Assembly: GCF_033473495.1 (NCBI RefSeq)
Contig: NC_088935.1
Location: 4,464,001 to 4,528,000, forward strand
From: Cercospora beticola
Lineage: Eukaryota; Ascomycota; Dothideomycetes; Mycosphaerellales; Mycosphaerellaceae
Length of the DNA: 64,000 nucleotides
Reading direction: 5' to 3'
Each line of letters starts with the position of its first letter. The stretch's first letter is position 1. Shown here one piece after another: positions 1-64,000 of the stretch. Under the pieces are notes generated by a model. The model saw only the letters and a list, made by a program, of their open reading frames with translations, was not told where the DNA came from and did not search any database. The translations under genes were made by a program, and so were the position numbers.

Positions 1-92
1 TGCACGCTCATCGATTGGCAGCATAATTGAGCTGTACCTATCACAACATCGCTACGTATCAATTCGCGCTGCTCGCCTTTGTCTGTGAAGCC

Positions 93-1003
93 TCATGAAC
101 CCTCCGCATGGTCCGTGGAAATGGTAACCTCTTTCCACTCGTCAAGAAGTTGGATAGTCTCCTCACACTTGGCTCTGATGACACTATACGCATCACTCCC
201 CAAAGCGAGTCGAGGAGGAATAGCTCTCCCATCACGTTTCTCAAGCACATCAGCAATCGCAGAGCACCCCAATTCAATATTCCCAAGTTGCGTATTATCC
301 TTCTCCTCCAAAGCCTTCCTTACCTGTCCGACCAAAGTATCATCATAATCCTGAATCCTATTCTCAGTAAACTGCCTCGCACCCGGATTCAAAAATCCCG
401 TCCTAAAATACCCTGGCTCGATAGAAATCACATCGATTCCCAAAGGTTCAACTTCTGCTCTCAAGGATTCCGTGAGACCGGCAATGGCCCATTTGACGCC
501 CCCGTAAATGCTTGCGCCTGGAACTCCGCGCCAGGAACCGATGGAGCCGAAGTGTGCGATTGTACCGGATTTTTGGGCGCGCATGTAGGGGAGGACTGCG
601 CGGGTGAGGTTTAGGACTCCGAAGACGTTGACGTTGAAGGATTGGAGGGTTTCGGAGGGGGAGGCTTCTTCGAGGGCGCCTTCGAGGATGAAGCCGGCGG
701 CGTTGATTAGGATGTCGAATTTGCCATAGTGTTTGTGGGCTGAGGCGATGATGGTGTGGAGTTCGGAGAGGGGTTGGGTTACGTCTAGGTCAACTGTTGT
801 GGGGTGTCAGAGAGATGGAATTGCAGGTCTGGTTTGGAGGGATTCTACTTACGTGTTACAGCGCCTTTTTCTTTGAGGTCTGATATTTTGGTGCTGTCCC
901 GAGCGGTTGCGATAACCTTGTGGCCGCGTTTGAGAGCTTCAAGTGCTATGCCTTTGCCAAAGCCGCTCGATGCAGCGCTGACCAAGTATACGAGTGGTGC
1001 CAT
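93..1003 (-). CDS. Short-chain dehydrogenase/reductase (SDR)
   Basis: Two exons on the reverse strand, 1003..853 and 793..93; the intron 852..794 has a GTAAGT donor and a CAG acceptor. They encode 283 aa, a normal classical-SDR length. The nucleotide-binding segment near residues 8-16 reads V-S-A-A-S-S-G-F-G, so the usual TGxxxGxG appears as SAxxxGxG. The later INAAG, the serine in the GSIGS region and the Y-G-G-V-K (YxxxK) catalytic pair are intact, so an active NAD(P)-dependent oxidoreductase is likely. It resembles the many fungal cytosolic SDRs of unknown substrate. Start is the ATG just before the Rossmann strand. No signal peptide or membrane segment. The next gene, TRM5, lies on the same strand and is functionally unrelated. 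Substrate cannot be inferred. Confidence 0.85.
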
Positions 1004-1574
1004 TCTGATGAGCGCCTATTCAGCAGTCGATTCGATGTGGTGTGCTGGGGTAGTTGGAGAAGGCGAGAGCGATCTGGGTTGGGCGCGGGTCAGATTCAAG
1101 TAGACCTTTCCTGGAGAGCACGCCGGAAGGAACAGCAAGAGCAGTCGTGATCATGGAGCACTAAAAGATGCTAAGGCCGAGCTGATACCTTTAGTGTGAC
1201 ATGTCGATCTATGGAGGAACCCCTCTCTCTGCGTTCTAGGCCGGCTGTGCTGCACAAAGCAAAGAGGGTGCAAGAGAAATGCCAGAGTATTCCTCGCCAA
1301 GTGCTGCACCGACCTGTTGATCTCTCACAGCCCTAGTGTGCTAGGATTTCCGTAGGAAGCTTGCAATGGCTTAGAAGCTACAGCAGCTGCGATAGGCGAG
1401 AAGGTGGCATTCGGTTCCGAAAGCTGGGATGCGAATGGCTGTCAAGTGCCAAGATGTCGAGCTCATGAGCTGGCATCTAGCTCTCGAAACGCAACTTCCT
1501 CTGGTAGCCGAAAGCTCGCACAACTGCTCATGTCAGCATCGTACGGTTACGTCAAGAACAAACTGGTGATCAAC
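1004..1574. other. Intergenic, SDR promoter side / TRM5 3' side
   Basis: No reading frame with family similarity. It holds the upstream region of the reverse-strand SDR gene and the 3' end of TRM5. An open frame at 1404..2060 on the plus strand is antisense to TRM5 and not believed. Confidence 0.5.
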
Positions 1575-2927
1575 TTACAACATCCGCTTTTTAGGTGCCA
1601 CATCTCGAACGTCGTAGATCTGGACATCGCCATCTTCGATTTTGCCGGGCCTAAGAGTCGTCTCCAACTGTCGAGAGATCTCTGCTGCGATCTCAAGACC
1701 TTCCTTCACGTTGTCATCACTCTTCGTGCTGAAGCAGTATACGTGAATCAAGGGCATGCGCAATTCTGCTCCCAGGAGCTGACGAAGTTCAGGGGTGTAC
1801 ACTCCAATGAAGCTCGGCAAAAAGGTGATTGCTGTAGCTGGAAGGTTCATCACGAAATGCTGAAACGTTCGTGGCTGGTGAAGTGTTTTCAACACTTCTG
1901 GTTTGGCATCCGGCTCTTTTCTCGATGGTCGCTTCGTCACATGCACGGTGTGCTCCGCTTTGGCGAGCTCTTGAACAGCGCGACGAATGAACGTTCTTCC
2001 GTCTTCGTTGAATGGCTGTACATAATCTTGAACTCGGTTGCGAGATATGGCATCCCGTAGACATTCATAGCTGTCCGGGTTTAGATCATTGGCCCACATG
2101 AAGATGTGCTTCTTGCCTGCGGGTACGGCAAATGGTCCAATGCCAGCCATGACATCGCATACTGCTTCACCTTCATTGAATATCGATACCAAGCGACGGT
2201 GTTCAGTGTTGAGTCGGCTGTTCCAATAAACTTTGCTATAGTCGAATTTGAAGGTGCAATTTTCCTCGGAAATCGTAACGTTCATGTCGTCCGGTCCGGC
2301 GAGAACTTCGTACTGGAACGTTCTGTATTCGCTTTCCTCACCCACATCATCGATTTTATTAATCACAGTACGCACTCCGGCGTTTTTGTCCATCAGGATC
2401 TCCGCGATGAGGTGTTTGTACTTGAGATATTCGTCGCGCAGATTCAAGTGAGCAACATGCCCGACTTGCGAGAATCCGGACGGTATCTCTCCCTGTTCAT
2501 CCTCAGGGAGTATTGCAGAAATGATGTCGTGATACGTCCAGTACGAGTAGTCCAACTTGAGCTGGAATGGTATGACACTGATCAAACCCTGGCTCGCAAG
2601 TTCCGCCACTGTCGAAGAATGCGGTCCTGTGCTCTTGGGATGTGCTGCAGCATATTGAGGGTCGATACCTGTGGTCGTCTCAGGTCTCAGCAAGACGCAC
2701 TTCTTGCCGCTCTGTGCTCGAGATGGATCCGGGTCAGGATGTACGCTCCCCAAGCGCTCTTTGGCTAGAGCATCCTTGCTCTTCTCCAGAGCGGTTCTCA
2801 CGCTGAAAATGTTCTTGTTCTCGAAAACTCGAGCGGCTTTGAGGTCGACATTGCGCTGGAAGGCTGATCGATCCAAGGTTCGCATCAGTCTGTTGGCGGG
2901 CGGGCGCCACATGTCCTCGTCTGCCAT
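1575..2927 (-). CDS. TRM5: tRNA (guanine(37)-N(1))-methyltransferase Trm5
   Basis: Single exon, 450 aa, ATG at 2927. The protein transfers a methyl group from S-adenosylmethionine to N1 of G37 next to the anticodon, which prevents +1 frameshifting; the yeast enzyme acts in nucleus/cytosol and mitochondria. Recognisable Trm5/Met10 features are the N-terminal D1 region, the central segment with VGHVAHLNLRDEY, the Rossmann motif DVMAGIGPFAVPA that binds SAM, the acidic NDLNPDSYE loop, and the catalytic-site N-L-P motif within MNLPATAI. A lysine/arginine-rich insertion of about 20 residues precedes the NLP motif. It is head-to-head with the kinesin gene, 611 bp apart. There is no clear mitochondrial presequence at this start. 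Confidence 0.95.
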   Translation of the reverse strand: MADEDMWRPPANRLMRTLDRSAFQRNVDLKAARVFENKNIFSVRTALEKSKDALAKERLGSVHPDPDPSRAQSGKKCVLLRPETTTGIDPQYAAAHPKSTGPHSSTVAELASQGLISVIPFQLKLDYSYWTYHDIISAILPEDEQGEIPSGFSQVGHVAHLNLRDEYLKYKHLIAEILMDKNAGVRTVINKIDDVGEESEYRTFQYEVLAGPDDMNVTISEENCTFKFDYSKVYWNSRLNTEHRRLVSIFNEGEAVCDVMAGIGPFAVPAGKKHIFMWANDLNPDSYECLRDAISRNRVQDYVQPFNEDGRTFIRRAVQELAKAEHTVHVTKRPSRKEPDAKPEVLKTLHQPRTFQHFVMNLPATAITFLPSFIGVYTPELRQLLGAELRMPLIHVYCFSTKSDDNVKEGLEIAAEISRQLETTLRPGKIEDGDVQIYDVRDVAPKKRML

Positions 2928-3538
2928 GGGGATGATGAGCGGATGTCAGTGATGTTGTTCCGAGTCAGAATGGTGTTCCTCCAGAACTTATTTAGGGTTT
3001 CATTAGCCCGCTCTCGCGACGCCATATGGGGATGCCGGGGAAGGACGGTATCCAGCCGACCACCTCATTGTGTTGTGTGCTAGTCGCCGGCTCCTTGCAT
3101 ACCGGTCTCGCTTGTACACTGGAGGAGAATGTGGCATATGCATTGATCTGTGATAAAGGTCAGTTGTATCGCAGCATGATTTCTGTTGAAATCGAGACCA
3201 ACCACTCGTCAAGCGGACGGCTGCTTACCGCTGCCGCTAAACGTGCACTGCTTCTCGCCCGAATGACATGGGTGTCGGTTGGGATCTGCATGTGCCTGGC
3301 AGTCCGTGCTGTGGCACTTCGACATTTCACTTGCATGTCGACGCGCCAGCTGTGTCAACAACCCACACTCGGCCACATCTAAGCACACCGCACCGACGCA
3401 GCGGAGTTCTGCAAACGACGACGACGACGACCGACGCGATCGAGCACGCGGCCATCGAGCACCGGCAACGCATGCTCGCGGCCGCAGCAGAGGGGACATG
3501 AGTTCGCGCCGCAGTGATCTACGGCCACGCTCAGCACG
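2928..3538. other. Divergent intergenic TRM5 / kinesin-3
   Basis: Shared upstream region of two divergent genes. The last ~150 bp before the kinesin start is GC- and CG-rich with a GAC/ACG microsatellite. No convincing extra gene. Confidence 0.5.
3415..3431. repeat. (ACG)n microsatellite in kinesin leader
   Basis: Five to six uninterrupted ACG/GAC units lie about 110 bp upstream of the kinesin ATG, probably in its 5' untranslated leader. Confidence 0.7.
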
Positions 3539-6500
3539 ATGGCCTCTGCCAATGGAGCGGGCGGTGGCGGCGGTGGAAACATAAAGGTCGTGGTGCGTGT
3601 GCGGCCTTTCAACTCGCGCGAGACGGGCCGCAACGCAAAATGTATCGTGTCGATGAAGGACAAGCAGACTGTGCTCTCCCCACCGCCGCCCGATGGCAAG
3701 AATAAGGCGGGAAAGGCTGCGCTCGAGGGCAACAAGACGTTTGCCTTCGACAAGTCATACTGGTCCTTCAATCGCAGCGACGACAATTTTGCCGGACAGG
3801 AGGATGTCTTCAACGACTTGGGCAAGCCATTGCTACAGAATGCCTTCCAAGGCTACAACAACTGCATTTTTGCCTATGGGCAGACGGGTTCTGGCAAGAG
3901 TTACAGTATGATGGGCTATGGCGAGGAGGAGGGTGTGATTCCACGCATTTGTAGGGAGATGTTCGAGACCATCAATGGAATTCAGACGAATGATGCAAAC
4001 ACCACATGCACCGTCGAGGTCTCGTACCTCGAGATCTACAACGAGCGAGTTCGCGACCTGCTCAACCCGAGCAATAAAGGCAACCTAAAGGTCCGAGAGC
4101 ATCCCTCTACAGGTCCATACGTGGAGGACCTTGCGAAGCTTGTGGTCCGTAGCTTCGTGGAGATTGAGCACCTCATGGACGAAGGAAACAAGGCACGAAC
4201 AGTCGCTGCGACGAACATGAATGAAACATCCTCGCGATCGCACGCCGTCTTCACTTTGACATTGACACAAAAGCGCCACGATGTGGAAACGAACATGGAG
4301 TCGGAGAAGGTAGCCAAAATCAGTCTTGTCGATCTGGCAGGATCAGAGCGAGCGACAAGCACGGGAGCGACCGGTGCAAGATTGAAAGAGGGTGCTGAAA
4401 TCAATCGTTCGCTGTCTACGCTGGGTCGAGTCATAGCAGCATTGGCAGATATGAGCTCAAGCACCAAAGCCAAGGCAAAAGGCATGCAGGTACCATATCG
4501 AGACTCTGTCTTGACTTGGCTGTTGAAAGACAGTCTGGGCGGCAACAGTCTCACTGCCATGATCGCCGCCATTTCTCCAGCCGACATTAACTTCGAAGAG
4601 ACACTGTCAACTCTTCGCTATGCCGACAGTGCTAAGCGAATCAAGAACCACGCGGTTGTCAACGAAGATCCGAATGCCCGCATGATCCGTGAGCTCAAGG
4701 AGGAGCTGGCACAGCTGCGGTCAAAATTGACCAGCGGAGGGACGGTCGCTGAGGAGCAATACAGCGCCGACACGCCATTGGAGAAACAGATTGTCAGCTT
4801 CACGCAAGCCGATGGTACTGTGAAGAAAGTCTCCAAAGCTGAAATTCAAGAACAGTTGTCGCAATCGGAGAAGCTCTATCTCGATCTCAATCAAACATGG
4901 GAAGAGAAGCTCACCAAGACGGAGCAGATCCACAAAGAGCGCGAAGCTGCTTTGGAAGAGCTGGGCATCAGCATCGAGAAGGGCTTTGTGGGAGTGAGCA
5001 CGCCCAAGAAGATGCCTCACTTGGTGAATCTGAGTGATGACCCACTGTTGGCTGAATGTCTCGTCTACAATCTGAAGCCCGGAACCACTACTGTTGGAAA
5101 CGTGGACACGAACCCTGCGCCTGCTGAAGATGGCGACACCTCGAATTCGACGACGGTCGACATCCGCCTGAATGGATCAAAGATTCTTCATGAACACTGC
5201 ACTTTCGAGAATGTGGACGGTGCTGTCACTGTGGTACCCAAGGAAGGCGCCTCAGTGATGGTCAATGGCATCCGAATCGATGCACCAAAGAGACTGCGAT
5301 CGGGCGACCGTCTCATTCTCGGAGATTTCCTCATTTTCAGATTTAGCTCGCCCCTTGAAGCCAAAGAAGAACGAGCAGAGCAGGGCAGCCTGCTGAAATA
5401 CTCAATCACAGCTGATCAGATCGATTCGCCCTCACCACGCCTGCCTGGCCATGAAAGGACCTCAAGTTCAATGAGCCGCATATGGTCAGACGATGAAGGA
5501 GATTCTCGAAGTCCTGGCAACAGATCTCCGGCGCCATATCGTCTACATGGTCGGGATCACGATTGGGCGTATGCACGGCGCGAAGCCATTGCTTCAACGC
5601 TGGGGCCAGATCAGAAGATATCAGACCTTACAGACGATCAGCTTGATGTTCTGTTCGATGATTTGCAGCGCGCACGTGCAGTACGAAAGGGGAGGCCAGA
5701 ATCTAAGCTATTCGATAATTACGGAGGTGACACCGATACTGAATCAGTGTCTTCACATCCAGTGCGGGACAAATATCTGAGCAACGGCACACTGGACAAT
5801 TTTTCGCTAGACACGGCTCTGACCCTTCCCTCAACACCGCGGCACAGTGAAGACGAAGACCAGCTGAGGCATACCAAAGACGAATTGCGGGAGCAGCTCG
5901 ATAAGCAGAAAGAAGAGTACGAGAGTAAACTACAAACCGCAGGAGAGGGTAGTGCTGAAATTGAAGAGCTTCGGACTGAAAAGGCGAAAATGGAAGCCTC
6001 ACTCGAAGAGATGAAAGAGCAGATGCAGAAGCAGCTGGCTGAGCAGAAGAAAGAATTTGATCGCCAACTACGCGAGCTCCGAATACCGCGCAAGCCGAGA
6101 AGGAAAAGTCAACACCAAGGTCTGAGCGAAAGAGAGGTTTGGCTGGCCAGATATGTGCTGAACCACTGGAAGCGCCATCGATACGTAGCCATGGCCGCCG
6201 GTGTTCTCAGGAACGCTTCGCTACTGAAGGAGGCCCAGATTATGAGCCAGCAGATTGGGCGAAGTGTGGTGTTTCAATTTACCATTGTGGACATTGGGCA
6301 CACTCTCGGCTCGTCATATGACCTTGTGTTGAATGGCATCACCACGGAAGAAAGCAATGATCCCGAGCTGGAAGTCGCACTTAAGCCATGCTTGGCCATC
6401 AGGGTCATCGACTTTCACAGCAACGTTATACGGCTTTGGTCGATAGAAAAGCTACACCGCCGGGTACAGACAATGCGACAGATGCTGCAGTTCCTCGATC

Positions 6501-8455
6501 GCCCCGAATACACGCAGCATTTCAATCTCAGCAACCCATTCGACGAGGACTGTATGCCAGACTACACGAGGATCGGAGATGCTGACATCCCACTTGCGGC
6601 GGTGTTCGAGTGTCGCGTGCAAGACTTCACCTTGGACGTCTACTCGCCATATACTTGCTCCATCGTGGGGGTGATACATCTTTCTCTCGAGCCAAGCTCG
6701 GCGGAAGCTCCCGGCAGCGTTCTCAAATTCAACGTGGTTATGCACGAGCTCTTGGGCTTCGCGGAGAGGGAGGGAACGAATGTTCATGCACAATTATTCG
6801 TGCCTGGTGTCTCAGAAGAGGGCGGCGCAACCACGACCGCCCTTATCAGCGGTTTTGGAGAAGGCCCCGCACGATTTGACAGTGTGCATAGCATGAGTCT
6901 GCCACTGTCAGCCCCCCAGGACGCAAGCCTCAGAGTGAGCATATTCGCACAAGTCACCAGCATGCACATGGACAAGCTCCTTAGTTGGGACGACATGCGT
7001 GATGCATCCATCTCAGCGAACATCAAGCCTAGGATGAAAAGGCAACACTCGCGACTGCCCGAGCACGAGTATTACAGCGATGAGAGACACGATGTTTTCG
7101 CGAGGGTGCAAATACTGGAGATCAACGAAGAGGGTGAATATCAACCTGTGGAAGTTGTGCAGAATGACACATCAGATCAAGGGGCATATCAACTCCATCA
7201 GGGCATCCAAAGACGTATCGTGCTTCATTTGCAGCACAATTCGGGCAACAGTCTTCCATGGAAAGACGTCGACCGTATGAAAGTTGGCAAAGTGCGCCTA
7301 TTGGACAGCACTGGCAAGGTCACCGACGAGGATAGTAGCCAGCCGGATGTGCCGCTAATAGCGGTCTCGCCGCCGATCATTCGCAAGGATTCTGACGGCA
7401 CAACTGATGTGAAGTTGACGGTGCAATGGGACTCGAGCGCGCACAATTCTGCATTGTTGGATCGACCTACACTGGATAAGTATCGTGTGCAACTCACACT
7501 ACGTTTCGAGGTGCACTCGCCAAGAGTTACACATCCCATGGGTTTTGGCTTCGACATCGCGATGCAGACCCGGCCTCGTAATTGGTATCGTCAAAACTCT
7601 CTCCTTGGGCAGTTGTTTCACAATCAACGTGTTGTCCATTCGACCGCGGCGACGTACGCAGTGACATTGAAGCCAAGCCAAGCGAAGAGGGCTGGCGATT
7701 TGTGGCGAATGGATACCACCGGTGACTACATATCAGGACAAGAAGGTCTTTCTAGCTGGGCACCACGAGGCGTCTCCCTTATCCGAGACTGGATGAATCT
7801 GAACAAGCGGCGCTTCCGAACTGCTGAGATCGAGGCTGCGCGTGGTGCTCTTGGCCCCAGCGCGTTACTACCACCCGAGGGAACGCGCGACAACAATAAC
7901 AGCGAGATGACCGAACAGCAGAAGGAGCTCGTGCAAAGGTTCTTGGACGTTTGGGACACTGGCCCATCTGTCAGTGAGATCTTGCTCCTTGACTGCAACA
8001 CTGACTCTCCGGCCAACGGTGCTGCATTTACGAGCGCAACTGCCAATGGCGAAGACGACATGCCCCTGGCGGCTACAGTGGAAACGCAACTGAAGTCGCC
8101 GAAGGTATTGAAATCCGGCTGGCTTCTGTGCCCTGACAACTCAGGCAGGCGGTGGGAGAAGACTTTCGTGGAGCTCAGACGTCCATTCCTACACCTGTAC
8201 GATGGCAAAGCTGGTGACGAGGTCAACGCCGTCAACCTCACCAATTCACGAATTGACGCCGAGCCCGAAATTGCAGCATTATTGCAAAGACCGAATGTAC
8301 GCATGGAAGTGTGGGCTGTGTACACCACCAATCGAGCATACCTATTCGCATGCCGCAACGACAAAGAACGTGGTGAATGGATCTGGGCGCTAGACCGCAG
8401 CTATGTCGCCAACGGAAGTGGGGGCAGAACGCCCGAAGAGTGGGATCTGGAGTAA
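3539..8455 (+). CDS. uncA: Kinesin-3 motor, UNC-104/KIF1A type
   Basis: Single exon of 1638 aa. Plus-end-directed microtubule motor that in filamentous fungi carries early endosomes and vesicles. In order: a Gly-rich start, a motor domain at about 15-385 with P-loop GQTGSGKS (114-121), switch I with NETSSRSH (~228-236) and switch II DLAGSER (~265-271); a neck and coiled coil; an FHA domain at about 515-605; a further coiled coil (~770-860) followed by a basic patch; KIF1B-like and DUF3694-like regions (roughly 900-1350); and a C-terminal PH domain (~1521-1628) that binds phosphoinositide cargo membranes. The architecture and length match fungal UncA/Kin3. The ATG is the only in-frame one before the motor. 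A single exon for so long a gene is notable. The symbol follows Aspergillus usage. Confidence 0.96.
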   Translation: MASANGAGGGGGGNIKVVVRVRPFNSRETGRNAKCIVSMKDKQTVLSPPPPDGKNKAGKAALEGNKTFAFDKSYWSFNRSDDNFAGQEDVFNDLGKPLLQNAFQGYNNCIFAYGQTGSGKSYSMMGYGEEEGVIPRICREMFETINGIQTNDANTTCTVEVSYLEIYNERVRDLLNPSNKGNLKVREHPSTGPYVEDLAKLVVRSFVEIEHLMDEGNKARTVAATNMNETSSRSHAVFTLTLTQKRHDVETNMESEKVAKISLVDLAGSERATSTGATGARLKEGAEINRSLSTLGRVIAALADMSSSTKAKAKGMQVPYRDSVLTWLLKDSLGGNSLTAMIAAISPADINFEETLSTLRYADSAKRIKNHAVVNEDPNARMIRELKEELAQLRSKLTSGGTVAEEQYSADTPLEKQIVSFTQADGTVKKVSKAEIQEQLSQSEKLYLDLNQTWEEKLTKTEQIHKEREAALEELGISIEKGFVGVSTPKKMPHLVNLSDDPLLAECLVYNLKPGTTTVGNVDTNPAPAEDGDTSNSTTVDIRLNGSKILHEHCTFENVDGAVTVVPKEGASVMVNGIRIDAPKRLRSGDRLILGDFLIFRFSSPLEAKEERAEQGSLLKYSITADQIDSPSPRLPGHERTSSSMSRIWSDDEGDSRSPGNRSPAPYRLHGRDHDWAYARREAIASTLGPDQKISDLTDDQLDVLFDDLQRARAVRKGRPESKLFDNYGGDTDTESVSSHPVRDKYLSNGTLDNFSLDTALTLPSTPRHSEDEDQLRHTKDELREQLDKQKEEYESKLQTAGEGSAEIEELRTEKAKMEASLEEMKEQMQKQLAEQKKEFDRQLRELRIPRKPRRKSQHQGLSEREVWLARYVLNHWKRHRYVAMAAGVLRNASLLKEAQIMSQQIGRSVVFQFTIVDIGHTLGSSYDLVLNGITTEESNDPELEVALKPCLAIRVIDFHSNVIRLWSIEKLHRRVQTMRQMLQFLDRPEYTQHFNLSNPFDEDCMPDYTRIGDADIPLAAVFECRVQDFTLDVYSPYTCSIVGVIHLSLEPSSAEAPGSVLKFNVVMHELLGFAEREGTNVHAQLFVPGVSEEGGATTTALISGFGEGPARFDSVHSMSLPLSAPQDASLRVSIFAQVTSMHMDKLLSWDDMRDASISANIKPRMKRQHSRLPEHEYYSDERHDVFARVQILEINEEGEYQPVEVVQNDTSDQGAYQLHQGIQRRIVLHLQHNSGNSLPWKDVDRMKVGKVRLLDSTGKVTDEDSSQPDVPLIAVSPPIIRKDSDGTTDVKLTVQWDSSAHNSALLDRPTLDKYRVQLTLRFEVHSPRVTHPMGFGFDIAMQTRPRNWYRQNSLLGQLFHNQRVVHSTAATYAVTLKPSQAKRAGDLWRMDTTGDYISGQEGLSSWAPRGVSLIRDWMNLNKRRFRTAEIEAARGALGPSALLPPEGTRDNNNSEMTEQQKELVQRFLDVWDTGPSVSEILLLDCNTDSPANGAAFTSATANGEDDMPLAATVETQLKSPKVLKSGWLLCPDNSGRRWEKTFVELRRPFLHLYDGKAGDEVNAVNLTNSRIDAEPEIAALLQRPNVRMEVWAVYTTNRAYLFACRNDKERGEWIWALDRSYVANGSGGRTPEEWDLE

Positions 8456-8784
8456 AATGTGGACCGCACACACACAAAGTACGTTTCCTTGGTTATACTG
8501 TTCAGCAGGCGCTTGTTGTTCCTAAAGATACCCATCGCATATGGCTATGAGCCACGCGATAGTTTTTTCATTACATTTTTCCGTCCTTGCAGCACGAGGA
8601 TTTCTCTGAAGTAGCCAGTAGCTTTATGATGATTATGAAAGAAGAAGTTGTGATGAACGTCTCCGCCTTTTTTGCGCTTGGTGGCGCTACTGTATGACTT
8701 AGCCGAGTCGACTCGGCATCACAGATTTGCACCCTCGTGGACACGAGCTTTAGCAGTGGCGGGCAACTCAACACTAACTTCACC
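8456..8784. other. Intergenic after kinesin
   Basis: Kinesin 3' region and promoter of the acyltransferase gene. T/A-rich around 8570-8680; nothing else recognised. Confidence 0.5.
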
Positions 8785-10891
8785 ATGACTTCCTGGCTAC
8801 GACACTATGGCAATACGGACGAGTATCGATGGCGAAGAGAAGGCAATGTCTTCAAACGACCTCTTGGATTTGTCGAATTTAGCTTCGATTGCGATGGCAG
8901 GCTGTTCGAGGGCCGTGCCGATATGAATAGTCTGGTCAAGCTTGCGATCAAATCAAAACTGTCGACCGAGGATTTTCGTGAGAGAATACTTCTTGCTTGG
9001 ACACAATTGCGTGAGTCTGCACTCGGGTGAATCCATTCTGGGAGAATTCAACACGAGAGCTCGATCGAAGTGGAGTCGATGGCTCTGTCCAGACTGCAGT
9101 CTTTATGGCACAATTGAATGGCTACGCTCGTCGAAAGCCTCAATCTCCTCAACCGCTTCGAAATAATATGTTACGAGGCCGAGACTTTGAAACTTGGGGA
9201 ATATCTGCTCACTTCCATCACAGGTTGTCAACATGTTCTTCTCCAAGCTCGAACGATCAGAGAGAAAGATGGCTTAAATAATTTTGCACCCCAAGGTACA
9301 ATCACTCTTGCATTAACCTCGACTAGATGCTGACCAGCCCAGGACTCAGTTTCGCCGTCAACATCCACACCAGCGTCAGCAAAGCAGTAGAATCCGCAGG
9401 ACGACATTTGATTTTCCTAGAAGATCACTACGAGCACGTCAACCACAAAGACTTCTACATGCACTGTCAAAACACGAGCCGAGTTGTAGATCCTGAAGAT
9501 GCTTTAGCCAAAGTCTTCATCTTACCATCGACCCAAGAAGACGGAAACACCATTCTTCGGATCCAATTCGTCATAGCCCACGAGATCGCAGACGGAATTT
9601 CAATCAACGCCTGGACGAACAACTTTCTAAAATATCTCAACGAATCAACTGATCAACTGAAAACTCTGATCAAAACAACAATCAACCCAGAAGACATGCA
9701 AACCCGTTTACCTCTCCCACAAGAAGCCTTATACCCCAAAATCCCCGGCTCACTGGCACGACAGCGTTGGTTCTGGGCCATCACGAGAATCCTTCGACAT
9801 GTTCGCAAACCCCACGCAGCAGGTTTCGCGAACCCATTACGACGACAACAAAAGCGAACGCCGATTCCTTTGTCGCCAACTTATAGTGCTGTACTGGACT
9901 ACCGACGAACACTGCCGTTGAATACAATCCCGATGTATATTTCTGTTTCTGCTGAGAATACCGCGCGGTTGCAGCAGTTGTGTCGGGAAGCAAAAGCTAG
10001 TAAGTACAATTCCAAAACAACATCAAGGACAGCATAGCTGCGGTCTTCATATTATCGCGCAGACTCACTGATTTTCCTAGGCGTCGGAGCAGGAATCTAC
10101 GCCTTAGTCGCAGTCTGCATGATGGAATTATACGAGCAACGCGAACCCGACATCCCACTCAACGAACGCAAATGCTTCATTACAGGATTCCCATTAAATC
10201 CTCGCGCATTCTTCGGGTTTGAGAATAAACCAGACAGCATGATGTTGGCTTTCAGCGATGGGATTTCATTGCCATTCTTATCATCGCACCTTGACGTGAC
10301 GGGTCGACTACGTCTCCTAGCCAGGCAAGCACAACGTCAACTTTCTGCTTATCAGAAGAGAATTCGACCTGCGGGCGAGGATGGGAAGAGACAGTTCCTG
10401 ACGAGTCGTGGTGCGGGATTGGTGTTGGCGAACCAGTAAGTGTGACGTTAATGCTTCGATATGTGAAGCAGCCAATTGACCAGGGCTAACTCTGGAATAG
10501 ATATCTATACGGCATTGAGCGCGCCGACTCATTCTTCCCCGAGGCTCCCACGACCAATGTCCAAGGCGCATACCCAGCCCGACAGAATGCAACACAGCAG
10601 ACATGCGGCGTGTCATCTGTCGGCAGACGCGATCTTCAAATCAGCAACGGGGCGTACAATGTCGCCCAAGCAGAGAAGGATTTCGTCGCGGATTTCCAAG
10701 ACCTTACCGCGAGTGTTCGTGCACGGGAGGGAGAGTTTCTCGTCGGTATTGCGGGGACCAGTTCGGGGTTGGGAAGCTGTCCTTCTGTCGACATATCTTC
10801 GCTGGACCCAGAGTTGCTGGACGATTTCAAGAGCAGGTTCGAGAACATACTGGCGGATGTGGTGATCAATGAGGAGCGATCGAGACTATAG
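8785..10891 (+). CDS. HxxxDG acyltransferase (condensation/BAHD-like superfamily)
   Basis: Five-exon model: 8785..9010, 9224..9295, 9343..9999, 10081..10435, 10501..10891, giving 566 aa. All introns are GT...AG and the frame closes exactly. The first intron (213 bp) is long for this window and is the least certain junction. The product has the superfamily motif H-E-I-A-D-G (H179, D183), where the His is the general base that passes an acyl group from CoA or a carrier protein to an alcohol or amine. The overall pattern (N-terminal RPLG segment, LAW-x-QLR helix, FLEDHYE helix) resembles fungal Tri3-type O-acyltransferases and other orphan HxxxD acyltransferases. A classical DFGWG motif is not obvious. 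No neighbouring polyketide, NRPS or terpene gene supports a cluster. The substrate is unknown. An upstream GTG-initiated extension was discarded in favour of the ATG at 8785. Confidence 0.75.
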
Positions 10892-11062
10892 GCCCGTTTC
10901 CTGGAGTTTACGCCAGTAGCGGCGTGCTATGCCAGCCTATTAAGTGAGGAACAATCATTAGTAATGCGAATGAAAGCCTCTTATCCTCGTGTTGCTCGTG
11001 AACGATGTCGTCTAACTTCTATGTCGCCGCGCTGTGGAGCTGCTGTGTCTCGCGATCCGTCC

Positions 11063-12652
11063 TCACAATTCGTCTCTGTAGAACTCCTCCTGGCTGCCGG
11101 CTTGACCCTTGTCGCCTGCGTCCTTGTCCGCTTCTGATTCCGTATCCTTGTCGGCTTTCTTCTTGCCTTTTCGGGCAGGCTCGCCATCTTTCTGGTTCAC
11201 CTCACCATCCTTTGGTCCTTCGCCTGTGGTTTCTTCCTCATCTTCATCACCTATGATACCTCGATACTCCCTACCACGAGGCGTGTCGATGACGTCCAGC
11301 TTCCACCGTTCCCCTTGTGCAATTTTTTCAAGCTCCTTCTTAAGCTTCTCTATAGCCTTCGGATCGCCTAAGCCGAGTTTCTCCATTTCCTCCTTGCTGA
11401 GAACTCTACCCTCCGAGTCTGCGAGGGTGTCGACATATGTCTCTTTGCCACCTCCCACAATGGCGCTTTTCTCAATCTTGACCCCTTCTGGCACCAGGCG
11501 ACGACCGCCAACTACGATGTCGCCAACTGACTTCGGAGAAGCTTCGTACTTCGTCCCGGCTATTGCCGCTGCTGCCTCCTCCGTTGCTTCTCGTATGTTG
11601 ACCTCCTGTTCGGCTTTCTTCATGGCTTTCAGATCGCGCTCATACTCTTCGACTTCGTCGTCTTCCAGTATTGGAGAGCACGAAATAGGGTTGGGTTGAT
11701 CCTTTTGTGGTGGGAGAAATGCAACATCGTTGCAGAGACGAGGGGTCTGGATGACCATCAGGTAGGCGCATGTGCTCGTTTCCTTAATTAGGGCAATGCG
11801 ATCCGTGGAGGCGGGATTGCAGAAGTATTGGATTTCGATCTTGCGCTCTTTGCCGGTCAAATCGCAGATAGTGCCACCACCCAGCTTTTGCACGAGATAT
11901 CTGCTCTCGCCGCGTTGCACCAACTCTCCGTGCTTGTTGTGACTTCGTTTTGCACCCTCGCTCTTTTCCAAGGCGCTGTCTCCGTCCCAATCCCTCTCTC
12001 GCCCGGCATCATCGGCGTCCAGCCGTTTTGCGTAGGTGCCCAGCATGAAGCCTGGGACACCAGGATCTTCTACTGGAGGGTACACGGGCACGCCGCGGCT
12101 TGGTGGAAGCTGATGGAACTGCTTGATGCCCTGGTTGTAGCAAAAGCGATAGCTCCACCAGCCACTGATGAAGAAGACGCAATTGCCCTCCATGCCCGAC
12201 AAGAGCTCCCATCCGCGATCGTTCGCTCGGGCCAGCTCCTTCTCTTCTTCGGCTTGCGAGAATGTCTCATTTGCGGTGCCTGCGTCCGCCGTTGGCTTCA
12301 CTTTAGGTATGCGACAGAGCCAGGGCTGTCCATCAAGAACCATGCGCTCATGTTCGCATTCCGTTTGATCCTCTGCATTGTTTCGGGCAGCACCATCCAA
12401 CGGCTGCTGGTACTTTCCTATTTGTGAACCCCGTTCCGCTTCATCGTCGCGCGCATTCGCTGAGCTGCTACCTTTGACATTGCCGGCGAGTCGCGCGTCA
12501 ACCTCATCCGCAGGCGTCCAGTCGTCGACGAAGTGTACTTCATATTGAGGGAAGGCAAGCAGGTCGTCTTGCACGCTGAAGCTTTGCTGCGAAGCCCAGG
12601 CGACCAGCGCGGAGGTTCGGAGCAGGGCGGGGAGGGCTAGGAAGTGCTTCAT
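11063..12652 (-). CDS. YOS9: ER lectin Yos9 (OS-9 homologue), ERAD substrate receptor
   Basis: Single exon, 529 aa. It has an N-terminal signal peptide (about residues 1-20) and ends in the ER-retrieval tetrapeptide R-D-E-L, so it is a soluble ER-lumen protein. The MRH (mannose-6-phosphate receptor homology) domain is visible from the ECEHERM area through the W-W motif in GWWSYRFC and the R/E/Y set in GKERKIEIQYFC, which in the family bind trimmed mannose glycans. Yos9 presents misfolded glycoproteins to the Hrd1-Hrd3 ubiquitin ligase. The C-terminal third is acidic and low-complexity (E/K/D-rich). RDEL instead of HDEL is a minor variant. The gene is divergent from an ER/Golgi UDP-sugar transporter, a functionally coherent neighbour. 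Confidence 0.93.
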   Translation of the reverse strand: MKHFLALPALLRTSALVAWASQQSFSVQDDLLAFPQYEVHFVDDWTPADEVDARLAGNVKGSSSANARDDEAERGSQIGKYQQPLDGAARNNAEDQTECEHERMVLDGQPWLCRIPKVKPTADAGTANETFSQAEEEKELARANDRGWELLSGMEGNCVFFISGWWSYRFCYNQGIKQFHQLPPSRGVPVYPPVEDPGVPGFMLGTYAKRLDADDAGRERDWDGDSALEKSEGAKRSHNKHGELVQRGESRYLVQKLGGGTICDLTGKERKIEIQYFCNPASTDRIALIKETSTCAYLMVIQTPRLCNDVAFLPPQKDQPNPISCSPILEDDEVEEYERDLKAMKKAEQEVNIREATEEAAAAIAGTKYEASPKSVGDIVVGGRRLVPEGVKIEKSAIVGGGKETYVDTLADSEGRVLSKEEMEKLGLGDPKAIEKLKKELEKIAQGERWKLDVIDTPRGREYRGIIGDEDEEETTGEGPKDGEVNQKDGEPARKGKKKADKDTESEADKDAGDKGQAGSQEEFYRDEL

Positions 12653-13575
12653 GGTGCGGCGTGCAGGTGGGAATCAATGCTGCGCGGAATGATGCTCCGG
12701 CCAACGTTCAGCATCTCCGCACGCTCGTTTGTCCTGTTTCGACACGACGATTGCAGATAGTGGGCTGTCAAGCAGGCGACGTGACAGCTGTGCGCAAGCC
12801 GTCAGGAACCGAGACTCCCGAGCATGTGATTGCCCGCATCACCAATGCAGCACACACTTTGGCAGTAGCCTCCCAGCGTCACTTTCGCCATCTCTTCGGA
12901 CACGACACGTTGCCAGCTGGCCACATGGAGCAAGATCGAACGTGCAGGTCAGCACCGCGCCCACGCTCGCGCTGGTCAGAGGGACTGCCGCTTCCAGACC
13001 TTCCCAGGTCGGCGCTGAACCGTGCCTTCAATAATGAATAATGAATAGTGATTCGAATCATGGTTGCTCTGCAGCTTCGTCCGCTTTGGTCGAGGCCTCA
13101 GCGACGCAATTTAACTAGAGTTGGCATTCCTGCTATTGGTGCTCCCAAAAGAGGCAGCGCCCAAATGGGACAGAGGCATACCACGGTACTCGGGCCCATC
13201 ATGATGAACCATTCCAACGGGCGTCGGCCGAACGAGGCATCCTCGTCCTGGATTCAACATGATTCAGAACGTGCTGGACTAGCCGAACTGCATGAGATCG
13301 TCGCTGTGCCGGTTGACCCTTCGCGTACACTTTCAAATATCGCTCGCACGAGTCGCGGCGAGAACGCGTGCGCTGTGCAGTAGTAAGCACATGTGCGCGA
13401 AGTGTCGATCTCGTGAGGACGCGTGGCGCTCGTGAGGCAGATGCCGTCACCACGAGCAGCGAGAATCTTGGGCTAGCGCGTGTTCGTGACCATCAACGAC
13501 AAATCTTCTTGAACAACTGGCATCACTTATCGAATTACAGCTTGGTGAGCTATCACCGCGAAGCCCACAGCAAAC
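12653..13575. other. Divergent intergenic YOS9 / YEA4-like
   Basis: 923 bp shared upstream region. A short AATAATGAATAATGAAT direct repeat sits near 13029-13047. No gene with family similarity was found. Confidence 0.5.
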
Positions 13576-14790
13576 ATGTTACCCGGCATCGAGCCCGTGA
13601 CGACCACGGCCCTCATCTTTGGCGGATGCTGCACGAACGTGTTTGCCCTCGAGACCATTGTCAAAGTCCAACCCAGCAGTGGTATGTCTGGCCAGCTGCC
13701 GCCAATCAATTCGCGCGTTCGACACCAATCACTCACACGATCCATCAGGTCTCATTATCACCTTCTTCCAATTTGTCTTCGTGACAGTGTTCGCCTACCC
13801 GAGCCAATTTGAGCCAGGGGCGAAGTACACGCTGCAAGCCCCCAAAGTTCCCATGAGGAGATGGGCGTTCATAGCTTTCATGTTCTACGGCATCAATATG
13901 CTCAACAACTGGGCTTTTGCATACAATATCAGTGTGCCTGTGCACATCATTCTGCGCAGCTTTGGCAGTGTCACCACCATGATCGCCGGGTATCTGCGAG
14001 GCAAGCGCTACAGCCCATTGCAAATACTCAGCGTCGTGCTGCTCACTGTCGGTGTGCTCATCAGTGCATGGGCTGACTCCGAGAGCAAAGTCAGTGAAAG
14101 TTGATGTTCAAAAAGATATTGGCCAACACACTGACTCGCGCATAGGGCAAGGAAATGTCGTACAAAGCGAGCGATTCGTCCTCAGATTACACTCAAGGAC
14201 TCGCCATTCTCCTCGTCGCGCAATTTCTCTCTGCATACATGGGTGCATACACCGAGGACACCTATGCTACATACGGAGCGAGTTGGACGGAAAATCTCTT
14301 CTATTCGCACTTCCTGAGTTTACCTCTATTCCTACCCCTGTCCGGCACACTGCGCGATCAGTATCAGAAACTGGCAGCAACGCCTAAGGTTGACGTGGGG
14401 AATTCCAGAGTCATAGGCACGTTGCAGCATCACGGACCCGCTGTCAGCAACGTGATCGACACGCTCGTGACATATGCTGAAGGCACACCGCAAGGCGTGT
14501 TCTACTTGATGACCAACGCACTCACGCAACTGGTCTGCATATCGGGAGTCAACCTGCTCTCGGCCAAGTCATCGGCGGTAACTGTCACGATAGTGCTAAA
14601 CATTCGAAAGCTGGTGTCCTTCATCTTGAGCACTCTGATCTTTGGGCACAGCCTGGACACCAAGATGATCATAGGCTCAACGCTCGTCTTTGGCAGTGGG
14701 GCTTTGTATGGGTGGGAGACTAGTTGGAGGCTGCCGCAGCAGAAAGCTGCACTAGAGTCGCGCAACCAGGAAAACAAGAAGCTCAAGTAA
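13576..14790 (+). CDS. YEA4: UDP-N-acetylglucosamine transporter, UAA family
   Basis: Exons 13576..13681, 13749..14089 and 14146..14790, 363 aa, GT...AG introns. Multi-pass nucleotide-sugar transporter of the UAA/SLC35B4 family. The start sits in the first membrane helix (ALIFGGCCTNVFALE). About nine to ten hydrophobic segments follow, including the conserved GINMLNNWAFAYNISVP helix, the LRSFGSVTTMIAGY segment, the family-typical YGASWTENLFYSHFLSLP region, and the last helices SAVTVTIVLNIRKLVSFILS and STLVFGSGALYGWE. The C terminus is lysine-rich (ENKKLK), compatible with ER retrieval. The yeast family member imports UDP-GlcNAc into the ER and supports chitin and glycoprotein synthesis. Exact substrate specificity is an inference. 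Confidence 0.92.
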
Positions 14791-16981
14791 TAAATTCGGA
14801 AATGTCAATCCAGAGTCTCGCACATGCCTGTACTCCCGTGGCATGTCCAGCGTCAGATTTGCGTTGAAAAAGTCAACTTATGCTCGGAATTGAACGTCAC
14901 GCATGTCTGTTCTGGGGTGAGTTCGTCCGTGACGTTTGTGCGCCGGATGGTAGCACCACTCTTTTTCGCACTGCGAGCCGTGGAATTTCTCAACGAGGCC
15001 GAATTGGGAGAACGCGGTGCACAGCACGAAGCATGGGATATTGCCAACGTGCCCGTTCAATAATCAGCTCCGAAGCATGCAGTTCTCACACGTGCGTGGA
15101 GCGCGGAGACGCGTGTATAAAGGTCAAAATGAGTGCCGTTGCAAAGACAGATTGGCATGTGGGTACTAGAGCCTATCGGTAGTCAACCATCCAGCGTGGA
15201 CGCGGTTAGTGTGTGGGCAACTCGCATCGGGCCCAAGGTTCTGGGCGGATTTTCCATCTGTGCGCGATGGGGCAGGCCGAGCAGCAGCAGTGCTGCGGTC
15301 CACGTTCGCGATATCGAGCGACATGTTGTCCGGATCGTCCGGGAACGTCCTCGGCAGCACTTAGTCATGGCGCCGTGGAGCTGAATAGAGCGGCGGTGCT
15401 GGAGATGGGGAGGGGTGGAGTTGCAGTGATGGGGTGACATTGGGCGAGCGCGCTGTTCCACGGCGGGCTAGACCGCCGATGGGCGATGGATGGGCAGCAA
15501 GGTAGCAGACGTGTTCCAAATACCAGATTCGGAGCTCGCATGTGCAAGATTGCGTCGGAAAAGCCACGACCAGCGCGCACGCGGAGCACGCAGGCGGGCG
15601 AACAGAAGCGGCGAGGAGGGTCGATAACGCAACGGTACATGGTCGCGTGAATCTGGCTATTCGTCGCGTCGGTCGGGGGTGGAGACCAGACGGGCAGGCC
15701 GCAGACGCTGGTCGCGAGGCCTCAAGCAGCGCAGCCACTGCACGTTAGCAGCGTTAGATTGCACCTTCCCCGAACGTGCCCATCGTCATGCGGTTGTCGA
15801 GGCCAGCGCCACCGGCCAGACAGCAAGGAGGCATTATAGGAGATTGTGCTGCAAGCTATAGCGAAACGGCGAATAATCAGCTGTGTCCCCGACGCATCCT
15901 GGCAAATGCAGCCTTCCACGTGTATTGCGGCCGGGCGATCTGTGCATTCAGCACAGCTGCGCGGGAGAGCTCCGCTGTACTAAACGCAATGTTGTGACGG
16001 CGTGTGCTTCTGCTGGCCCTCTGCCTCTGCCGACCTACACTACTCTGCTAAACTCACTGCACTGCCCGCGCTCCGCCGGTCCAGCCCACTGCGTCGTGTT
16101 GTGCCGTGCTGCTGTCGCGCAAAGAGCCGCACGCCAGCCCTCGTCTGCACCGCTTGTGGCACCTCGAGGATACCCTGTCCTCCCTCAGATCGAGTAAAGC
16201 TTCGTACCTGGCATGAAAGACAAAGCCCGCCAGGACTGAACGCCATCCCATGTTGCAGCTTGCCGCCTGCCTGCGCTGCTAACTGACGCCCGACCACCCG
16301 CCTCACGACACTGCCGCCGACTGCACCGCGCGCGCCCGGCCCCGTCTGTCACTCTGCCGCGCGAGGAAAGCCACCGCTGCCTCCTCACCCATCACCGAGC
16401 ACCATCGCGGGCGCGACTCTTCGGCGACTCCTACTGCGCCGCCGCCGCCCATCCTCCAGTTCTCCTCGGCACGTCACCACCCGGAGACCAGGCTCTCGTC
16501 CCAGGTGGCGCTGGCAAGGACTCGAGTTGGTGTTGCTTGCTCCGCGAACTGCTGCACACGTCCGCTTCGAGCCACACCCTGACCTGCCCTGTGCAATTGG
16601 AGCCCACGAGCCCTCTTCCAGTGCCGCAGAGCGCCTATTCTCTCGTGCACTCGTCGCCGCGCTCGCCGTCGTCCCCATTGCTACCACTGTACGTACTCTG
16701 CCTACCCTCACGCATCAACGTGGTTGACCCCGCCTGAGCGCCGCGAACCTTCAATTGCTGATACCACTCGTCCTCCCACAGCTTGCACGGCGCGCCCACG
16801 ACATCGCCGCCGCTCACGCTGCCATCGAGCCGCGGGTGATCCGCTTCTATCCCAGCTGCCGCGTGAGGCAGAGCATTATCTGCTCGGCCCTCACCCCGGA
16901 TTTATTCATCGCTGCTGCGTCCGCCATCTCTGCCCGACCGCGCGCTGCCTCGCGTTATAGGTAGATCCCATCGGCACCGTC
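14791..16981. other. Long gap upstream of bHLH gene
   Basis: 2.2 kb with only short, featureless frames on both strands. The first ~1.2 kb is unremarkable; a TATAAA lies at about 15116. From about 16000 the plus strand becomes strongly C/T-rich, as in a long 5' untranslated leader and promoter of the downstream regulator. No family similarity seen. Confidence 0.5.
16000..16981 (+). promoter_or_regulatory. Pyrimidine-rich leader/promoter of bHLH gene
   Basis: The plus strand is markedly C-rich with CT and CCG runs for nearly 1 kb before the start codon and contains several short upstream ATGs. Such tracts are typical of highly transcribed or regulated filamentous-fungal promoters and long leaders. 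Transcript start is not determinable from sequence. Confidence 0.35.
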
Positions 16982-18737
16982 ATGGCTTCCACTGGTCCCC
17001 CAAGTCAGCAGCAGCATTCACAAGGCTTGCCGTCCATCAGCAGCCTCACTAATGGTCTACCCAAATCCGCGCCCATCTCACCGGATGGTCAGTCGCTCAC
17101 GGACTCTACGCGAGATTCTGGGACTTGGCCGCAACCTCAAAGCAAGCGTGAGTCCTATCGTCGTTCCGCACATGCCCTCCTTGATCTCTTGCCTTTGCGA
17201 ACTGCAAAATTCTTTTGTTTCAGGTTTCCCGAGTCAGCGGCCGTGAGACTGCGGTCTCGGCATTTAGTCGCCGCGGCTTCACATTGATTTGGAGGGCAAT
17301 CACTGACATACTGCAGATAACTCAGCCAACAGCCAAGGACTCCAGGTGCACACATTACTGAATCCTGATGACTCTCCGTCGCGACATTCAATACCTACCA
17401 CTCCACTCTCAGCACGGATCCCAGTCTCCGCTCAAGGCGGTCCCTCACAGCTTCCATCCATCAACCAAGGCTTCCAGGAGAGCCACAACCGCGAAAGCTA
17501 TGGCCAACGCGACAGTCTTGGGCGCGAGCTCAACCGCGATGCCTACCGCGACAGTCGAGATCTGGCCCCGGCAATGGACTCGAGGCGAAGCAGTGTAGAC
17601 AGTCGCATGCATCAAGGATTCAATTCGCTCTATATCAATGGGCCAACCTCGCCGTACGAGAGTGCCAACACCTCGCAAGTGTCACTCGCAGCAAGTCTGC
17701 GGAGGCCCAATGGACAGACGCCACTCTCGCCGCTTAGTGCACGGTCAGGCCAACGCGGACATACTGCACCGCGCATAGCGCCTCCCATCATGCCCGTTGG
17801 GCGCGGTCCCGGTGTACCAGATCCTACCGCCGCAAAGCCTACACAAGGTTATGCCTGGGCTTTCCCAGACAGTGCGATTCCAGAGGAGCGACGAGGCTCC
17901 GACAGTGGCGAATCGAGCACCCATGGGCCCTCCAGACAGAACAGTTTCGCGGCATCTTCAATTCGGAGCAGCATCTTTTCCACAGATTCTCAGCTTCCGA
18001 TGGGTCAACGTAGGTTTGCAGAAGATGGTAATACCTACCAGTCAATTCGGGAAAGCGTATCACTGACATGTTAACAGAAGCGGCGACTACACATCATCAC
18101 TCCCTGCAACATCGCGCAATTTCCGGACTACAGCACGAGGCGATGACCCCTCAGGGCGTGGGCAATTATAGTCGAACTCCCGAGCTCCGGGTCAGCCATA
18201 AGCTCGCTGAAAGGAAGCGCCGCAGCGAAATGAAAGACCTTTTCGAAGATCTGAACAAAGCTGTTCCGTCGAATGGCGGCACGAAAGCGAGCAAATGGGA
18301 GATTTTGACAAAAGGTATGTCTCCGAACACGAAGTGTGTACTCTCCGCATTACTGACCGGTTGAAGCTATCGAGTACATTCGAAGCCAACAACACAACGA
18401 GCGCAACCTCCATGCAGAAGTGCAACGGCTGCAGCGGGATAACGAATTCGGCCGCGAGGTGCACAAGGAGAACGAGATGCTCAAAACCGAAGTCCAGGTC
18501 ATGCGCGAGCATTTGAGGCGCCTGGAGCCTAACGCACCACACATTTACGGTGCATTCACTTCACAACTGAACCAGATCAGCCAACAACAGCAACCGCAAG
18601 GTAACGGTGCGCCCGGGATAGCGCTGCCTCCGTTGAATACGGCGCAGAATGTCGGACAAGCTCCCGCGCCTTTCAATGGTGCTCCCGGTGGCTCGGCGGC
18701 GATGCAAGGCGTCGAATACGGGACCTACGGAAGGTAG
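16982..18737 (+). CDS. bHLH transcription factor
   Basis: Exons 16982..17147, 17317..18009, 18078..18314 and 18367..18737, 488 aa, frame closes exactly. A long disordered, Ser/Pro/Gln-rich N-terminal half precedes a basic helix-loop-helix at about 322-395. The basic region reads SHKLAERKRR, with the His-Glu-Arg (H...E..R) pattern that contacts an E-box (CANNTG, CACGTG-type). Helix 2 (KWEILTKAIEYIRS) runs into a leucine-bearing coiled coil (HAEVQRLQRDNEF...), so it is bHLH-zipper-like and should dimerise. The C terminus is Gln/Ala/Pro-rich. An in-frame readthrough of intron 1 ends in a stop, so the 17148..17316 intron is preferred. It is a nuclear DNA-binding regulator; the target pathway is unknown. 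Confidence 0.9.
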
Positions 18738-19212
18738 AGAAGCAACGGGGGTGGTTGTACACGTAATTTTCTCGAAAGAATGGCGCCGGTTTAGGATGCA
18801 CGGCGATGCATGTACGAACGAGTCGAGCGCGCAGATGCCCTCCGAGTTATCATTATGACATTAGCACTATACCATTGCTTGCGAATGCTTACACGGCTGC
18901 GGGGCGACCTGGACGACGAAGTGGAGTTTCTGGCCTCCCGGAAGGACGATGTCACTCATAGACAGCGTCGGATGCATAGCGATTGGGTTGATGTGCTTGT
19001 ATCTTAGCAGAATAGCTGACTATATTTCGACTTGCCAAAAAGTTCATTTCTGCAGAAGTGGCCCCTCGTTCTCGTGCTGTGTTTCATTCAACCTGAGGCA
19101 GCAACTCCCCAATGCGTCGGCTTCGACTTCGACCACCGCACGTGACCCGCGCTGCATCTCGCCATCCCGGCGGCCGCATCACGTCCATGCACGCGCAGAC
19201 AACGCGAGGGCT
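18738..19212. other. Intergenic bHLH / ENPP-like
   Basis: 3' region of the bHLH gene and promoter of the phosphodiesterase gene; nothing else recognised. Confidence 0.5.
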
Positions 19213-21469
19213 ATGGCCACACAGGACCGGACAAGCTATGAGTCGGACACGGACTCGGTCGACGTAGATGCGGCGCAATATGACCGAGAAACGCTGACGG
19301 CAGAAGAGGAAGTTGAGAGGCTGTTGGCGGACTCCGGGAAGTCGCAACACGACCGTGTCCACAATGGACGAAGCAGCAAGCGACGGAGTGGACAGAGAAT
19401 ATGGCGGGGCAGTCGCGGCGGCGAGGAAAGCGAGATGATGCTGAAGGTGGAGGTGAGATGACACCACGGCCACATATCATACCTACGACATGCACTCACG
19501 CATTCCTATCTCGCAGGATGGCGCCCGATCGAGCGATGATAGCGCGAGTGCGAGCGACGTCGATGCTGGCAACGAGAAATCGCCACGGGTGCGTGCTCCG
19601 CCGCAATTCTTGCAGTCTGGGAAGAGGCTGACGGGTGTATGTAGTCCTCGTTGCAGCGGTCCAAGTACATTCAGTGTTCTGCCCTCCATATCATCGTCCT
19701 TCTGGCCTTCGTCGCCTTTGCCTTTGGCGCCTATAAGGCATCGCGCTCGCTCGCCGTCTCGAAGTCGTCCTCAGTGCCTCAGATGCGATCCAATGGCACG
19801 CACGACTTTGCGCCGACGACCATCTTGATCTCACTCGATGGCTTCCGCGCCGACTTCTTGCACCGCGGCCTCACACCCACCTTGACCTCCTTCGTGCAGC
19901 AAGGTGTCTCTCCCAAGTACATGATGCCCTCGTTTCCAAGCCTTACATTTCCTAACCATTTCACCCTCGTCACTGGCAAGTATCCGTCCGAGCACGGCAT
20001 TGTTGGGAACAACTTCTGGGACCCTGTGATGCGGAAACAATTCACTTATACGAATTCGAGCTTGAGCATGGTGCCTGAGTACTGGAATGCCGAGCCTATT
20101 TGGGAGACTGCAGAACTGCAGGGCGTGAGAGCGGCGATTCAGTAAGTACGATCGGCGCTCTTCGTGAATGACACTGACAGGTATGACAGCATGTGGCCTG
20201 GGTCCGAAGCGCACATTGGCGCTGTCGAGCCTGCATACGTAGATAAGTTCAATATGCACGAAGAGCTGGGCAACAAGGTCAACCGCATACTCGGCTGGCT
20301 CGACCTACCAGGACCCTCGGATCCTGGTGCATCGAATGAGACACCGCGACCGCAATTGATAGCAGCATACGTTCCGAATGTTGATTCTGATGGGCATAAG
20401 TATGGTCCTAATGTGAGTGCAGAGCAGCTTAGAGTTGCGGGAAAAGCTATCGAACACTATGCTGACTTGCCTGTTTCAGTCTACCTATATTCGATCCACC
20501 ATAGCTGAAGTCGACGGCATGCTGGGTTCTTTATTCAGTGGCATCGAGGACCGCAACCTAACAAACATTGTCAATGTCGTGGTAGTATCCGATCATGGCA
20601 TGGCTACCACATCAACCACGCGATTGATACAGCTGGACGACATAGTCAACTTCAAAGAGATAGAACACATGGACGGTTGGCCACTCTACGGCTTAAGACC
20701 CTTCGACCAGTCCGAGAAAAAGCTCAAAGAGCTCTACAACGGCCTCAAAAAGCAGGAAGCAATCCACGAGGGAAAATTCAAAGTCTACCTGCGAGACCAC
20801 GACATGCCGGCCCGATACCACTTCACCAATAACCAAAGAATCGCCCCACTATGGATCGTGCCAGAAGCTGGCTGGGCCCTCGCACCCAAATCCGAATTCG
20901 ACGTCGTAGAAGGACTGAAGAATGGAGAAGATTTCGCTCCTCTTGGACTACATGGCTACGATAATGATCATCCACTAATGCGTGCGATTTTTGTTGCCAG
21001 AGGTCCAGCTTTTCCTCATCCGCAAGGCAGTGAAGTGGAGCCATTTTACAATACGGCTGTGTATGGGATTATTTGCCAGAGTTTGGGAATTGAGGCGAAG
21101 CCGAATAATGGGACGGTTGAGCTTCCGTTTAAGACGGTTGGATTGCATGATCCTGAGGAACAGCATAAGATTCTTGATGATCCTCCTCCGATTAAGACTA
21201 CTGGATTGGACAGTGTGGCTTCGCCGTCTGCGATACCAGAGCCTATTGGAGAGGACGTGACAACAGCGAATGGTGAGGATCCAGAAGCGGCGGCTCCTGA
21301 AAACACAGAGTCTGGGGAGGAAACAGGTGAAGTAGCGGGTGACGAGAGCACATCGTGGAGACAATGGGTTGATGGAAAGATAGAAAGTTTCAAGCATTGG
21401 GTTACAGGAATTTTTGGTGAGCACAAGAAGACGTCAGACTCGACGAAGGATACGAGTAGTGTCAGATAG
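19213..21469 (+). CDS. Type II membrane nucleotide pyrophosphatase/phosphodiesterase (ENPP family)
   Basis: Exons 19213..19452, 19517..19588, 19657..20141, 20181..20412 and 20480..21469, 672 aa. The N-terminal ~105 residues are acidic/Ser-rich and cytosolic. One signal-anchor helix (ALHIIVLLAFVAFAFGAY) follows directly after exon 3 begins, then a lumenal alkaline-phosphatase-superfamily domain. The two-zinc site is visible: D in SLDGFRADF (~165), nucleophile T201 in FPSLTFPNHFTLVTG, D/H in NVDSDGHKYGP, DH in VVSDHGM and a late H in LHGYDNDHP. Yeast relatives NPP1/NPP2 hydrolyse extracellular nucleotides and phosphodiesters and are induced by phosphate starvation. The C-terminal ~100 residues are a low-complexity acidic tail ending in a short amphipathic stretch. 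Exon 2 (24 codons) is supported only by frame and splice sites. Confidence 0.92.
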
Positions 21470-21762
21470 ACGGAAAGTATCTGCGTAGCCTAAGTATTTG
21501 CAGCACTTTGTTCTCCCATACCCGCGACCTGGTACTTCATTTTGCTCGCCACTGCGAGATGTTTCGTGGGCGTAGGGTGTGCTACTGTCTGTGCATAGTA
21601 TGACTTTGTCTGCACATCTGCGGCCTCCATTGAGCGAGTTGGAGCTCTCGCTACATTGCTTGCGCACAGTCGTTCAGACGATCTTCAATCATCCACATGC
21701 GCTCAAGGCGCGACTCGGGTGACTTCCTTCTATCATGACTGACGTTTTGTCTCCATAGTCAT
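21470..21762. other. Convergent intergenic
   Basis: 293 bp between two converging stop codons; holds both 3' ends and nothing else recognised. Confidence 0.5.
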
Positions 21763-23385
21763 CTATCGTGACAATGCAATATCGTCAATCCTCAAGATCA
21801 TCTTAACCGTTTCACTGGCCAACTCGAAAGCGCTCGTGCTGACGAGAAGTGGCTGCATGACACCTTCGCCGGAAGCACTCTTGTCATCACCACCCATGAC
21901 TCCGACGCCGCCTCTCTTGATACTGACACCAACGTTGGTCTCGCCCTTCGCGTGTCGCGCTCGCAGCTCAGTGACAACCTTGATGCTGTTCAGACCTGCA
22001 TTCTCAGCCAATGTGACCGGAACGACTTCAAGCGCATCAGCGAAAGCTTTGAAGCATACGCTGTCTGGATACTGTGATGTGAGGGCATCTTGGCTGAGTT
22101 GTGTGGCAACAGCCATTTCTGGTGCACCGCCACCAGGGAGAAGAGCGCGCTTCTTGACGAGACAGCGGATAACGCACATGGCATCGTGGAGACTGCGCTC
22201 GGCTTCGTCCAGGATCAGCGGGTTTGCTCCTCGTGCGACGATCGAGACGGTCTTGGGCGCATTGGCATTGGGGTGCTTGACCCCCGAGACACGCACATAG
22301 CGGGAACCCAGATTCGATACTTCCTCCACGAGCTCTGCGGATCCAAGCTTGTCTTCTGTGAAAGAGTCGATGTCTGCGATGGGCTTGCAGCCAGTGGATT
22401 TGCAGATGAACTCGACTTCGTCTCTCTCGATGTCCTTGACAGCCATGATGCCGAGCTTGTATAGGAAGTGTAAGCTCAGGTCGTTGACAGCGTCTCGGAG
22501 AATACTCTTCTGGATGAAGAGCACGTTACATTTTGCCTTCTTGATCTTCTTGACCATGTTCAGCAAGTATGTCCGCTCCTCTTTGAGGATCTTGTCCATT
22601 TGTCTGTAGTCGTTCACCACGATCTGGTTCTCCATGTCGGGCTTCGGCGGGCTGAGCTGGAATTGAATCAGACCGATCTTTGCCTTTTCTATCCGTGTTG
22701 GACCCCCTGCGCTCTTGATTGCCTGTTGGCTGAGGACCAGCCCGTCCACCATTTCCGAGTCATCGATCACACCACCGGCCTTCTTGAGAATTCGAATGTT
22801 GCGAAGATCGACGTTTTGCGCATTTGTTGGGTTGATGGTTCTCAGCACGGCATCGACAGCCATGGGCGCAAGCTTGGGCTCTTGAGCCACAATTTTTGAT
22901 GAAAGCGAGGTCGAGGCTGCTTTGAGCAGCGTTTGGCGGTCTGTGAGGTCGATGGGTACGGAGACTCGTTCGAGGATCTCGACAGCACGAGCAGCCGCTC
23001 GCTGGAAACTTTCGCTGATGATGGTAGGGTGAATGCCTTTGGCCAGCAATCGTTCAGCAGCTCCCAAAAGGCTGCCGGCGATCACCACTACTGAGGTTGT
23101 GCCGTCTCCGGCCTCAATATCTTGCGCATTTGCCAAATCAACCAGCATCTTTGCCGAGGGGTGCATGACGCCCAGATCGCGAAGCATTGTGTTTCCGTCG
23201 TTGGTGATGATGGTCTCGCCTTTGCCTGTTTGAATCATTTTGTCCATGCCTCGCGGGCCCAAAGATGTTCGAATGGCATCTGCAACAGCGCGTGCGGCGG
23301 TGATGTTGGCTTCTCTTACTGCCTGTGGCTTCGCCTTGTCCTTGAAAGCATTGTTGCCGGCATTTGATGGCGCACCTTGAGCCAT
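21763..23385 (-). CDS. CCT4: CCT/TRiC chaperonin subunit delta
   Basis: Single exon, 540 aa, normal for a group II chaperonin subunit. CCT is the hetero-oligomeric double-ring ATPase of the cytosol that folds actin, tubulin and WD40 proteins. Visible family motifs: [12 protein letters not shown] (42-53 area), the nucleotide-binding NDGNTML and [10 protein letters not shown], the apical-domain substrate face, [12 protein letters not shown], and the equatorial GVGVMGGDD segment near the C terminus. The delta assignment rests on the overall match and on the start [10 protein letters not shown]...[10 protein letters not shown]. The gene is head-to-head with the proteasome ATPase gene RPT1. Confidence 0.95.
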
Positions 23386-23862
23386 ATTTGTTTCTAGGCC
23401 ACCCAGTCGGTGGAAAGCAACGTTTTATTCGGCGCGGAGGGTACTGCGAAAATCTCTGGATTCGGCGACGGCGTGGGAACTTTTCGTGACACGCTGCAGT
23501 CCTGCGCCGGCGTGTTGTGGGTGGTATGGCGGTGTTGTATGGAGGGGCGGACGTTTCAAATATTCTTTGGAGGACGCGAGCAGCTTCGCACGTGCCTTCG
23601 TCACAGCTTCCCGCCTAGCTGCGTAGACCACCTCCTCCCAAACACTCACCTGCTCATCAACAACAACATATCACCGACACAACACCATCACACCTCGTGC
23701 TTCTCGACCGAAACGTGCTTCATCGCGCGCTGAATCTGGTCATCGAAACGCGGATATCACGCCGCTTGCATCTGGCGGTGGTCTTGATAACGCCCCGATA
23801 GCTGCAACCCATCGTCTCTCTGCGCCAACCCAGACCATTACTTACCACCGCCTTCCTTCAAA
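23386..23862. promoter_or_regulatory. Bidirectional promoter region CCT4 / RPT1
   Basis: 477 bp separate the two divergent ATGs, so regulatory DNA is probably shared. No perfect proteasome-associated control element was found; GGTGGAAAG at 23409-23417 differs from GGTGGCAAA at two positions. The RPT1 side is C/A-rich, typical of a fungal leader. Confidence 0.4.
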
Positions 23863-25182
23863 ATGCCCAGCGCGCGTGGATCGAACTGGGAGTCATACAA
23901 AAAGGAGTTCGCTGACGACGAGAAGGAGGAGAAGAAGATTACGCCACTGTCTGATGAGGACATTCAAGTACTCAAAACCTACAACTCGGCTCCGTACGCA
24001 ACCGCTTTAAAGCAGCTCGAGAAGTTCATCAAGGACAAACAGACGTCCGTCAACGAGAAGATCGGCGTCAAGGAATCCGACACAGGTCTTGCACCACCGC
24101 ATCTATGGGATATCGCCGCAGACCGACAGCGCATGAGCGAGGAGCAGCCGCTGCAAGTGGCACGATGTACCAAGATCATTCCGGATGAGAAGGACAGCGA
24201 GAAGAGCAAATATGTCATCAACGTTAAGCAAATCGCCAAGTTCGTCGTCAACTTGGGCGAGCGAGTGAGTCCCACGGATATCGAGGAAGGCATGCGAGTG
24301 GGCGTGGACCGCAACAAGTATCAGATCATGCTGCCTCTCCCGCCCAAGATCGATCCGAGTGTTACTATGATGACTGTCGAGGACAAGCCAGACGTGACAT
24401 ACGGCGATGTCGGAGGCTGCAAGGAGCAGATCGAGAAGCTGAGAGAAGTGGTCGAGATGCCTTTACTCTCACCCGAGCGTTTCGTCAATCTCGGAATCGA
24501 CCCACCGAAGGGCGCACTGCTATACGGACCTCCAGGAACTGGTAAGACGCTTTGCGCAAGAGCTGTCGCAAACAGGACAGATGCCACCTTCATCCGTGTT
24601 ATCGGTTCCGAGCTGGTGCAGAAGTACGTCGGTGAGGGTGCCCGTATGGTCCGAGAGCTGTTCGAGATGGCGAGGACAAAGAAGGCTTGCATCATCTTCT
24701 TCGATGAAATTGATGCCGTTGGTGGAGCACGTTTCGATGATGGTGCCGGTGGTGACAACGAGGTGCAGCGAACTATGCTGGAACTGATCACACAGCTGGA
24801 CGGCTTCGACAGCAGAGGGAACATCAAAGTCATGTTCGCGACCAACAGACCAAGCACACTCGACCCCGCCCTCATGAGACCAGGACGAATAGACCGAAAG
24901 ATTGAGTTCTCTCTACCAGATATGGAGGGCAGAGCCAACATCCTCCGCATTCATGCCAAGTCCATGTCGGTGGAGCGCGATATTCGTTGGGAGCTCATCT
25001 CGCGTCTATGCCCCAACTCAACCGGTGCTGAGTTGCGCTCGGTAGCAACAGAAGCTGGCATGTTCGCCATCCGCGCTCGGAGAAAGGTTGCCAGCGAGAA
25101 GGACTTCTTGAGTGCAGTGGAGAAGGTCATCAGAGGAGGATTGAAGTTCAACTCAACTGCCGCTTACGCGCAGTACAACTAA
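23863..25182 (+). CDS. RPT1: 26S proteasome regulatory ATPase subunit Rpt1
   Basis: Single exon, 439 aa. One of six AAA+ ATPases of the 19S base that unfold ubiquitinated substrates. An N-terminal coiled coil and OB region lead to the AAA domain with Walker A GPPGTGKT (222-229), Walker [13 protein letters not shown] (~275-286), the pore-loop aromatic Y in [11 protein letters not shown], and the second region of homology with arginine fingers in [17 protein letters not shown]. The subunit identity (Rpt1/S7) follows from the [15 protein letters not shown] start and the -AYAQYN C terminus, where the penultimate Tyr corresponds to the tail that docks on the 20S ring. Almost no variation from the family is visible. 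Confidence 0.97.
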
Positions 25183-25508
25183 GAGGACTGCGTCGCACAT
25201 TCGTGCATTCATTTACGGCATGGGGTTCTGTCTAGATTAGAAGAAGCTCCAACTGGGAGCTATGTATCATAGGTTGACTCTGATGGCATCAGATCCTCGG
25301 AGAGTATGCACCCAATTTCATGACACTTTTACGATTGAGTTTGGAAGACTTGTCGCCTCATTTCGATTGAGTCTATTTGCTCTGCACTTAACATTGCTCC
25401 ACTTGCCCAGGAACGCCTTCTCGCTAGTGCTATACAGGAATAATATTACATATTTCAGTGCCCACGAGTTGTACAGAAAACAGCATGTTGTCGACAAGAG
25501 TACACTCC
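25183..25508. other. Convergent intergenic RPT1 / RAD17
   Basis: 326 bp between converging genes; 3' untranslated regions only, as far as can be seen. Confidence 0.5.
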
Positions 25509-28055
25509 TCAATCTTCGATATCATCCTCCTCCAGGATCAAGCTTTGCACACGCTTTTCCACTGGCGAGTTCATTCCTTGAAACATCATGGACGGTTGCC
25601 GTGCCGTGCGAGCTTTCCTAGGCGTGGAAGTGGTAGATGCTTTGACTTCGGTATCTGGTCGATCTGTCGACCATTGTTCCGCACCTATGTCTGCCTCGCC
25701 TGAGTCCAGATCTGCTTCTTCCTCATCATCAGGAAGATGAACACCATCCATTCTGGTGATGGTTCTGATTTGATCTTGAAGTTCGTGCTGGCGACTAGAG
25801 CTCTTTGCAGAATCCAGAATGTGTGTCATGTAGGGAAGACGTTCCAGCAGTACTTCAACTTTTGCTTGAGCACTCAGTTTGGGAGCTTCTTCGTGAGTGC
25901 CCGACATGTCGCCTTGTTTCGAAGATTGCTCAAGACTGTTGCCCCGTTTCCATTTCTCCACGCCGGTACCAGAGTCTGGATTGACGCCGGAAATGGTAGT
26001 TCCCTGAATGACCTTGTCGATCACCGCATCGAGCGCTGTCTCGATTTCTTCTCTTTTTCGCCACAGTCTCAAAGATGCAGGATAGAACATTCGATGCGCA
26101 TCGCCGCGTTTCCCGGCTCCAGCCTCACTGCGGTGTACCGGGTATGGGAGACTAAACAGTAAGCCTCGTACAGCAACTTGGAAGCACATCTCATCCTGTC
26201 GCAATGTGTCTATCGATGAGCCAGAGAAGGCTCGCGTGCCCATCGAGAACCGATCCAGTGAAAGCAAATCAGAATCCGATAGATTCTCCATGCAACCAAG
26301 CAAGCTATCCAATCTCTGTTCCGCGGTAGGTCCGGCGCACGACAAGGCGTAGTTCTCATGCAGTGCGGCAAGAAAAGTGGACGTGTCGGTGCCGAGCTCG
26401 TCGATGAGAGCATTCGGGTCGGTCTCGGTGACTTTCAGTCGATTGAATTGGGAAAGCCAGGGCGGCGGTTGAGGAATAGATGATGGTTGCAAGGATTCAA
26501 TGCGCTTGTTGTAGACGACCTTGCCTACTGAGTGAAACAAGCCCAGGCTGCTCTCTCTGTTGCTGATGAGCTTCAACGCTTCTTGCTCGGCTGCCGTAGC
26601 AGGAAGCACCGCTTTGGACTTCTTGGGTTTCGTGAAAGCCACCTTCGACGACCAATCTCCTTCATCGCCGCGAACGCAGAGGAACTCCAAAGACGTTACT
26701 GCACTGCGAATGTCACCAGATTCAGATAGGCGTTTGAGGATCTCAACACCTGGCGTTTTCCTTCTTCCAGACTTGCGAGCCTCTTTGACAACGATGAGCT
26801 CTAGCGCCTTGGTCATGAATGTAGGCGCAATGGCATTGAATTCAATCGTGTTGATGTGCGAATTTGTGACAAGCTCTGGTCCCATCAACCTATGCGCTGT
26901 AAAGCTGTCCGCGCTCGCCGTGGTTGTTGACAAAAGAGTCTCAGATATGACCATGATGATCGGAATTGGGAGAGTATCTGCTGGTACTGTCGACATTACA
27001 TATTGGGCGAGTGCCGTTCGAAATGACTGCAGTGTGCTGGAGGTCTTTGAGAATGTATTCGGAAATTCTTCAACCAGGAGAGCTTGCCGATGTGTGTTCG
27101 AAGTGCTGTCTTGCGGTTGTAGTGGTTCCACGCCTGCTTCTGTGTCTGTGGAGGTGCCATTGCTCAAAGCAAGTCCTCGCACCTTGCCTGCTCGAGCTAC
27201 GAACTCCGCGAACTCTGTCGCAGAACTGGCAAAGCTGTCAGCTCCAGTCTCGAATGCCGCGCGGGGTTTCCATTCGATAAGTTCTACGCCAATGTCTTTG
27301 CACAACAAGCGTACAGTTGTGGTCTTCCCAGTACCAGCAGCACCTTTCAATACAAGAACGCTCTGGCGTCTTCCTTGGTAGAACGAGTCTAGCCATGCTC
27401 GTACATCAGCTACTTTGCGCTTGTGCACGGCCAACTCTGATAGATCGCTGGGTGCGAAGCGTTCGGTCCATGGAAGCTGGTCACTTGGAGCCTTAATCAA
27501 GGAAGGAGCTCTGTCTCCATTCAAGGCCTTTCGGAATTTCTGAGAAGCGTGTTGAGAGAGCGGTGGCGGTTTCTCAAGGGTAGCGACTCCCCCAAATTTG
27601 CGCTTCCGCGCAGCAAGCGCAGTACTCGACCCTCGAGAAAGAGTAGTTTGGGATGACTCTCCATTGACCTCGTCTTCATCAATGTCATCTTCGATTACTT
27701 CAATCTCATCATGGAACGCCGCAAGTTTGTCTGGGCTCGCTAGGTATTGCGATCCTTGCTGCTTCTGAGTAGCAGCGTTGAAGAAAGAAGTGATGGGTCT
27801 ACCGCCGGATTTCGGTTTATCTTTGTCAGTTGGCTTAATGGGTTGACGTCGCGTCTTTCGAGGCGAGGGCGATTCTGTTCTCTTCTGCGAAGCCGGTGAT
27901 GCAGGTGGTTCGTCCTGGACCGTTCCTCGTCTCGGCTTGCTCAGTGCTGTGCTCAAAGGTCTAACGCGCCTCTCGCCTCCTTCATCCGAGATTCTCTTGA
28001 TGGAACGGTCCGGCTCAGTCCATGAGCTGGTCTTTTGGCCGCCACGAGGCGCCAT
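25509..28055 (-). CDS. RAD17: DNA-damage checkpoint clamp loader Rad17 (yeast Rad24)
   Basis: Single exon, 848 aa from the ATG at 28055; the frame is open 21 bp further but only with a GTG. Rad17 replaces Rfc1 in an RFC complex that loads the 9-1-1 clamp on damaged DNA and so activates ATR. The family signature PWTERFAPSDLSELAVHKRKV precedes Walker A GAAGTGKT (238-245); the Walker B equivalent is LLVEEFPN. A second AAA region and helical collar follow. The C terminus (PVEKRVQSL followed by EEDDIED) is an acidic tail like that of other Rad17 proteins. In the disordered N terminus, G-R-P-I-T-S-F-F (85-92) resembles a PIP box without the leading Gln. Divergent from an AlkB-type repair gene with 218 bp between the ATGs. 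Confidence 0.93.
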   Translation of the reverse strand: MAPRGGQKTSSWTEPDRSIKRISDEGGERRVRPLSTALSKPRRGTVQDEPPASPASQKRTESPSPRKTRRQPIKPTDKDKPKSGGRPITSFFNAATQKQQGSQYLASPDKLAAFHDEIEVIEDDIDEDEVNGESSQTTLSRGSSTALAARKRKFGGVATLEKPPPLSQHASQKFRKALNGDRAPSLIKAPSDQLPWTERFAPSDLSELAVHKRKVADVRAWLDSFYQGRRQSVLVLKGAAGTGKTTTVRLLCKDIGVELIEWKPRAAFETGADSFASSATEFAEFVARAGKVRGLALSNGTSTDTEAGVEPLQPQDSTSNTHRQALLVEEFPNTFSKTSSTLQSFRTALAQYVMSTVPADTLPIPIIMVISETLLSTTTASADSFTAHRLMGPELVTNSHINTIEFNAIAPTFMTKALELIVVKEARKSGRRKTPGVEILKRLSESGDIRSAVTSLEFLCVRGDEGDWSSKVAFTKPKKSKAVLPATAAEQEALKLISNRESSLGLFHSVGKVVYNKRIESLQPSSIPQPPPWLSQFNRLKVTETDPNALIDELGTDTSTFLAALHENYALSCAGPTAEQRLDSLLGCMENLSDSDLLSLDRFSMGTRAFSGSSIDTLRQDEMCFQVAVRGLLFSLPYPVHRSEAGAGKRGDAHRMFYPASLRLWRKREEIETALDAVIDKVIQGTTISGVNPDSGTGVEKWKRGNSLEQSSKQGDMSGTHEEAPKLSAQAKVEVLLERLPYMTHILDSAKSSSRQHELQDQIRTITRMDGVHLPDDEEEADLDSGEADIGAEQWSTDRPDTEVKASTTSTPRKARTARQPSMMFQGMNSPVEKRVQSLILEEDDIED
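27780..27803 (-). other. PIP-box-like motif in Rad17
   Basis: Codons for GRPITSFF (residues 85-92). This fits x-x-x-[ILM]-x-x-F-F of PCNA-interacting peptides, with Gly at the position normally held by Gln. Confidence 0.4.
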
Positions 28056-28273
28056 CACACAGCAGCTTCTCCACAAGAAGACTGCTTGCTGACATGTCAG
28101 TATTCCGCGACGAGGATCGTGAAGTCGAGATGCCGCAAGCGATGTCAGGTGAAGTCGCGTTGACGACCCTGATGAGTCAGCGACTTGGTCGTTTGTACTG
28201 CGTCATAGCAAGAGCAAGAGCAACCACCACATTATCGATCGTGAGCGACGACAATAGAGCAGATCAAACAGAA
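28056..28273. promoter_or_regulatory. Compact bidirectional promoter RAD17 / AlkB-like
   Basis: Only 218 bp separate the divergent ATGs. An in-frame ATG for the AlkB-like gene also exists at 28022 but would overlap the RAD17 coding start, so 28274 is preferred. No known damage-response element could be named. Confidence 0.4.
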
Positions 28274-29665
28274 ATGTCGAAAAGGATTCGCACGCTAGAT
28301 AGCTTTTTCAGTCCGCCTCCGACGAAGCGAACGAAAGCACAACATGCAATCGAAGACAACCCACGCGAGGAGAGTGACGCCACGAAGGACGCGTCTGATG
28401 TCGAAAGCCGCTCGGAACACGCGACCTACCCATTCTCGCTGCCTTTGCTGCCACAACCACTACGAGAGCTACTGAATTTCGTACCCGCATCCGAGGGCAA
28501 ATTGATTCAGGACCAACCCGATTTGGATTTGATTTATTATACTCCGTTCATACCAAAGGAAGCTCAAAAGGATCTCTTCGAATTCCTTCGACAGGAACTG
28601 TTCTTTTACGTATGTTGGACCTTACCTTACGCTGGCTTGCAAAGTAATGACTTCAGTGAAGAGAGTGAAATACAATATCAAGCGCGGACCAGTAGAGACT
28701 GCGATCAATACTCCAAGATTTACCACTGTTTTCGGAGTCGACGAAACTGCTCGCTTCAAAGGCGACGAAGTCTGCCACACAGTCTCAGGCGCACCGGTCC
28801 CAAAGGATACATACAAGTGCAGCCCTCGGCCACTGCCGCAATGCCTTGATGTTCTGCGAGAACTAACGGAGAATGCCACTGGTTGTAGATTCAATTTCGC
28901 CTTGGTCAATTACTATGCCGATGGGAATGACAGTATAAGCTATCATAGTGATGATGAGAGGTTTCTGGGAAATGAGTGAGTGCTTGAGAAAGAATCCTTC
29001 TGGCTTTGATAGGCACTAACCTCTGTGTGACGCCTGCAGGCCGTCGATAGCATGTAAGTACATTCACGACCTTTCGAGACTGCATGTCGATGCTGAAATC
29101 TAGATCTGCGTTAGCGTTCACACTTGGAGGCACGCGGGACTTCTTGCTCAAGCATAAGCCAACGCCGCAGAACCACATATCTGAGACCAAACCCACAAAA
29201 CTGCCATTGACCAGCGGTGACATGGTGCTTGTGCGTGCATTGCTGAGGCCCGGTTTATGATTTAATTGACCTTAAGTGTACCTCTAGATGCGCGGAAAGA
29301 CACAAAGTCGTTGGCTGCATAGCATACCGAAGCGGAAAGGCCCACAAGGGCAGATTGGAAGGATCAAGTCAGTACATGTGTCTGACCAGAGAACCTGGCT
29401 TTCCTGACTTCGCTCCAGCATTACGTTTCGCAGAGCAATGGTGCGAGGAGGGACCGAGAATTACTACAGGTGAGTTGAAACATTGGTCAGAGGATACGTC
29501 GTTCCGTTGCGTCGACGGCCTTGCATGTAGAGTAGCGGCACTTGGGTTCTTGTTGACGTCGACTCCAGATACAATGTCGGAGACGGAGGCCCCTACAAAT
29601 GGTCTGCTTCTCGGAGGGAGATTATCCCGTGGACTAGCCCATTGACGCCGAGTGTCCCGTTGTGA
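28274..29665 (+). CDS. AlkB-like 2-oxoglutarate/Fe(II) dioxygenase (DNA alkylation repair)
   Basis: Seven exons: 28274..28609, 28662..28975, 29040..29053, 29115..29230, 29288..29367, 29419..29469, 29569..29665 (335 aa). ALKBH2/3-type enzymes remove methyl groups from N1-meA and N3-meC by oxidative demethylation. Iron ligands are H207 and D209 in YHSDDE and H271 in WLHSIPKRKG. The 2-oxoglutarate arginines are R285 and R291 (R-x5-R in RINITFR). The nucleotide-recognition-lid motif NTPRFTTVFG and the PSIASFTLGGTRDF strand place it firmly in the family. Exon 3 is only 14 nt; without it the frame is lost. The N terminus carries I-R-T-L-D-S-F-F, a PIP-box-like motif followed by a basic patch, consistent with nuclear, replication-linked repair. 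Paired head-to-head with RAD17. Confidence 0.9.
28286..28309 (+). other. PIP-box-like motif in AlkB-like protein
   Basis: Codons for IRTLDSFF (residues 5-12) followed by SPPPTKR. It has the [L]-x-x-F-F core of PCNA-binding peptides but Ile where Gln is canonical. Confidence 0.45.
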
Positions 29666-30228
29666 GAATGGACAAGTGCTAGCATCGTCAAGTCTGGACA
29701 ATCACGCCGGTGTTTTCCAGGGATGCTTCAGAGCAAGTACGATGTGCGCTTTGGCAGGCTTGCGTCGCTGGGCTAGGTGTGGTTCACGCTTCGAGGGGAG
29801 CATTTCTGCTTGTTCCGAGTACGAGCGATTGCTCATCACTCCATACACCCGACTTGATGTTCATTGACTGTCCTCTGTTGACGAAGGGAAAGAAGTGTCA
29901 GACGAGTCGTGTGCCGGAGATGGGCGGATGCCAAGCGGCCGTCAGCGAATGAAACGGACCAGGCGCGGGACGAGATGCCTGTCCAACCATGTGGCGTGCC
30001 AAAGTTCTGCGATTCTGGAGACGGCACGGCCAGCAAGACATGCCTCATCTAGACGGATATACAGCACAGTCGAGTGATGATTGCTCGCAGCAGGCAGAGT
30101 GTCCATAGTCCGGCAACGAGCTGAGGTGCTGGCAGCCGTAGATGGAGCCGCCGCGGCTAAGCGTGAGAGTCTTGGCAGCCCGAACAGCGGCCGTGGCCAC
30201 CCTTCCTTTCTTCACTCTCATCCTTTGA

Positions 30229-30233
30229 CCAAT
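30229..30233 (+). promoter_or_regulatory. CCAAT box upstream of hapB
   Basis: GACCAATAAA context; candidate site for the HAP/CBC complex whose subunit B is encoded downstream. Confidence 0.4.
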
Positions 30234-30264
30234 AAAACCATCCACCTCCCCCAAACCCGAGTCG

Positions 30265-30269
30265 ATTGG
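30265..30269 (-). promoter_or_regulatory. CCAAT box (reverse) upstream of hapB
   Basis: ATTGG on the plus strand, reading GGCCAATCG on the reverse strand, a good CBC core, 32 bp from the previous box. Confidence 0.4.
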
Positions 30270-31130
30270 CCTGCCCTGCGGCGGGGCCTACAGAGACCGT
30301 GAGCCATTCACAGAAGGTATGCGCACTATAACCTCCATGTGCTCTCGTGCCAGCACGGCGGCCGACACCACGCGACGCCGCCGTAGCGCGCCCGACGTGC
30401 CATTTGCGCTCGCTGCTGTTGTTGCTGCTGCCAGCTTCTGACGTGGCGGCGCAAGCAAGCAACAAGCATGGCCATCGAGTCGCCATCCACGCCCGACACG
30501 CTGACACCACGCAGACACGCCATCACGAGCGCTCGCAGGCTTCCGAGACCACATCCAGGTGAGTGCATCTACGCGCTGCCGCACACGCGCTCGCCTGCGC
30601 TGTTGCGACAACGACCGCGGTCGAGCTTGAAGCGAGCAGCCTCGCACACGCATGCGCAGCGTATCGTCCATGCGCTCTTCGCATCGCCGCCCGCCCTCGA
30701 CGCATCCGCCCTCGCTGGCGGGTGTCGCGTTCACCGCGCTCCCTCACTCGCTCATGCGCGCCATTGCCTTGCGAGGTTCTGCTGCGCGCGTGTGGCGGTG
30801 CGGTCGCGTCGTAAAGCGCTTCGGTCGTAGCGCGGTGTGATGCGCTGGCGAGCTGCCAGCATGGCATGGCGCGGCACACCCGCAGCGCAGCATTCAGCTC
30901 CTTCCCGCCCGCGCGCTCCAGCGCATCACATCCCAGCTCAAGAGTCGTCGCTGATGTTTGGCCGACAGTTTAGACTCCGCCTTCGCCCTTCCTGTTCCCG
31001 CACTGCAGCCACTGAGAGCCATTCGCTGCGCCCTCAGTTGATTTTAGCTGCGCCGCCTGGCCGCAGACTACACGACCAGCAGGAACCACCCCGGCGCGAA
31101 CCACTACTATCGACCTGTCCGACGCTGCGC

Positions 31131-31135
31131 ATTGG
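31131..31135 (-). promoter_or_regulatory. CCAAT box (reverse) near hapB start
   Basis: ATTGG on the plus strand, reading AGCCAATGC on the reverse strand, 160 bp before the ATG; probably transcribed leader, so functional weight is uncertain. Confidence 0.3.
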
Positions 31136-31294
31136 CTGCAACAACGTCGCGTCGTGTCACTCCCATCGTACCTGCGCGCAACGATTACGCTGTCCGTTGC
31201 GCCTTCACCTCGAGCTCCAGTCGCGCCCAGGGACCTCAGTACGCGACCTATCTGAAGCCCTGACGTTGGCTGCGCTGCAGTCGCCGCCTTCATC

Positions 31295-32233
31295 ATGGAT
31301 TCCTATCCTCAATACCACCATCCGAACAACCAGAACCAACAGCAGCCGAACTACGCGCAACAAATGATGCCGCAGATTGGGTACAACGGCTATGGAGTGC
31401 AACCACAATACGGCGTTTCGCCCTCACAAGCGGCCGCCATGGCCACGGCCGCTGCTTCAGGCTACGCGCCTTCCTATTCGATCCAAGATTCGTCGCTGCC
31501 AGGCCAACTGCCACAAACCTCACCTCGACTAAATCAGGTGAAGACCGATGGACGGCCGAATCCACAGTCGCCGCAACAGAACGCGATGAACGTACCGAGC
31601 AGCATGGCACATCAGCTGAACATGTCCTCCTCCGCACAGCCAATGCCCAATAACATGGCACAGATGCAGCCGGGGCAAATGTCACAGCCACGCCGCATGT
31701 CGCATTCCGTCAACGCCCCAGCGGTGCAGAACCCGCAGGGAGCACCACCTCTGGGCGCACCTCGACCACCAACGCAACCACAACAGACGCAAGCTCCGCC
31801 GCCTCCGCAACAACAATCACCTGAAGTCCCAGTAGCTGGCGCGAACGAAGAGTCACCCCTCTATGTCAATGCGAAACAATTCCATCGAATTCTCAAGAGG
31901 CGAATGGCACGACAGAAGCTGGAGGAGGCACTGCGACTCACATCGAAGGGCAGGAAGCCGTACCTACACGAGTCGCGACACAATCATGCTATGCGTAGAC
32001 CCAGAGGACCGGGCGGCCGTTTCCTGACCGCAGACGAGGTGGCACAGATGGAAGCTAACGGCACCCTCCCTACGGACAGTAAAGACCCAAAAGGTGAAGA
32101 TGATTCTGTTCATAGCACGGACAGTGCTAAGCGGAAAGCAGGTGAGATGAATGGCGACGCGAAAAGTAATACGCCAACAAAGAAGGCGAAGAGTGATGAC
32201 GAAGATGGCGATGGTCAAGAGGATGGCCAATAG
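31295..32233 (+). CDS. hapB: CCAAT-binding factor subunit Hap2/HapB (NF-YA)
   Basis: Single exon, 312 aa. Sequence-specific subunit of the trimeric CCAAT-binding complex. The NF-YA core at about 186-245 begins ESPLYVNAKQFHRIL: the A1 helix that binds the HapC/HapE histone-fold dimer (ending RMARQKLEE) is followed by the linker and the A2 DNA-contact segment YLHESRHNHAMRRPRGPGGRF, in which every hallmark His and Arg is present. The N-terminal half is rich in Gln, Pro and Asn. The C-terminal tail carries a basic AKRKAG and KKAK nuclear signal and an acidic end (DDEDGDGQEDGQ). In Aspergillus this gene is controlled by its own complex, which fits the CCAAT boxes upstream. Confidence 0.96.
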   Translation: MDSYPQYHHPNNQNQQQPNYAQQMMPQIGYNGYGVQPQYGVSPSQAAAMATAAASGYAPSYSIQDSSLPGQLPQTSPRLNQVKTDGRPNPQSPQQNAMNVPSSMAHQLNMSSSAQPMPNNMAQMQPGQMSQPRRMSHSVNAPAVQNPQGAPPLGAPRPPTQPQQTQAPPPPQQQSPEVPVAGANEESPLYVNAKQFHRILKRRMARQKLEEALRLTSKGRKPYLHESRHNHAMRRPRGPGGRFLTADEVAQMEANGTLPTDSKDPKGEDDSVHSTDSAKRKAGEMNGDAKSNTPTKKAKSDDEDGDGQEDGQ

Positions 32234-32745
32234 ACCGGCGCAACAGCTCGGCTTCAATTTGATACCTTGTGGACGACATTTGTGCATGCTCCCTGTCAAG
32301 CAGGATGTCTGGCATCTCTTTCATGGTGTGAGAAGGGAGCACGGTACTTGGCGCACGGAGTTTTTGGTCTTGAGATACCATCATTCTTACTGGATGGCTA
32401 CGATTAACGCAGCGTGAGAAGATGTTTCTTTCGAGCAGTACAGAATTGGGGGAATGGCGTCTTGAGGACATGATGAATTGCGCATACGAAAACCCTTATA
32501 CCCACGCGCAATGCGCTCAGGAATAGATGGCACCTGTATGGATGTATTGCGAAGACATAGCACAGAATGAAAGACTATTCATATTGTAGCTTGCAGATGT
32601 TCGAATTACTTCACTTGCTCACATGAATCTCACGAGGAAAGCTCTCGTATCTTGGCATTTGTCGCGTGAAGCTGCGAACTCCGCAGCACCTCCGTGTCAC
32701 CCATCCACGCATCCACGCACCAACACATCCAACATACCCACCACA
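32234..32745. other. Intergenic hapB / mL54
   Basis: hapB 3' region and the short promoter of the mL54 gene. An in-frame ATG at 32623 is open to the mL54 start, but the presequence begins better at 32746. Confidence 0.5.
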
Positions 32746-33503
32746 ATGATCTGTCGCCAATGCATGCGCCGGCTCGCTGGGCGAGGCTCACAAGCTGTGA
32801 GCAGACGGAACTTTACCAACAATGCAGCCATGCGCGCGCAAGCCGTCTCAGCCCAAGAGACAACCGCATCCCATGGCCGACCGAACGATAAACCGGCAGC
32901 AACATCGACATCAGCCGCACAGCCCTTCAGCACACCTTTGACCCCATCTCCGAACAGCGAAAAACTGGATCTCCCCATCGAGACCAAGCAGAGCAAGCAG
33001 GCGGCTAAAGTTGTCTCGAGCGTTCCAGCGGGAACCGTACTCAAAGGCCTCAATTTCATGAAAAACAAGCAAGATCCAGTAGCGTTGGAAGACCACGAAT
33101 ATCCATCATGGCTATGGACCGCATTACACGACAAAGGAGATACACCCGGCGGGCAACCGAAAGATGCAGAGGGGGATTTATTCTGTATGTCATATCACCA
33201 CCAACACCATCCCTCGCAAACTGATTCATATGTGCAATACTCACTAACTGTTCTCTTCTAGCGAAATCCAAAAAGCAACGACGAATAGCCGCAAAGGCAT
33301 TGAGGAAACAGCAATTACTTGATCCGGAAGCTTTGGCGCCTAAAGTGCCATTGTATGAGCAGAGTATTGATCTTCCCGGGGCGGATGGGACTTTGGAGGG
33401 GAATAAGGAGGCTTATAGGGCGCAGGAGGAGTTGACGAAGGCTATGAGGGAGAAGAGGAGGAGTAAGATTAAGGAGGATAACTTTTTGCGGGAGATGTCG
33501 TGA
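32746..33503 (+). CDS. MRPL37: Mitochondrial large-subunit ribosomal protein mL54
   Basis: Exons 32746..33184 and 33262..33503 (intron with GTATGT donor and TTCTAG acceptor), 226 aa. The first ~25 residues ([16 protein letters not shown]...) are basic and amphipathic, typical of a mitochondrial targeting peptide. The conserved mL54 core [19 protein letters not shown]...YPSWLW spans the centre, and the C terminus is a basic helix ([14 protein letters not shown], then [16 protein letters not shown]). It is a structural component of the 54S mitoribosomal subunit. The Ala/Ser/Thr-rich stretch between presequence and core is longer than in yeast. Identification is from recognised sequence pattern. 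Confidence 0.88.
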
Positions 33504-34371
33504 TCGTGAGGGGAGGGAATATGTTTGTGGTCTATGGACTGGACTGGTCTCAGAGGACAGTGCGATACATATGCAGCAACGCTGCGGCTGCGATATGTTG
33601 CTTCGTACCATGCAATGATGTGTCAGCCGTACGATCGCTGTTTGTACAGTATAGAGCAAGTCCGGGAGAGTACATGCCGCATACCATTCCTCGCTCACAC
33701 GAACGGCTCTCAAATCTACGCTTGTATCGGTGGAATACACTCTATGATCGTATTAGACTTGCTTGAGGGCCATCTCTTATTCAGAATACATTGTACCGCG
33801 ATCGCCATCATTGGTTCAAGTCTGATATAAGACTGCGGTATCACCAACGGAACTCGTGTCATGAAAGTGCTGTGGGGAAAGTGTCTTGCCTTCAACGTCG
33901 TGACGCTCACGCCAGGCAGGCCATACGAAGGAGAACAATCACTTTCCCGCGTCAACTTCAAGTCTGGGTGTTCCTATTGCCTCACGGTGTCATTGACTAT
34001 CATTAGATCCTCCACGTACACTTCGCCAAGTACCATAATGCTTCTGTCATTGATCCAGAGCGTCTTTCAATCAATTTTAGTGGCGACATCATACAAAGTT
34101 TTGCACAAAGCTACATGTATGTGATGGTGAGGACTGCAGAGGAGAGGTGGTATACAGGCGAATAAGTGCAATCAGTCTCGCGACCGTATTCATTTATCGT
34201 ACAGCTGTCTCTATGTAAGTAGTCTGGAGCTACTCTTCGTCACGCCTTTTATTATTGTTGGGATCTATTCCCAACCACAATGATACCCAATCGTGACATT
34301 TTTAATGCAAAGTTCCTTCATCCAATCGTACATCGTGGCTTCGTGGTTCCGAACTCTATCGTTAATGAGGA
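33504..34371. other. Convergent gap mL54 / Crh-like
   Basis: 868 bp between converging stop codons, more than two untranslated tails usually need. Composition is unremarkable to AT-rich and no frame resembles a protein. Confidence 0.5.
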
Positions 34372-35630
34372 TTAAACAAGCAGAGTCGCAAAGATGAGGC
34401 CGAGCAGAGAGATGCCAGCCGAGACGGTGTTGACGGAAGCAGCACCGGTAGACTGCTCAGTGTCTGCACTTGTTGATGCCGAAGCACGGGTGGTGGTCGC
34501 GCTACCAGTCTGCTGGCTGGATGGTGCCGTGGAAGTGGCGGCGGTCGGAATTCCAGAGTTCAGGACGGAAAGACTGGCGGTGTTAACGCTGTAGCTCGAT
34601 CCAGTAACGGTGGTGCGGAGGGTCGGAATGGTGTTTTCGATTGGCGCCACGCTTTGGCTGACAGTAGGGGCAGAGGTCACTGTCGTTTGAGCAGTGGCTG
34701 TCGCAGTGCCAACTGCAGATTGAGTGGCAGGGGCAGATGAAGCAGCGCCCTCAGCATTGCACGAGTCGCCGCTCTTGATCACATCGATGCTCTGCCAGGA
34801 GCCTGTGTTGTCCGAGTATGTGTACTGGCAAGCCGGGTTGTAGTTCATGACGTTGACCGATTTGACGAGCATCGTGAATGGTCCCTGAGCAAAGTCCGTC
34901 TTGCCTCCAGCCCATTCAACAGTCCCCTCGTCTGGGCTTGCACCACCGGCCCAGCTACCCAGTTTCAATTGCATCGGGGTCTGCGGGTAGTTCTGACCAT
35001 TGACGGTCTGGGCGCTGGAGTATGGTACGGTGCGAATGACGGTGCCGTCAATGGAGAACTCGATTCGCTCACTCGTCCAATCGATGCCGTACGTGTGCCA
35101 GATGTTCTGGGCATCGGCAACAGGATGATAGACGGCCCTGTCGTACGTCGTAGTGTTGCCTTTGCCATAGAAATTGGACTGAACTTCACCACTCCGGCCG
35201 CCAACGAACTCCCAGTCGATTTCGTCGAGGTCCTAAATAAAAGTCAGTTGATAGTCAAGTAAAACGCTTAATGTGAGCTTACGGCTGATTCCATCACGAT
35301 ACTCGACACGATGCCCGTTCCGGAAGCCGCTTTCATGGTGACCTCGAAGCGACCGAAGAAGATGTTGAAGTCAGATGCAATGGTTGGGGCTTGGCCTTGC
35401 CCAGCAATGGTGAAAATAGCACCATCAGCGCCATATTGGAGATTGGTACCAGTCGCAGAGGTCCACGAAGCAGCAGCTCCTTCGCCTTGGGTGAAGTCGG
35501 CAGAGTAGGAGGCGGATGGCAAGCCAGGTTCGCTGGGGCAAGTCTTTTCGAGTGGGTTGCAGTCAGTAAAAGTCTGCGCTGTTGCGATGGCCGCCAGACT
35601 GGCGGCGGCAGAAAGAGAGGTGAAGCGCAT
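34372..35630 (-). CDS. GPI-anchored GH16 cell-wall transglycosylase (Crh family)
   Basis: Exons 35630..35283 and 35232..34372 on the reverse strand, 402 aa. Crh enzymes cut chitin and transfer it to beta-1,6/1,3-glucan at the fungal cell surface. There is a signal peptide (about 1-19), a GH16 domain with the catalytic DEIDWE motif (D119-E124; E120 nucleophile, E124 acid/base), the downstream GNTTTYDRAVYHPV and HTYGIDWT strands, a Cys pair in the CQYTYSD...DSCNAEG region, and then a Ser/Thr/Ala-rich stalk of about 110 residues. The C-terminal hydrophobic tail (ISLLGLIFATLLV) after small residues is a GPI-attachment signal. No chitin-binding CBM18 module is visible at the N terminus, so it is closer to Crh1 than to Crr1. 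The intron splits just before the active site. Confidence 0.93.
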
Positions 35631-37082
35631 TGTGGCGACTTCTAATCACTCTTGGATTTCTCGGCGCAATGAAGTGATCCTTGTGGGTAGAGAGTGTTTT
35701 GATGTTGCTTAAGATGGCTCAAAACGAAGGTCGATATGAGCGAGAGGAGGTGATTGTTCGGCGAGCAAACATCGGACAAGGGACAAGAGGCTTTGTATGT
35801 TTGAGGCGCACATGCAATCGCACTCCACGTCACATTCAAATCGAAGCGCGCGTAGTCACCGTGGCCACGCAAGCCACGCATTGGCCCGTTTTGGCCTCGT
35901 GTCGATCGCATGAGCGCTTTCACTTGCACGTTTCCTCGTGACCGGATGCGGCCGAAACAGCACGGATGGCGGCACAGTGATGGCCGCATCGGTATACGAC
36001 TCGTTTGTGTGTTGCTATTCGCGACTTGACCATCGTTCTGCTACACGCATCGCGCGAGATCAGGAACCGGGGTCGCATTCGAAACTTGAGCCTAGCGGGT
36101 CATACGCGTCCGTCCGGTGGGCCGATGGTCGGTCGGTCAGTCAGCTGCTTCTCAGCCTCCTCCTCACCTACAGCACACGGCTGCCCAATACAGCAGTCGG
36201 TCTGAGGAGTGAGAGCCCAGACAGGACGACAAGAACGCCACGAGAAGGCTGCGCTGCAGATCACGGCGCGGCAGGCAGAGTGACAGCTGCATGGCGAAGC
36301 AGGTGGAAAGTGAAAATGCCGGCGGCCCCACCGCTACGATTGTACGATGTTGCAGACCGACTTGACTGGCGGGTGGCGTCGATGCGATGGTCGTTGATCC
36401 TGTTGACCGTGAGAAGCGAAGGAACACGGAGGTTACGTCGACGCGCTCGTGTGTGAAGAGCGACGTGTGGTCTAGCGGGCGCGGAGCTATAAAAAGCCAC
36501 AGGCGAGAGCATCGCATTTGGCATGTCTTTTGGGGCTCTGCGTGATGCCAAGACACTGCCAAAGTCTCGGTCACTCTTCACTTACTCGCCGCGCCGCCTT
36601 CCCCCCGGCCCACCAGTCTTGCCGTCCAGCACTGCCTCATCAGGTCAATGCAGGTCTGTTTATGGCAGGTGCAAGTGCCATGATCGTTGACGACTACGAA
36701 ACGGACGCTACTTGCAGACAGCAAACAGCGGGCCACATCTTCGGGAAACATCTGATCACTCGTCGTGAACTTCCTTCCACTCTTGCATCGTTTCTTGAGA
36801 CAGAGTGCCTCAGATGTGCTACGCAAGGGAGAGATATGAGGAATGAAGGAATATTCAAATCTTTCAGGCGAAGTAGGCATCGTCGTTCCTAGTGTTTGTT
36901 CTGCTTTGTTGCAGCGACAGGGACGATGCTGCAGAAGACGACTAGATGTCGCGAGGTGGGGTCTTCCATGAGCTCATCGCAGCTGCAGCATATGGTTGGT
37001 AAGCAGGGCAAGAGAGTCGAGGGGCAACCTCAGTAGAACCATTGCACGAATAGATTCCCCATTCTGTCCATAATCAACAATC
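35631..37082. other. Divergent gap Crh-like / aldo-keto reductase
   Basis: 1.45 kb. GC-rich centre with no family-like frame. A strong TATA sequence (CTATAAAAAGCC) sits at 36488-36499, about 585 bp before the reductase ATG; 23 bp after it an ATG at 36523 opens a 55-codon frame of unknown meaning. Confidence 0.45.
36488..36499 (+). promoter_or_regulatory. Candidate TATA box
   Basis: CTATAAAAAGCC in a GC-rich setting, the best TATA match in this gap. It may drive a long-leader reductase transcript or an unannotated small transcript. Confidence 0.35.
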
Positions 37083-38152
37083 ATGTCTGGACTCAAGATC
37101 GTATTCGGCGGCGCTGGCCTCAACAACGGCAGACCATTGGCAGAAACCGCCACACTGAAACGTGCCTACGATGTCCTCCTCGCAGCAGGTGTCAAAACCA
37201 TCGACACAGCCAACCTCTACGGCGACAGTGAAACCATCCTGAGCGAAACAGGCGCCCCAAGCCGCTTCACTCTCGACACCAAAACCCGCGGTGGCTTCAA
37301 CAAGGAAAACGGAGCCTCACGAGAGAACATCCTCAAAGAAGCCCAAAACAGTAAAGACAAACTCGGCCAAGTCGATATCTTCTACATTCACGCTCCAGAC
37401 CCAAACACGCCAATAGAAGAAACTCTCTCAGCCATCAATGAAGTCCACAAGACCGGTTTCTTCAAACGTTTCGGTCTGTCGAATTACAAAGCCGAAGATG
37501 TCGAAAAGGTCTACAATCACTGCAAGGAAAAAGGATATCCATTGCCTCAAGTCTATCAAGGGAATTATAGTGCCGTAGCGAGGAAGCAAGAGGAGCTTTT
37601 GTTTCCGACGCTCCGCAAGCTGGGGATTTCGTTCTATGCGTATAGTCCTCTGGCGGGAGGATTCTTGTCCAAGTCGAAGGAGGATATTGAGAAGGGCTCT
37701 GGTCGATTCAATAATACTGAGAGCGGTGCAAGCATGTACAAGAAATTGGTGAGGCGCCCTCTCCTGTTCCTGATTTGTGCTGAAGTAGGACTATGACACT
37801 GCTAACACTCTGCAGTACGGAAAGCCAGCACTGCTCAACGCACTGGAGCAATGGGCGAGCATTGCGAAAGATGAAGGAGTGAGCTGCCTCGGTTCTCAAA
37901 ACACGCGCCTTACTGACACTCATCGCACAGATCACGAGAGCCGATTTGGCTTATCGATGGGTTGCTTACAATTCGCCACTAAAGAATGAGAACGGCGACG
38001 CCCTCATTATCGGCGCCAGCAGTGTCGAACAGCTGCAAGAGACGTTGGACTCGATCGGAGGCGGGCCGCTCAGCGACAAAGCCGTCAAGAGGATCGATGC
38101 CATCTGGGATGAGATCAAACACGAAGCACCGCTCGACAATTACCATTCTTGA
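37083..38152 (+). CDS. Aldo/keto reductase (AKR7/aflatoxin-aldehyde-reductase-like)
   Basis: Exons 37083..37748, 37816..37878 and 37931..38152, 316 aa, all introns phase 0. NADPH-dependent reductase of aldehydes and dicarbonyls with a TIM barrel. The catalytic tetrad is visible: D and Y in IDTANLYG, K in LDTKTRGG and H in FYIHAPDPN. The GLSNY segment, the NYSAVARK(Q)E region and the C-terminal cofactor segment LIIGASSVEQLQ are family-typical. It is cytosolic with no signals. Members reduce aflatoxin B1 dialdehyde or succinic semialdehyde; here the physiological substrate is unknown. The middle exon is only 21 codons. Confidence 0.92.
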
Positions 38153-38261
38153 GCTGTTGATGCTCGTCCATATGAGAGTTACGGACACGAATTGCAGACG
38201 CATAAAGGGGGTATCTCATAAGCAAAAATATAGACGCTGCTACCCAGTTCCAATTCATCCA
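38153..38261. other. Convergent intergenic
   Basis: 109 bp between stop codons of the reductase and RAP1; nothing more. Confidence 0.5.
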
Positions 38262-40967
38262 TCATTCAGTATCGCGGTACTGTTCGAGATAATTCAACCT
38301 CGCTCGACACGCGTCCCAGCCGTGCTTCTTCTCTAGCAACCGAATTGCCCTGGCATTGCCTCCTTCCAGCTGCTCATCTTCGTCTTCGTTCCATACGCCT
38401 GGAACATCAGTAGGGATCCCTTTGCCAGCCCTCACGTGCATCAACACAAATTCCGCGAGGTCCAGTCGCAATGAAGTACACTTGACCGCTTCGATGATTG
38501 CGCTCTCATCGTGGCCTCGGACTTTCATGGTTGCCATCCAGCTCTCCAGCCGTTCTGATTCGTCCTCTGAATTAAGATCTGCTGATGGCGATTCTGCACG
38601 CATCGCTTGGCTGCTAGCGTACTGCTCGATCGTCTCGGTCAAGTCGTGTGCGGTTTGGTCATGTTCGTCATTCTGCTCTCCGTCCCCGTCCTCGTCATCA
38701 GTGTCAAGTGGCAGGGGCATAGTCAGATCCGCTTGTTGTGTTTCTGCGTTATAGAAGTCTTGTGTTTCAAGTGGCCTAGGTATCTGCCGGCCACGTGTTC
38801 CATCTTGAGAGCCCGGAGAATCTGGCAGAGGGGAACTAGGAATAGAGGTTGAGGAGATCTCGATAAGTTGCGATGCCTTCCGAGGGGTCTCATATTCATG
38901 GGGGTTCGGGCCGTCGACTTCGTCATAATAGTCTCCAAGGTCTAAGGCCTCCTCTTCTGCCATGGCTGGTGTGCTGTCACGGTCTGAGCTGGGATCAAAG
39001 CCGCCTCCAACTTCCGGGAACGCCACAGAGAGGTCAACCTCTTGGTCCAAGTCGTCGCTTGGCTCCATGTTCCTTGCCTCAAGTCCGCCCGAACGGGCAA
39101 TGGCATCAGGTCTGGCGGTACTGGATGCTGCAAGAGGGCTGCCAGCTGTGAGCCCTTTCGCCTCTGCGAGAGGAACATTTTCTATGTCTTCCGCCTGCGT
39201 GTTCGAAGGCATTGCCGTGACTTGCGGCCGATGAGGCGATGACGGCCATTCTAAATTAGATAGTATCACCTCGTCAACATCATGATCGGACTCGTCCTCT
39301 ATTGATCGCGCCTTCCCAGCATTCGAATGGCTTCCTGAGACATTCCGTTCCTGTGAAAGTTCGGGCTGATTGTGGCTCGGCATCAGACTTTGCTGCAAAT
39401 ACTTGACGAAATCGGACTGGTCATTGTTCGCATCGTCCTCGGGCAGGTCTGCGCCTCTTAGTAAGGGTGCTTTGTGTCGGGCTTCCTGCGCAGCGAGATT
39501 AGCTTCCGTGAGGGCAGTGCCTCCAGATAGCTGTGACTCGAAATCGGACGCAAGGTCGTCCTCCGGCATTATCGCTCCAATGTCATCCTCTGTGGGACGC
39601 TGCTGTACCTCTGAGCTCCGCAGGTCTTCGATCTCGGGCCCATCACTTATGTAGGGTCTGTGCTCTAGTTGATTGTTCTCGTGTGTAAGAAGTTTGATGA
39701 GGTCCTCGCCCTCGCCGCTGGCTTCCACCAACCCTGCACGACTCGCACTCTCGTCGAAGGCGACCAGCGATTCGTTTGTGATTTGCTGGGCAGCCGCACG
39801 ATTCTCGTCGGACGTCAAGAGTTCGGCGAAGGGGCCTAGGCTTTCTGAAGCTGTGGCAGTGGCAGCTTTAGTGGTATGATCAATGCGGTGCACATCGGAC
39901 GAGCGGGATGGCGAGTGATTCTGAGATCGCGGCTGAGGTGACCCAGGCTCAAAATGGCTCTCGCCATTAGTCGGCACAACATCGAAGTGTCTTTTGCGTT
40001 TTCTCCGATTTTCTCCAGCGTCCGAAGGTCTCACGCTAGGCCGTTCCGTATTGCCCTTGTCTCGAAGTTGTGCTTGATATATAGGACGAACATCTTCTTG
40101 CCAAAACTTGGCCCACTCTTGAGCCGAACGATGCGGATATGCCTCAGCCCAAAGCTCCCACGCGGGTAGCCATTGGTCTTCCAAAACATTGTCAATGTCT
40201 GCAGCATGAGGCATGAGCAGATCTACATCAGTCTCTTTTTTCCCGTGGTCTTCAGCATGCACTGTGTCCGCCGACTGATCCTCAGAATGCTCAGGCCCTT
40301 GATCCTTCTCGTCCACGATCTCAACTCTGCGACGTTTCGCCGGAGGCGTGGACGCTTGCTCCTCCTCCATCTCCCCGTCTAGTGCAGTCGAAGGACTTGG
40401 AGGAGCATTTGCGGGTACAGTGGGCTGTACCCCAGCGGGTGGGTTATTCATGAGCTTTTTTAGGTAGCGATCGCGCCATGACTGAAAAGTGTGACGAGGA
40501 TTGATCTGTTCTAGGCGCTTGTAGATATCGTTGCCTTTGAACTGGCCTCCACGAGTCTTCTCCTGCTCGACCCACTGCCATAGCTGCTTGTCTTCCTCGT
40601 GAGTGAAGGGCGTACGCGTGGCTTTGCCCGGAGCTGCAGAGCCCACATCTCGAATGGTGCCTGGCCTCGGACCAGCGTAATGATCGGCGGGATCTGGTAG
40701 CGCTCCATTGGCAATGGCGGTGGTGATGAGCGTCCAGGAATAGCTGCCGGCAGGCACGTCTTTCCGCACGTGGTCTGCAATGACATAGTCGGCCAGTTTC
40801 TCGTTCTTCACTACGCGGCCGCCATTGGCTTCGATGTCGCGGATAAGCTGGGAGCGTGCGGGCAACTTCTGGAGGCAGAAGAAGCTGAGATTGGCGAAGA
40901 GGGTCGCTGCGCCAGTGCGACGGTGTTCTGCCGATGCATCGCTCACGACGATGGATGCGCCGGCCAT
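38262..40967 (-). CDS. RAP1: Telomere protein Rap1 (BRCT + Myb + RCT)
   Basis: Single exon, 901 aa from the ATG at 40967; the frame extends upstream only through a TTG codon, so that extension is ignored. Rap1 is recruited to telomeres and controls telomere length, silencing and end protection. In order: a BRCT domain at about 22-98 (LFANLSFFCLQ...GGRVVKNEKLADYVIADH), a Rap1-type Myb at about 119-172 (RTPFTHEEDKQLWQWV...TFQSWRDRYLKKL), a nuclear signal KRRRVE (211-216), a second short helical Myb-like segment at about 264-300 (WLPAWELWAEAYPHRSAQEW), a very long acidic, disordered middle, and a C-terminal RCT protein-interaction domain of about 95 residues ending RLNYLEQYRDTE. The architecture fits the Rap1 family of filamentous fungi and mammals. 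Divergent from SWF1-like, 184 bp apart. Confidence 0.93.
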   Translation of the reverse strand: MAGASIVVSDASAEHRRTGAATLFANLSFFCLQKLPARSQLIRDIEANGGRVVKNEKLADYVIADHVRKDVPAGSYSWTLITTAIANGALPDPADHYAGPRPGTIRDVGSAAPGKATRTPFTHEEDKQLWQWVEQEKTRGGQFKGNDIYKRLEQINPRHTFQSWRDRYLKKLMNNPPAGVQPTVPANAPPSPSTALDGEMEEEQASTPPAKRRRVEIVDEKDQGPEHSEDQSADTVHAEDHGKKETDVDLLMPHAADIDNVLEDQWLPAWELWAEAYPHRSAQEWAKFWQEDVRPIYQAQLRDKGNTERPSVRPSDAGENRRKRKRHFDVVPTNGESHFEPGSPQPRSQNHSPSRSSDVHRIDHTTKAATATASESLGPFAELLTSDENRAAAQQITNESLVAFDESASRAGLVEASGEGEDLIKLLTHENNQLEHRPYISDGPEIEDLRSSEVQQRPTEDDIGAIMPEDDLASDFESQLSGGTALTEANLAAQEARHKAPLLRGADLPEDDANNDQSDFVKYLQQSLMPSHNQPELSQERNVSGSHSNAGKARSIEDESDHDVDEVILSNLEWPSSPHRPQVTAMPSNTQAEDIENVPLAEAKGLTAGSPLAASSTARPDAIARSGGLEARNMEPSDDLDQEVDLSVAFPEVGGGFDPSSDRDSTPAMAEEEALDLGDYYDEVDGPNPHEYETPRKASQLIEISSTSIPSSPLPDSPGSQDGTRGRQIPRPLETQDFYNAETQQADLTMPLPLDTDDEDGDGEQNDEHDQTAHDLTETIEQYASSQAMRAESPSADLNSEDESERLESWMATMKVRGHDESAIIEAVKCTSLRLDLAEFVLMHVRAGKGIPTDVPGVWNEDEDEQLEGGNARAIRLLEKKHGWDACRARLNYLEQYRDTE

Positions 40968-41151
40968 GGGAGTGTGTCCATCGAAGGTCGATGGTATGCG
41001 ATGTACGTGCAGTCGTAGTGGGGCCAGAACGCGCCTGCTTGACGCGTCCAACTCCCGGTCCGAAATTCGTCGTCACTCCCACTGCAACGCTTCCGCCTGA
41101 TTCACCGCCGCCGTTGCCATCGAGCCAGGAAGGTTAGCCAGGGCCAACGGC
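40968..41151. promoter_or_regulatory. Compact bidirectional promoter RAP1 / SWF1-like
   Basis: 184 bp between two divergent ATGs, so core promoters must lie back to back. No named element recognised. Confidence 0.4.
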
Positions 41152-42436
41152 ATGGCTCTGCTCCGGAAACTCCTCATCGGCATTCTGCTCGTCTCCTTCT
41201 TGACCTTCGTCGCGCTCTTCGGACAACTGCCGTCTTTACGCAGGACGCCGATCGGCTGGCTTCAACGCGTCCTCTGCATCCACACGCCCAACGCGCTCCG
41301 ACGACTCGACCGGGCAGCGACGGGCGGGCGAGTGACGCGCAAGAGCAAGAAACTGGGCACTTATTTGTTCTACGAGCAGAATCCCGTCGTCCTGGTATGC
41401 ACCATACCCCAGGCTGCAGCTGCCTTCGCCAAGAAATTCCGTCCATCGTCGCTAAAGGTGAGGCTAGATCATTTTCCTGTTCATACTGACGGGCGCCATC
41501 TTCCTCTTTCTGTGGAACACTGTCCACCGGCTTCCCAGGGAGCAACTGCTTCCTGTGCCGTTGCTGGTCGTTCTTCCTTATCTCTTCACCTACCTTACCG
41601 TAAAATGCACCAGCCACTACGTCACGCCTGAAAACCATGCAAAACGCATGTCCGATTATCCCTACGATCATATTCTGTTCCAGCCCGGCGTAACTTGCAA
41701 AACATGCAACCTCGTCAAGCCTGCGCGATCGAAGCATTGCAGCTTTTGCGGCCACTGTGTAGCGAAGTGCGATCATCACTGCCCCTGGGTCAATAACTGT
41801 CTAGGACGGGGCAACTATCACTACTTTCTTGCTCTGCTTCTTTCAATCGGCCTCGTCCAAATCTATGGCAGCTATCTCAGCTGGTACCTCCTACGACTTT
41901 ATTTGACGGTCGACCGAGCCACGCCACTTTTTAGCTGGGCCCGACTAGAGAGCATCGGAAATGCGATTATCGCCGCTCTTAATCGTGGCGGTATATCGAT
42001 TGCTGGCGTCGGCTTACTGGCTGTCTCAACAGCCTGCTTGCCCCTTGGGCTACTGGCTTACCACTTGTATCTGATCTGGGCCGGTATGACGACCAACGAG
42101 TCGCAGAAGTGGTCAGATCTCAAAGAAGACATGGCAGATGGCTATGTGTTCAGAGCTCGGAGGCAGGACCTGAGAGCTCACAACAGTGCAAGAGCACAGG
42201 AACGCCCTGACCTCAACGATTCTCTTAACCCTGCCTTGAACGCTTACAACGACGAGGTGGATGATCTGGAGCCGCACGTGGCAAAAGCCGACGATGTTAT
42301 CGTCAGAACGAATAACGGCAGACCTCCTCAGGGTCAAGAGAGATTATGGGCTCGCGTCTGGAGTCTGGACGACATCGAAAACATTTACGATCTGGGTGGG
42401 ACGCAAAACTTTGCAGAGGTTCTTCGTGGACGCTGA
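41152..42436 (+). CDS. SWF1: DHHC palmitoyltransferase, Swf1 type
   Basis: Exons 41152..41394 and 41468..42436, 403 aa. Four to five membrane helices: an N-terminal anchor (LLIGILLVSFLTFVALFG), a second after the intron (IIFLFILTGAIFLFLW), a third (PLLVVLPYLFTYL) and two after the active site (YFLALLLSIGLVQIYG and GVGLLAVSTACLPLGLLAYHLYL). The cysteine-rich DHHC domain has CKTCNLVKPARSKHCSFCGHC, the active site DHHC at 183-186 and PWVNNCLG. It attaches palmitate to cysteines, in yeast Swf1 mainly next to transmembrane segments of SNAREs. The TNE motif (TTNESQKW) after the last helix matches the conserved TTxE of the family. The Swf1 subtype rests on the N-terminal pattern; Pfa3/Pfa4 are alternatives. 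Confidence 0.9.
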
Positions 42437-42509
42437 CCGCTGACGCGGGTCCACGCTGTTTGAGCATATCGCTAAATATTTGCTCAATGCACGCGAATGA
42501 GCAGTTTTG

Positions 42510-45500
42510 TCACCCGCTTCCTCCTTCTGGATCTGCCAACAGGCCATCCAACCCTGCTGCTCCCATGACGGCTGTCGCAACATGTAATGGTGCAAACGCG
42601 CCAACACTACATTCCAGGCCTCTCGCCTTCGTTAATAAGGACAGTCCGCGGAACATTCGCAACACCTCTCGCAAGGTCAATTCAGCCTGCTTAATGCTTC
42701 CTTCGTCGACAGTTCCTTGCGGCTTGACTTGTATTGTCCAGTGTATGTTCACACCAAGCGAAGGCAGTTTGTCGATCATCTCGATCTGATCAGTATCGTG
42801 TAAGGCCACCTTGCCGCGCTGCAACAAGACCCCATGCGCCATGCTGCTATTCTGTGTAGTGCCGCTCAGCTTCGAAGTCAAAAGGACGCCCCATGTCTCA
42901 TCAGTCATATCAGTTAGTTGCGCATCGGCATCAGCTGCGCTGTCCGCCGGGAGCGAAGTGGCTGTGTCGCTGGGCGCGGGAGTTAACGGGGCATTGCCTC
43001 CATGTCCCGCAACATCTGGCGAGGAAGTGAAGGTGGCTCCTTGTGGGGTGGACGCTGGTGTAAGGACACCGTTCTCTGCGCTCCCAATTGCAGCGTGCTC
43101 GAGGCCCGCATATGGTGGCAGCAACTGCAACAGTGGCTCGGTCTGGATAGACAGCATCGTCACGCAAACAGGCTGAGCGCGAGGCTTGGCCGCGAGCATT
43201 CGCCAGCAGTGCATAATTGAGGCCTCGATTGCGCTGTCTTGAGTGACGACGAATATTCGCCATGAAACTTGGCGCGCTGCCATGATGGTTTTGGTGTGTT
43301 CCCATACATCCTCCGCAGTTTCTGCAAATGTTCTGCCAGCCATGCAGAATGAAGAACTGGACTGATACTTTCCTGTGCTGTCTATCCAGGATGCCGTCAG
43401 CCACTTACCATCTGAGCTGCAAGCGTATGCTAGATGAAGAATGGACCCTTCGTATAGGAGATCCGCAGCAGCTTCAGGTATCAGTTGAAAGCCGAGCCGC
43501 TTAGGCGCCATACTGGCCAATTCCACAGTCGGAGCAGCAAGATTTGGCAGTGGGGCGGATATGTCAGACAGTTGCAGAGCAGAGGTGGGCGGACACCGGT
43601 CATAGATCTCACGAGCTAGTATTGACATCCGTCTGGCATCCAGTGGCACAAAAGCATCGTAGGCGGCTACTAGTGAGATTGGCAGAAGCTGTAAGAAGAT
43701 GTCGCTTCCTCCTCGTTCGCCGGATGCTCTGGGCATGTTGTCTCGGTAGGTCTGAAAAAGCGTCCAGAAACAAGCACAAAGATGTTGGCGTGCCTGCTCT
43801 CCGCTGAAAGGATTGAGGATGTACACGACGATGGCACGATCCTCAGACTCCTGGTGAGCAATGGTCGACAAAGCTTTGCCTAAGTCTGAACAGGTGGTAG
43901 CATACGACTTGAGAGCAGCCTCCAGCGACGCTTCTTCTCCTAGATCAACAGGGGCCATGCCGTCCTCGAAAGTATCGTGCACGTCCACTTCGCTGGCATT
44001 GCGCAAGTGAACGTGGGTGCCCAATTTGCAATTCTCGTAGGCGGTGCCCAGGTCACCCAGGAAGTGATCGGCCAGGCGCTGGAGATCCTCGTTGAATGGA
44101 AAGACGCAGAACGCACGGAGATGCTTGGGACCAGCTGCTGGGCTGAGCCCTAGCGTCTCCCAAAATGGTATGCAGGCGGGCAGCATTTCCCAAGCATCAC
44201 GACCACGGCGCAACCTCAAGAAGGGCGACGGTAATGTAAAACAATCGGGACCGATATGCGCACTGTCGAGCCGCTGCGGTGGCCGAGGCTGACCTTGTGG
44301 CGTCTTTCCAGCATTGTTTGTCTGGCGCAAGACTGACTCTTTCGACAGTGCAAGCTCTGAAAGATCGCACTCCAGCGCTTCTGGTACTGCTATACGAACA
44401 GCTCGTTTGAGTTGGTCTCGCAAATACTTTGTCACGACAGGCACAACCAGTTCTGAATCACCGGAAAGATCGTGTACACCTATCGAAGAGCGTATGTTCG
44501 CAGTGATAGACTGATCGGCTACGAGTTGCGCGACACAAATGAGGTCTGACTTGGTCAGACTATATGCACTCTCGAGCGACAGTAGCGGACCTGCCACTGT
44601 CTCCATTGATTCTGGCTGTAAAGCGTGGAGTAGTGCAGGCGGATGTTGGGTCGGCTTTGATGGACGTAGACTTGACCCGAAGTCGGCAAGCAAGATACTC
44701 GACGAATACTGTTGCAACACCTCTACCATGGTGTTCTTAGCAGCGGCGTCGGACACGTTGCCGACCTCATCTTCTTCCGCATGAGAATTCATATGGTTGT
44801 TCAAAGTATAGGTTGCAACGTCGTCATCAAGCTGTCGCTTTCGTTTCCTGGTCTCCCAAGGCAACCTGGGTGGCAAATCCGTATCGTCGGCCTCACTCGA
44901 AGAAGAATCATAGGACTCTTCTTCGCTATCGCTGCTGTCGACATCGTACCCGTCGGTGTCGTGGACCTCCTGTTTCACGCCCGGTCCGGTGCGAGCAGGC
45001 GGAAGCGCGATACATACAGAGTCAGGAGGCGGCTTGGTGCGTGCTGCATCTTTGGCCACCAGGGCGGGTTCATACATCGATGCCATGCGGATGGAATTGC
45101 GGAAATTGATCGAGGCAAAGCTGCTGTCCCTGCGGCCCGTGTGGCGAGACTGCGCATCCGCATGTAGTTGTAAGTGGCTCGCTGGGACGGGAGGTGGTAG
45201 AAGTTGTTCGCGAATGCCGAAAGGGCTCAAGGGCCGCTTTGGCTTAATAGAAGGTTCACTCAAAGCCCTGGCCCCAATGGAGCTCTCCTCAGTGTCGATC
45301 TTCTCTGCAATGTTTGCATTTGTGGTATCAGCAAGTTCGTATTGTAGCAAATTGTCGTCATTTGAGGCGTCCGGCAGCACCGAAGCATCACCTTCGAGTG
45401 CCAATTCCGTAGGTTGCGCTGCACTGATCGTTTCTGCATCAGCATTGGACTCGTCAAGCACATCACGAGTCTCCATCGGCGGCTGCTCCGTGAACTCATC

Positions 45501-46859
45501 GTCGGGCTCGTCGAAGAAATTGAAATCCGCATCCTCTATTTCAGCGTCGCCAAATCCCATCTCACCGACATCACCAAATAAATCGTCTTGCGCCGCATTC
45601 AGCTCGCTTGGATCGTGCGGTGGAGGAGGCTGCTGTGCTGAAGGCTTTGGTTGCATGGAATCATTCGGCGAAGTGCCCAGCACGGAACTGCTCGGGTCTG
45701 GCTGTGTCACTGAAGGGGTCGCAGCACTCAGCAGGCCTGGCTGTGCTGGGGCGAAGCCATCAGGGGGTGTTGGATAGATGCCCACCATGGCAGACAGATG
45801 TTCAGCTCCTCGCTGCGTGAATGACGGCGAAACAGCCGTATCTGCCTCAAGTGGTGTCACTTCAGCAGTCATCGTAGGCGGAGCCTGTCCAGTCGTGGGA
45901 GCTTCTGTTGGTACAAAAACGTCTGCAGCAGCCTTAGCGCGTTCTCTTTCTGCAAAGCCTTTGTACCAATCCTCCGTGGCCGCCAGCGGGTTTCGGAAGA
46001 TGGCGCCTTCCTCCGTGCTAATGAACCATCGTCGCCAGTCCCGGCCCTCTGCAAAGGTAGCATCGACTTGATTGTTGGCAACTGAAGTGGTGAAACACAG
46101 GTGTGCAGGCCATGCCCAAGCAGTTTCAGTACCATCTAGAAGCTCAACCGGTATCCATTGGGTATCGCGTGGCAATTCAAGACCTTGTGTTGGCAGCATT
46201 TCTGTTACGATCGTCCTCCAGTTCTCACCGTCGAGGAGATTCTTACCGGATTCGAGAACAAGGGGTCGCGCAGACTGGCCGAACGGAGCTAGGACTACTG
46301 GATCGTCGGTACTGCACCGTGCAGAGCCTACTGTTTGAAGCGTGGCAGGAAGGACATCCGAGACTAGGTAGAGGCCATCTGTCGGGGTCGTCCTGGCGCG
46401 AAGCTTGATCATCATGCTCTCCCCTTCATCGACCTCGTCACTGCGACGATTGCCATAAAGCCAAGTCCAGGGCGCGACATGCGTGATTGCCGGGTCTTTG
46501 GACAGGTTGTGCGCGACTGACAGCTCCACCGCAGCCAACAAGGCGTCTCGAGGGCTGCTGGTCGCGGATTCTGCTGCGCGCTCGGCGACTGTTCCTTGCG
46601 CGATGACTTCCAAATCCGCTTCCAGCTCTTGGTACGCAGCATTGCCATCCCCAGTCGAGTCCCCGAAGACATACACTTGTGAGCCCACGGCAGCGCATAG
46701 CACATTGTCGGCGCGTAGTCGTGCGATTGCCCGTTGCAGTTTCGACCATTGCGTGTGGGAAGGCGCGGTGTTGTGACGAAACTGGAAGAGCGCGAAGCGT
46801 ACTTGGCTCACGCTCTCGATGGCATGTATGTTGGTTGTGCACGCTTTCAAGAAGTCCAT
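42510..46859 (-). CDS. SSN2: Mediator complex subunit 13 (kinase module)
   Basis: Single exon, 1449 aa. MED13 links the CDK8/cyclin C kinase module to core Mediator and mostly represses RNA polymerase II re-initiation. The N-terminal domain begins MDFLKACTTNIHAIE and continues to the W-P-A-H-L-C-F strand. The central ~500 residues are disordered and Pro/Ser/Asp-rich with an acidic LFGDVGEMGFGDAEIEDADFNFFDEPDDE segment. The C-terminal PIWI-like module includes FPFNEDLQRLADHFL, the strand LHLAYACSSDGKWLTASWID and WRIFVVTQDSAIEASIMHCW. Length and layout match Pezizomycotina Ssn2. The stop codon is only 73 bp from that of the convergent SWF1-like gene. Confidence 0.94.
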   Translation of the reverse strand: MDFLKACTTNIHAIESVSQVRFALFQFRHNTAPSHTQWSKLQRAIARLRADNVLCAAVGSQVYVFGDSTGDGNAAYQELEADLEVIAQGTVAERAAESATSSPRDALLAAVELSVAHNLSKDPAITHVAPWTWLYGNRRSDEVDEGESMMIKLRARTTPTDGLYLVSDVLPATLQTVGSARCSTDDPVVLAPFGQSARPLVLESGKNLLDGENWRTIVTEMLPTQGLELPRDTQWIPVELLDGTETAWAWPAHLCFTTSVANNQVDATFAEGRDWRRWFISTEEGAIFRNPLAATEDWYKGFAERERAKAAADVFVPTEAPTTGQAPPTMTAEVTPLEADTAVSPSFTQRGAEHLSAMVGIYPTPPDGFAPAQPGLLSAATPSVTQPDPSSSVLGTSPNDSMQPKPSAQQPPPPHDPSELNAAQDDLFGDVGEMGFGDAEIEDADFNFFDEPDDEFTEQPPMETRDVLDESNADAETISAAQPTELALEGDASVLPDASNDDNLLQYELADTTNANIAEKIDTEESSIGARALSEPSIKPKRPLSPFGIREQLLPPPVPASHLQLHADAQSRHTGRRDSSFASINFRNSIRMASMYEPALVAKDAARTKPPPDSVCIALPPARTGPGVKQEVHDTDGYDVDSSDSEEESYDSSSSEADDTDLPPRLPWETRKRKRQLDDDVATYTLNNHMNSHAEEDEVGNVSDAAAKNTMVEVLQQYSSSILLADFGSSLRPSKPTQHPPALLHALQPESMETVAGPLLSLESAYSLTKSDLICVAQLVADQSITANIRSSIGVHDLSGDSELVVPVVTKYLRDQLKRAVRIAVPEALECDLSELALSKESVLRQTNNAGKTPQGQPRPPQRLDSAHIGPDCFTLPSPFLRLRRGRDAWEMLPACIPFWETLGLSPAAGPKHLRAFCVFPFNEDLQRLADHFLGDLGTAYENCKLGTHVHLRNASEVDVHDTFEDGMAPVDLGEEASLEAALKSYATTCSDLGKALSTIAHQESEDRAIVVYILNPFSGEQARQHLCACFWTLFQTYRDNMPRASGERGGSDIFLQLLPISLVAAYDAFVPLDARRMSILAREIYDRCPPTSALQLSDISAPLPNLAAPTVELASMAPKRLGFQLIPEAAADLLYEGSILHLAYACSSDGKWLTASWIDSTGKYQSSSSFCMAGRTFAETAEDVWEHTKTIMAARQVSWRIFVVTQDSAIEASIMHCWRMLAAKPRAQPVCVTMLSIQTEPLLQLLPPYAGLEHAAIGSAENGVLTPASTPQGATFTSSPDVAGHGGNAPLTPAPSDTATSLPADSAADADAQLTDMTDETWGVLLTSKLSGTTQNSSMAHGVLLQRGKVALHDTDQIEMIDKLPSLGVNIHWTIQVKPQGTVDEGSIKQAELTLREVLRMFRGLSLLTKARGLECSVGAFAPLHVATAVMGAAGLDGLLADPEGGSG

Positions 46860-47224
46860 GCTCGTTGTGTCCGTCCGCGGCGCGATCTAGACGGAAGAAA
46901 CATGGAGACGGGCGGTGAGGCGGAATCGGTGGTGCGCCGCGTCTTCATCAGCTCTTCTCCAGATCGTATAGAGCAGCAGGCCAGCAAGTAGTTGGGGATC
47001 GGGGTGGTGTGTGCAGGGACACAGCACGTTTCGACCGGCATACACAAGGGCGATACCATGTATGTCGAGCAGACTATCCGCGCCGGAAGCCCCCACAGCC
47101 ACGCTTTGCGGCACGAGCCGGTGATCTGCGCCGCAGCAAAGCAGAGCCGCATAGATAGCGCTAACCTACATGTAGTGGAATTTCTTCTCGCCGCACTTGC
47201 TTTCCTCTGCATCCGCGACCTGCG
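46860..47224. other. Divergent intergenic MED13 / ENP2
   Basis: 365 bp shared upstream region. No further gene. Confidence 0.5.
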
Positions 47225-49529
47225 ATGAAGCTCACTAACAGCGGTGCGGTGCCCGTGTACACCGTCGCAGGGGCGTCTACAGCTCGTCCACTGCCCGAAT
47301 GGCTCGCGCGGCGGCGAAAGCGCAGCCTCAAAAAGGACGCCGAATACGCCAACCGTGTGGAGCTGCTGCAGGACTTTGAATTCGACGAGGCCAGCCAATG
47401 CGTGCGCGTCAGCGAAGATGGCGAATGGGTCATGAGTACAGGTATGTGCATACTGCGCCGCCGTCGACGGGGTGTTCTCAGCGCTGACGACGATTGCCGA
47501 CTGACAGTGTGAGCGCGCGACAGGCACCTACAAGCCGCAAATCCATGTCCACTACCTGCCCCATCTCTCGCTGTCCTTCGCCCGCCATACCAATACCGTC
47601 AACAACACTTTTGTTCTCCTTTCTCAAGACTACACCAAATCGCTGCATTTGCAGACAGACCGCTTCCTCGAGTTCCACAGCCCTGGTGGTCTACACTACA
47701 GCACACGCATCCCGCGATACGGACGAGATCTCAAGTACAATGCACGCAATGCCGAAGCACTTGTGCCCGCCGTTGGAGTCAATGCGGACGGCATGGGTGA
47801 AGTTTTCCGTCTCAACCTGGAGCTGGGTCGATTCATGAAGGGGTATGAAGTAGATGTTGGAGGGGACGATGTTAATACAGTGGGTGCCGGCGCTCTTCAG
47901 GGAGGAATCAACACTGGTGCGGTCAATTGCGCTGCCATCGCAGACCAGAGTCATGGATTACTGGCATTTGGAACATCGCTAGGAACGGTCGAGTTCTGGG
48001 ATTCTCGCTCACGAAATCGGGTTAGCGCACTCGGAGCACCCAGGTCGACGCTAGATCAGGATCTGGATGAGAGGCCAGAGATCACGGCACTTTCGTTCCA
48101 CCGTTCTGGTCTCGAGCTTGCCACTGGCAGCAGCACTGGCATCGTTCGCACGTATGACCTACGATCGCCCGTGCCACTTTTGGAGAAACAGCAAGGTTAC
48201 GATTATCCTATTCGAACCCTGAAATATATTCAATCGCCACTGGCCTCCGATAAAATCCTCAGTGCGGATCGCAAAGGCATCAAACTGTGGGACGCGAAGT
48301 CAGGCGACTACTGGACAGGAATCGAACCTGCCGTAGACCTCAATCACGTCGAATGGGTGCCATCCAGTGGCATGTTCTTGACGGCCAACGAGGGACGACA
48401 GCAGCACTCTTTCTTCATTCCTCAACTTGGACCGGCTCCGAGATGGTGTGCCTTTTTGGACAATATCGTAGAGGAGATGGCCGAAGACGCCGAAGATCCA
48501 CAGGCTTTCCGTTCCACCAACTCCGGGGCAGGAGAAGTCTATGATAATTACAAGTTCCTGGACATGAAGCAGCTCAGGGAATTGAGTTTGGACCATTTGG
48601 TCGGGACGACGAATTTGCTTCGACCTTATATGCATGGTTACTTTGTGGCACAAAAGCTGTATGAACAGGCGCGATTACTCACAAATCCCGACCTGGCGGA
48701 GCAACAGAGGCAGAAGAGTATTCAGGAGAAGATCGACAAGGAGAGGGAAAGCCGCATCCGTGGCTCGAAGAAGATTGCGGTCAAGGTCAACCGCAAATTT
48801 GCGGAGACTCTGCTTGCTAGAGAAGAAGCCAACGAGCGTCGTAAGGCCCAGCGCGTCCTCAAACAAGGTGGCGATCAGCCTCTCGCGAAGCCGACAGAGG
48901 CTGCAGCGGACGCCAAACCTGCTATTGACGATCGTTTCAGGAGCATGTTTGAGAATGAGGATTTCGAGATCGATGAGACCAGTCGAGAATTCGCTATGCA
49001 TAACCCATCCACAGTTCCAACCACAACGTCAAAACCACGCGGCCTTACTGCGGTCGAGGAAGAGGCGCTGGAGGATGGTAACCACGCAAGCAGTAACGAC
49101 GAAGACGATGAAGATGAAGAGGATGAGGCAGAGGTGGCTGCTCGTCAACGACAACGCCAGCGAAAGTCGGACGGGGCCGAGTCAGCAGATCGTATCGGGT
49201 CGACCTCGTACAAGAAGTCCAGGAAAAGGCCGCAAAATCAAAGAAACGATGGGCCGGCGATGCGAGTATCATCATCAACACAAAAGGTTCGCAAACCACA
49301 GCGAGACAAATCATTCGGCGATCTCGCTAGTTCTTTGCCAGCTCGGACGCGACATCAAGGACATGGCGGAGACGACGACAAGCCGTTTGGTGAGAAGCAG
49401 ATCAGTTTCACGCCTGCATCGAAGTCAAAGAAGCGGCCACAGCAGCAGAGCAACGACGACAATGGGAGAAGTGTTGGCAGAGGGAAAGAACGGAGAAGTG
49501 CCAGTGGTAATGTGTTCAGGAGAATGTAG
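47225..49529 (+). CDS. ENP2: Ribosome biogenesis WD40 protein Enp2 (NOL10)
   Basis: Exons 47225..47441 and 47524..49529, 740 aa. A nucleolar protein of the 90S/SSU processome needed for 18S rRNA maturation. The family start MKLTNSGAVPVYTVAGAS and DAEYANRVELLQDFEFDEAS lead into a beta-propeller: blades are visible around PQIHVHYLPHLSLSFARH, LSQDYTKSLHLQTDR, GLLAFGTSLGTVEFWDSR, ITALSFHRSGLELATGSSTGIVRTYDLR and LSADRKGIKLWD. The NUC153 motif follows as IDDRFRSMFENEDFEIDE, then a basic/acidic low-complexity tail (KKSRKRPQNQRN, KSKKRPQQQS). The intron is a short phase-1 GTATGT...CAG. Length and order are normal for Enp2. Confidence 0.95.
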
Positions 49530-49672
49530 ATCATCCTGTCCGAAATGTGACATTTGTCGCGAGCTCTTACGCTCTTCTATGAATTGTCAAGAGTTCCACC
49601 AACGCCTCGCTAATTCAATCATTATTCTCATTGTCGTCATGAGCTCAGAGTAATGACCGGCGCAACATGCCA
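49530..49672. other. Convergent intergenic
   Basis: 143 bp between ENP2 and TFB3 stop codons; 3' ends only. Confidence 0.5.
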
Positions 49673-50785
49673 TCATATAGAATCGCTCATTGTGATGTCC
49701 GCAGCTCCCGCCGCTGCCCTAGCCGTGCCAGCGAATTGCTCATTCTGATCCTGCTTGCTAGCCTCAGTGCATTCGTCCGCGATGAAGCAGCCAAGTCCAC
49801 TGAAGGCTTCGCATAGAGCACGATCAGTGAATACAGAAACTTCGTATCCACCAGGCCCATGCTTGCCATCATTCGCAGTACTTTGCAAGACGTCCCAGAC
49901 GTACTTGCTCTGTGTGGAATAATACCTCTTGACCCCGAAATTGTAGCCACCGAATGGATCGATCGGAGCGTCGGGTTCTGTCTTGACTTTTGCTTTGAGT
50001 CCTTTGATCAGGGTGTTACCATTACCACCAGCGCCGCGTCCTGTCTTCACTTCTGAAGTGGCCTGCAGCTGCTGTTGTCTCGCTGCTGCGTCTTGCCGGT
50101 TCAATCGTTTCTTCAGTGTCGCACCTTGAGCTTCTTTCGCGACCGAGTCTGGGTCCTGCCCGTTCTCCAATCGTCGCAATACGTCGCGCTTGTTCGCCTG
50201 TGCTTCCCTCCGCTCGTCTGCCTCTTCTCGCCGGGCAGTCTCTCTCCGCTGGCGCGCGACCTCGCGCTCGGCTTTCTGCAGTGAAGAATATGACATGCTT
50301 TCCTGCTCTGCCAGAGACGCATTCTCTGCAATCTCCCTCTGATTTGCCATTTCGTACTCTCGGAATCGCCGCTCCGTTTCCTCGACGTCGATGCGGTTGA
50401 TGAGGTTGAAGGTGATGTCTTCCACGTCGTTCAGGTAGTCATTGTAGTCGCGCAAGCTCTCGAATTCGTCCTCACGGCGGTTGAAGACTGCCGCCACCTT
50501 GCGCCGAATGTCGACTTCGCGCTCGACCTGGATGTCCTCGAAGGTCTGCTGACGGAAGCGATTCTTGCGCAATGTCTCGCGGCATCCTGGAATCGGGCAC
50601 GGCTGTGGTCCATGGGAGAAGAGCCGGTCGACACACGACTCGCACATGCGGTGGTAGCATGATGGGTTGACGAGAAATCGCAGGCTGGCATTAAGGTAAC
50701 GACTGCTCTTGCACACGGGGCAGATCTCGCCGTCGTCTGCCTTGCCCATGGGCGACGGCTTGCTGTTGTGCACCAGCCGCGACAT
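49673..50785 (-). CDS. TFB3: TFIIH subunit Tfb3 (MAT1, CAK assembly factor)
   Basis: Single exon, 370 aa from the ATG at 50785; the upstream continuation begins only at a TTG. Tfb3/MAT1 bridges the CDK-activating kinase (Kin28/CDK7-Ccl1/cyclin H) to the TFIIH core for transcription and nucleotide excision repair. The N-terminal C3HC4 RING finger is complete (CPVCKSS...CYHRMCESCVDRLF...CPIPGCRETLRK), followed by the conserved FEDIQVEREVDIRRKVA and FESLRDYNDYLNDVEDITFNLIN helices, a long Arg/Glu-rich coiled coil, and the C-terminal CDK-binding segment with DPFGGYNFGVKRYY. Length is slightly above the yeast protein. Divergent from TIM17. Confidence 0.95.
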   Translation of the reverse strand: MSRLVHNSKPSPMGKADDGEICPVCKSSRYLNASLRFLVNPSCYHRMCESCVDRLFSHGPQPCPIPGCRETLRKNRFRQQTFEDIQVEREVDIRRKVAAVFNRREDEFESLRDYNDYLNDVEDITFNLINRIDVEETERRFREYEMANQREIAENASLAEQESMSYSSLQKAEREVARQRRETARREEADERREAQANKRDVLRRLENGQDPDSVAKEAQGATLKKRLNRQDAAARQQQLQATSEVKTGRGAGGNGNTLIKGLKAKVKTEPDAPIDPFGGYNFGVKRYYSTQSKYVWDVLQSTANDGKHGPGGYEVSVFTDRALCEAFSGLGCFIADECTEASKQDQNEQFAGTARAAAGAADITMSDSI

Positions 50786-51045
50786 GGCCGTCGCGGGGGC
50801 TGGCGGAACGCGCACGGAGTCGGAGGTGCGTGATGGTAAGAAGAGGCGGAGGTGGTGTTCGTGGCGAGGCGTAGAATCCGTGATAGATGCTTTGCCGATC
50901 CCGAACAAGTTCAACTTTTGCTACCCGCTTTCTCACATCGCTCGCATCATTCCTCCATCTCCGACCCCATCGCATCACTTACACCGATCGAATCGACGAC
51001 CCGAATTCCGCTGTCGCTAGATCTCGATAAACCGTTTGCGACGAC
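50786..51045. promoter_or_regulatory. Bidirectional promoter TFB3 / TIM17
   Basis: 260 bp between divergent ATGs; CT/CA-rich near TIM17. No specific element recognised. Confidence 0.35.
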
Positions 51046-51667
51046 ATGGCGGAGAAAGGACACGGCCTTGACCACTCCAGAGACCCATGTCCCTGGGTGG
51101 CTCTCTCAGATTTTGGCGGCGCCTTCTGCATGGGAGTATGTTTCTCAGGCGCTCTCTTTGCGATCGTCATCAAGCTGACTTCAATATCAGGCCATCGGCG
51201 GTGCAGTATGGCACGGCGTTAAAGGTTTCAGAAACAGCCCCTATGGCGAACGACGAATCGGAGGTATGATAGCACAGGCACGATCAAGTTACGAACCGAA
51301 GACGTACTGACGTTGATGCTCAGCAATCACTGCCATCAAAGCACGAGCGCCGGTACTTGGAGGCAACTTTGGAGTCTGGGGAGGCCTGTTCAGCACATTC
51401 GACTGCGCAGTAAAAGGCGTACGAAAGAAGGAGGATCCATGGAACGCAATCATCGCAGGTTTCTTCACAGGTGGCTCGCTGGCAGTACGAGGAGGCCCTC
51501 GCGCGATACGAAACGGCGCGATTGGATGTGCCATTTTATTAGCAGTCATCGAAGGAGTCGGCATTGGATTCCAAAGAATGATGGCCGAGAACACCAAATT
51601 GGAACTTCCTCCTCCGCCCCCGAGCAGTACGGGCTCAGGCAGTGAAGGCCGATTAGCACCGGCTTGA
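51046..51667 (+). CDS. TIM17: Mitochondrial inner-membrane translocase subunit Tim17
   Basis: Exons 51046..51135, 51191..51263 and 51324..51667, 168 aa (yeast Tim17: about 158). Central subunit of the TIM23 presequence translocase, which moves precursors across the inner membrane. The N terminus carries [18 protein letters not shown] with a conserved Cys, followed by four short Gly-rich helices with GxxxG packing motifs: [20 protein letters not shown], the [20 protein letters not shown] stretch (second conserved Cys), [17 protein letters not shown] and [14 protein letters not shown]. The C-terminal tail is proline- and Ser/Gly-rich. No long open frame shows the gene because of its small exons; the spliced sum is exactly 169 codons including the stop. 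Confidence 0.95.
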
Positions 51668-52180
51668 CTACCGCGTCTAGCCGTGTCTGCACTCACGATG
51701 GCCGAAATGGGATTGATTTGTGCCTGATATTCAAGAGACGAGGACATACACGGCGTTGCGATGATGAAAAATTTCTGGGTCATATGGGCGCATAGCACTG
51801 GAGTTTGGCTATGATTGATGCACGATCGGGACTTGCATCACACCCTAAGGACGGGCAGAATGGTCTTCTGCTCACTCTTCACTCTCGACTATACAATAGA
51901 ACACCGCGTCGGCCGAATGGCCACTGATGAACATGCTGGTTGCGACATGTTCGCGCATGTACAATATATGTAAATATCCGCACCGCTTTCACGGGGTAGT
52001 TCCCGCAGATATGTACTCTTCACGGCAGTCACATCAGACGAGAGCATTCTAAAGCACGGACTCGCAACAATGTGGGAGTGGTAAGATGGCCATAGGTTAT
52101 CTACGGGGCAGAGCAGGCTGTCTACCAATAGCCTCGTTGCGAAGCCGCTAGATAGCATCACGTTGCTTTCTACGCAACCT
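51668..52180. other. Convergent gap TIM17 / URI
   Basis: 513 bp between converging stop codons; 3' regions, no further gene recognised. Confidence 0.5.
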
Positions 52181-54184
52181 TTATTTGATCCTCGCAGCTC
52201 TGAATCTGCTGACCTTCTTGACCTTCCCATCACGCTCTTCCATCAAGTCATCATCCTCGTCGCCGCTCGCTTTGAAGCCTCCTTGCTGACGAATCATATC
52301 ATTGCGACGTCGGTAGTACTCTTCTGCCAGCTCGCGACGCTGCATAATGGCATCTGGCTCGTCCACTGAAGGGGCATTGACGCCTGTCGCACGAGTGGGA
52401 CGCTCGATAAGCTCGTCGGCAATGATTTGCCCGCTTGGGCCTGTGGGAGTCGCATCCGCAGCTGGAGACTGGTCCTCTCGCTTCTGGGCAGCCTTGGAAC
52501 GAGATGGAAGTCCAGAGCTTGCTGTTGGAGGAAGAGGAGAAGAGGAGGCTTCGCCGGCGCTCTTGGTTCGTTCCGATACCACGTCTGCTAGCGGGGTCTC
52601 ATTCTCATCTCGCAACATGGTGGCCACTTTTTGGGCAACGTTCTGCTCCTGTGCGAAGGTTGGAGCTTCAGCGAAACTGACACGCTTCTTGCCATCTTTG
52701 TCACCCGCAGCCGTCGAGGCTGATGCCGAAGCTGGTGTGCTATCGTCTTTGATCACCAGCCTGTGGACATGCTCAGGATCGATGTCCGCGCCAAGCTCGG
52801 AGGCTTCTGCAGCTGATGGTGCCGGTCCCAAGTTTCCAATCAATCTCTGTTGTAGTGCTTTCATCTCTTTGTGATAATCGTCGCTGATCACGGGGCGTTT
52901 ACTGCGACCATATTCATCCTCGCTTTCTCTGTCAGAATCTGACAAACCGCTTGTGTATGGCGTATCTTCCTCTGGATATTCCGAAGACGGAAAGTCGGAC
53001 AGCGATCCATTCTCGTCCATATCAAAGTCGTCCTCGTCCAGATCCATTTGCGCCACAACATGCCCAACTTCGTTCAGGTGATATTCAAGCATTTCTCGGC
53101 GGGTAGCGGCGTCTTCTTCTGACTCGTTCTCAGGGAGCACGATGTGTTCTCTTGCCAAATTGTCATCCGAATCAAATTCACGCACTTTTTCGCCAGGCTT
53201 GAACATGAACTCGCGGAGGGTTTTCTGCATATCGGTCGCTGGGCGCGTTTCGCTCGCCTTTTGTTGTTCGCCCCCGACTGCCGACACTGCACCATTCGCT
53301 GGCTCCGCGGGTATCTCCTCCACTTGTGGTGCAAATGACACAGACCTGGTGTCGGGGGCGGGTGCAGCTGGCATGACTGCCACCTTGTCATTAAACGATA
53401 CCGATCTCTTCCCATCCTGAGATTCCTGACGAAGCGGCGTTGGGGGTGGTTTCGTATCTGCCGTGAAGGAAACCGATTTCTTGCGAACCGAGGGTCGCTC
53501 TGACGTGGTCTCGTCATCGCTTTCCGTACGTTGACGCGGGTTCACATCTGCAGCAGATTTCATGTGGACAAGAGCAGGTGGCGGTTTTGTGAAAGTTGTC
53601 GATGGTGCCGATTCATCGCTTCCACGCTCAGCAGCACCTTCGGTCGCTGCATTGCTGGCCTCAAGGTCTTTGTTGGATAGTCCAGCCTTGCGAAGCGTGT
53701 CGACTAGTGTTGCTGTGGTAGCTTCTGGTTGTGACAAGCTACTTGACACAACATTGCCATCATCGTCCAGCTCCTCGTGGATCTCTGTCAGCGGCAAACT
53801 CGACTCTCTATTCTCCCGGTTGGAAAATGCAGCAAAGTCAAGTTCTTCGAGTTTCGCTTCTGCGTCCCAAAATTGCCGTTGCAAGGTCTCGATGTTCTTT
53901 TGCACATATTCCTGTCGCTTAGAAATGAGGTCAAGAACTTGTGACGGCGGACGTGGTGATTTAGGGATGCCGGCCAACTCGCAGATCTCCTCTTCTTTCA
54001 CGATGTCGCCCGGGTAGGTTTTGCTAATTTGTTGCAGGTCCAGGTCGTCCGCGCCCGCTTGGATCTCTTCGGACAAGCCTTCGTACTCTGCTGTCAGCGT
54101 CTGGAAGTGCTTCAGGCTCGCTTTGAGCTTCGCCAGATTCTGCTCCAGCAGCACCCGCTGTCGTTCGACCTCGAGGAGGTCCAT
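52181..54184 (-). CDS. BUD27: Unconventional prefoldin URI (Bud27)
   Basis: Single exon, 667 aa. URI/Bud27 is a prefoldin-like scaffold that helps assemble RNA polymerases and tunes TOR and translation signalling. The N-terminal alpha-prefoldin domain (about 1-120) is a coiled coil, MDLLEVERQRVLLEQNLAKL...; its central insertion includes ISKTYPGDIV. After it come long disordered stretches, the acidic box DLDEDDFDMDENG (~381-393), and a conserved C-terminal region with RELAEEYYRRRNDMIRQQ (~617-634) and VKKVSRFRAARIK at the end. Four [K/R]-x-V-S-F sequences (236-240, 260-264, 280-284, 500-504) match PP1-docking RVxF motifs; the human protein is a known PP1-gamma partner. It lies in tandem with REI1, another translation-linked gene. 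Confidence 0.88.
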   Translation of the reverse strand: MDLLEVERQRVLLEQNLAKLKASLKHFQTLTAEYEGLSEEIQAGADDLDLQQISKTYPGDIVKEEEICELAGIPKSPRPPSQVLDLISKRQEYVQKNIETLQRQFWDAEAKLEELDFAAFSNRENRESSLPLTEIHEELDDDGNVVSSSLSQPEATTATLVDTLRKAGLSNKDLEASNAATEGAAERGSDESAPSTTFTKPPPALVHMKSAADVNPRQRTESDDETTSERPSVRKKSVSFTADTKPPPTPLRQESQDGKRSVSFNDKVAVMPAAPAPDTRSVSFAPQVEEIPAEPANGAVSAVGGEQQKASETRPATDMQKTLREFMFKPGEKVREFDSDDNLAREHIVLPENESEEDAATRREMLEYHLNEVGHVVAQMDLDEDDFDMDENGSLSDFPSSEYPEEDTPYTSGLSDSDRESEDEYGRSKRPVISDDYHKEMKALQQRLIGNLGPAPSAAEASELGADIDPEHVHRLVIKDDSTPASASASTAAGDKDGKKRVSFAEAPTFAQEQNVAQKVATMLRDENETPLADVVSERTKSAGEASSSPLPPTASSGLPSRSKAAQKREDQSPAADATPTGPSGQIIADELIERPTRATGVNAPSVDEPDAIMQRRELAEEYYRRRNDMIRQQGGFKASGDEDDDLMEERDGKVKKVSRFRAARIK

Positions 54185-54464
54185 GTCTGGTTGCGAGGTG
54201 TGAGGTGAAGTTGAAGTGGACAGAAGAGAAGTAGCGAGTCAGACTAGCGAGGCTTGGCATTAATGCCGTCACGCTTTGGGGGCCGCGATTTCAGGTTGCG
54301 CCAGTAGTGGACGAAGTAAATGTTCGTACAAGAGACTACAAAAATATCCTTAAAGACCGCCAAGTATGGTTTTTCTTTACCAAAGTTTGAGGTTTGCTTG
54401 CCAATTGGTTTTGCGTACCTGATCTCCGTGCTTCGAAGTACTTCTACGCCTTGCTCTAATTTCA
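54185..54464. other. Intergenic URI promoter / REI1 3' side
   Basis: 280 bp, AT-rich near 54320-54420; includes the REI1 3' end and the URI promoter. A frame on the reverse strand entering from the REI1 tail is out of frame and not believed. Confidence 0.45.
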
Positions 54465-56072
54465 CTACTGGAGCAATGGATCGCGGAAATACTTTTGCAA
54501 GTTCGCTTGCTTGTTGTTGCCCCATTGATACCGTGCCTCAGCTCGCTGAGCTCGCTTTGTAGCCCGCTTCTCTACTGCCTTGACCTCGCGCTTCTTGGCC
54601 TCGCTCACTCCAACCATACCCAAGCCGCCGTCGGCTCGACTCACTATTTGTCTACCACGCCTCTGATCGCCATCTTCCTGGTCTACGTCGGCGTCTTCAT
54701 CATCAGCATCAGAGTCATGACGACCGTCAGCGATCAGGCGCTGCTGGGCCCGCTCGTCAGCAGATGGGTAGTTGCGCAAGTTTTGCCTGTAGTAAGCCCG
54801 TAGGCTCCGGTGGCCTGCCGTTCGTCCTGATGGTAGATGAAGTTCGTAGTCGTCGTGGTAAACCGCGTGCGACCCTCCGTGCGCATGAGAGTGGAATCCG
54901 TCGCTGCTCTTATGCGGTCTGGGGTCTTTGTGAGAGTGATGGCGATGCAGGCCTAGCCGCTCGTGCATGTGCGACTTGTCAACAGGAACAGAACCAATCT
55001 CGTCAGTGGGTACAGACGACAGTGAGCCGTCACTTTCCCATCCCTCGTCATCCTCCATGTCCACATCTTCACCTGCCTCGTTCTGAATCGTAGTCTTTGC
55101 GGCACGCTTGGCGCCCAGCTTGACACCCCCGCTGGTCCCCTCGTCTTCTGTCTCACTCTCTTCGTCGGAATACGTCGATCGGAAATCGTAGAATTCGCCG
55201 ACATCCATTTGCTCCTCTTCGGTGCTATATGCAATCATACAGTGGCCTCTATCGCGCATGTGAGTCTGGATACCGGAGGTTGTGTGTAGCTGTTTGTGAC
55301 ATAGCAGACACTGGTGCAGCACGGCCACGGTCTCGCTGAGGTAGTTGACGAGGCCAGGAAGATCGACTAGGTAGTCCCGCTCGGGAATGAAGAAGCCGTG
55401 TTGTCGAGACATGTGATTGATGTTGAGGTCCATGGTGGGCGAGATGTAGTTGCAGAACAGGCATTGATTCAGATCGGCCTTGTGTTCGTAGTCATCGTCT
55501 TCGGTTTCTGCTGACGTGGAGGGTGCAGGCTGTGACGCTCCGTCTGGCTGAGCCACATTTCCGTTGAGAGTTGTCCTACTGATGCCACCGACGACCTCGT
55601 CCAGAACGTCCTCTGTCGCCTCTTCGCCGTTCACTGTACTCGCTGTCGTGCTTGCCGTGTCAATAGAGTCACCGAGTGTGAAGGTCGAGTCTGCCATGCT
55701 GTCCGTATCTGCCCCATCTGCGCCGCCGCCACGAGCGTTGAATCGTGCAACATGAAGGCGGTGCTTCTGACTCCCCAGGTGGTTCACGAAGGCGCCTTCG
55801 CTGAAGTATGTCTTATCGCAAGGCTCACATCGCTTTTCGAAGCTTGCTCGAGCTGCCGTGGCAGCTGCGGTGGCCTTGTTCGCAAGGACCTTTTCGGCGA
55901 AGATCTCAGAGGAGAGGGGTGGCAATGACGCGACTCGACGCTTGAGATTGTAGCGGTGCCAGTCAGATTGCATGTGCGTGCGTTGAAGGTCGCTCGTCCG
56001 GAAGGCCACTTGACATGTATTGCAAGTGAAGGGGTGGGCGGAGCCATTCTGAGCAGACGCTGTAGAGGCCAT
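54465..56072 (-). CDS. REI1: 60S biogenesis zinc-finger protein Rei1 (ZNF622)
   Basis: Single exon, 535 aa. Rei1 is a cytosolic factor that releases and recycles Arx1 from pre-60S subunits and probes the exit tunnel with its C terminus. Four C2H2-type fingers are visible: FTCNTCQVAF...H (17-39), CEPCDKTYFSEGAFVNHLGSQKH (~82-104), CLFCNYISPTMDLNINHMSRQHGF, and CLLCHKQLHTTSGIQTHMRDRGH. The conserved GEFYDFRSTY follows. An unusual histidine-rich stretch (12 His in residues 369-412) precedes the basic C-terminal end with KKREVKAVEKRATKRAQRAEAR, QWGNNKQANLQKYFRD. The paralogue Reh1 is an alternative; one copy is usual outside yeast. Divergent from the Saf4-like gene. Confidence 0.93.
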   Translation of the reverse strand: MASTASAQNGSAHPFTCNTCQVAFRTSDLQRTHMQSDWHRYNLKRRVASLPPLSSEIFAEKVLANKATAAATAARASFEKRCEPCDKTYFSEGAFVNHLGSQKHRLHVARFNARGGGADGADTDSMADSTFTLGDSIDTASTTASTVNGEEATEDVLDEVVGGISRTTLNGNVAQPDGASQPAPSTSAETEDDDYEHKADLNQCLFCNYISPTMDLNINHMSRQHGFFIPERDYLVDLPGLVNYLSETVAVLHQCLLCHKQLHTTSGIQTHMRDRGHCMIAYSTEEEQMDVGEFYDFRSTYSDEESETEDEGTSGGVKLGAKRAAKTTIQNEAGEDVDMEDDEGWESDGSLSSVPTDEIGSVPVDKSHMHERLGLHRHHSHKDPRPHKSSDGFHSHAHGGSHAVYHDDYELHLPSGRTAGHRSLRAYYRQNLRNYPSADERAQQRLIADGRHDSDADDEDADVDQEDGDQRRGRQIVSRADGGLGMVGVSEAKKREVKAVEKRATKRAQRAEARYQWGNNKQANLQKYFRDPLLQ

Positions 56073-56400
56073 GCTCGATGTGTGTCGAGTGTCGAGTGTC
56101 GGGTTAGGTTAGGTCAGTCAGAGATGTTGCAAGCGAAATGGAAAATTAATATGACGTTAGTTGCTGATTCAGCGGGCAAGCGGGCTCCCGTCCAATCCTC
56201 GAGGGGCAAATTCCACTGACAACCAGACGAAAACCTCAGCACAACGTGTCTCGCTACCATGAATGACCGGATTTTCGATCAAGGAATCCGGGTTCCCGTG
56301 ACCTCTGTTCCAGTGGGCCATCTCCTGGAAGCCACAACAACCCGCGTCGCCTAAAGGTCGTCTTCGCCACTGCCGCGCCGCGCAGTGCATTTCATCCGAC
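56073..56400. other. Divergent intergenic REI1 / Saf4-like
   Basis: 328 bp shared promoter; nothing further recognised. Confidence 0.5.
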
Positions 56401-57273
56401 ATGTCACAGCACTACAACAGATACCTTCCGCCCGAGGTGGAGGGTACCACGAGCGCGAATCGTCTCCAGAAGCGTCGCGCTCCGGGCGTGCTGAAAAAGG
56501 ATGGCTCGCAGACGGTGCGCTTCGAGATGCCTTTCGCCGTCTGGTGTCACACTTGTCAACCACACGCCATCATCGGGCAAGGTGTTCGATTCAATGCTGA
56601 GAAGCGCAAAAGTGGCAACTATTATAGTACTCCAATATGGAGTTTCCGCATGCGGCACCCAGCATGCAACGGTGTTATTGAGATCAAGACCGACCCCAAA
56701 AATACTGCCTACGTGGTTGTTGAAGGAGGTAAGGCTAGAGACTACGGAGATCCAAATGACCGAATCCGTGAAGGTGAGGGTGATATTCCCCTCTTGACTG
56801 CAGAGGAACGAGAGCAGAGGCGTGAAGACGCTTTTGCACAGCTGGAAGGCAAAGCCGAGGAGAAGCAGAGCACTGAGAGCAATGCGAAACGTATTCGAGA
56901 GCTGTACCAAGCTGGCGAGCGCGCCTGGGACGATCCCTGGACCGCCAACAGACGAGTGCGTGACACTTTTCGACGCGAGAGGAAGACCATAAAACGCAAA
57001 GAACTGGCCGACCAGCAGATTAAGGATCGAATCGGTACTGAAATGGAGCTGCTACCCGAAACGCAGGAAGACGAACTGCGCGCGAAGACCGTCTCCTTTG
57101 GCGAATCCAGTGCGAGCTCAGAGCTGCGAAAAGCAGACGCGAAGCCTATGTTCACTAGAACAACTAGCGGAGTCAACAAGCGATCTGCCGCACCGAGCAA
57201 AGAGAATGCTAAGGACTTGCTCAGGCGCAGACTTGTGTCAAGCACAAGGGCGAGTGTGAACCCTTTCGGCTGA
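56401..57273 (+). CDS. saf4: Splicing factor of the CWC16 family (CCDC130/Saf4 type)
   Basis: Single exon, 290 aa. CWC16 proteins associate with the spliceosome around the catalytic steps. The start MSQHYNRYLPPEVEG and the core GQGVRFNAEKRKSGNYYSTPIWSFRMRH, then CNGVIEIKTDPKNTAYVVVEG, identify the CCDC130/Saf4 branch and not Yju2. The zinc site appears as C-x2-C (WCHTC) with RMRHPAC, that is His in place of one Cys, a pattern I recall as usual in ascomycete members. The C-terminal half is charged and helical (RRVRDTFRRERKTIKRKELADQ) and ends in a Ser/Arg-rich tail. Nuclear location expected. Confidence 0.9.
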   Translation: MSQHYNRYLPPEVEGTTSANRLQKRRAPGVLKKDGSQTVRFEMPFAVWCHTCQPHAIIGQGVRFNAEKRKSGNYYSTPIWSFRMRHPACNGVIEIKTDPKNTAYVVVEGGKARDYGDPNDRIREGEGDIPLLTAEEREQRREDAFAQLEGKAEEKQSTESNAKRIRELYQAGERAWDDPWTANRRVRDTFRRERKTIKRKELADQQIKDRIGTEMELLPETQEDELRAKTVSFGESSASSELRKADAKPMFTRTTSGVNKRSAAPSKENAKDLLRRRLVSSTRASVNPFG

Positions 57274-57372
57274 AGTCCAGATCTCGAACTCAGAGTCTTC
57301 CGCCGATAGTTTGTGACGGAGAGCAGCCTTCGACGCCTCCATGTTATGGCTCCGCAGCTCTGTTGGCAGCAC
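57274..57372. other. Convergent intergenic
   Basis: 99 bp between stop codons; 3' ends only. Confidence 0.5.
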
Positions 57373-58410
57373 TCACAGCGATAAGCTATAGAGATAGCAA
57401 TCTGAGGTCGGTGCTCGCATCTCTAGCGCCTCACTGCCCTCTCGCACGATTGAGGAAGCGTCTCTGGGAAGCATTAGCACGGAGCCTGGACTGTTTTGAA
57501 TGAACGGTCTGACCATATACTCCCTCGGCTCCTGGCCGCCGTTGGCTTCGAAGGCGAGAGCGAATTCATCGATTCCCGCTTGTATGCCCTCTGCTACACT
57601 GCAATCTTCCCATCGCATCATCAGCCTTTTCTGTTGTCGGATTGCTATCGGGCCCATTTCGCACAGCCTGGATACCCACTCGTCGACGGTCTGGTCAAGA
57701 CCATCCGCGTCCTGCACGACCTCTTCAACGAGTCCCCACTCTTTTGCCTGAAGGCCATTGATAATCTCAGCCAAATAGAGCAGCCGGCGTGTCCGCCCAA
57801 ATCCAATCAACTGTGGCAGCAATGCTGCCTCGACAACGCTGGGGATTCCCACCCGAACTTCTGGCATTCCGAAGTGCGATTCTTGTGTCGCGACCCGCAG
57901 ATCGCAGGATACCATGATTTCGAGGCCCGCGCCGAGCGAGAAGCCGTCCACACGGGCGATGACAGGGACTGGGAGATCTCGCAGTGCTTGGCACGCCTTG
58001 TGCACTCCGGTGATGAAGGTTCGGGCGTCTTCTGGACTGGATAAAGAACACATCTCCTTGATATCTGCTCCTCCAATGAAGGATGGACTTTTGCCTTCTG
58101 CAGTGGGACCCCCAGTGAGAACCACAGCGCGTAAATCTTGGTCTTTGCTCAGTTCTTCGCAGGTTGTGGTTAGTTGTGAGAGAATGGAGCTGTTAACAAT
58201 GTTCATCTTCTTCGGATTGTTGATGGACAGTGTTGCCACGCGTCTGTCTTTTTCAAATTGGCACTGTATTCCATTGCTGATATCAGATGAGGTCGAATAC
58301 AGGTTACGACATCTTCGGCGTGTGTTGTGAAATGGTTGCCAAAGCCCAGCATCGCAACCAAGCACGCGATGAGTTCTGGCTAGCCGCAACAGCTGCGAAT
58401 TTCTGTACAT
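57373..58410 (-). CDS. Enoyl-CoA hydratase/isomerase family protein, mitochondrial-type N terminus
   Basis: Single exon, 345 aa. Crotonase-fold protein. The basic start MYRNSQLLRLARTHRVLG and following Arg-rich stretch look like a mitochondrial presequence of about 40 residues. The fold motifs are present: FIGGADIKEM forms the oxyanion hole, and both glutamates used by hydratases appear to be retained, one in GAGLEIMVSCDLRVA and one in GMPEVRVGIPSVVEAALLP. The C-terminal tail is about 25 residues longer than the core and has no SKL-type peroxisomal signal. It could be a beta-oxidation or branched-chain amino-acid hydratase; the sequence does not decide. Divergent from the FDH-like gene by 490 bp. 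Confidence 0.88.
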   Translation of the reverse strand: MYRNSQLLRLARTHRVLGCDAGLWQPFHNTRRRCRNLYSTSSDISNGIQCQFEKDRRVATLSINNPKKMNIVNSSILSQLTTTCEELSKDQDLRAVVLTGGPTAEGKSPSFIGGADIKEMCSLSSPEDARTFITGVHKACQALRDLPVPVIARVDGFSLGAGLEIMVSCDLRVATQESHFGMPEVRVGIPSVVEAALLPQLIGFGRTRRLLYLAEIINGLQAKEWGLVEEVVQDADGLDQTVDEWVSRLCEMGPIAIRQQKRLMMRWEDCSVAEGIQAGIDEFALAFEANGGQEPREYMVRPFIQNSPGSVLMLPRDASSIVREGSEALEMRAPTSDCYLYSLSL

Positions 58411-58900
58411 GTTGTAGTTGTCGTGTGTTCAAGATTCTGCGACTGTCATACTTGAATGCAGCAGCGTTGCTTGCTATTAGAACGCCGAGAACCGAGGACT
58501 GTCTCCCTGCAACTCGTCCGACGTCTGCCGATCACTTTGAACGGCTGGCCCGGGCGTCGGTCTGCTCGCCGCAACAAGGTGCTGTTTCCTTCCCTTGCTA
58601 GTAATCCACCAGGCTCCGGATCCAGTAGAGAATCAAATCGACAAGCTCTCTTGCAGTTGCAACCCCGCGACAAGTTGGCAACGCGTCAAGTCTCTTAGCT
58701 TCCTACGCGAAGCTGACCCCGCTTGCCCGCCTCTTATGAGGTCAATCAAGCATTGAGCCGTCTTACAACGTAGGATAATAAATAGAGCATTCACTTCTCT
58801 TTTCATACGTTCGTGTCGTGCTGCTCGATATCCTCTGACCATTGAAACTCATTTCCTCCATTAATCGTACTGCACGCGAAGATCTACTATTAACCACACA
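58411..58900. other. Divergent intergenic ECH / FDH-like
   Basis: 490 bp; AT-rich toward the FDH-like start. No other gene. Confidence 0.5.
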
Positions 58901-60698
58901 ATGTCGGAAACGAAGATGAAGGCGCTCCATTACGATGGTCCGTTCAAGGTCGCCGTTCGAGAGTGAGCTTTTCCTATTAGCCATCATGAGCAGCAAGCTG
59001 ATATGATACAGGATCGATCTACCCAAGATCCAGCATCCGGTATGATGAGCGATAACGTGTTGACTTTTTGCAAGCGCTAACGGCCATGTTGTAGGACGAT
59101 GTGATCATCAAAGTTACGACGACTTGTATCTGCGGTTCGGATTTGCATATGTTAGTCCAGTCCAGCTTCGAATAGCTCATATTGTCCTCGACTTGTGCGG
59201 AGAAACAATGTCGTCGGCGCGACTTGTACAGCGTCTGACATTCTTTTTCAGGTACGAAGGCCGTACTGCAGCCGAGCAAGGTCTAGTCTTTGGCCACGAG
59301 AATATGGGAGTAATCACTGAAGTCGGCTCTGGCGTGACTTTGCTAAAGAAGGGCGATCGTATCGTGCTGCCCTTCAATGTTGCAGATGGTCGTTGCCGAA
59401 ATTGTGAGGAGGGCAAGACAGGTACTCAGCCCCAGTGAACGGGTGTGGGAGCTTCACTGACTTCTTCGATTAGCCTTCTGCACTGGTGTCAATCCTGGAT
59501 TTGCTGGGTGAGCTCCGAGAAGTCCAACGAGAGAGACTTCGAACGGATGCTGACGATTCTGAAGTGGCGCTTATGGATATGTTGCCATGGGTCCATACCA
59601 AGGTGGTCAAGCGCAGTACCTTCGTGTCCCATTTGCAGATTTCAATGCTTTGGTGCTCCCCCAGGGCACAGAGCATGAAGCAGATTTCGCACTTCTTGCC
59701 GGTATGACACTTAAAGTTGATAGCACACTCATTCAGAGCTGACATGGTGTGCATACAGATATCTTTCCAGTAAGAGCGAATCATATTTCCAGCAATACAC
59801 AATTCTGACACTTCTTTAGACTGGCTGGCATGGTCTCGTCCTGGCTGGCTTCCAAAGTGGCGAGTCTGTAGCTGTCTTCGGAGCCGGTCCCGTGGGTCTC
59901 ATGGCCGCATACTCGGGCGTCATTCGTGGTGCCTCCCGTGTGTTCGTTGTCGACCAAGTCAAGGAGCGTCTTGATCAAGCCGAGAAGATTGGCTGCATTC
60001 CCATCAACTTCAGAGATGGCGATCCAGTAGAGCAAAGTGAGTTTTCCCCTCTTTGTTTGTGCGTAGACTTCCGCTGACCAGAGACAGTCATCGAGAAAAA
60101 TGGCGGAATGGTGGACAGAGCTGTGGATGCTGTTGGTTACCAGGCGGTCGATAAAGATGGCAGCAAGGAACAGCCGAACATTGTACTGGACCAACTGATC
60201 ATGGTCACTAGGCCAACCGGCGGTCTCGTGAGTATCGAAGTGCGAAACGAAAGCCCTGTTTGGGTTCTGACGCGTTGTGAAGGGCATTCCGGGACTTTAT
60301 GTGCCCAGCGATCCTGGTGCTCCAGATGAAAAGTCCGGAAAGGGCCAGATCTTGTGAGCTCAAGCTGTAACGTGCACTCTTGAAGATAGCTACTGACTTC
60401 TCGATCCTTAAGGCTATCCTTCGGCAAGCTCTTCGAAAAGGGTCTGAAGCTCGGCACCGGACAATGTAATGGTAAGTGCAAATCTTAACAACAGTGAGTT
60501 TCCATTGCTGACAGACGTATAGTCAAGGCTTACAATCGCTATCTGCGTGATCTGATCATCAGCGGACGTGCGAAGCCGTCGTTCGTTGTGTCTCACGAGC
60601 TGTCTTTGGAGGACGCCCCTATGGCGTACGAGAAATTTGACAAGCGCATCGAGGGGTACTCGAAGGTGCTCTTGCATCCAAATGGGCCTCTTCAGTGA
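58901..60698 (+). CDS. Zinc alcohol dehydrogenase, glutathione-independent formaldehyde dehydrogenase-like
   Basis: Twelve exons: 58901..58962, 59012..59039, 59095..59150, 59252..59421, 59474..59507, 59565..59701, 59759..59769, 59820..60036, 60088..60227, 60283..60353, 60413..60471, 60523..60698. They join to 386 aa. Medium-chain zinc dehydrogenase with catalytic-zinc residues C43 (CICGSDLH), H64-E65 (FGHENMG) and the later D in DIFPTGWHG, and NAD-binding GAGPVGLMAA. The GGAYGYVAMG insert and GIPGLYVPSDPGA closely resemble the Pseudomonas putida FDH branch. The structural-zinc lobe reads ADGRCRNC...FC, so one of its usual four Cys appears as Asp. Exon 7 is 11 nt and frame-critical. It has far more introns than any neighbour. 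Substrate (formaldehyde or other aldehydes) is inferred. Confidence 0.85.
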
Positions 60699-60835
60699 GC
60701 GTCGAGTGATCGGTAGCAAGATAAGCATGCTTAATGGCGACCGTTTCTTCTCAAGTCAGAGCTTTCAGCTCTTCTTGTTGACATCCTCGCGGTGCCTTGC
60801 ATGCAGAGTTCGTCACGGAAACGTCTCATACAACC
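60699..60835. other. Convergent intergenic
   Basis: 137 bp between converging stop codons; 3' ends only. Confidence 0.5.
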
Positions 60836-61376
60836 TCAGTCGTCCTCGTTCGTAAGGACACGCGTCGAAATAATCTTGATCTCCTCTTCAGGTCTGTCTT
60901 CAGCACCAGTCTTAACGAGGCCCAACTTCTGCACCGTGCGCATCCCATTCTTGACGCGCCCGAAAATCGTGTGCTTGCCATCCAGCCACGGAGTCGGAGC
61001 CAAAGTGATAAAGAACTGAGAGCCATTGGTATTTGGTCCGGAGTTTGCCATAGACAGTACGCCAGCACCAGTGTGCTTTAGGTCAGAACGAATCTCATCT
61101 TCGAATTTCTCGCCCCAGATGGAGCTTCCCCCTCGTCCTGTGCCTGTGGGGTCGCCACCTTGGATCTGTGTACTGAGGTTAGTTTTCGTATCTGGTAAGA
61201 AGTGTATACGGGACACGTACCATGAAATCGGGAATGACACGATGGAAAATGGTATTGTCGTAGTAATGTCTGGAGCAGAGCGTTGCGAAATTTTCGCAGG
61301 TGCGTGGCGCATGTTGTGTGTACAACTCGAGGGTCACAGAACCCAACGAGGTCTCCAGTAGTACAGTCTGCGCCAT
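60836..61376 (-). CDS. Cyclophilin peptidyl-prolyl isomerase, PPIL1 type
   Basis: Exons 61376..61221 and 61165..60836 on the reverse strand, 161 aa. Small cyclophilin of the PPIL1/Cyp1 class (about 160-166 aa), in other species a spliceosome component activated by SKIP/Prp45. Start [19 protein letters not shown], then the catalytic Arg in [12 protein letters not shown], the [16 protein letters not shown] loop, [16 protein letters not shown] and the W in [13 protein letters not shown]. All main active-site residues (R, F, Q, W, H) are present. No targeting signal, so cytosol/nucleus. The phase-0 intron falls between the Met and Val/Ile of FMxQ. Tail-to-tail with the FDH-like gene. Confidence 0.94.
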
Positions 61377-61642
61377 ATTGCAAGCTTCAGATCGTTGGAC
61401 GAAGTTGAGGTGAGGTTGAATTCAAGACATCAAGGTTGCTCGCAAGGAAGTGGAAGGCGCCGCGACTTTTGGCCGCGAAGCTCACATACTTCAATTTGAT
61501 ATCGCTCGAAATGATGAAGCTGACCAGTCTGAGGTACTGAGTGCTTTCGCAACAGACTAGGTCTCGGTGTAACATTCTATGTTTTAGCCTATAACGCCGC
61601 CGCCATGCTATGCTTAGATCCTTTCCAATGCTTTAACGCTTT

Positions 61643-63379
61643 TCAAGAATTCAGTACTTTGGTCTTCATCCACTCGCTCGTTCCGACACCCAAGTTGAGA
61701 CCGTTTCTCGCCCACCATCTTCGCACTTCCATGCCACGTTCTCCTTCGTAGCCGTCTTCGAGCGCTTCTTCGACATCGCAAGTCTTGTACTCTACCTTGA
61801 GACCGGACGTTTTCCACCACTCAAGAACATCCACATTCCCACTCTTCGTTGCACCAACCAGGACCTGGTTGTCAAAAATCATTTTAGAACCTTTGACTTC
61901 ATGCCAAAGCTGGAGAATTTCCACATGGCCGTGAGTGGACGCTAACTTCGACACAGTGTCCTCATGGGGAAATGCGATCCCACTGTATAGCCACCAACGC
62001 ACCACCTCCGTATGACCATTCTGTGTAGCATAGCAGATGCTTTTGCCAGGCTTCAGCCGGACCTTGGAGGAATCAACACTGACACTTGAGTCGTCCACTG
62101 CTGTCGACTGTGCCTTCCACCAGTCCAGCACAGAGATGTGGCCCTGGCTGCTCGCTTGCTCAAGTGCTGCCTCGGTGAACTTCAGGGGCAAGCCGGAATG
62201 CTGCCACCACTCCAAAATATTGACGAATCCTGCTCGAGATGCTCCATCCAAGGCTTCGCAATTGTATTCTTTGGTGAGGAACGAAGGCGATGTCCTCCAA
62301 AACTCGAGTATCTCTGTCCTGCCGAAAACGGAAGAGGCTTTGTCAGGCAAGAAAGTATGGCCGAAGGTTGCCCAGAAGAGGTCGGTGTGATTGGTCTCGA
62401 GATGTACCAGCAAATCAGTCATGGCGAATCGCATAATGAGCTTGATACAAAGTTTCGAAAGCCAGCGTGGAACACTGTGCGTCGCTACGAAGTGCTTGAC
62501 ATCGGCGAGATTGCCTCGCAGAAGGGTTAACTCAAGGGCCTCCATATAGTTGCGCGGTCCCTGCGGGCTGGTATGAGACGTCCATTCTGCGGGCGGTTTC
62601 AAATTTGTGTAGATGTGCAATGTCTGAGCTAGCTCCCAATCGCCTGTATAATCGATGATCATGGTCCACAATTCGGGAGGCAGCATGCTGCCAGCCTGCT
62701 TTGACGCCGGAGTGAAGCATGACTTATGGTGTGGCGACACATCGAGCCCAGCGCCAATGTTCATCAAGTCCACCTGGTTGCGAACGGCTTCGACCAACTC
62801 ATCTGCAGCATCCCACGAAATCAGACGCTTTTGCTCGTCGACGAAGGCCCACAACATGGGTTGTAGCACCTGCACCCAATTCCACTTCTTGCGAATCTTG
62901 GTGAGCTGCTTCTTGGTCATGGGATTTTCCCACATAGGTGAAGTCATGCCCGGCAGCAGCAAGATCTTCTTGGACACGTCCCAACTCCTCAGAACCTCTA
63001 ACACCAGGTTGTCTGTATGCCCATGCAGCATCTTGGCTAGGTTGTTGGCATCAAGTGGAGCGAGCACTAATAAATCCGCCCACTGGCACAGCTCGGGAGC
63101 TTCTTGCTCAATCTCCGCTGCACCGCGCGCGGCGGTCTGCCGAGCGAGGTTCGACATGGTCAGACATGATGTCGAGGCATGGAAGAAGTCCTCACTGGAG
63201 AACGCAGGGTCGAGGATGGCTCGGAGCGAGACATCGGAGAGATCTGCGAGAAGAGGTATCAGGTCCTGCACGATCTTGCGGTCGGCCACGCCAACGGAAG
63301 CAAAGATGACGTTCAGCGGGCGCGTGCTATTCAGGACGGTGCGATTGAGGCGTGCATGTTCGTCAGGTTCGTTGGGCAT
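61643..63379 (-). CDS. PPCDC/Hal3-like flavoprotein + F-box-like + ankyrin-like repeat fusion
   Basis: Single exon, 578 aa. Residues ~21-205 form a flavoprotein (HFCD) domain like phosphopantothenoylcysteine decarboxylase: VIFASVGVADRK start, QWADLLVLAPLDANNLAKM (99-117), DNLVLEVLRSWD (123-134) and PGMTSPMWENP (143-153). The decarboxylase residues are altered: the His normally seven residues before the AD of WAD is Ala94, the Asn of PxMNxxMW is Thr146, and the Cys-Gly clamp segment is missing. FMN binding may persist; catalysis is unlikely. Residues 231-254 (SMLPPELWTMIIDY...) look F-box-like. From ~280 on there are seven or so ankyrin-like repeats with a V-L-x-W-W-x-x-S-G-L signature. Function unknown; possible scaffold or ubiquitin-ligase adaptor. 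Confidence 0.8.
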   Translation of the reverse strand: MPNEPDEHARLNRTVLNSTRPLNVIFASVGVADRKIVQDLIPLLADLSDVSLRAILDPAFSSEDFFHASTSCLTMSNLARQTAARGAAEIEQEAPELCQWADLLVLAPLDANNLAKMLHGHTDNLVLEVLRSWDVSKKILLLPGMTSPMWENPMTKKQLTKIRKKWNWVQVLQPMLWAFVDEQKRLISWDAADELVEAVRNQVDLMNIGAGLDVSPHHKSCFTPASKQAGSMLPPELWTMIIDYTGDWELAQTLHIYTNLKPPAEWTSHTSPQGPRNYMEALELTLLRGNLADVKHFVATHSVPRWLSKLCIKLIMRFAMTDLLVHLETNHTDLFWATFGHTFLPDKASSVFGRTEILEFWRTSPSFLTKEYNCEALDGASRAGFVNILEWWQHSGLPLKFTEAALEQASSQGHISVLDWWKAQSTAVDDSSVSVDSSKVRLKPGKSICYATQNGHTEVVRWWLYSGIAFPHEDTVSKLASTHGHVEILQLWHEVKGSKMIFDNQVLVGATKSGNVDVLEWWKTSGLKVEYKTCDVEEALEDGYEGERGMEVRRWWARNGLNLGVGTSEWMKTKVLNS

Positions 63380-64000
63380 CGTCTGTTGGCAAGGATGGTG
63401 GTAAGGTCAGAGTCGTGAAGGGAGAGGAGTTGAAGGGGAGCGTGTCGTCGTCCTTTGGGACGTGGAGAAGCGAGGTTGGGAGGACGAGATGCAGTCGGGG
63501 CAAATCAGCGCTCCACGTGGGCGGCGCCGGCGCGAAAGGTCTCACGGGGAGGTGAGAAGAGATGGAGGGGTGCAGTGCAGCGGTCTTTGTCTTGGCCCTT
63601 CCGCCAGCACCCTTCCCACCTCGAGAGGTGACGCTGGCGGTGGCAACTTCTGCAGGAGCGGGTATGCGCTTGCATGTACATTAGCGAGTCACAGTAGCTT
63701 CTTTTACAAACCGCCACGGCGAGCCGATTCCCCCGACTACTAGACTGCACTTTCAACCGCGACCTTATAATTTGTGCCGCATGCACCCGTCACCACATGG
63801 CGAGCTTTGGGCAGGTGCACGCCGTTCGCGGACAACGCTCTGACGCTCTGCTCTGCTGCCATGCAGCACTGCAGCGCTCCATAGACCACACGAGCACTTG
63901 CATTCCAGCATGTCCATCGCGTAGGCATGAGCAGGGGCGTCGGCCGCCCAAGCTATAGTACATATGTAGCTACCTCAGCATCTGCAGTGTGTCAAGAGCC
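63380..64000. other. Upstream of fusion gene to window end
   Basis: 621 bp with the promoter of the reverse-strand fusion gene; no other supported feature before the window ends. Confidence 0.45.

What the first reader, a model, noticed from the sequence alone, without database searches (positions are those of the whole stretch)
61643..63379. Pseudo-PPCDC flavoprotein fused to F-box-like and ankyrin-like repeats
Seen in the sequence: one uninterrupted 578-aa frame joins a flavoprotein domain of the PPCDC/Hal3 family to an LPPELW F-box-like helix and a series of ankyrin-like repeats with a recurrent W-W-x-x-S-G pattern. By alignment from memory with PPCDC, the catalytic His is Ala94, the substrate Asn of PxMNxxMW is Thr146, and the Cys-containing clamp is absent, while the FMN-side motifs (APLDANNLAK, DNL, MWENP) are kept. 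In yeast, Hal3/Vhs3/Cab3 already show that this fold moonlights (Ppz1 inhibition, split active site). A dead flavin domain joined to substrate-binding repeats and a possible SCF-binding helix suggests a flavin-sensing adaptor, an architecture I do not know to have been described.
Basis: partly seen in the sequence, partly recalled or inferred. Interest (0 to 1): 0.75.

Follow-up and report, generated by a model that had tools for sequence, protein, structure and literature searches.

The report
Dead CoA enzyme fused to ankyrins
A Cercospora-like fungus carries a protein in which a coenzyme-A-making enzyme fold that has lost its catalytic residues is joined to a protein-binding ankyrin-repeat arm, so the enzyme fold has probably been reused as a non-catalytic scaffold.

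Summary

The fusion is old. Complete fusions are many in Dothideomycetes; a partial lecanoromycete record runs into the ankyrin half; named sordariomycete and leotiomycete records hold the dead domain and the junction motif but stop before the ankyrins. Fused rows form one clade (100/100) in a tree of the ankyrin half. That half also exists without the flavoprotein, with a weak SAP-like N-terminus (Agaricomycetes, a morel) or none (Mixia, Rhodotorula).

Best reading: a non-catalytic PPCDC fold serving as binding or oligomerisation base for an ankyrin adaptor. Partner, flavin binding and oligomeric state are untested. The papers searched do not describe this architecture.

The parts
61643..63379 (-). 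single-frame gene, 578 aa, pseudo-PPCDC / ankyrin fusion protein
62759..63322 (-). PPCDC/Hal3-fold (Flavoprotein) domain, residues 20-207
63098..63100 (-). Ala94, in the place of the catalytic His
   Evidence: of 140 family rows 130 A, 3 T, 1 V, 1 I, 1 E, 4 gaps, 0 H
62942..62944 (-). Thr146, in the place of the substrate Asn of PxMNxxMW
   Evidence: 133 S, 6 T, 1 gap, 0 N of 140
62981..63049 (-). alpha4/alpha5 segment, residues 111-133 (matches the trimer interface of AtHal3), with HGH at 119-121
   Evidence: interface from PMC6168597
62876..62929 (-). basic helix segment ENPMTKKQLTKIRKKWNW, residues 151-168, best-conserved stretch of the domain
   Evidence: mean majority fraction 0.88 over 23 hand-picked rows; net charge +5
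62687..62758 (-). disordered linker, residues 208-231
   Evidence: pLDDT under 50 at 210-231
62582..62683 (-). LPPELW...DWELAQTL motif, two helices (F-box-like helix 1), residues 233-266
61706..62548 (-). ankyrin-repeat solenoid, about 9-10 helix pairs by the model, residues 278-558
61646..61705 (-). conserved C-terminus, residues 559-578

Best explanation
The gene encodes a pseudoenzyme adaptor. Its N-terminal domain is a PPCDC fold that lost its catalytic His, Asn and Cys; its C-terminal half is an ankyrin solenoid older than the fusion. Shown: the fusion, the loss of catalytic residues in the family rows examined, the separate complete PPCDC gene, one clade of fused proteins, and stronger conservation of the alpha4/alpha5 region and a basic helix than of the first FMN loop. 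Inferred: the dead domain acts as a protein-binding or oligomerisation base (on itself, on the canonical PPCDC or on another partner) and presents the ankyrin arm to a client, taking the N-terminal place that a SAP-like module holds in basidiomycete and morel relatives. Ligand, partner and client are unknown.
For: Catalytic residues absent in 140 family rows, a few of them gapped there. Separate PPCDC in the same genome with HIELRRW, PAMNTAMW and LACGD aligned to solved PPCDCs. 112 of 139 motif-bearing relatives are fusions through to the C-terminal signature; 108 of 140 rows, window included, are 551-669 aa long. Flavoprotein plus junction motif in Nemania (Sordariomycetes), Blumeria (Leotiomycetes) and Polycauliona (Lecanoromycetes), the last running 108 residues further into the ankyrin half. 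Fused clade 29 of 44 rows, support 100/100. C-half relatives without the flavoprotein in Basidiomycota and Morchella, SAP-like match in 26 of 51 at E<=1. Conservation: basic helix 0.88, segments 103-150 0.76-0.82, first FMN loop 0.53.
Against: No interaction, expression or oligomer data. The position that forms the three-fold core in Hal3 (AtHal3 L117, ScHal3 L405) is polar, charged or Gly in 117 of 140 rows (H 72, D 16, G 9, N 8, Q 4, S 4, E 4) and is His121 here; L405E abolished the ScHal3 homotrimer and its FMN, though L117E was tolerated in AtHal3 (PMC6168597). So trimer formation in this lineage is doubtful. The Nemania and Blumeria records hold only 44 and 51 residues after the junction motif and no ankyrin repeats, so the ankyrin half in those classes rests at best on unnamed records. 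The place of Morchella rests on one long-branched sequence.
Confidence: 0.6

Rival explanations
1. Flavin-sensing adaptor: the dead domain still binds FMN and its redox or occupancy state controls the ankyrin arm.
For: Of 140 rows the Pro of PLDAN is kept in 134, Asp (human-type PLDAN) in 133, Asn in 108, and the Gly of the first loop in 123; fold match to FMN-bound Hal3.
Against: The Ser of GSVA is kept in only 4 of 140. Polycauliona (SCMQAD) and two unnamed rows (VLGAD) lose the phosphate-side motif while keeping the basic helix; Pleopsidium, the other named lecanoromycete, keeps APVDTN.
Confidence: 0.12
2. Regulatory subunit of the canonical PPCDC: the dead domain enters mixed trimers and lowers or anchors CoA synthesis, much as Hal3/Cab3 mix in yeast.
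For: Yeast precedent of mixed trimers (PMC9604783); alpha4/alpha5 well kept; a complete partner is encoded.
Against: It can donate neither His nor Asn/Cys; the core position is polar here; residues 113-133 share only 9 of 21 with the own PPCDC.
Confidence: 0.14
3. Hal3-like regulator of the phosphatase Ppz.
For: Hal3 H378A still binds and inhibits Ppz1 (PMC9604783), so a dead site is no obstacle; counting from the catalytic His, ScHal3 I446 and W452, needed for Ppz1 binding, fall on window I162 and W168 in the best-kept segment (counting only; ScHal3 itself was not aligned).
Against: BxxxxV[ST]F-type motif found in 0 of 140 rows, some of them truncated at the N-terminus; no acidic tail; the own canonical PPCDC also has a Trp in that segment.
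Confidence: 0.09
4. SCF substrate receptor: an F-box-like helix binds Skp1 and the ankyrins bind substrate.
For: Conserved LPxE..I motif; hhalign score 23.9 against at most 15.9 in 200 shuffles; 3 of 51 basidiomycete-type relatives hit PF12937 weakly, best E 0.023.
Against: No Pfam F-box hit in 43 of 43 fusions; matches 26 columns only, below each of 30 F-boxes of the genome (34-65; these were the 30 best-scoring of 151 places); two main helices, not three.
Confidence: 0.05

Closest known systems
PPCDC / AtHal3a / human PPCDC (PF02441 Flavoprotein)
   Different: His, Asn and Cys lost; first FMN loop mostly replaced; ankyrin half added
Yeast Hal3/Vhs3/Cab3
   Same: PPCDC fold with a non-standard role and incomplete catalytic sets (PMC9604783)
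   Different: Hal3 keeps the His and Cab3 the Asn and Cys, while the rows examined here keep none; no Ppz1 motif found, no acidic tail; ankyrin arm instead
Basidiomycete and morel ~400-480-aa ankyrin proteins with SAP-like N-terminus
   Same: LPxE...DWEL motif, WW ankyrin repeats, EEALED/EAALED C-terminal part
   Different: no flavoprotein domain
F-box/ankyrin proteins (recalled as a class)
   Same: LPPEL helix before ankyrin repeats
   Different: no complete F-box detected

Membership tests
PPCDC enzyme | PPCDC (Flavoprotein) fold | tested here: met
PPCDC enzyme | catalytic His (His90 of AtHal3a) | tested here: not met
   Ala94; 0 of 140 rows have His, 4 gapped
PPCDC enzyme | Asn of PxMNxxMW | tested here: not met
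   Thr146; 0 of 140 rows have Asn, 1 gapped
PPCDC enzyme | redox Cys in the ACGD clamp | tested here: not met
   0 of 140 at that column, 6 gapped, alignment loose there; clamp motif absent in the window
PPCDC enzyme | FMN binding | not testable with these tools
   first loop mostly changed, PLDAN kept
PPCDC enzyme | homotrimer | tested here: inconclusive
   loop Gly kept in 137 of 140, hydrophobic core residue replaced in 117 of 140 by polar, charged or Gly; no multimer model run
Hal3-type Ppz1 inhibitor | BBxxxVTF / BxxxxVSF N-terminal motif | tested here: not met
   0 of 140 rows, some N-terminally truncated; absent in the complete window protein
Hal3-type Ppz1 inhibitor | acidic C-terminal tail | tested here: not met
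   last 60 residues 18% D/E
Hal3-type Ppz1 inhibitor | binding to Ppz | not testable with these tools
   needs experiment
F-box | profile match over the whole F-box | tested here: not met
   no Pfam hit at E<=10 in 43 of 43; hhalign match over 26 columns only
F-box | three-helix fold | tested here: inconclusive
   model of residues 226-345, pLDDT 90.6, shows two helices and a 3-residue turn before the ankyrins; no fold match
F-box | Skp1 binding | not testable with these tools
   needs experiment
Ankyrin repeat protein | tandem helix-pair repeats with ankyrin fold | tested here: met

The most novel reading that the evidence does not exclude
A dead PPCDC replaced a SAP-like module at the head of an ancient Dikarya ankyrin protein early in leotiomyceta evolution and now inserts into, or competes with, the canonical PPCDC trimer, tying coenzyme A supply to whatever the ankyrin arm binds. 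In the window's lineage the His-Gly-His at the three-fold position (119-121) could make assembly depend on metal or pH.
Probability: 0.1. Interest if true: 0.75.

Novelty: new variant of a known kind. Interest (0 to 1): 0.5.

Why it matters
Papers on fungal Hal3/PPCDC proteins describe the protein of Eurotiomycetes, Dothideomycetes and Sordariomycetes as reduced to the PPCDC domain (PMC6695811, passage) or mention a second related gene in Neurospora (PMC9604783, section read). This family adds a PPCDC-fold protein with none of the three catalytic residues, fused to ankyrins and kept in more than one class, with source names such as 'flavoprotein' or 'related to SIS2'. Those labels may mislead CoA-pathway and salt-tolerance annotation. 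It offers a defined pseudoenzyme for asking what selects for a dead metabolic fold over long evolutionary time.

Tried and rejected

Limits of the counts. One search listed 120 of 713 hits; the half searches could only return shorter proteins, so many of their rows are truncated. No named Eurotiomycete appeared in the rows listed, which is not evidence of absence. The 140 family rows are the window plus 139 of 245 fetched proteins, chosen by a MWENPMTKKQ-like motif that lies next to the Asn column, so canonical PPCDCs are left out by design; P0143, the one canonical hit, served as reference. Flavoprotein-bearing relatives with a variant motif (P0156, P0170, P0173, P0182) were left out of the counts; all four show Ser at the Asn column in the alignment, and of the two that reach the His column P0173 has Ala and P0182 has no His. 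The F-box control used the 30 best-scoring of 151 places, so weaker real F-boxes might score nearer to the family.

Full report
WHAT IS THERE. The frame at 61643-63379 (minus strand) is 578 codons from ATG to stop without interruption; the open frame is 587 aa. The window is G000:C1:4464001-4528000 of an unnamed 36.07-Mb, 10-contig genome. The best database match is 94% identical over the whole length and comes from Cercospora berteroae (Dothideomycetes), so the genome is probably a Cercospora or close kin. The 15 other frames scanned in the window gave ordinary fungal families, mostly housekeeping.

THE ACTIVE SITE IS GONE. Roles of the residues are from a review (PMC9604783; sections 3 and 5 and part 1 of section 4 read): His90 and Asn142 (with Met145) of AtHal3a for the first step, Cys175 for the second. 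I aligned the window protein and relatives with the genome's own PPCDC and the canonical P0143. Of 140 family rows (window plus 139 fetched relatives chosen by a MWENPMTKKQ-like motif), the His column holds 130 A, 3 T, 1 V, 1 I, 1 E and 4 gaps; the Asn column 133 S, 6 T and 1 gap; the Cys column no Cys and 6 gaps, with a loose alignment there. The window has Ala94, Thr146 and no clamp. Unlike Hal3 (His donor) and Cab3 (Asn and Cys donor), it could complete neither half of a split site.

A SEPARATE, COMPLETE PPCDC EXISTS. PF02441 finds two places in the genome: this gene and C4:4097626-4098291 (E 2.4e-32). The latter lies in a 347-aa frame with HIELRRW, PAMNTAMW and LACGDKGGGAM, aligned motif for motif with human PPCDC and AtHal3 (E 4.5e-34 and 8.4e-33).

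HOW OLD AND HOW WIDE. The full-length search found 713 proteins at E <= 0.001 and listed 120; those listed rows that bear organism names are Dothideomycetes as far as I recall their genera. Of 139 fetched relatives with the motif, 125 carry the LPxE...DWE junction and 112 run through to the EEALED C-terminal signature. A search with the flavoprotein half, limited by the tool's length window to about 109-348 aa, found 23 proteins, including Glonium, Nemania, Blumeria, Pleopsidium, Polycauliona and one canonical PPCDC. Nemania (Sordariomycetes), Blumeria (Leotiomycetes) and Polycauliona (Lecanoromycetes) reach the junction motif; only Polycauliona goes well into the ankyrin half (108 residues), while the other two end 44 and 51 residues after it without repeats. 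Whether they are mis-annotated or truly short is open. Two unnamed records, P0159 and P0162, carry the flavoprotein end, the junction and the complete ankyrin half of a divergent type. The Glonium and Pleopsidium records are partial and hold the flavoprotein part only.

A search with the ankyrin half, again limited to shorter proteins, found 106. Among them are ~400-aa proteins of Agaricomycetes (for example Coprinopsis) and one of Morchella with a SAP-like N-terminus, and proteins of Mixia and Rhodotorula that begin near the LPPEL motif. Pfam SAP matches 26 of 51 such relatives at E <= 1, best 2e-4, so the SAP call is weak. In a tree of the ankyrin half (44 rows, 351 columns) a clade of 29 (100/100) holds the 18 rows scored as fused and 11 others: 8 truncated rows with flavoprotein remnants and 3 that begin after the junction and cannot be judged. 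Morchella is next, on a long branch that the program warns about, then Basidiomycota. The tree is midpoint-rooted; timing of the fusion is inference.

WHAT IS CONSERVED. Over 23 hand-picked diverse rows including the window, the mean majority fraction is 0.88 for residues 151-168 (ENPMTKKQLTKIRKKWNW, net charge +5), 0.80 for 103-112, 0.77 for 113-133, 0.82 for 134-142, 0.76 for 143-150, but 0.53 for the first FMN loop 22-34 and 0.37 for 35-47. On the FMN side, of 140 rows the first-loop Gly is kept in 123 but its Ser in 4; the Pro, Asp and Asn of PLDAN in 134, 133 and 108. In AtHal3 helices alpha4 and alpha5 form much of the trimer interface (PMC6168597; passages, one section), which matches window ~111-133. 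The loop Gly there is kept in 137 of 140. The next residue, usually Leu or Ile in PPCDCs, is His in 72, Asp in 16, Gly in 9, Asn in 8, and Ile or Met in 12 of 140; the named rows with Ile or Met include Nemania, Blumeria, Polycauliona, Pleopsidium, Glonium and Cryomyces. The ScHal3 change L405E at that place abolished homotrimers and FMN retention, while AtHal3 L117E did not. So whether the window's lineage trimerises is open.

THE F-BOX CLAIM. No F-box family matches any of 43 fusions at E <= 10. A profile of 127 non-redundant motif segments (of 185, fusions and basidiomycete-type relatives together) against the 30 best F-boxes of the genome aligns 26 columns with score 23.9 and probability 70%; 200 column shuffles reach at most 15.9, single real F-boxes against the rest score 34-65, and half against half 84. 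A separate model of residues 226-345 (pLDDT 90.6) has two helices and a short turn before the ankyrins and no fold match. I read this as a conserved F-box-helix-1-like motif, not a demonstrated F-box.

MECHANISM. The simplest account is a pseudoenzyme: a PPCDC fold kept for its surfaces, linked flexibly to a client-binding ankyrin arm. Flavin sensing, PPCDC regulation, Ppz regulation and SCF action are rivals; none has direct evidence. The Ppz1-inhibition motif was found in 0 of 140 rows, some of them truncated at the N-terminus. By counting from the His, ScHal3 I446 and W452 (Ppz1-binding residues) fall on window I162 and W168, which is only suggestive because ScHal3 itself was not aligned.

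LITERATURE. Ten searches of the held open-access library were run. Those aimed at this architecture (PPCDC+ankyrin+fungi; flavoprotein/ankyrin repeat/F-box/Cercospora, at least three of four; SAP domain+ankyrin+fungal+F-box; Hal3+ankyrin+Aspergillus; SIS2+flavoprotein+ankyrin; pseudoenzyme+PPCDC) returned no paper on it: searches gave none, and one search gave 41, of which the 15 listed looked unrelated by title. Subscription papers are mostly not covered.

Noticed in passing
L001 1204-2247 (G000:C4): The genome's complete PPCDC frame starts with a hydrophobic, membrane-like N-terminal stretch and has an insert of about 24 residues (225-248) before PAMN relative to human PPCDC; an upstream start codon or an unspliced intron could explain either.
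   Followed up: no
61643-63379, residues 119-121: His-Gly-His at the place of the Hal3 trimer core; the first His is kept in 114 of 140 rows, the second in 72 of 140.
   Followed up: partly
proteins P0188, P0210, P0232: Ankyrin proteins of unnamed sources with many WW-SGL-KY repeats, resembling those of giant viruses (resemblance recalled, not tested), share the WWxxSG repeat style with this family.
   Followed up: no
60836-61312: Frame with a cyclophilin domain directly downstream of the gene, same strand; further on an enoyl-CoA hydratase at 57373-58410.
   Followed up: no
L035 1354-2286: Separate SAP protein, Tho1/CIP29-like by recall, found weakly with the basidiomycete SAP-ankyrin query.
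   Followed up: partly
proteins P0134 (Nemania) and P0137 (Blumeria): Records that hold the dead PPCDC domain and the junction motif but end 44 and 51 residues later without ankyrin repeats: truncated gene models or real short forms.
   Followed up: no
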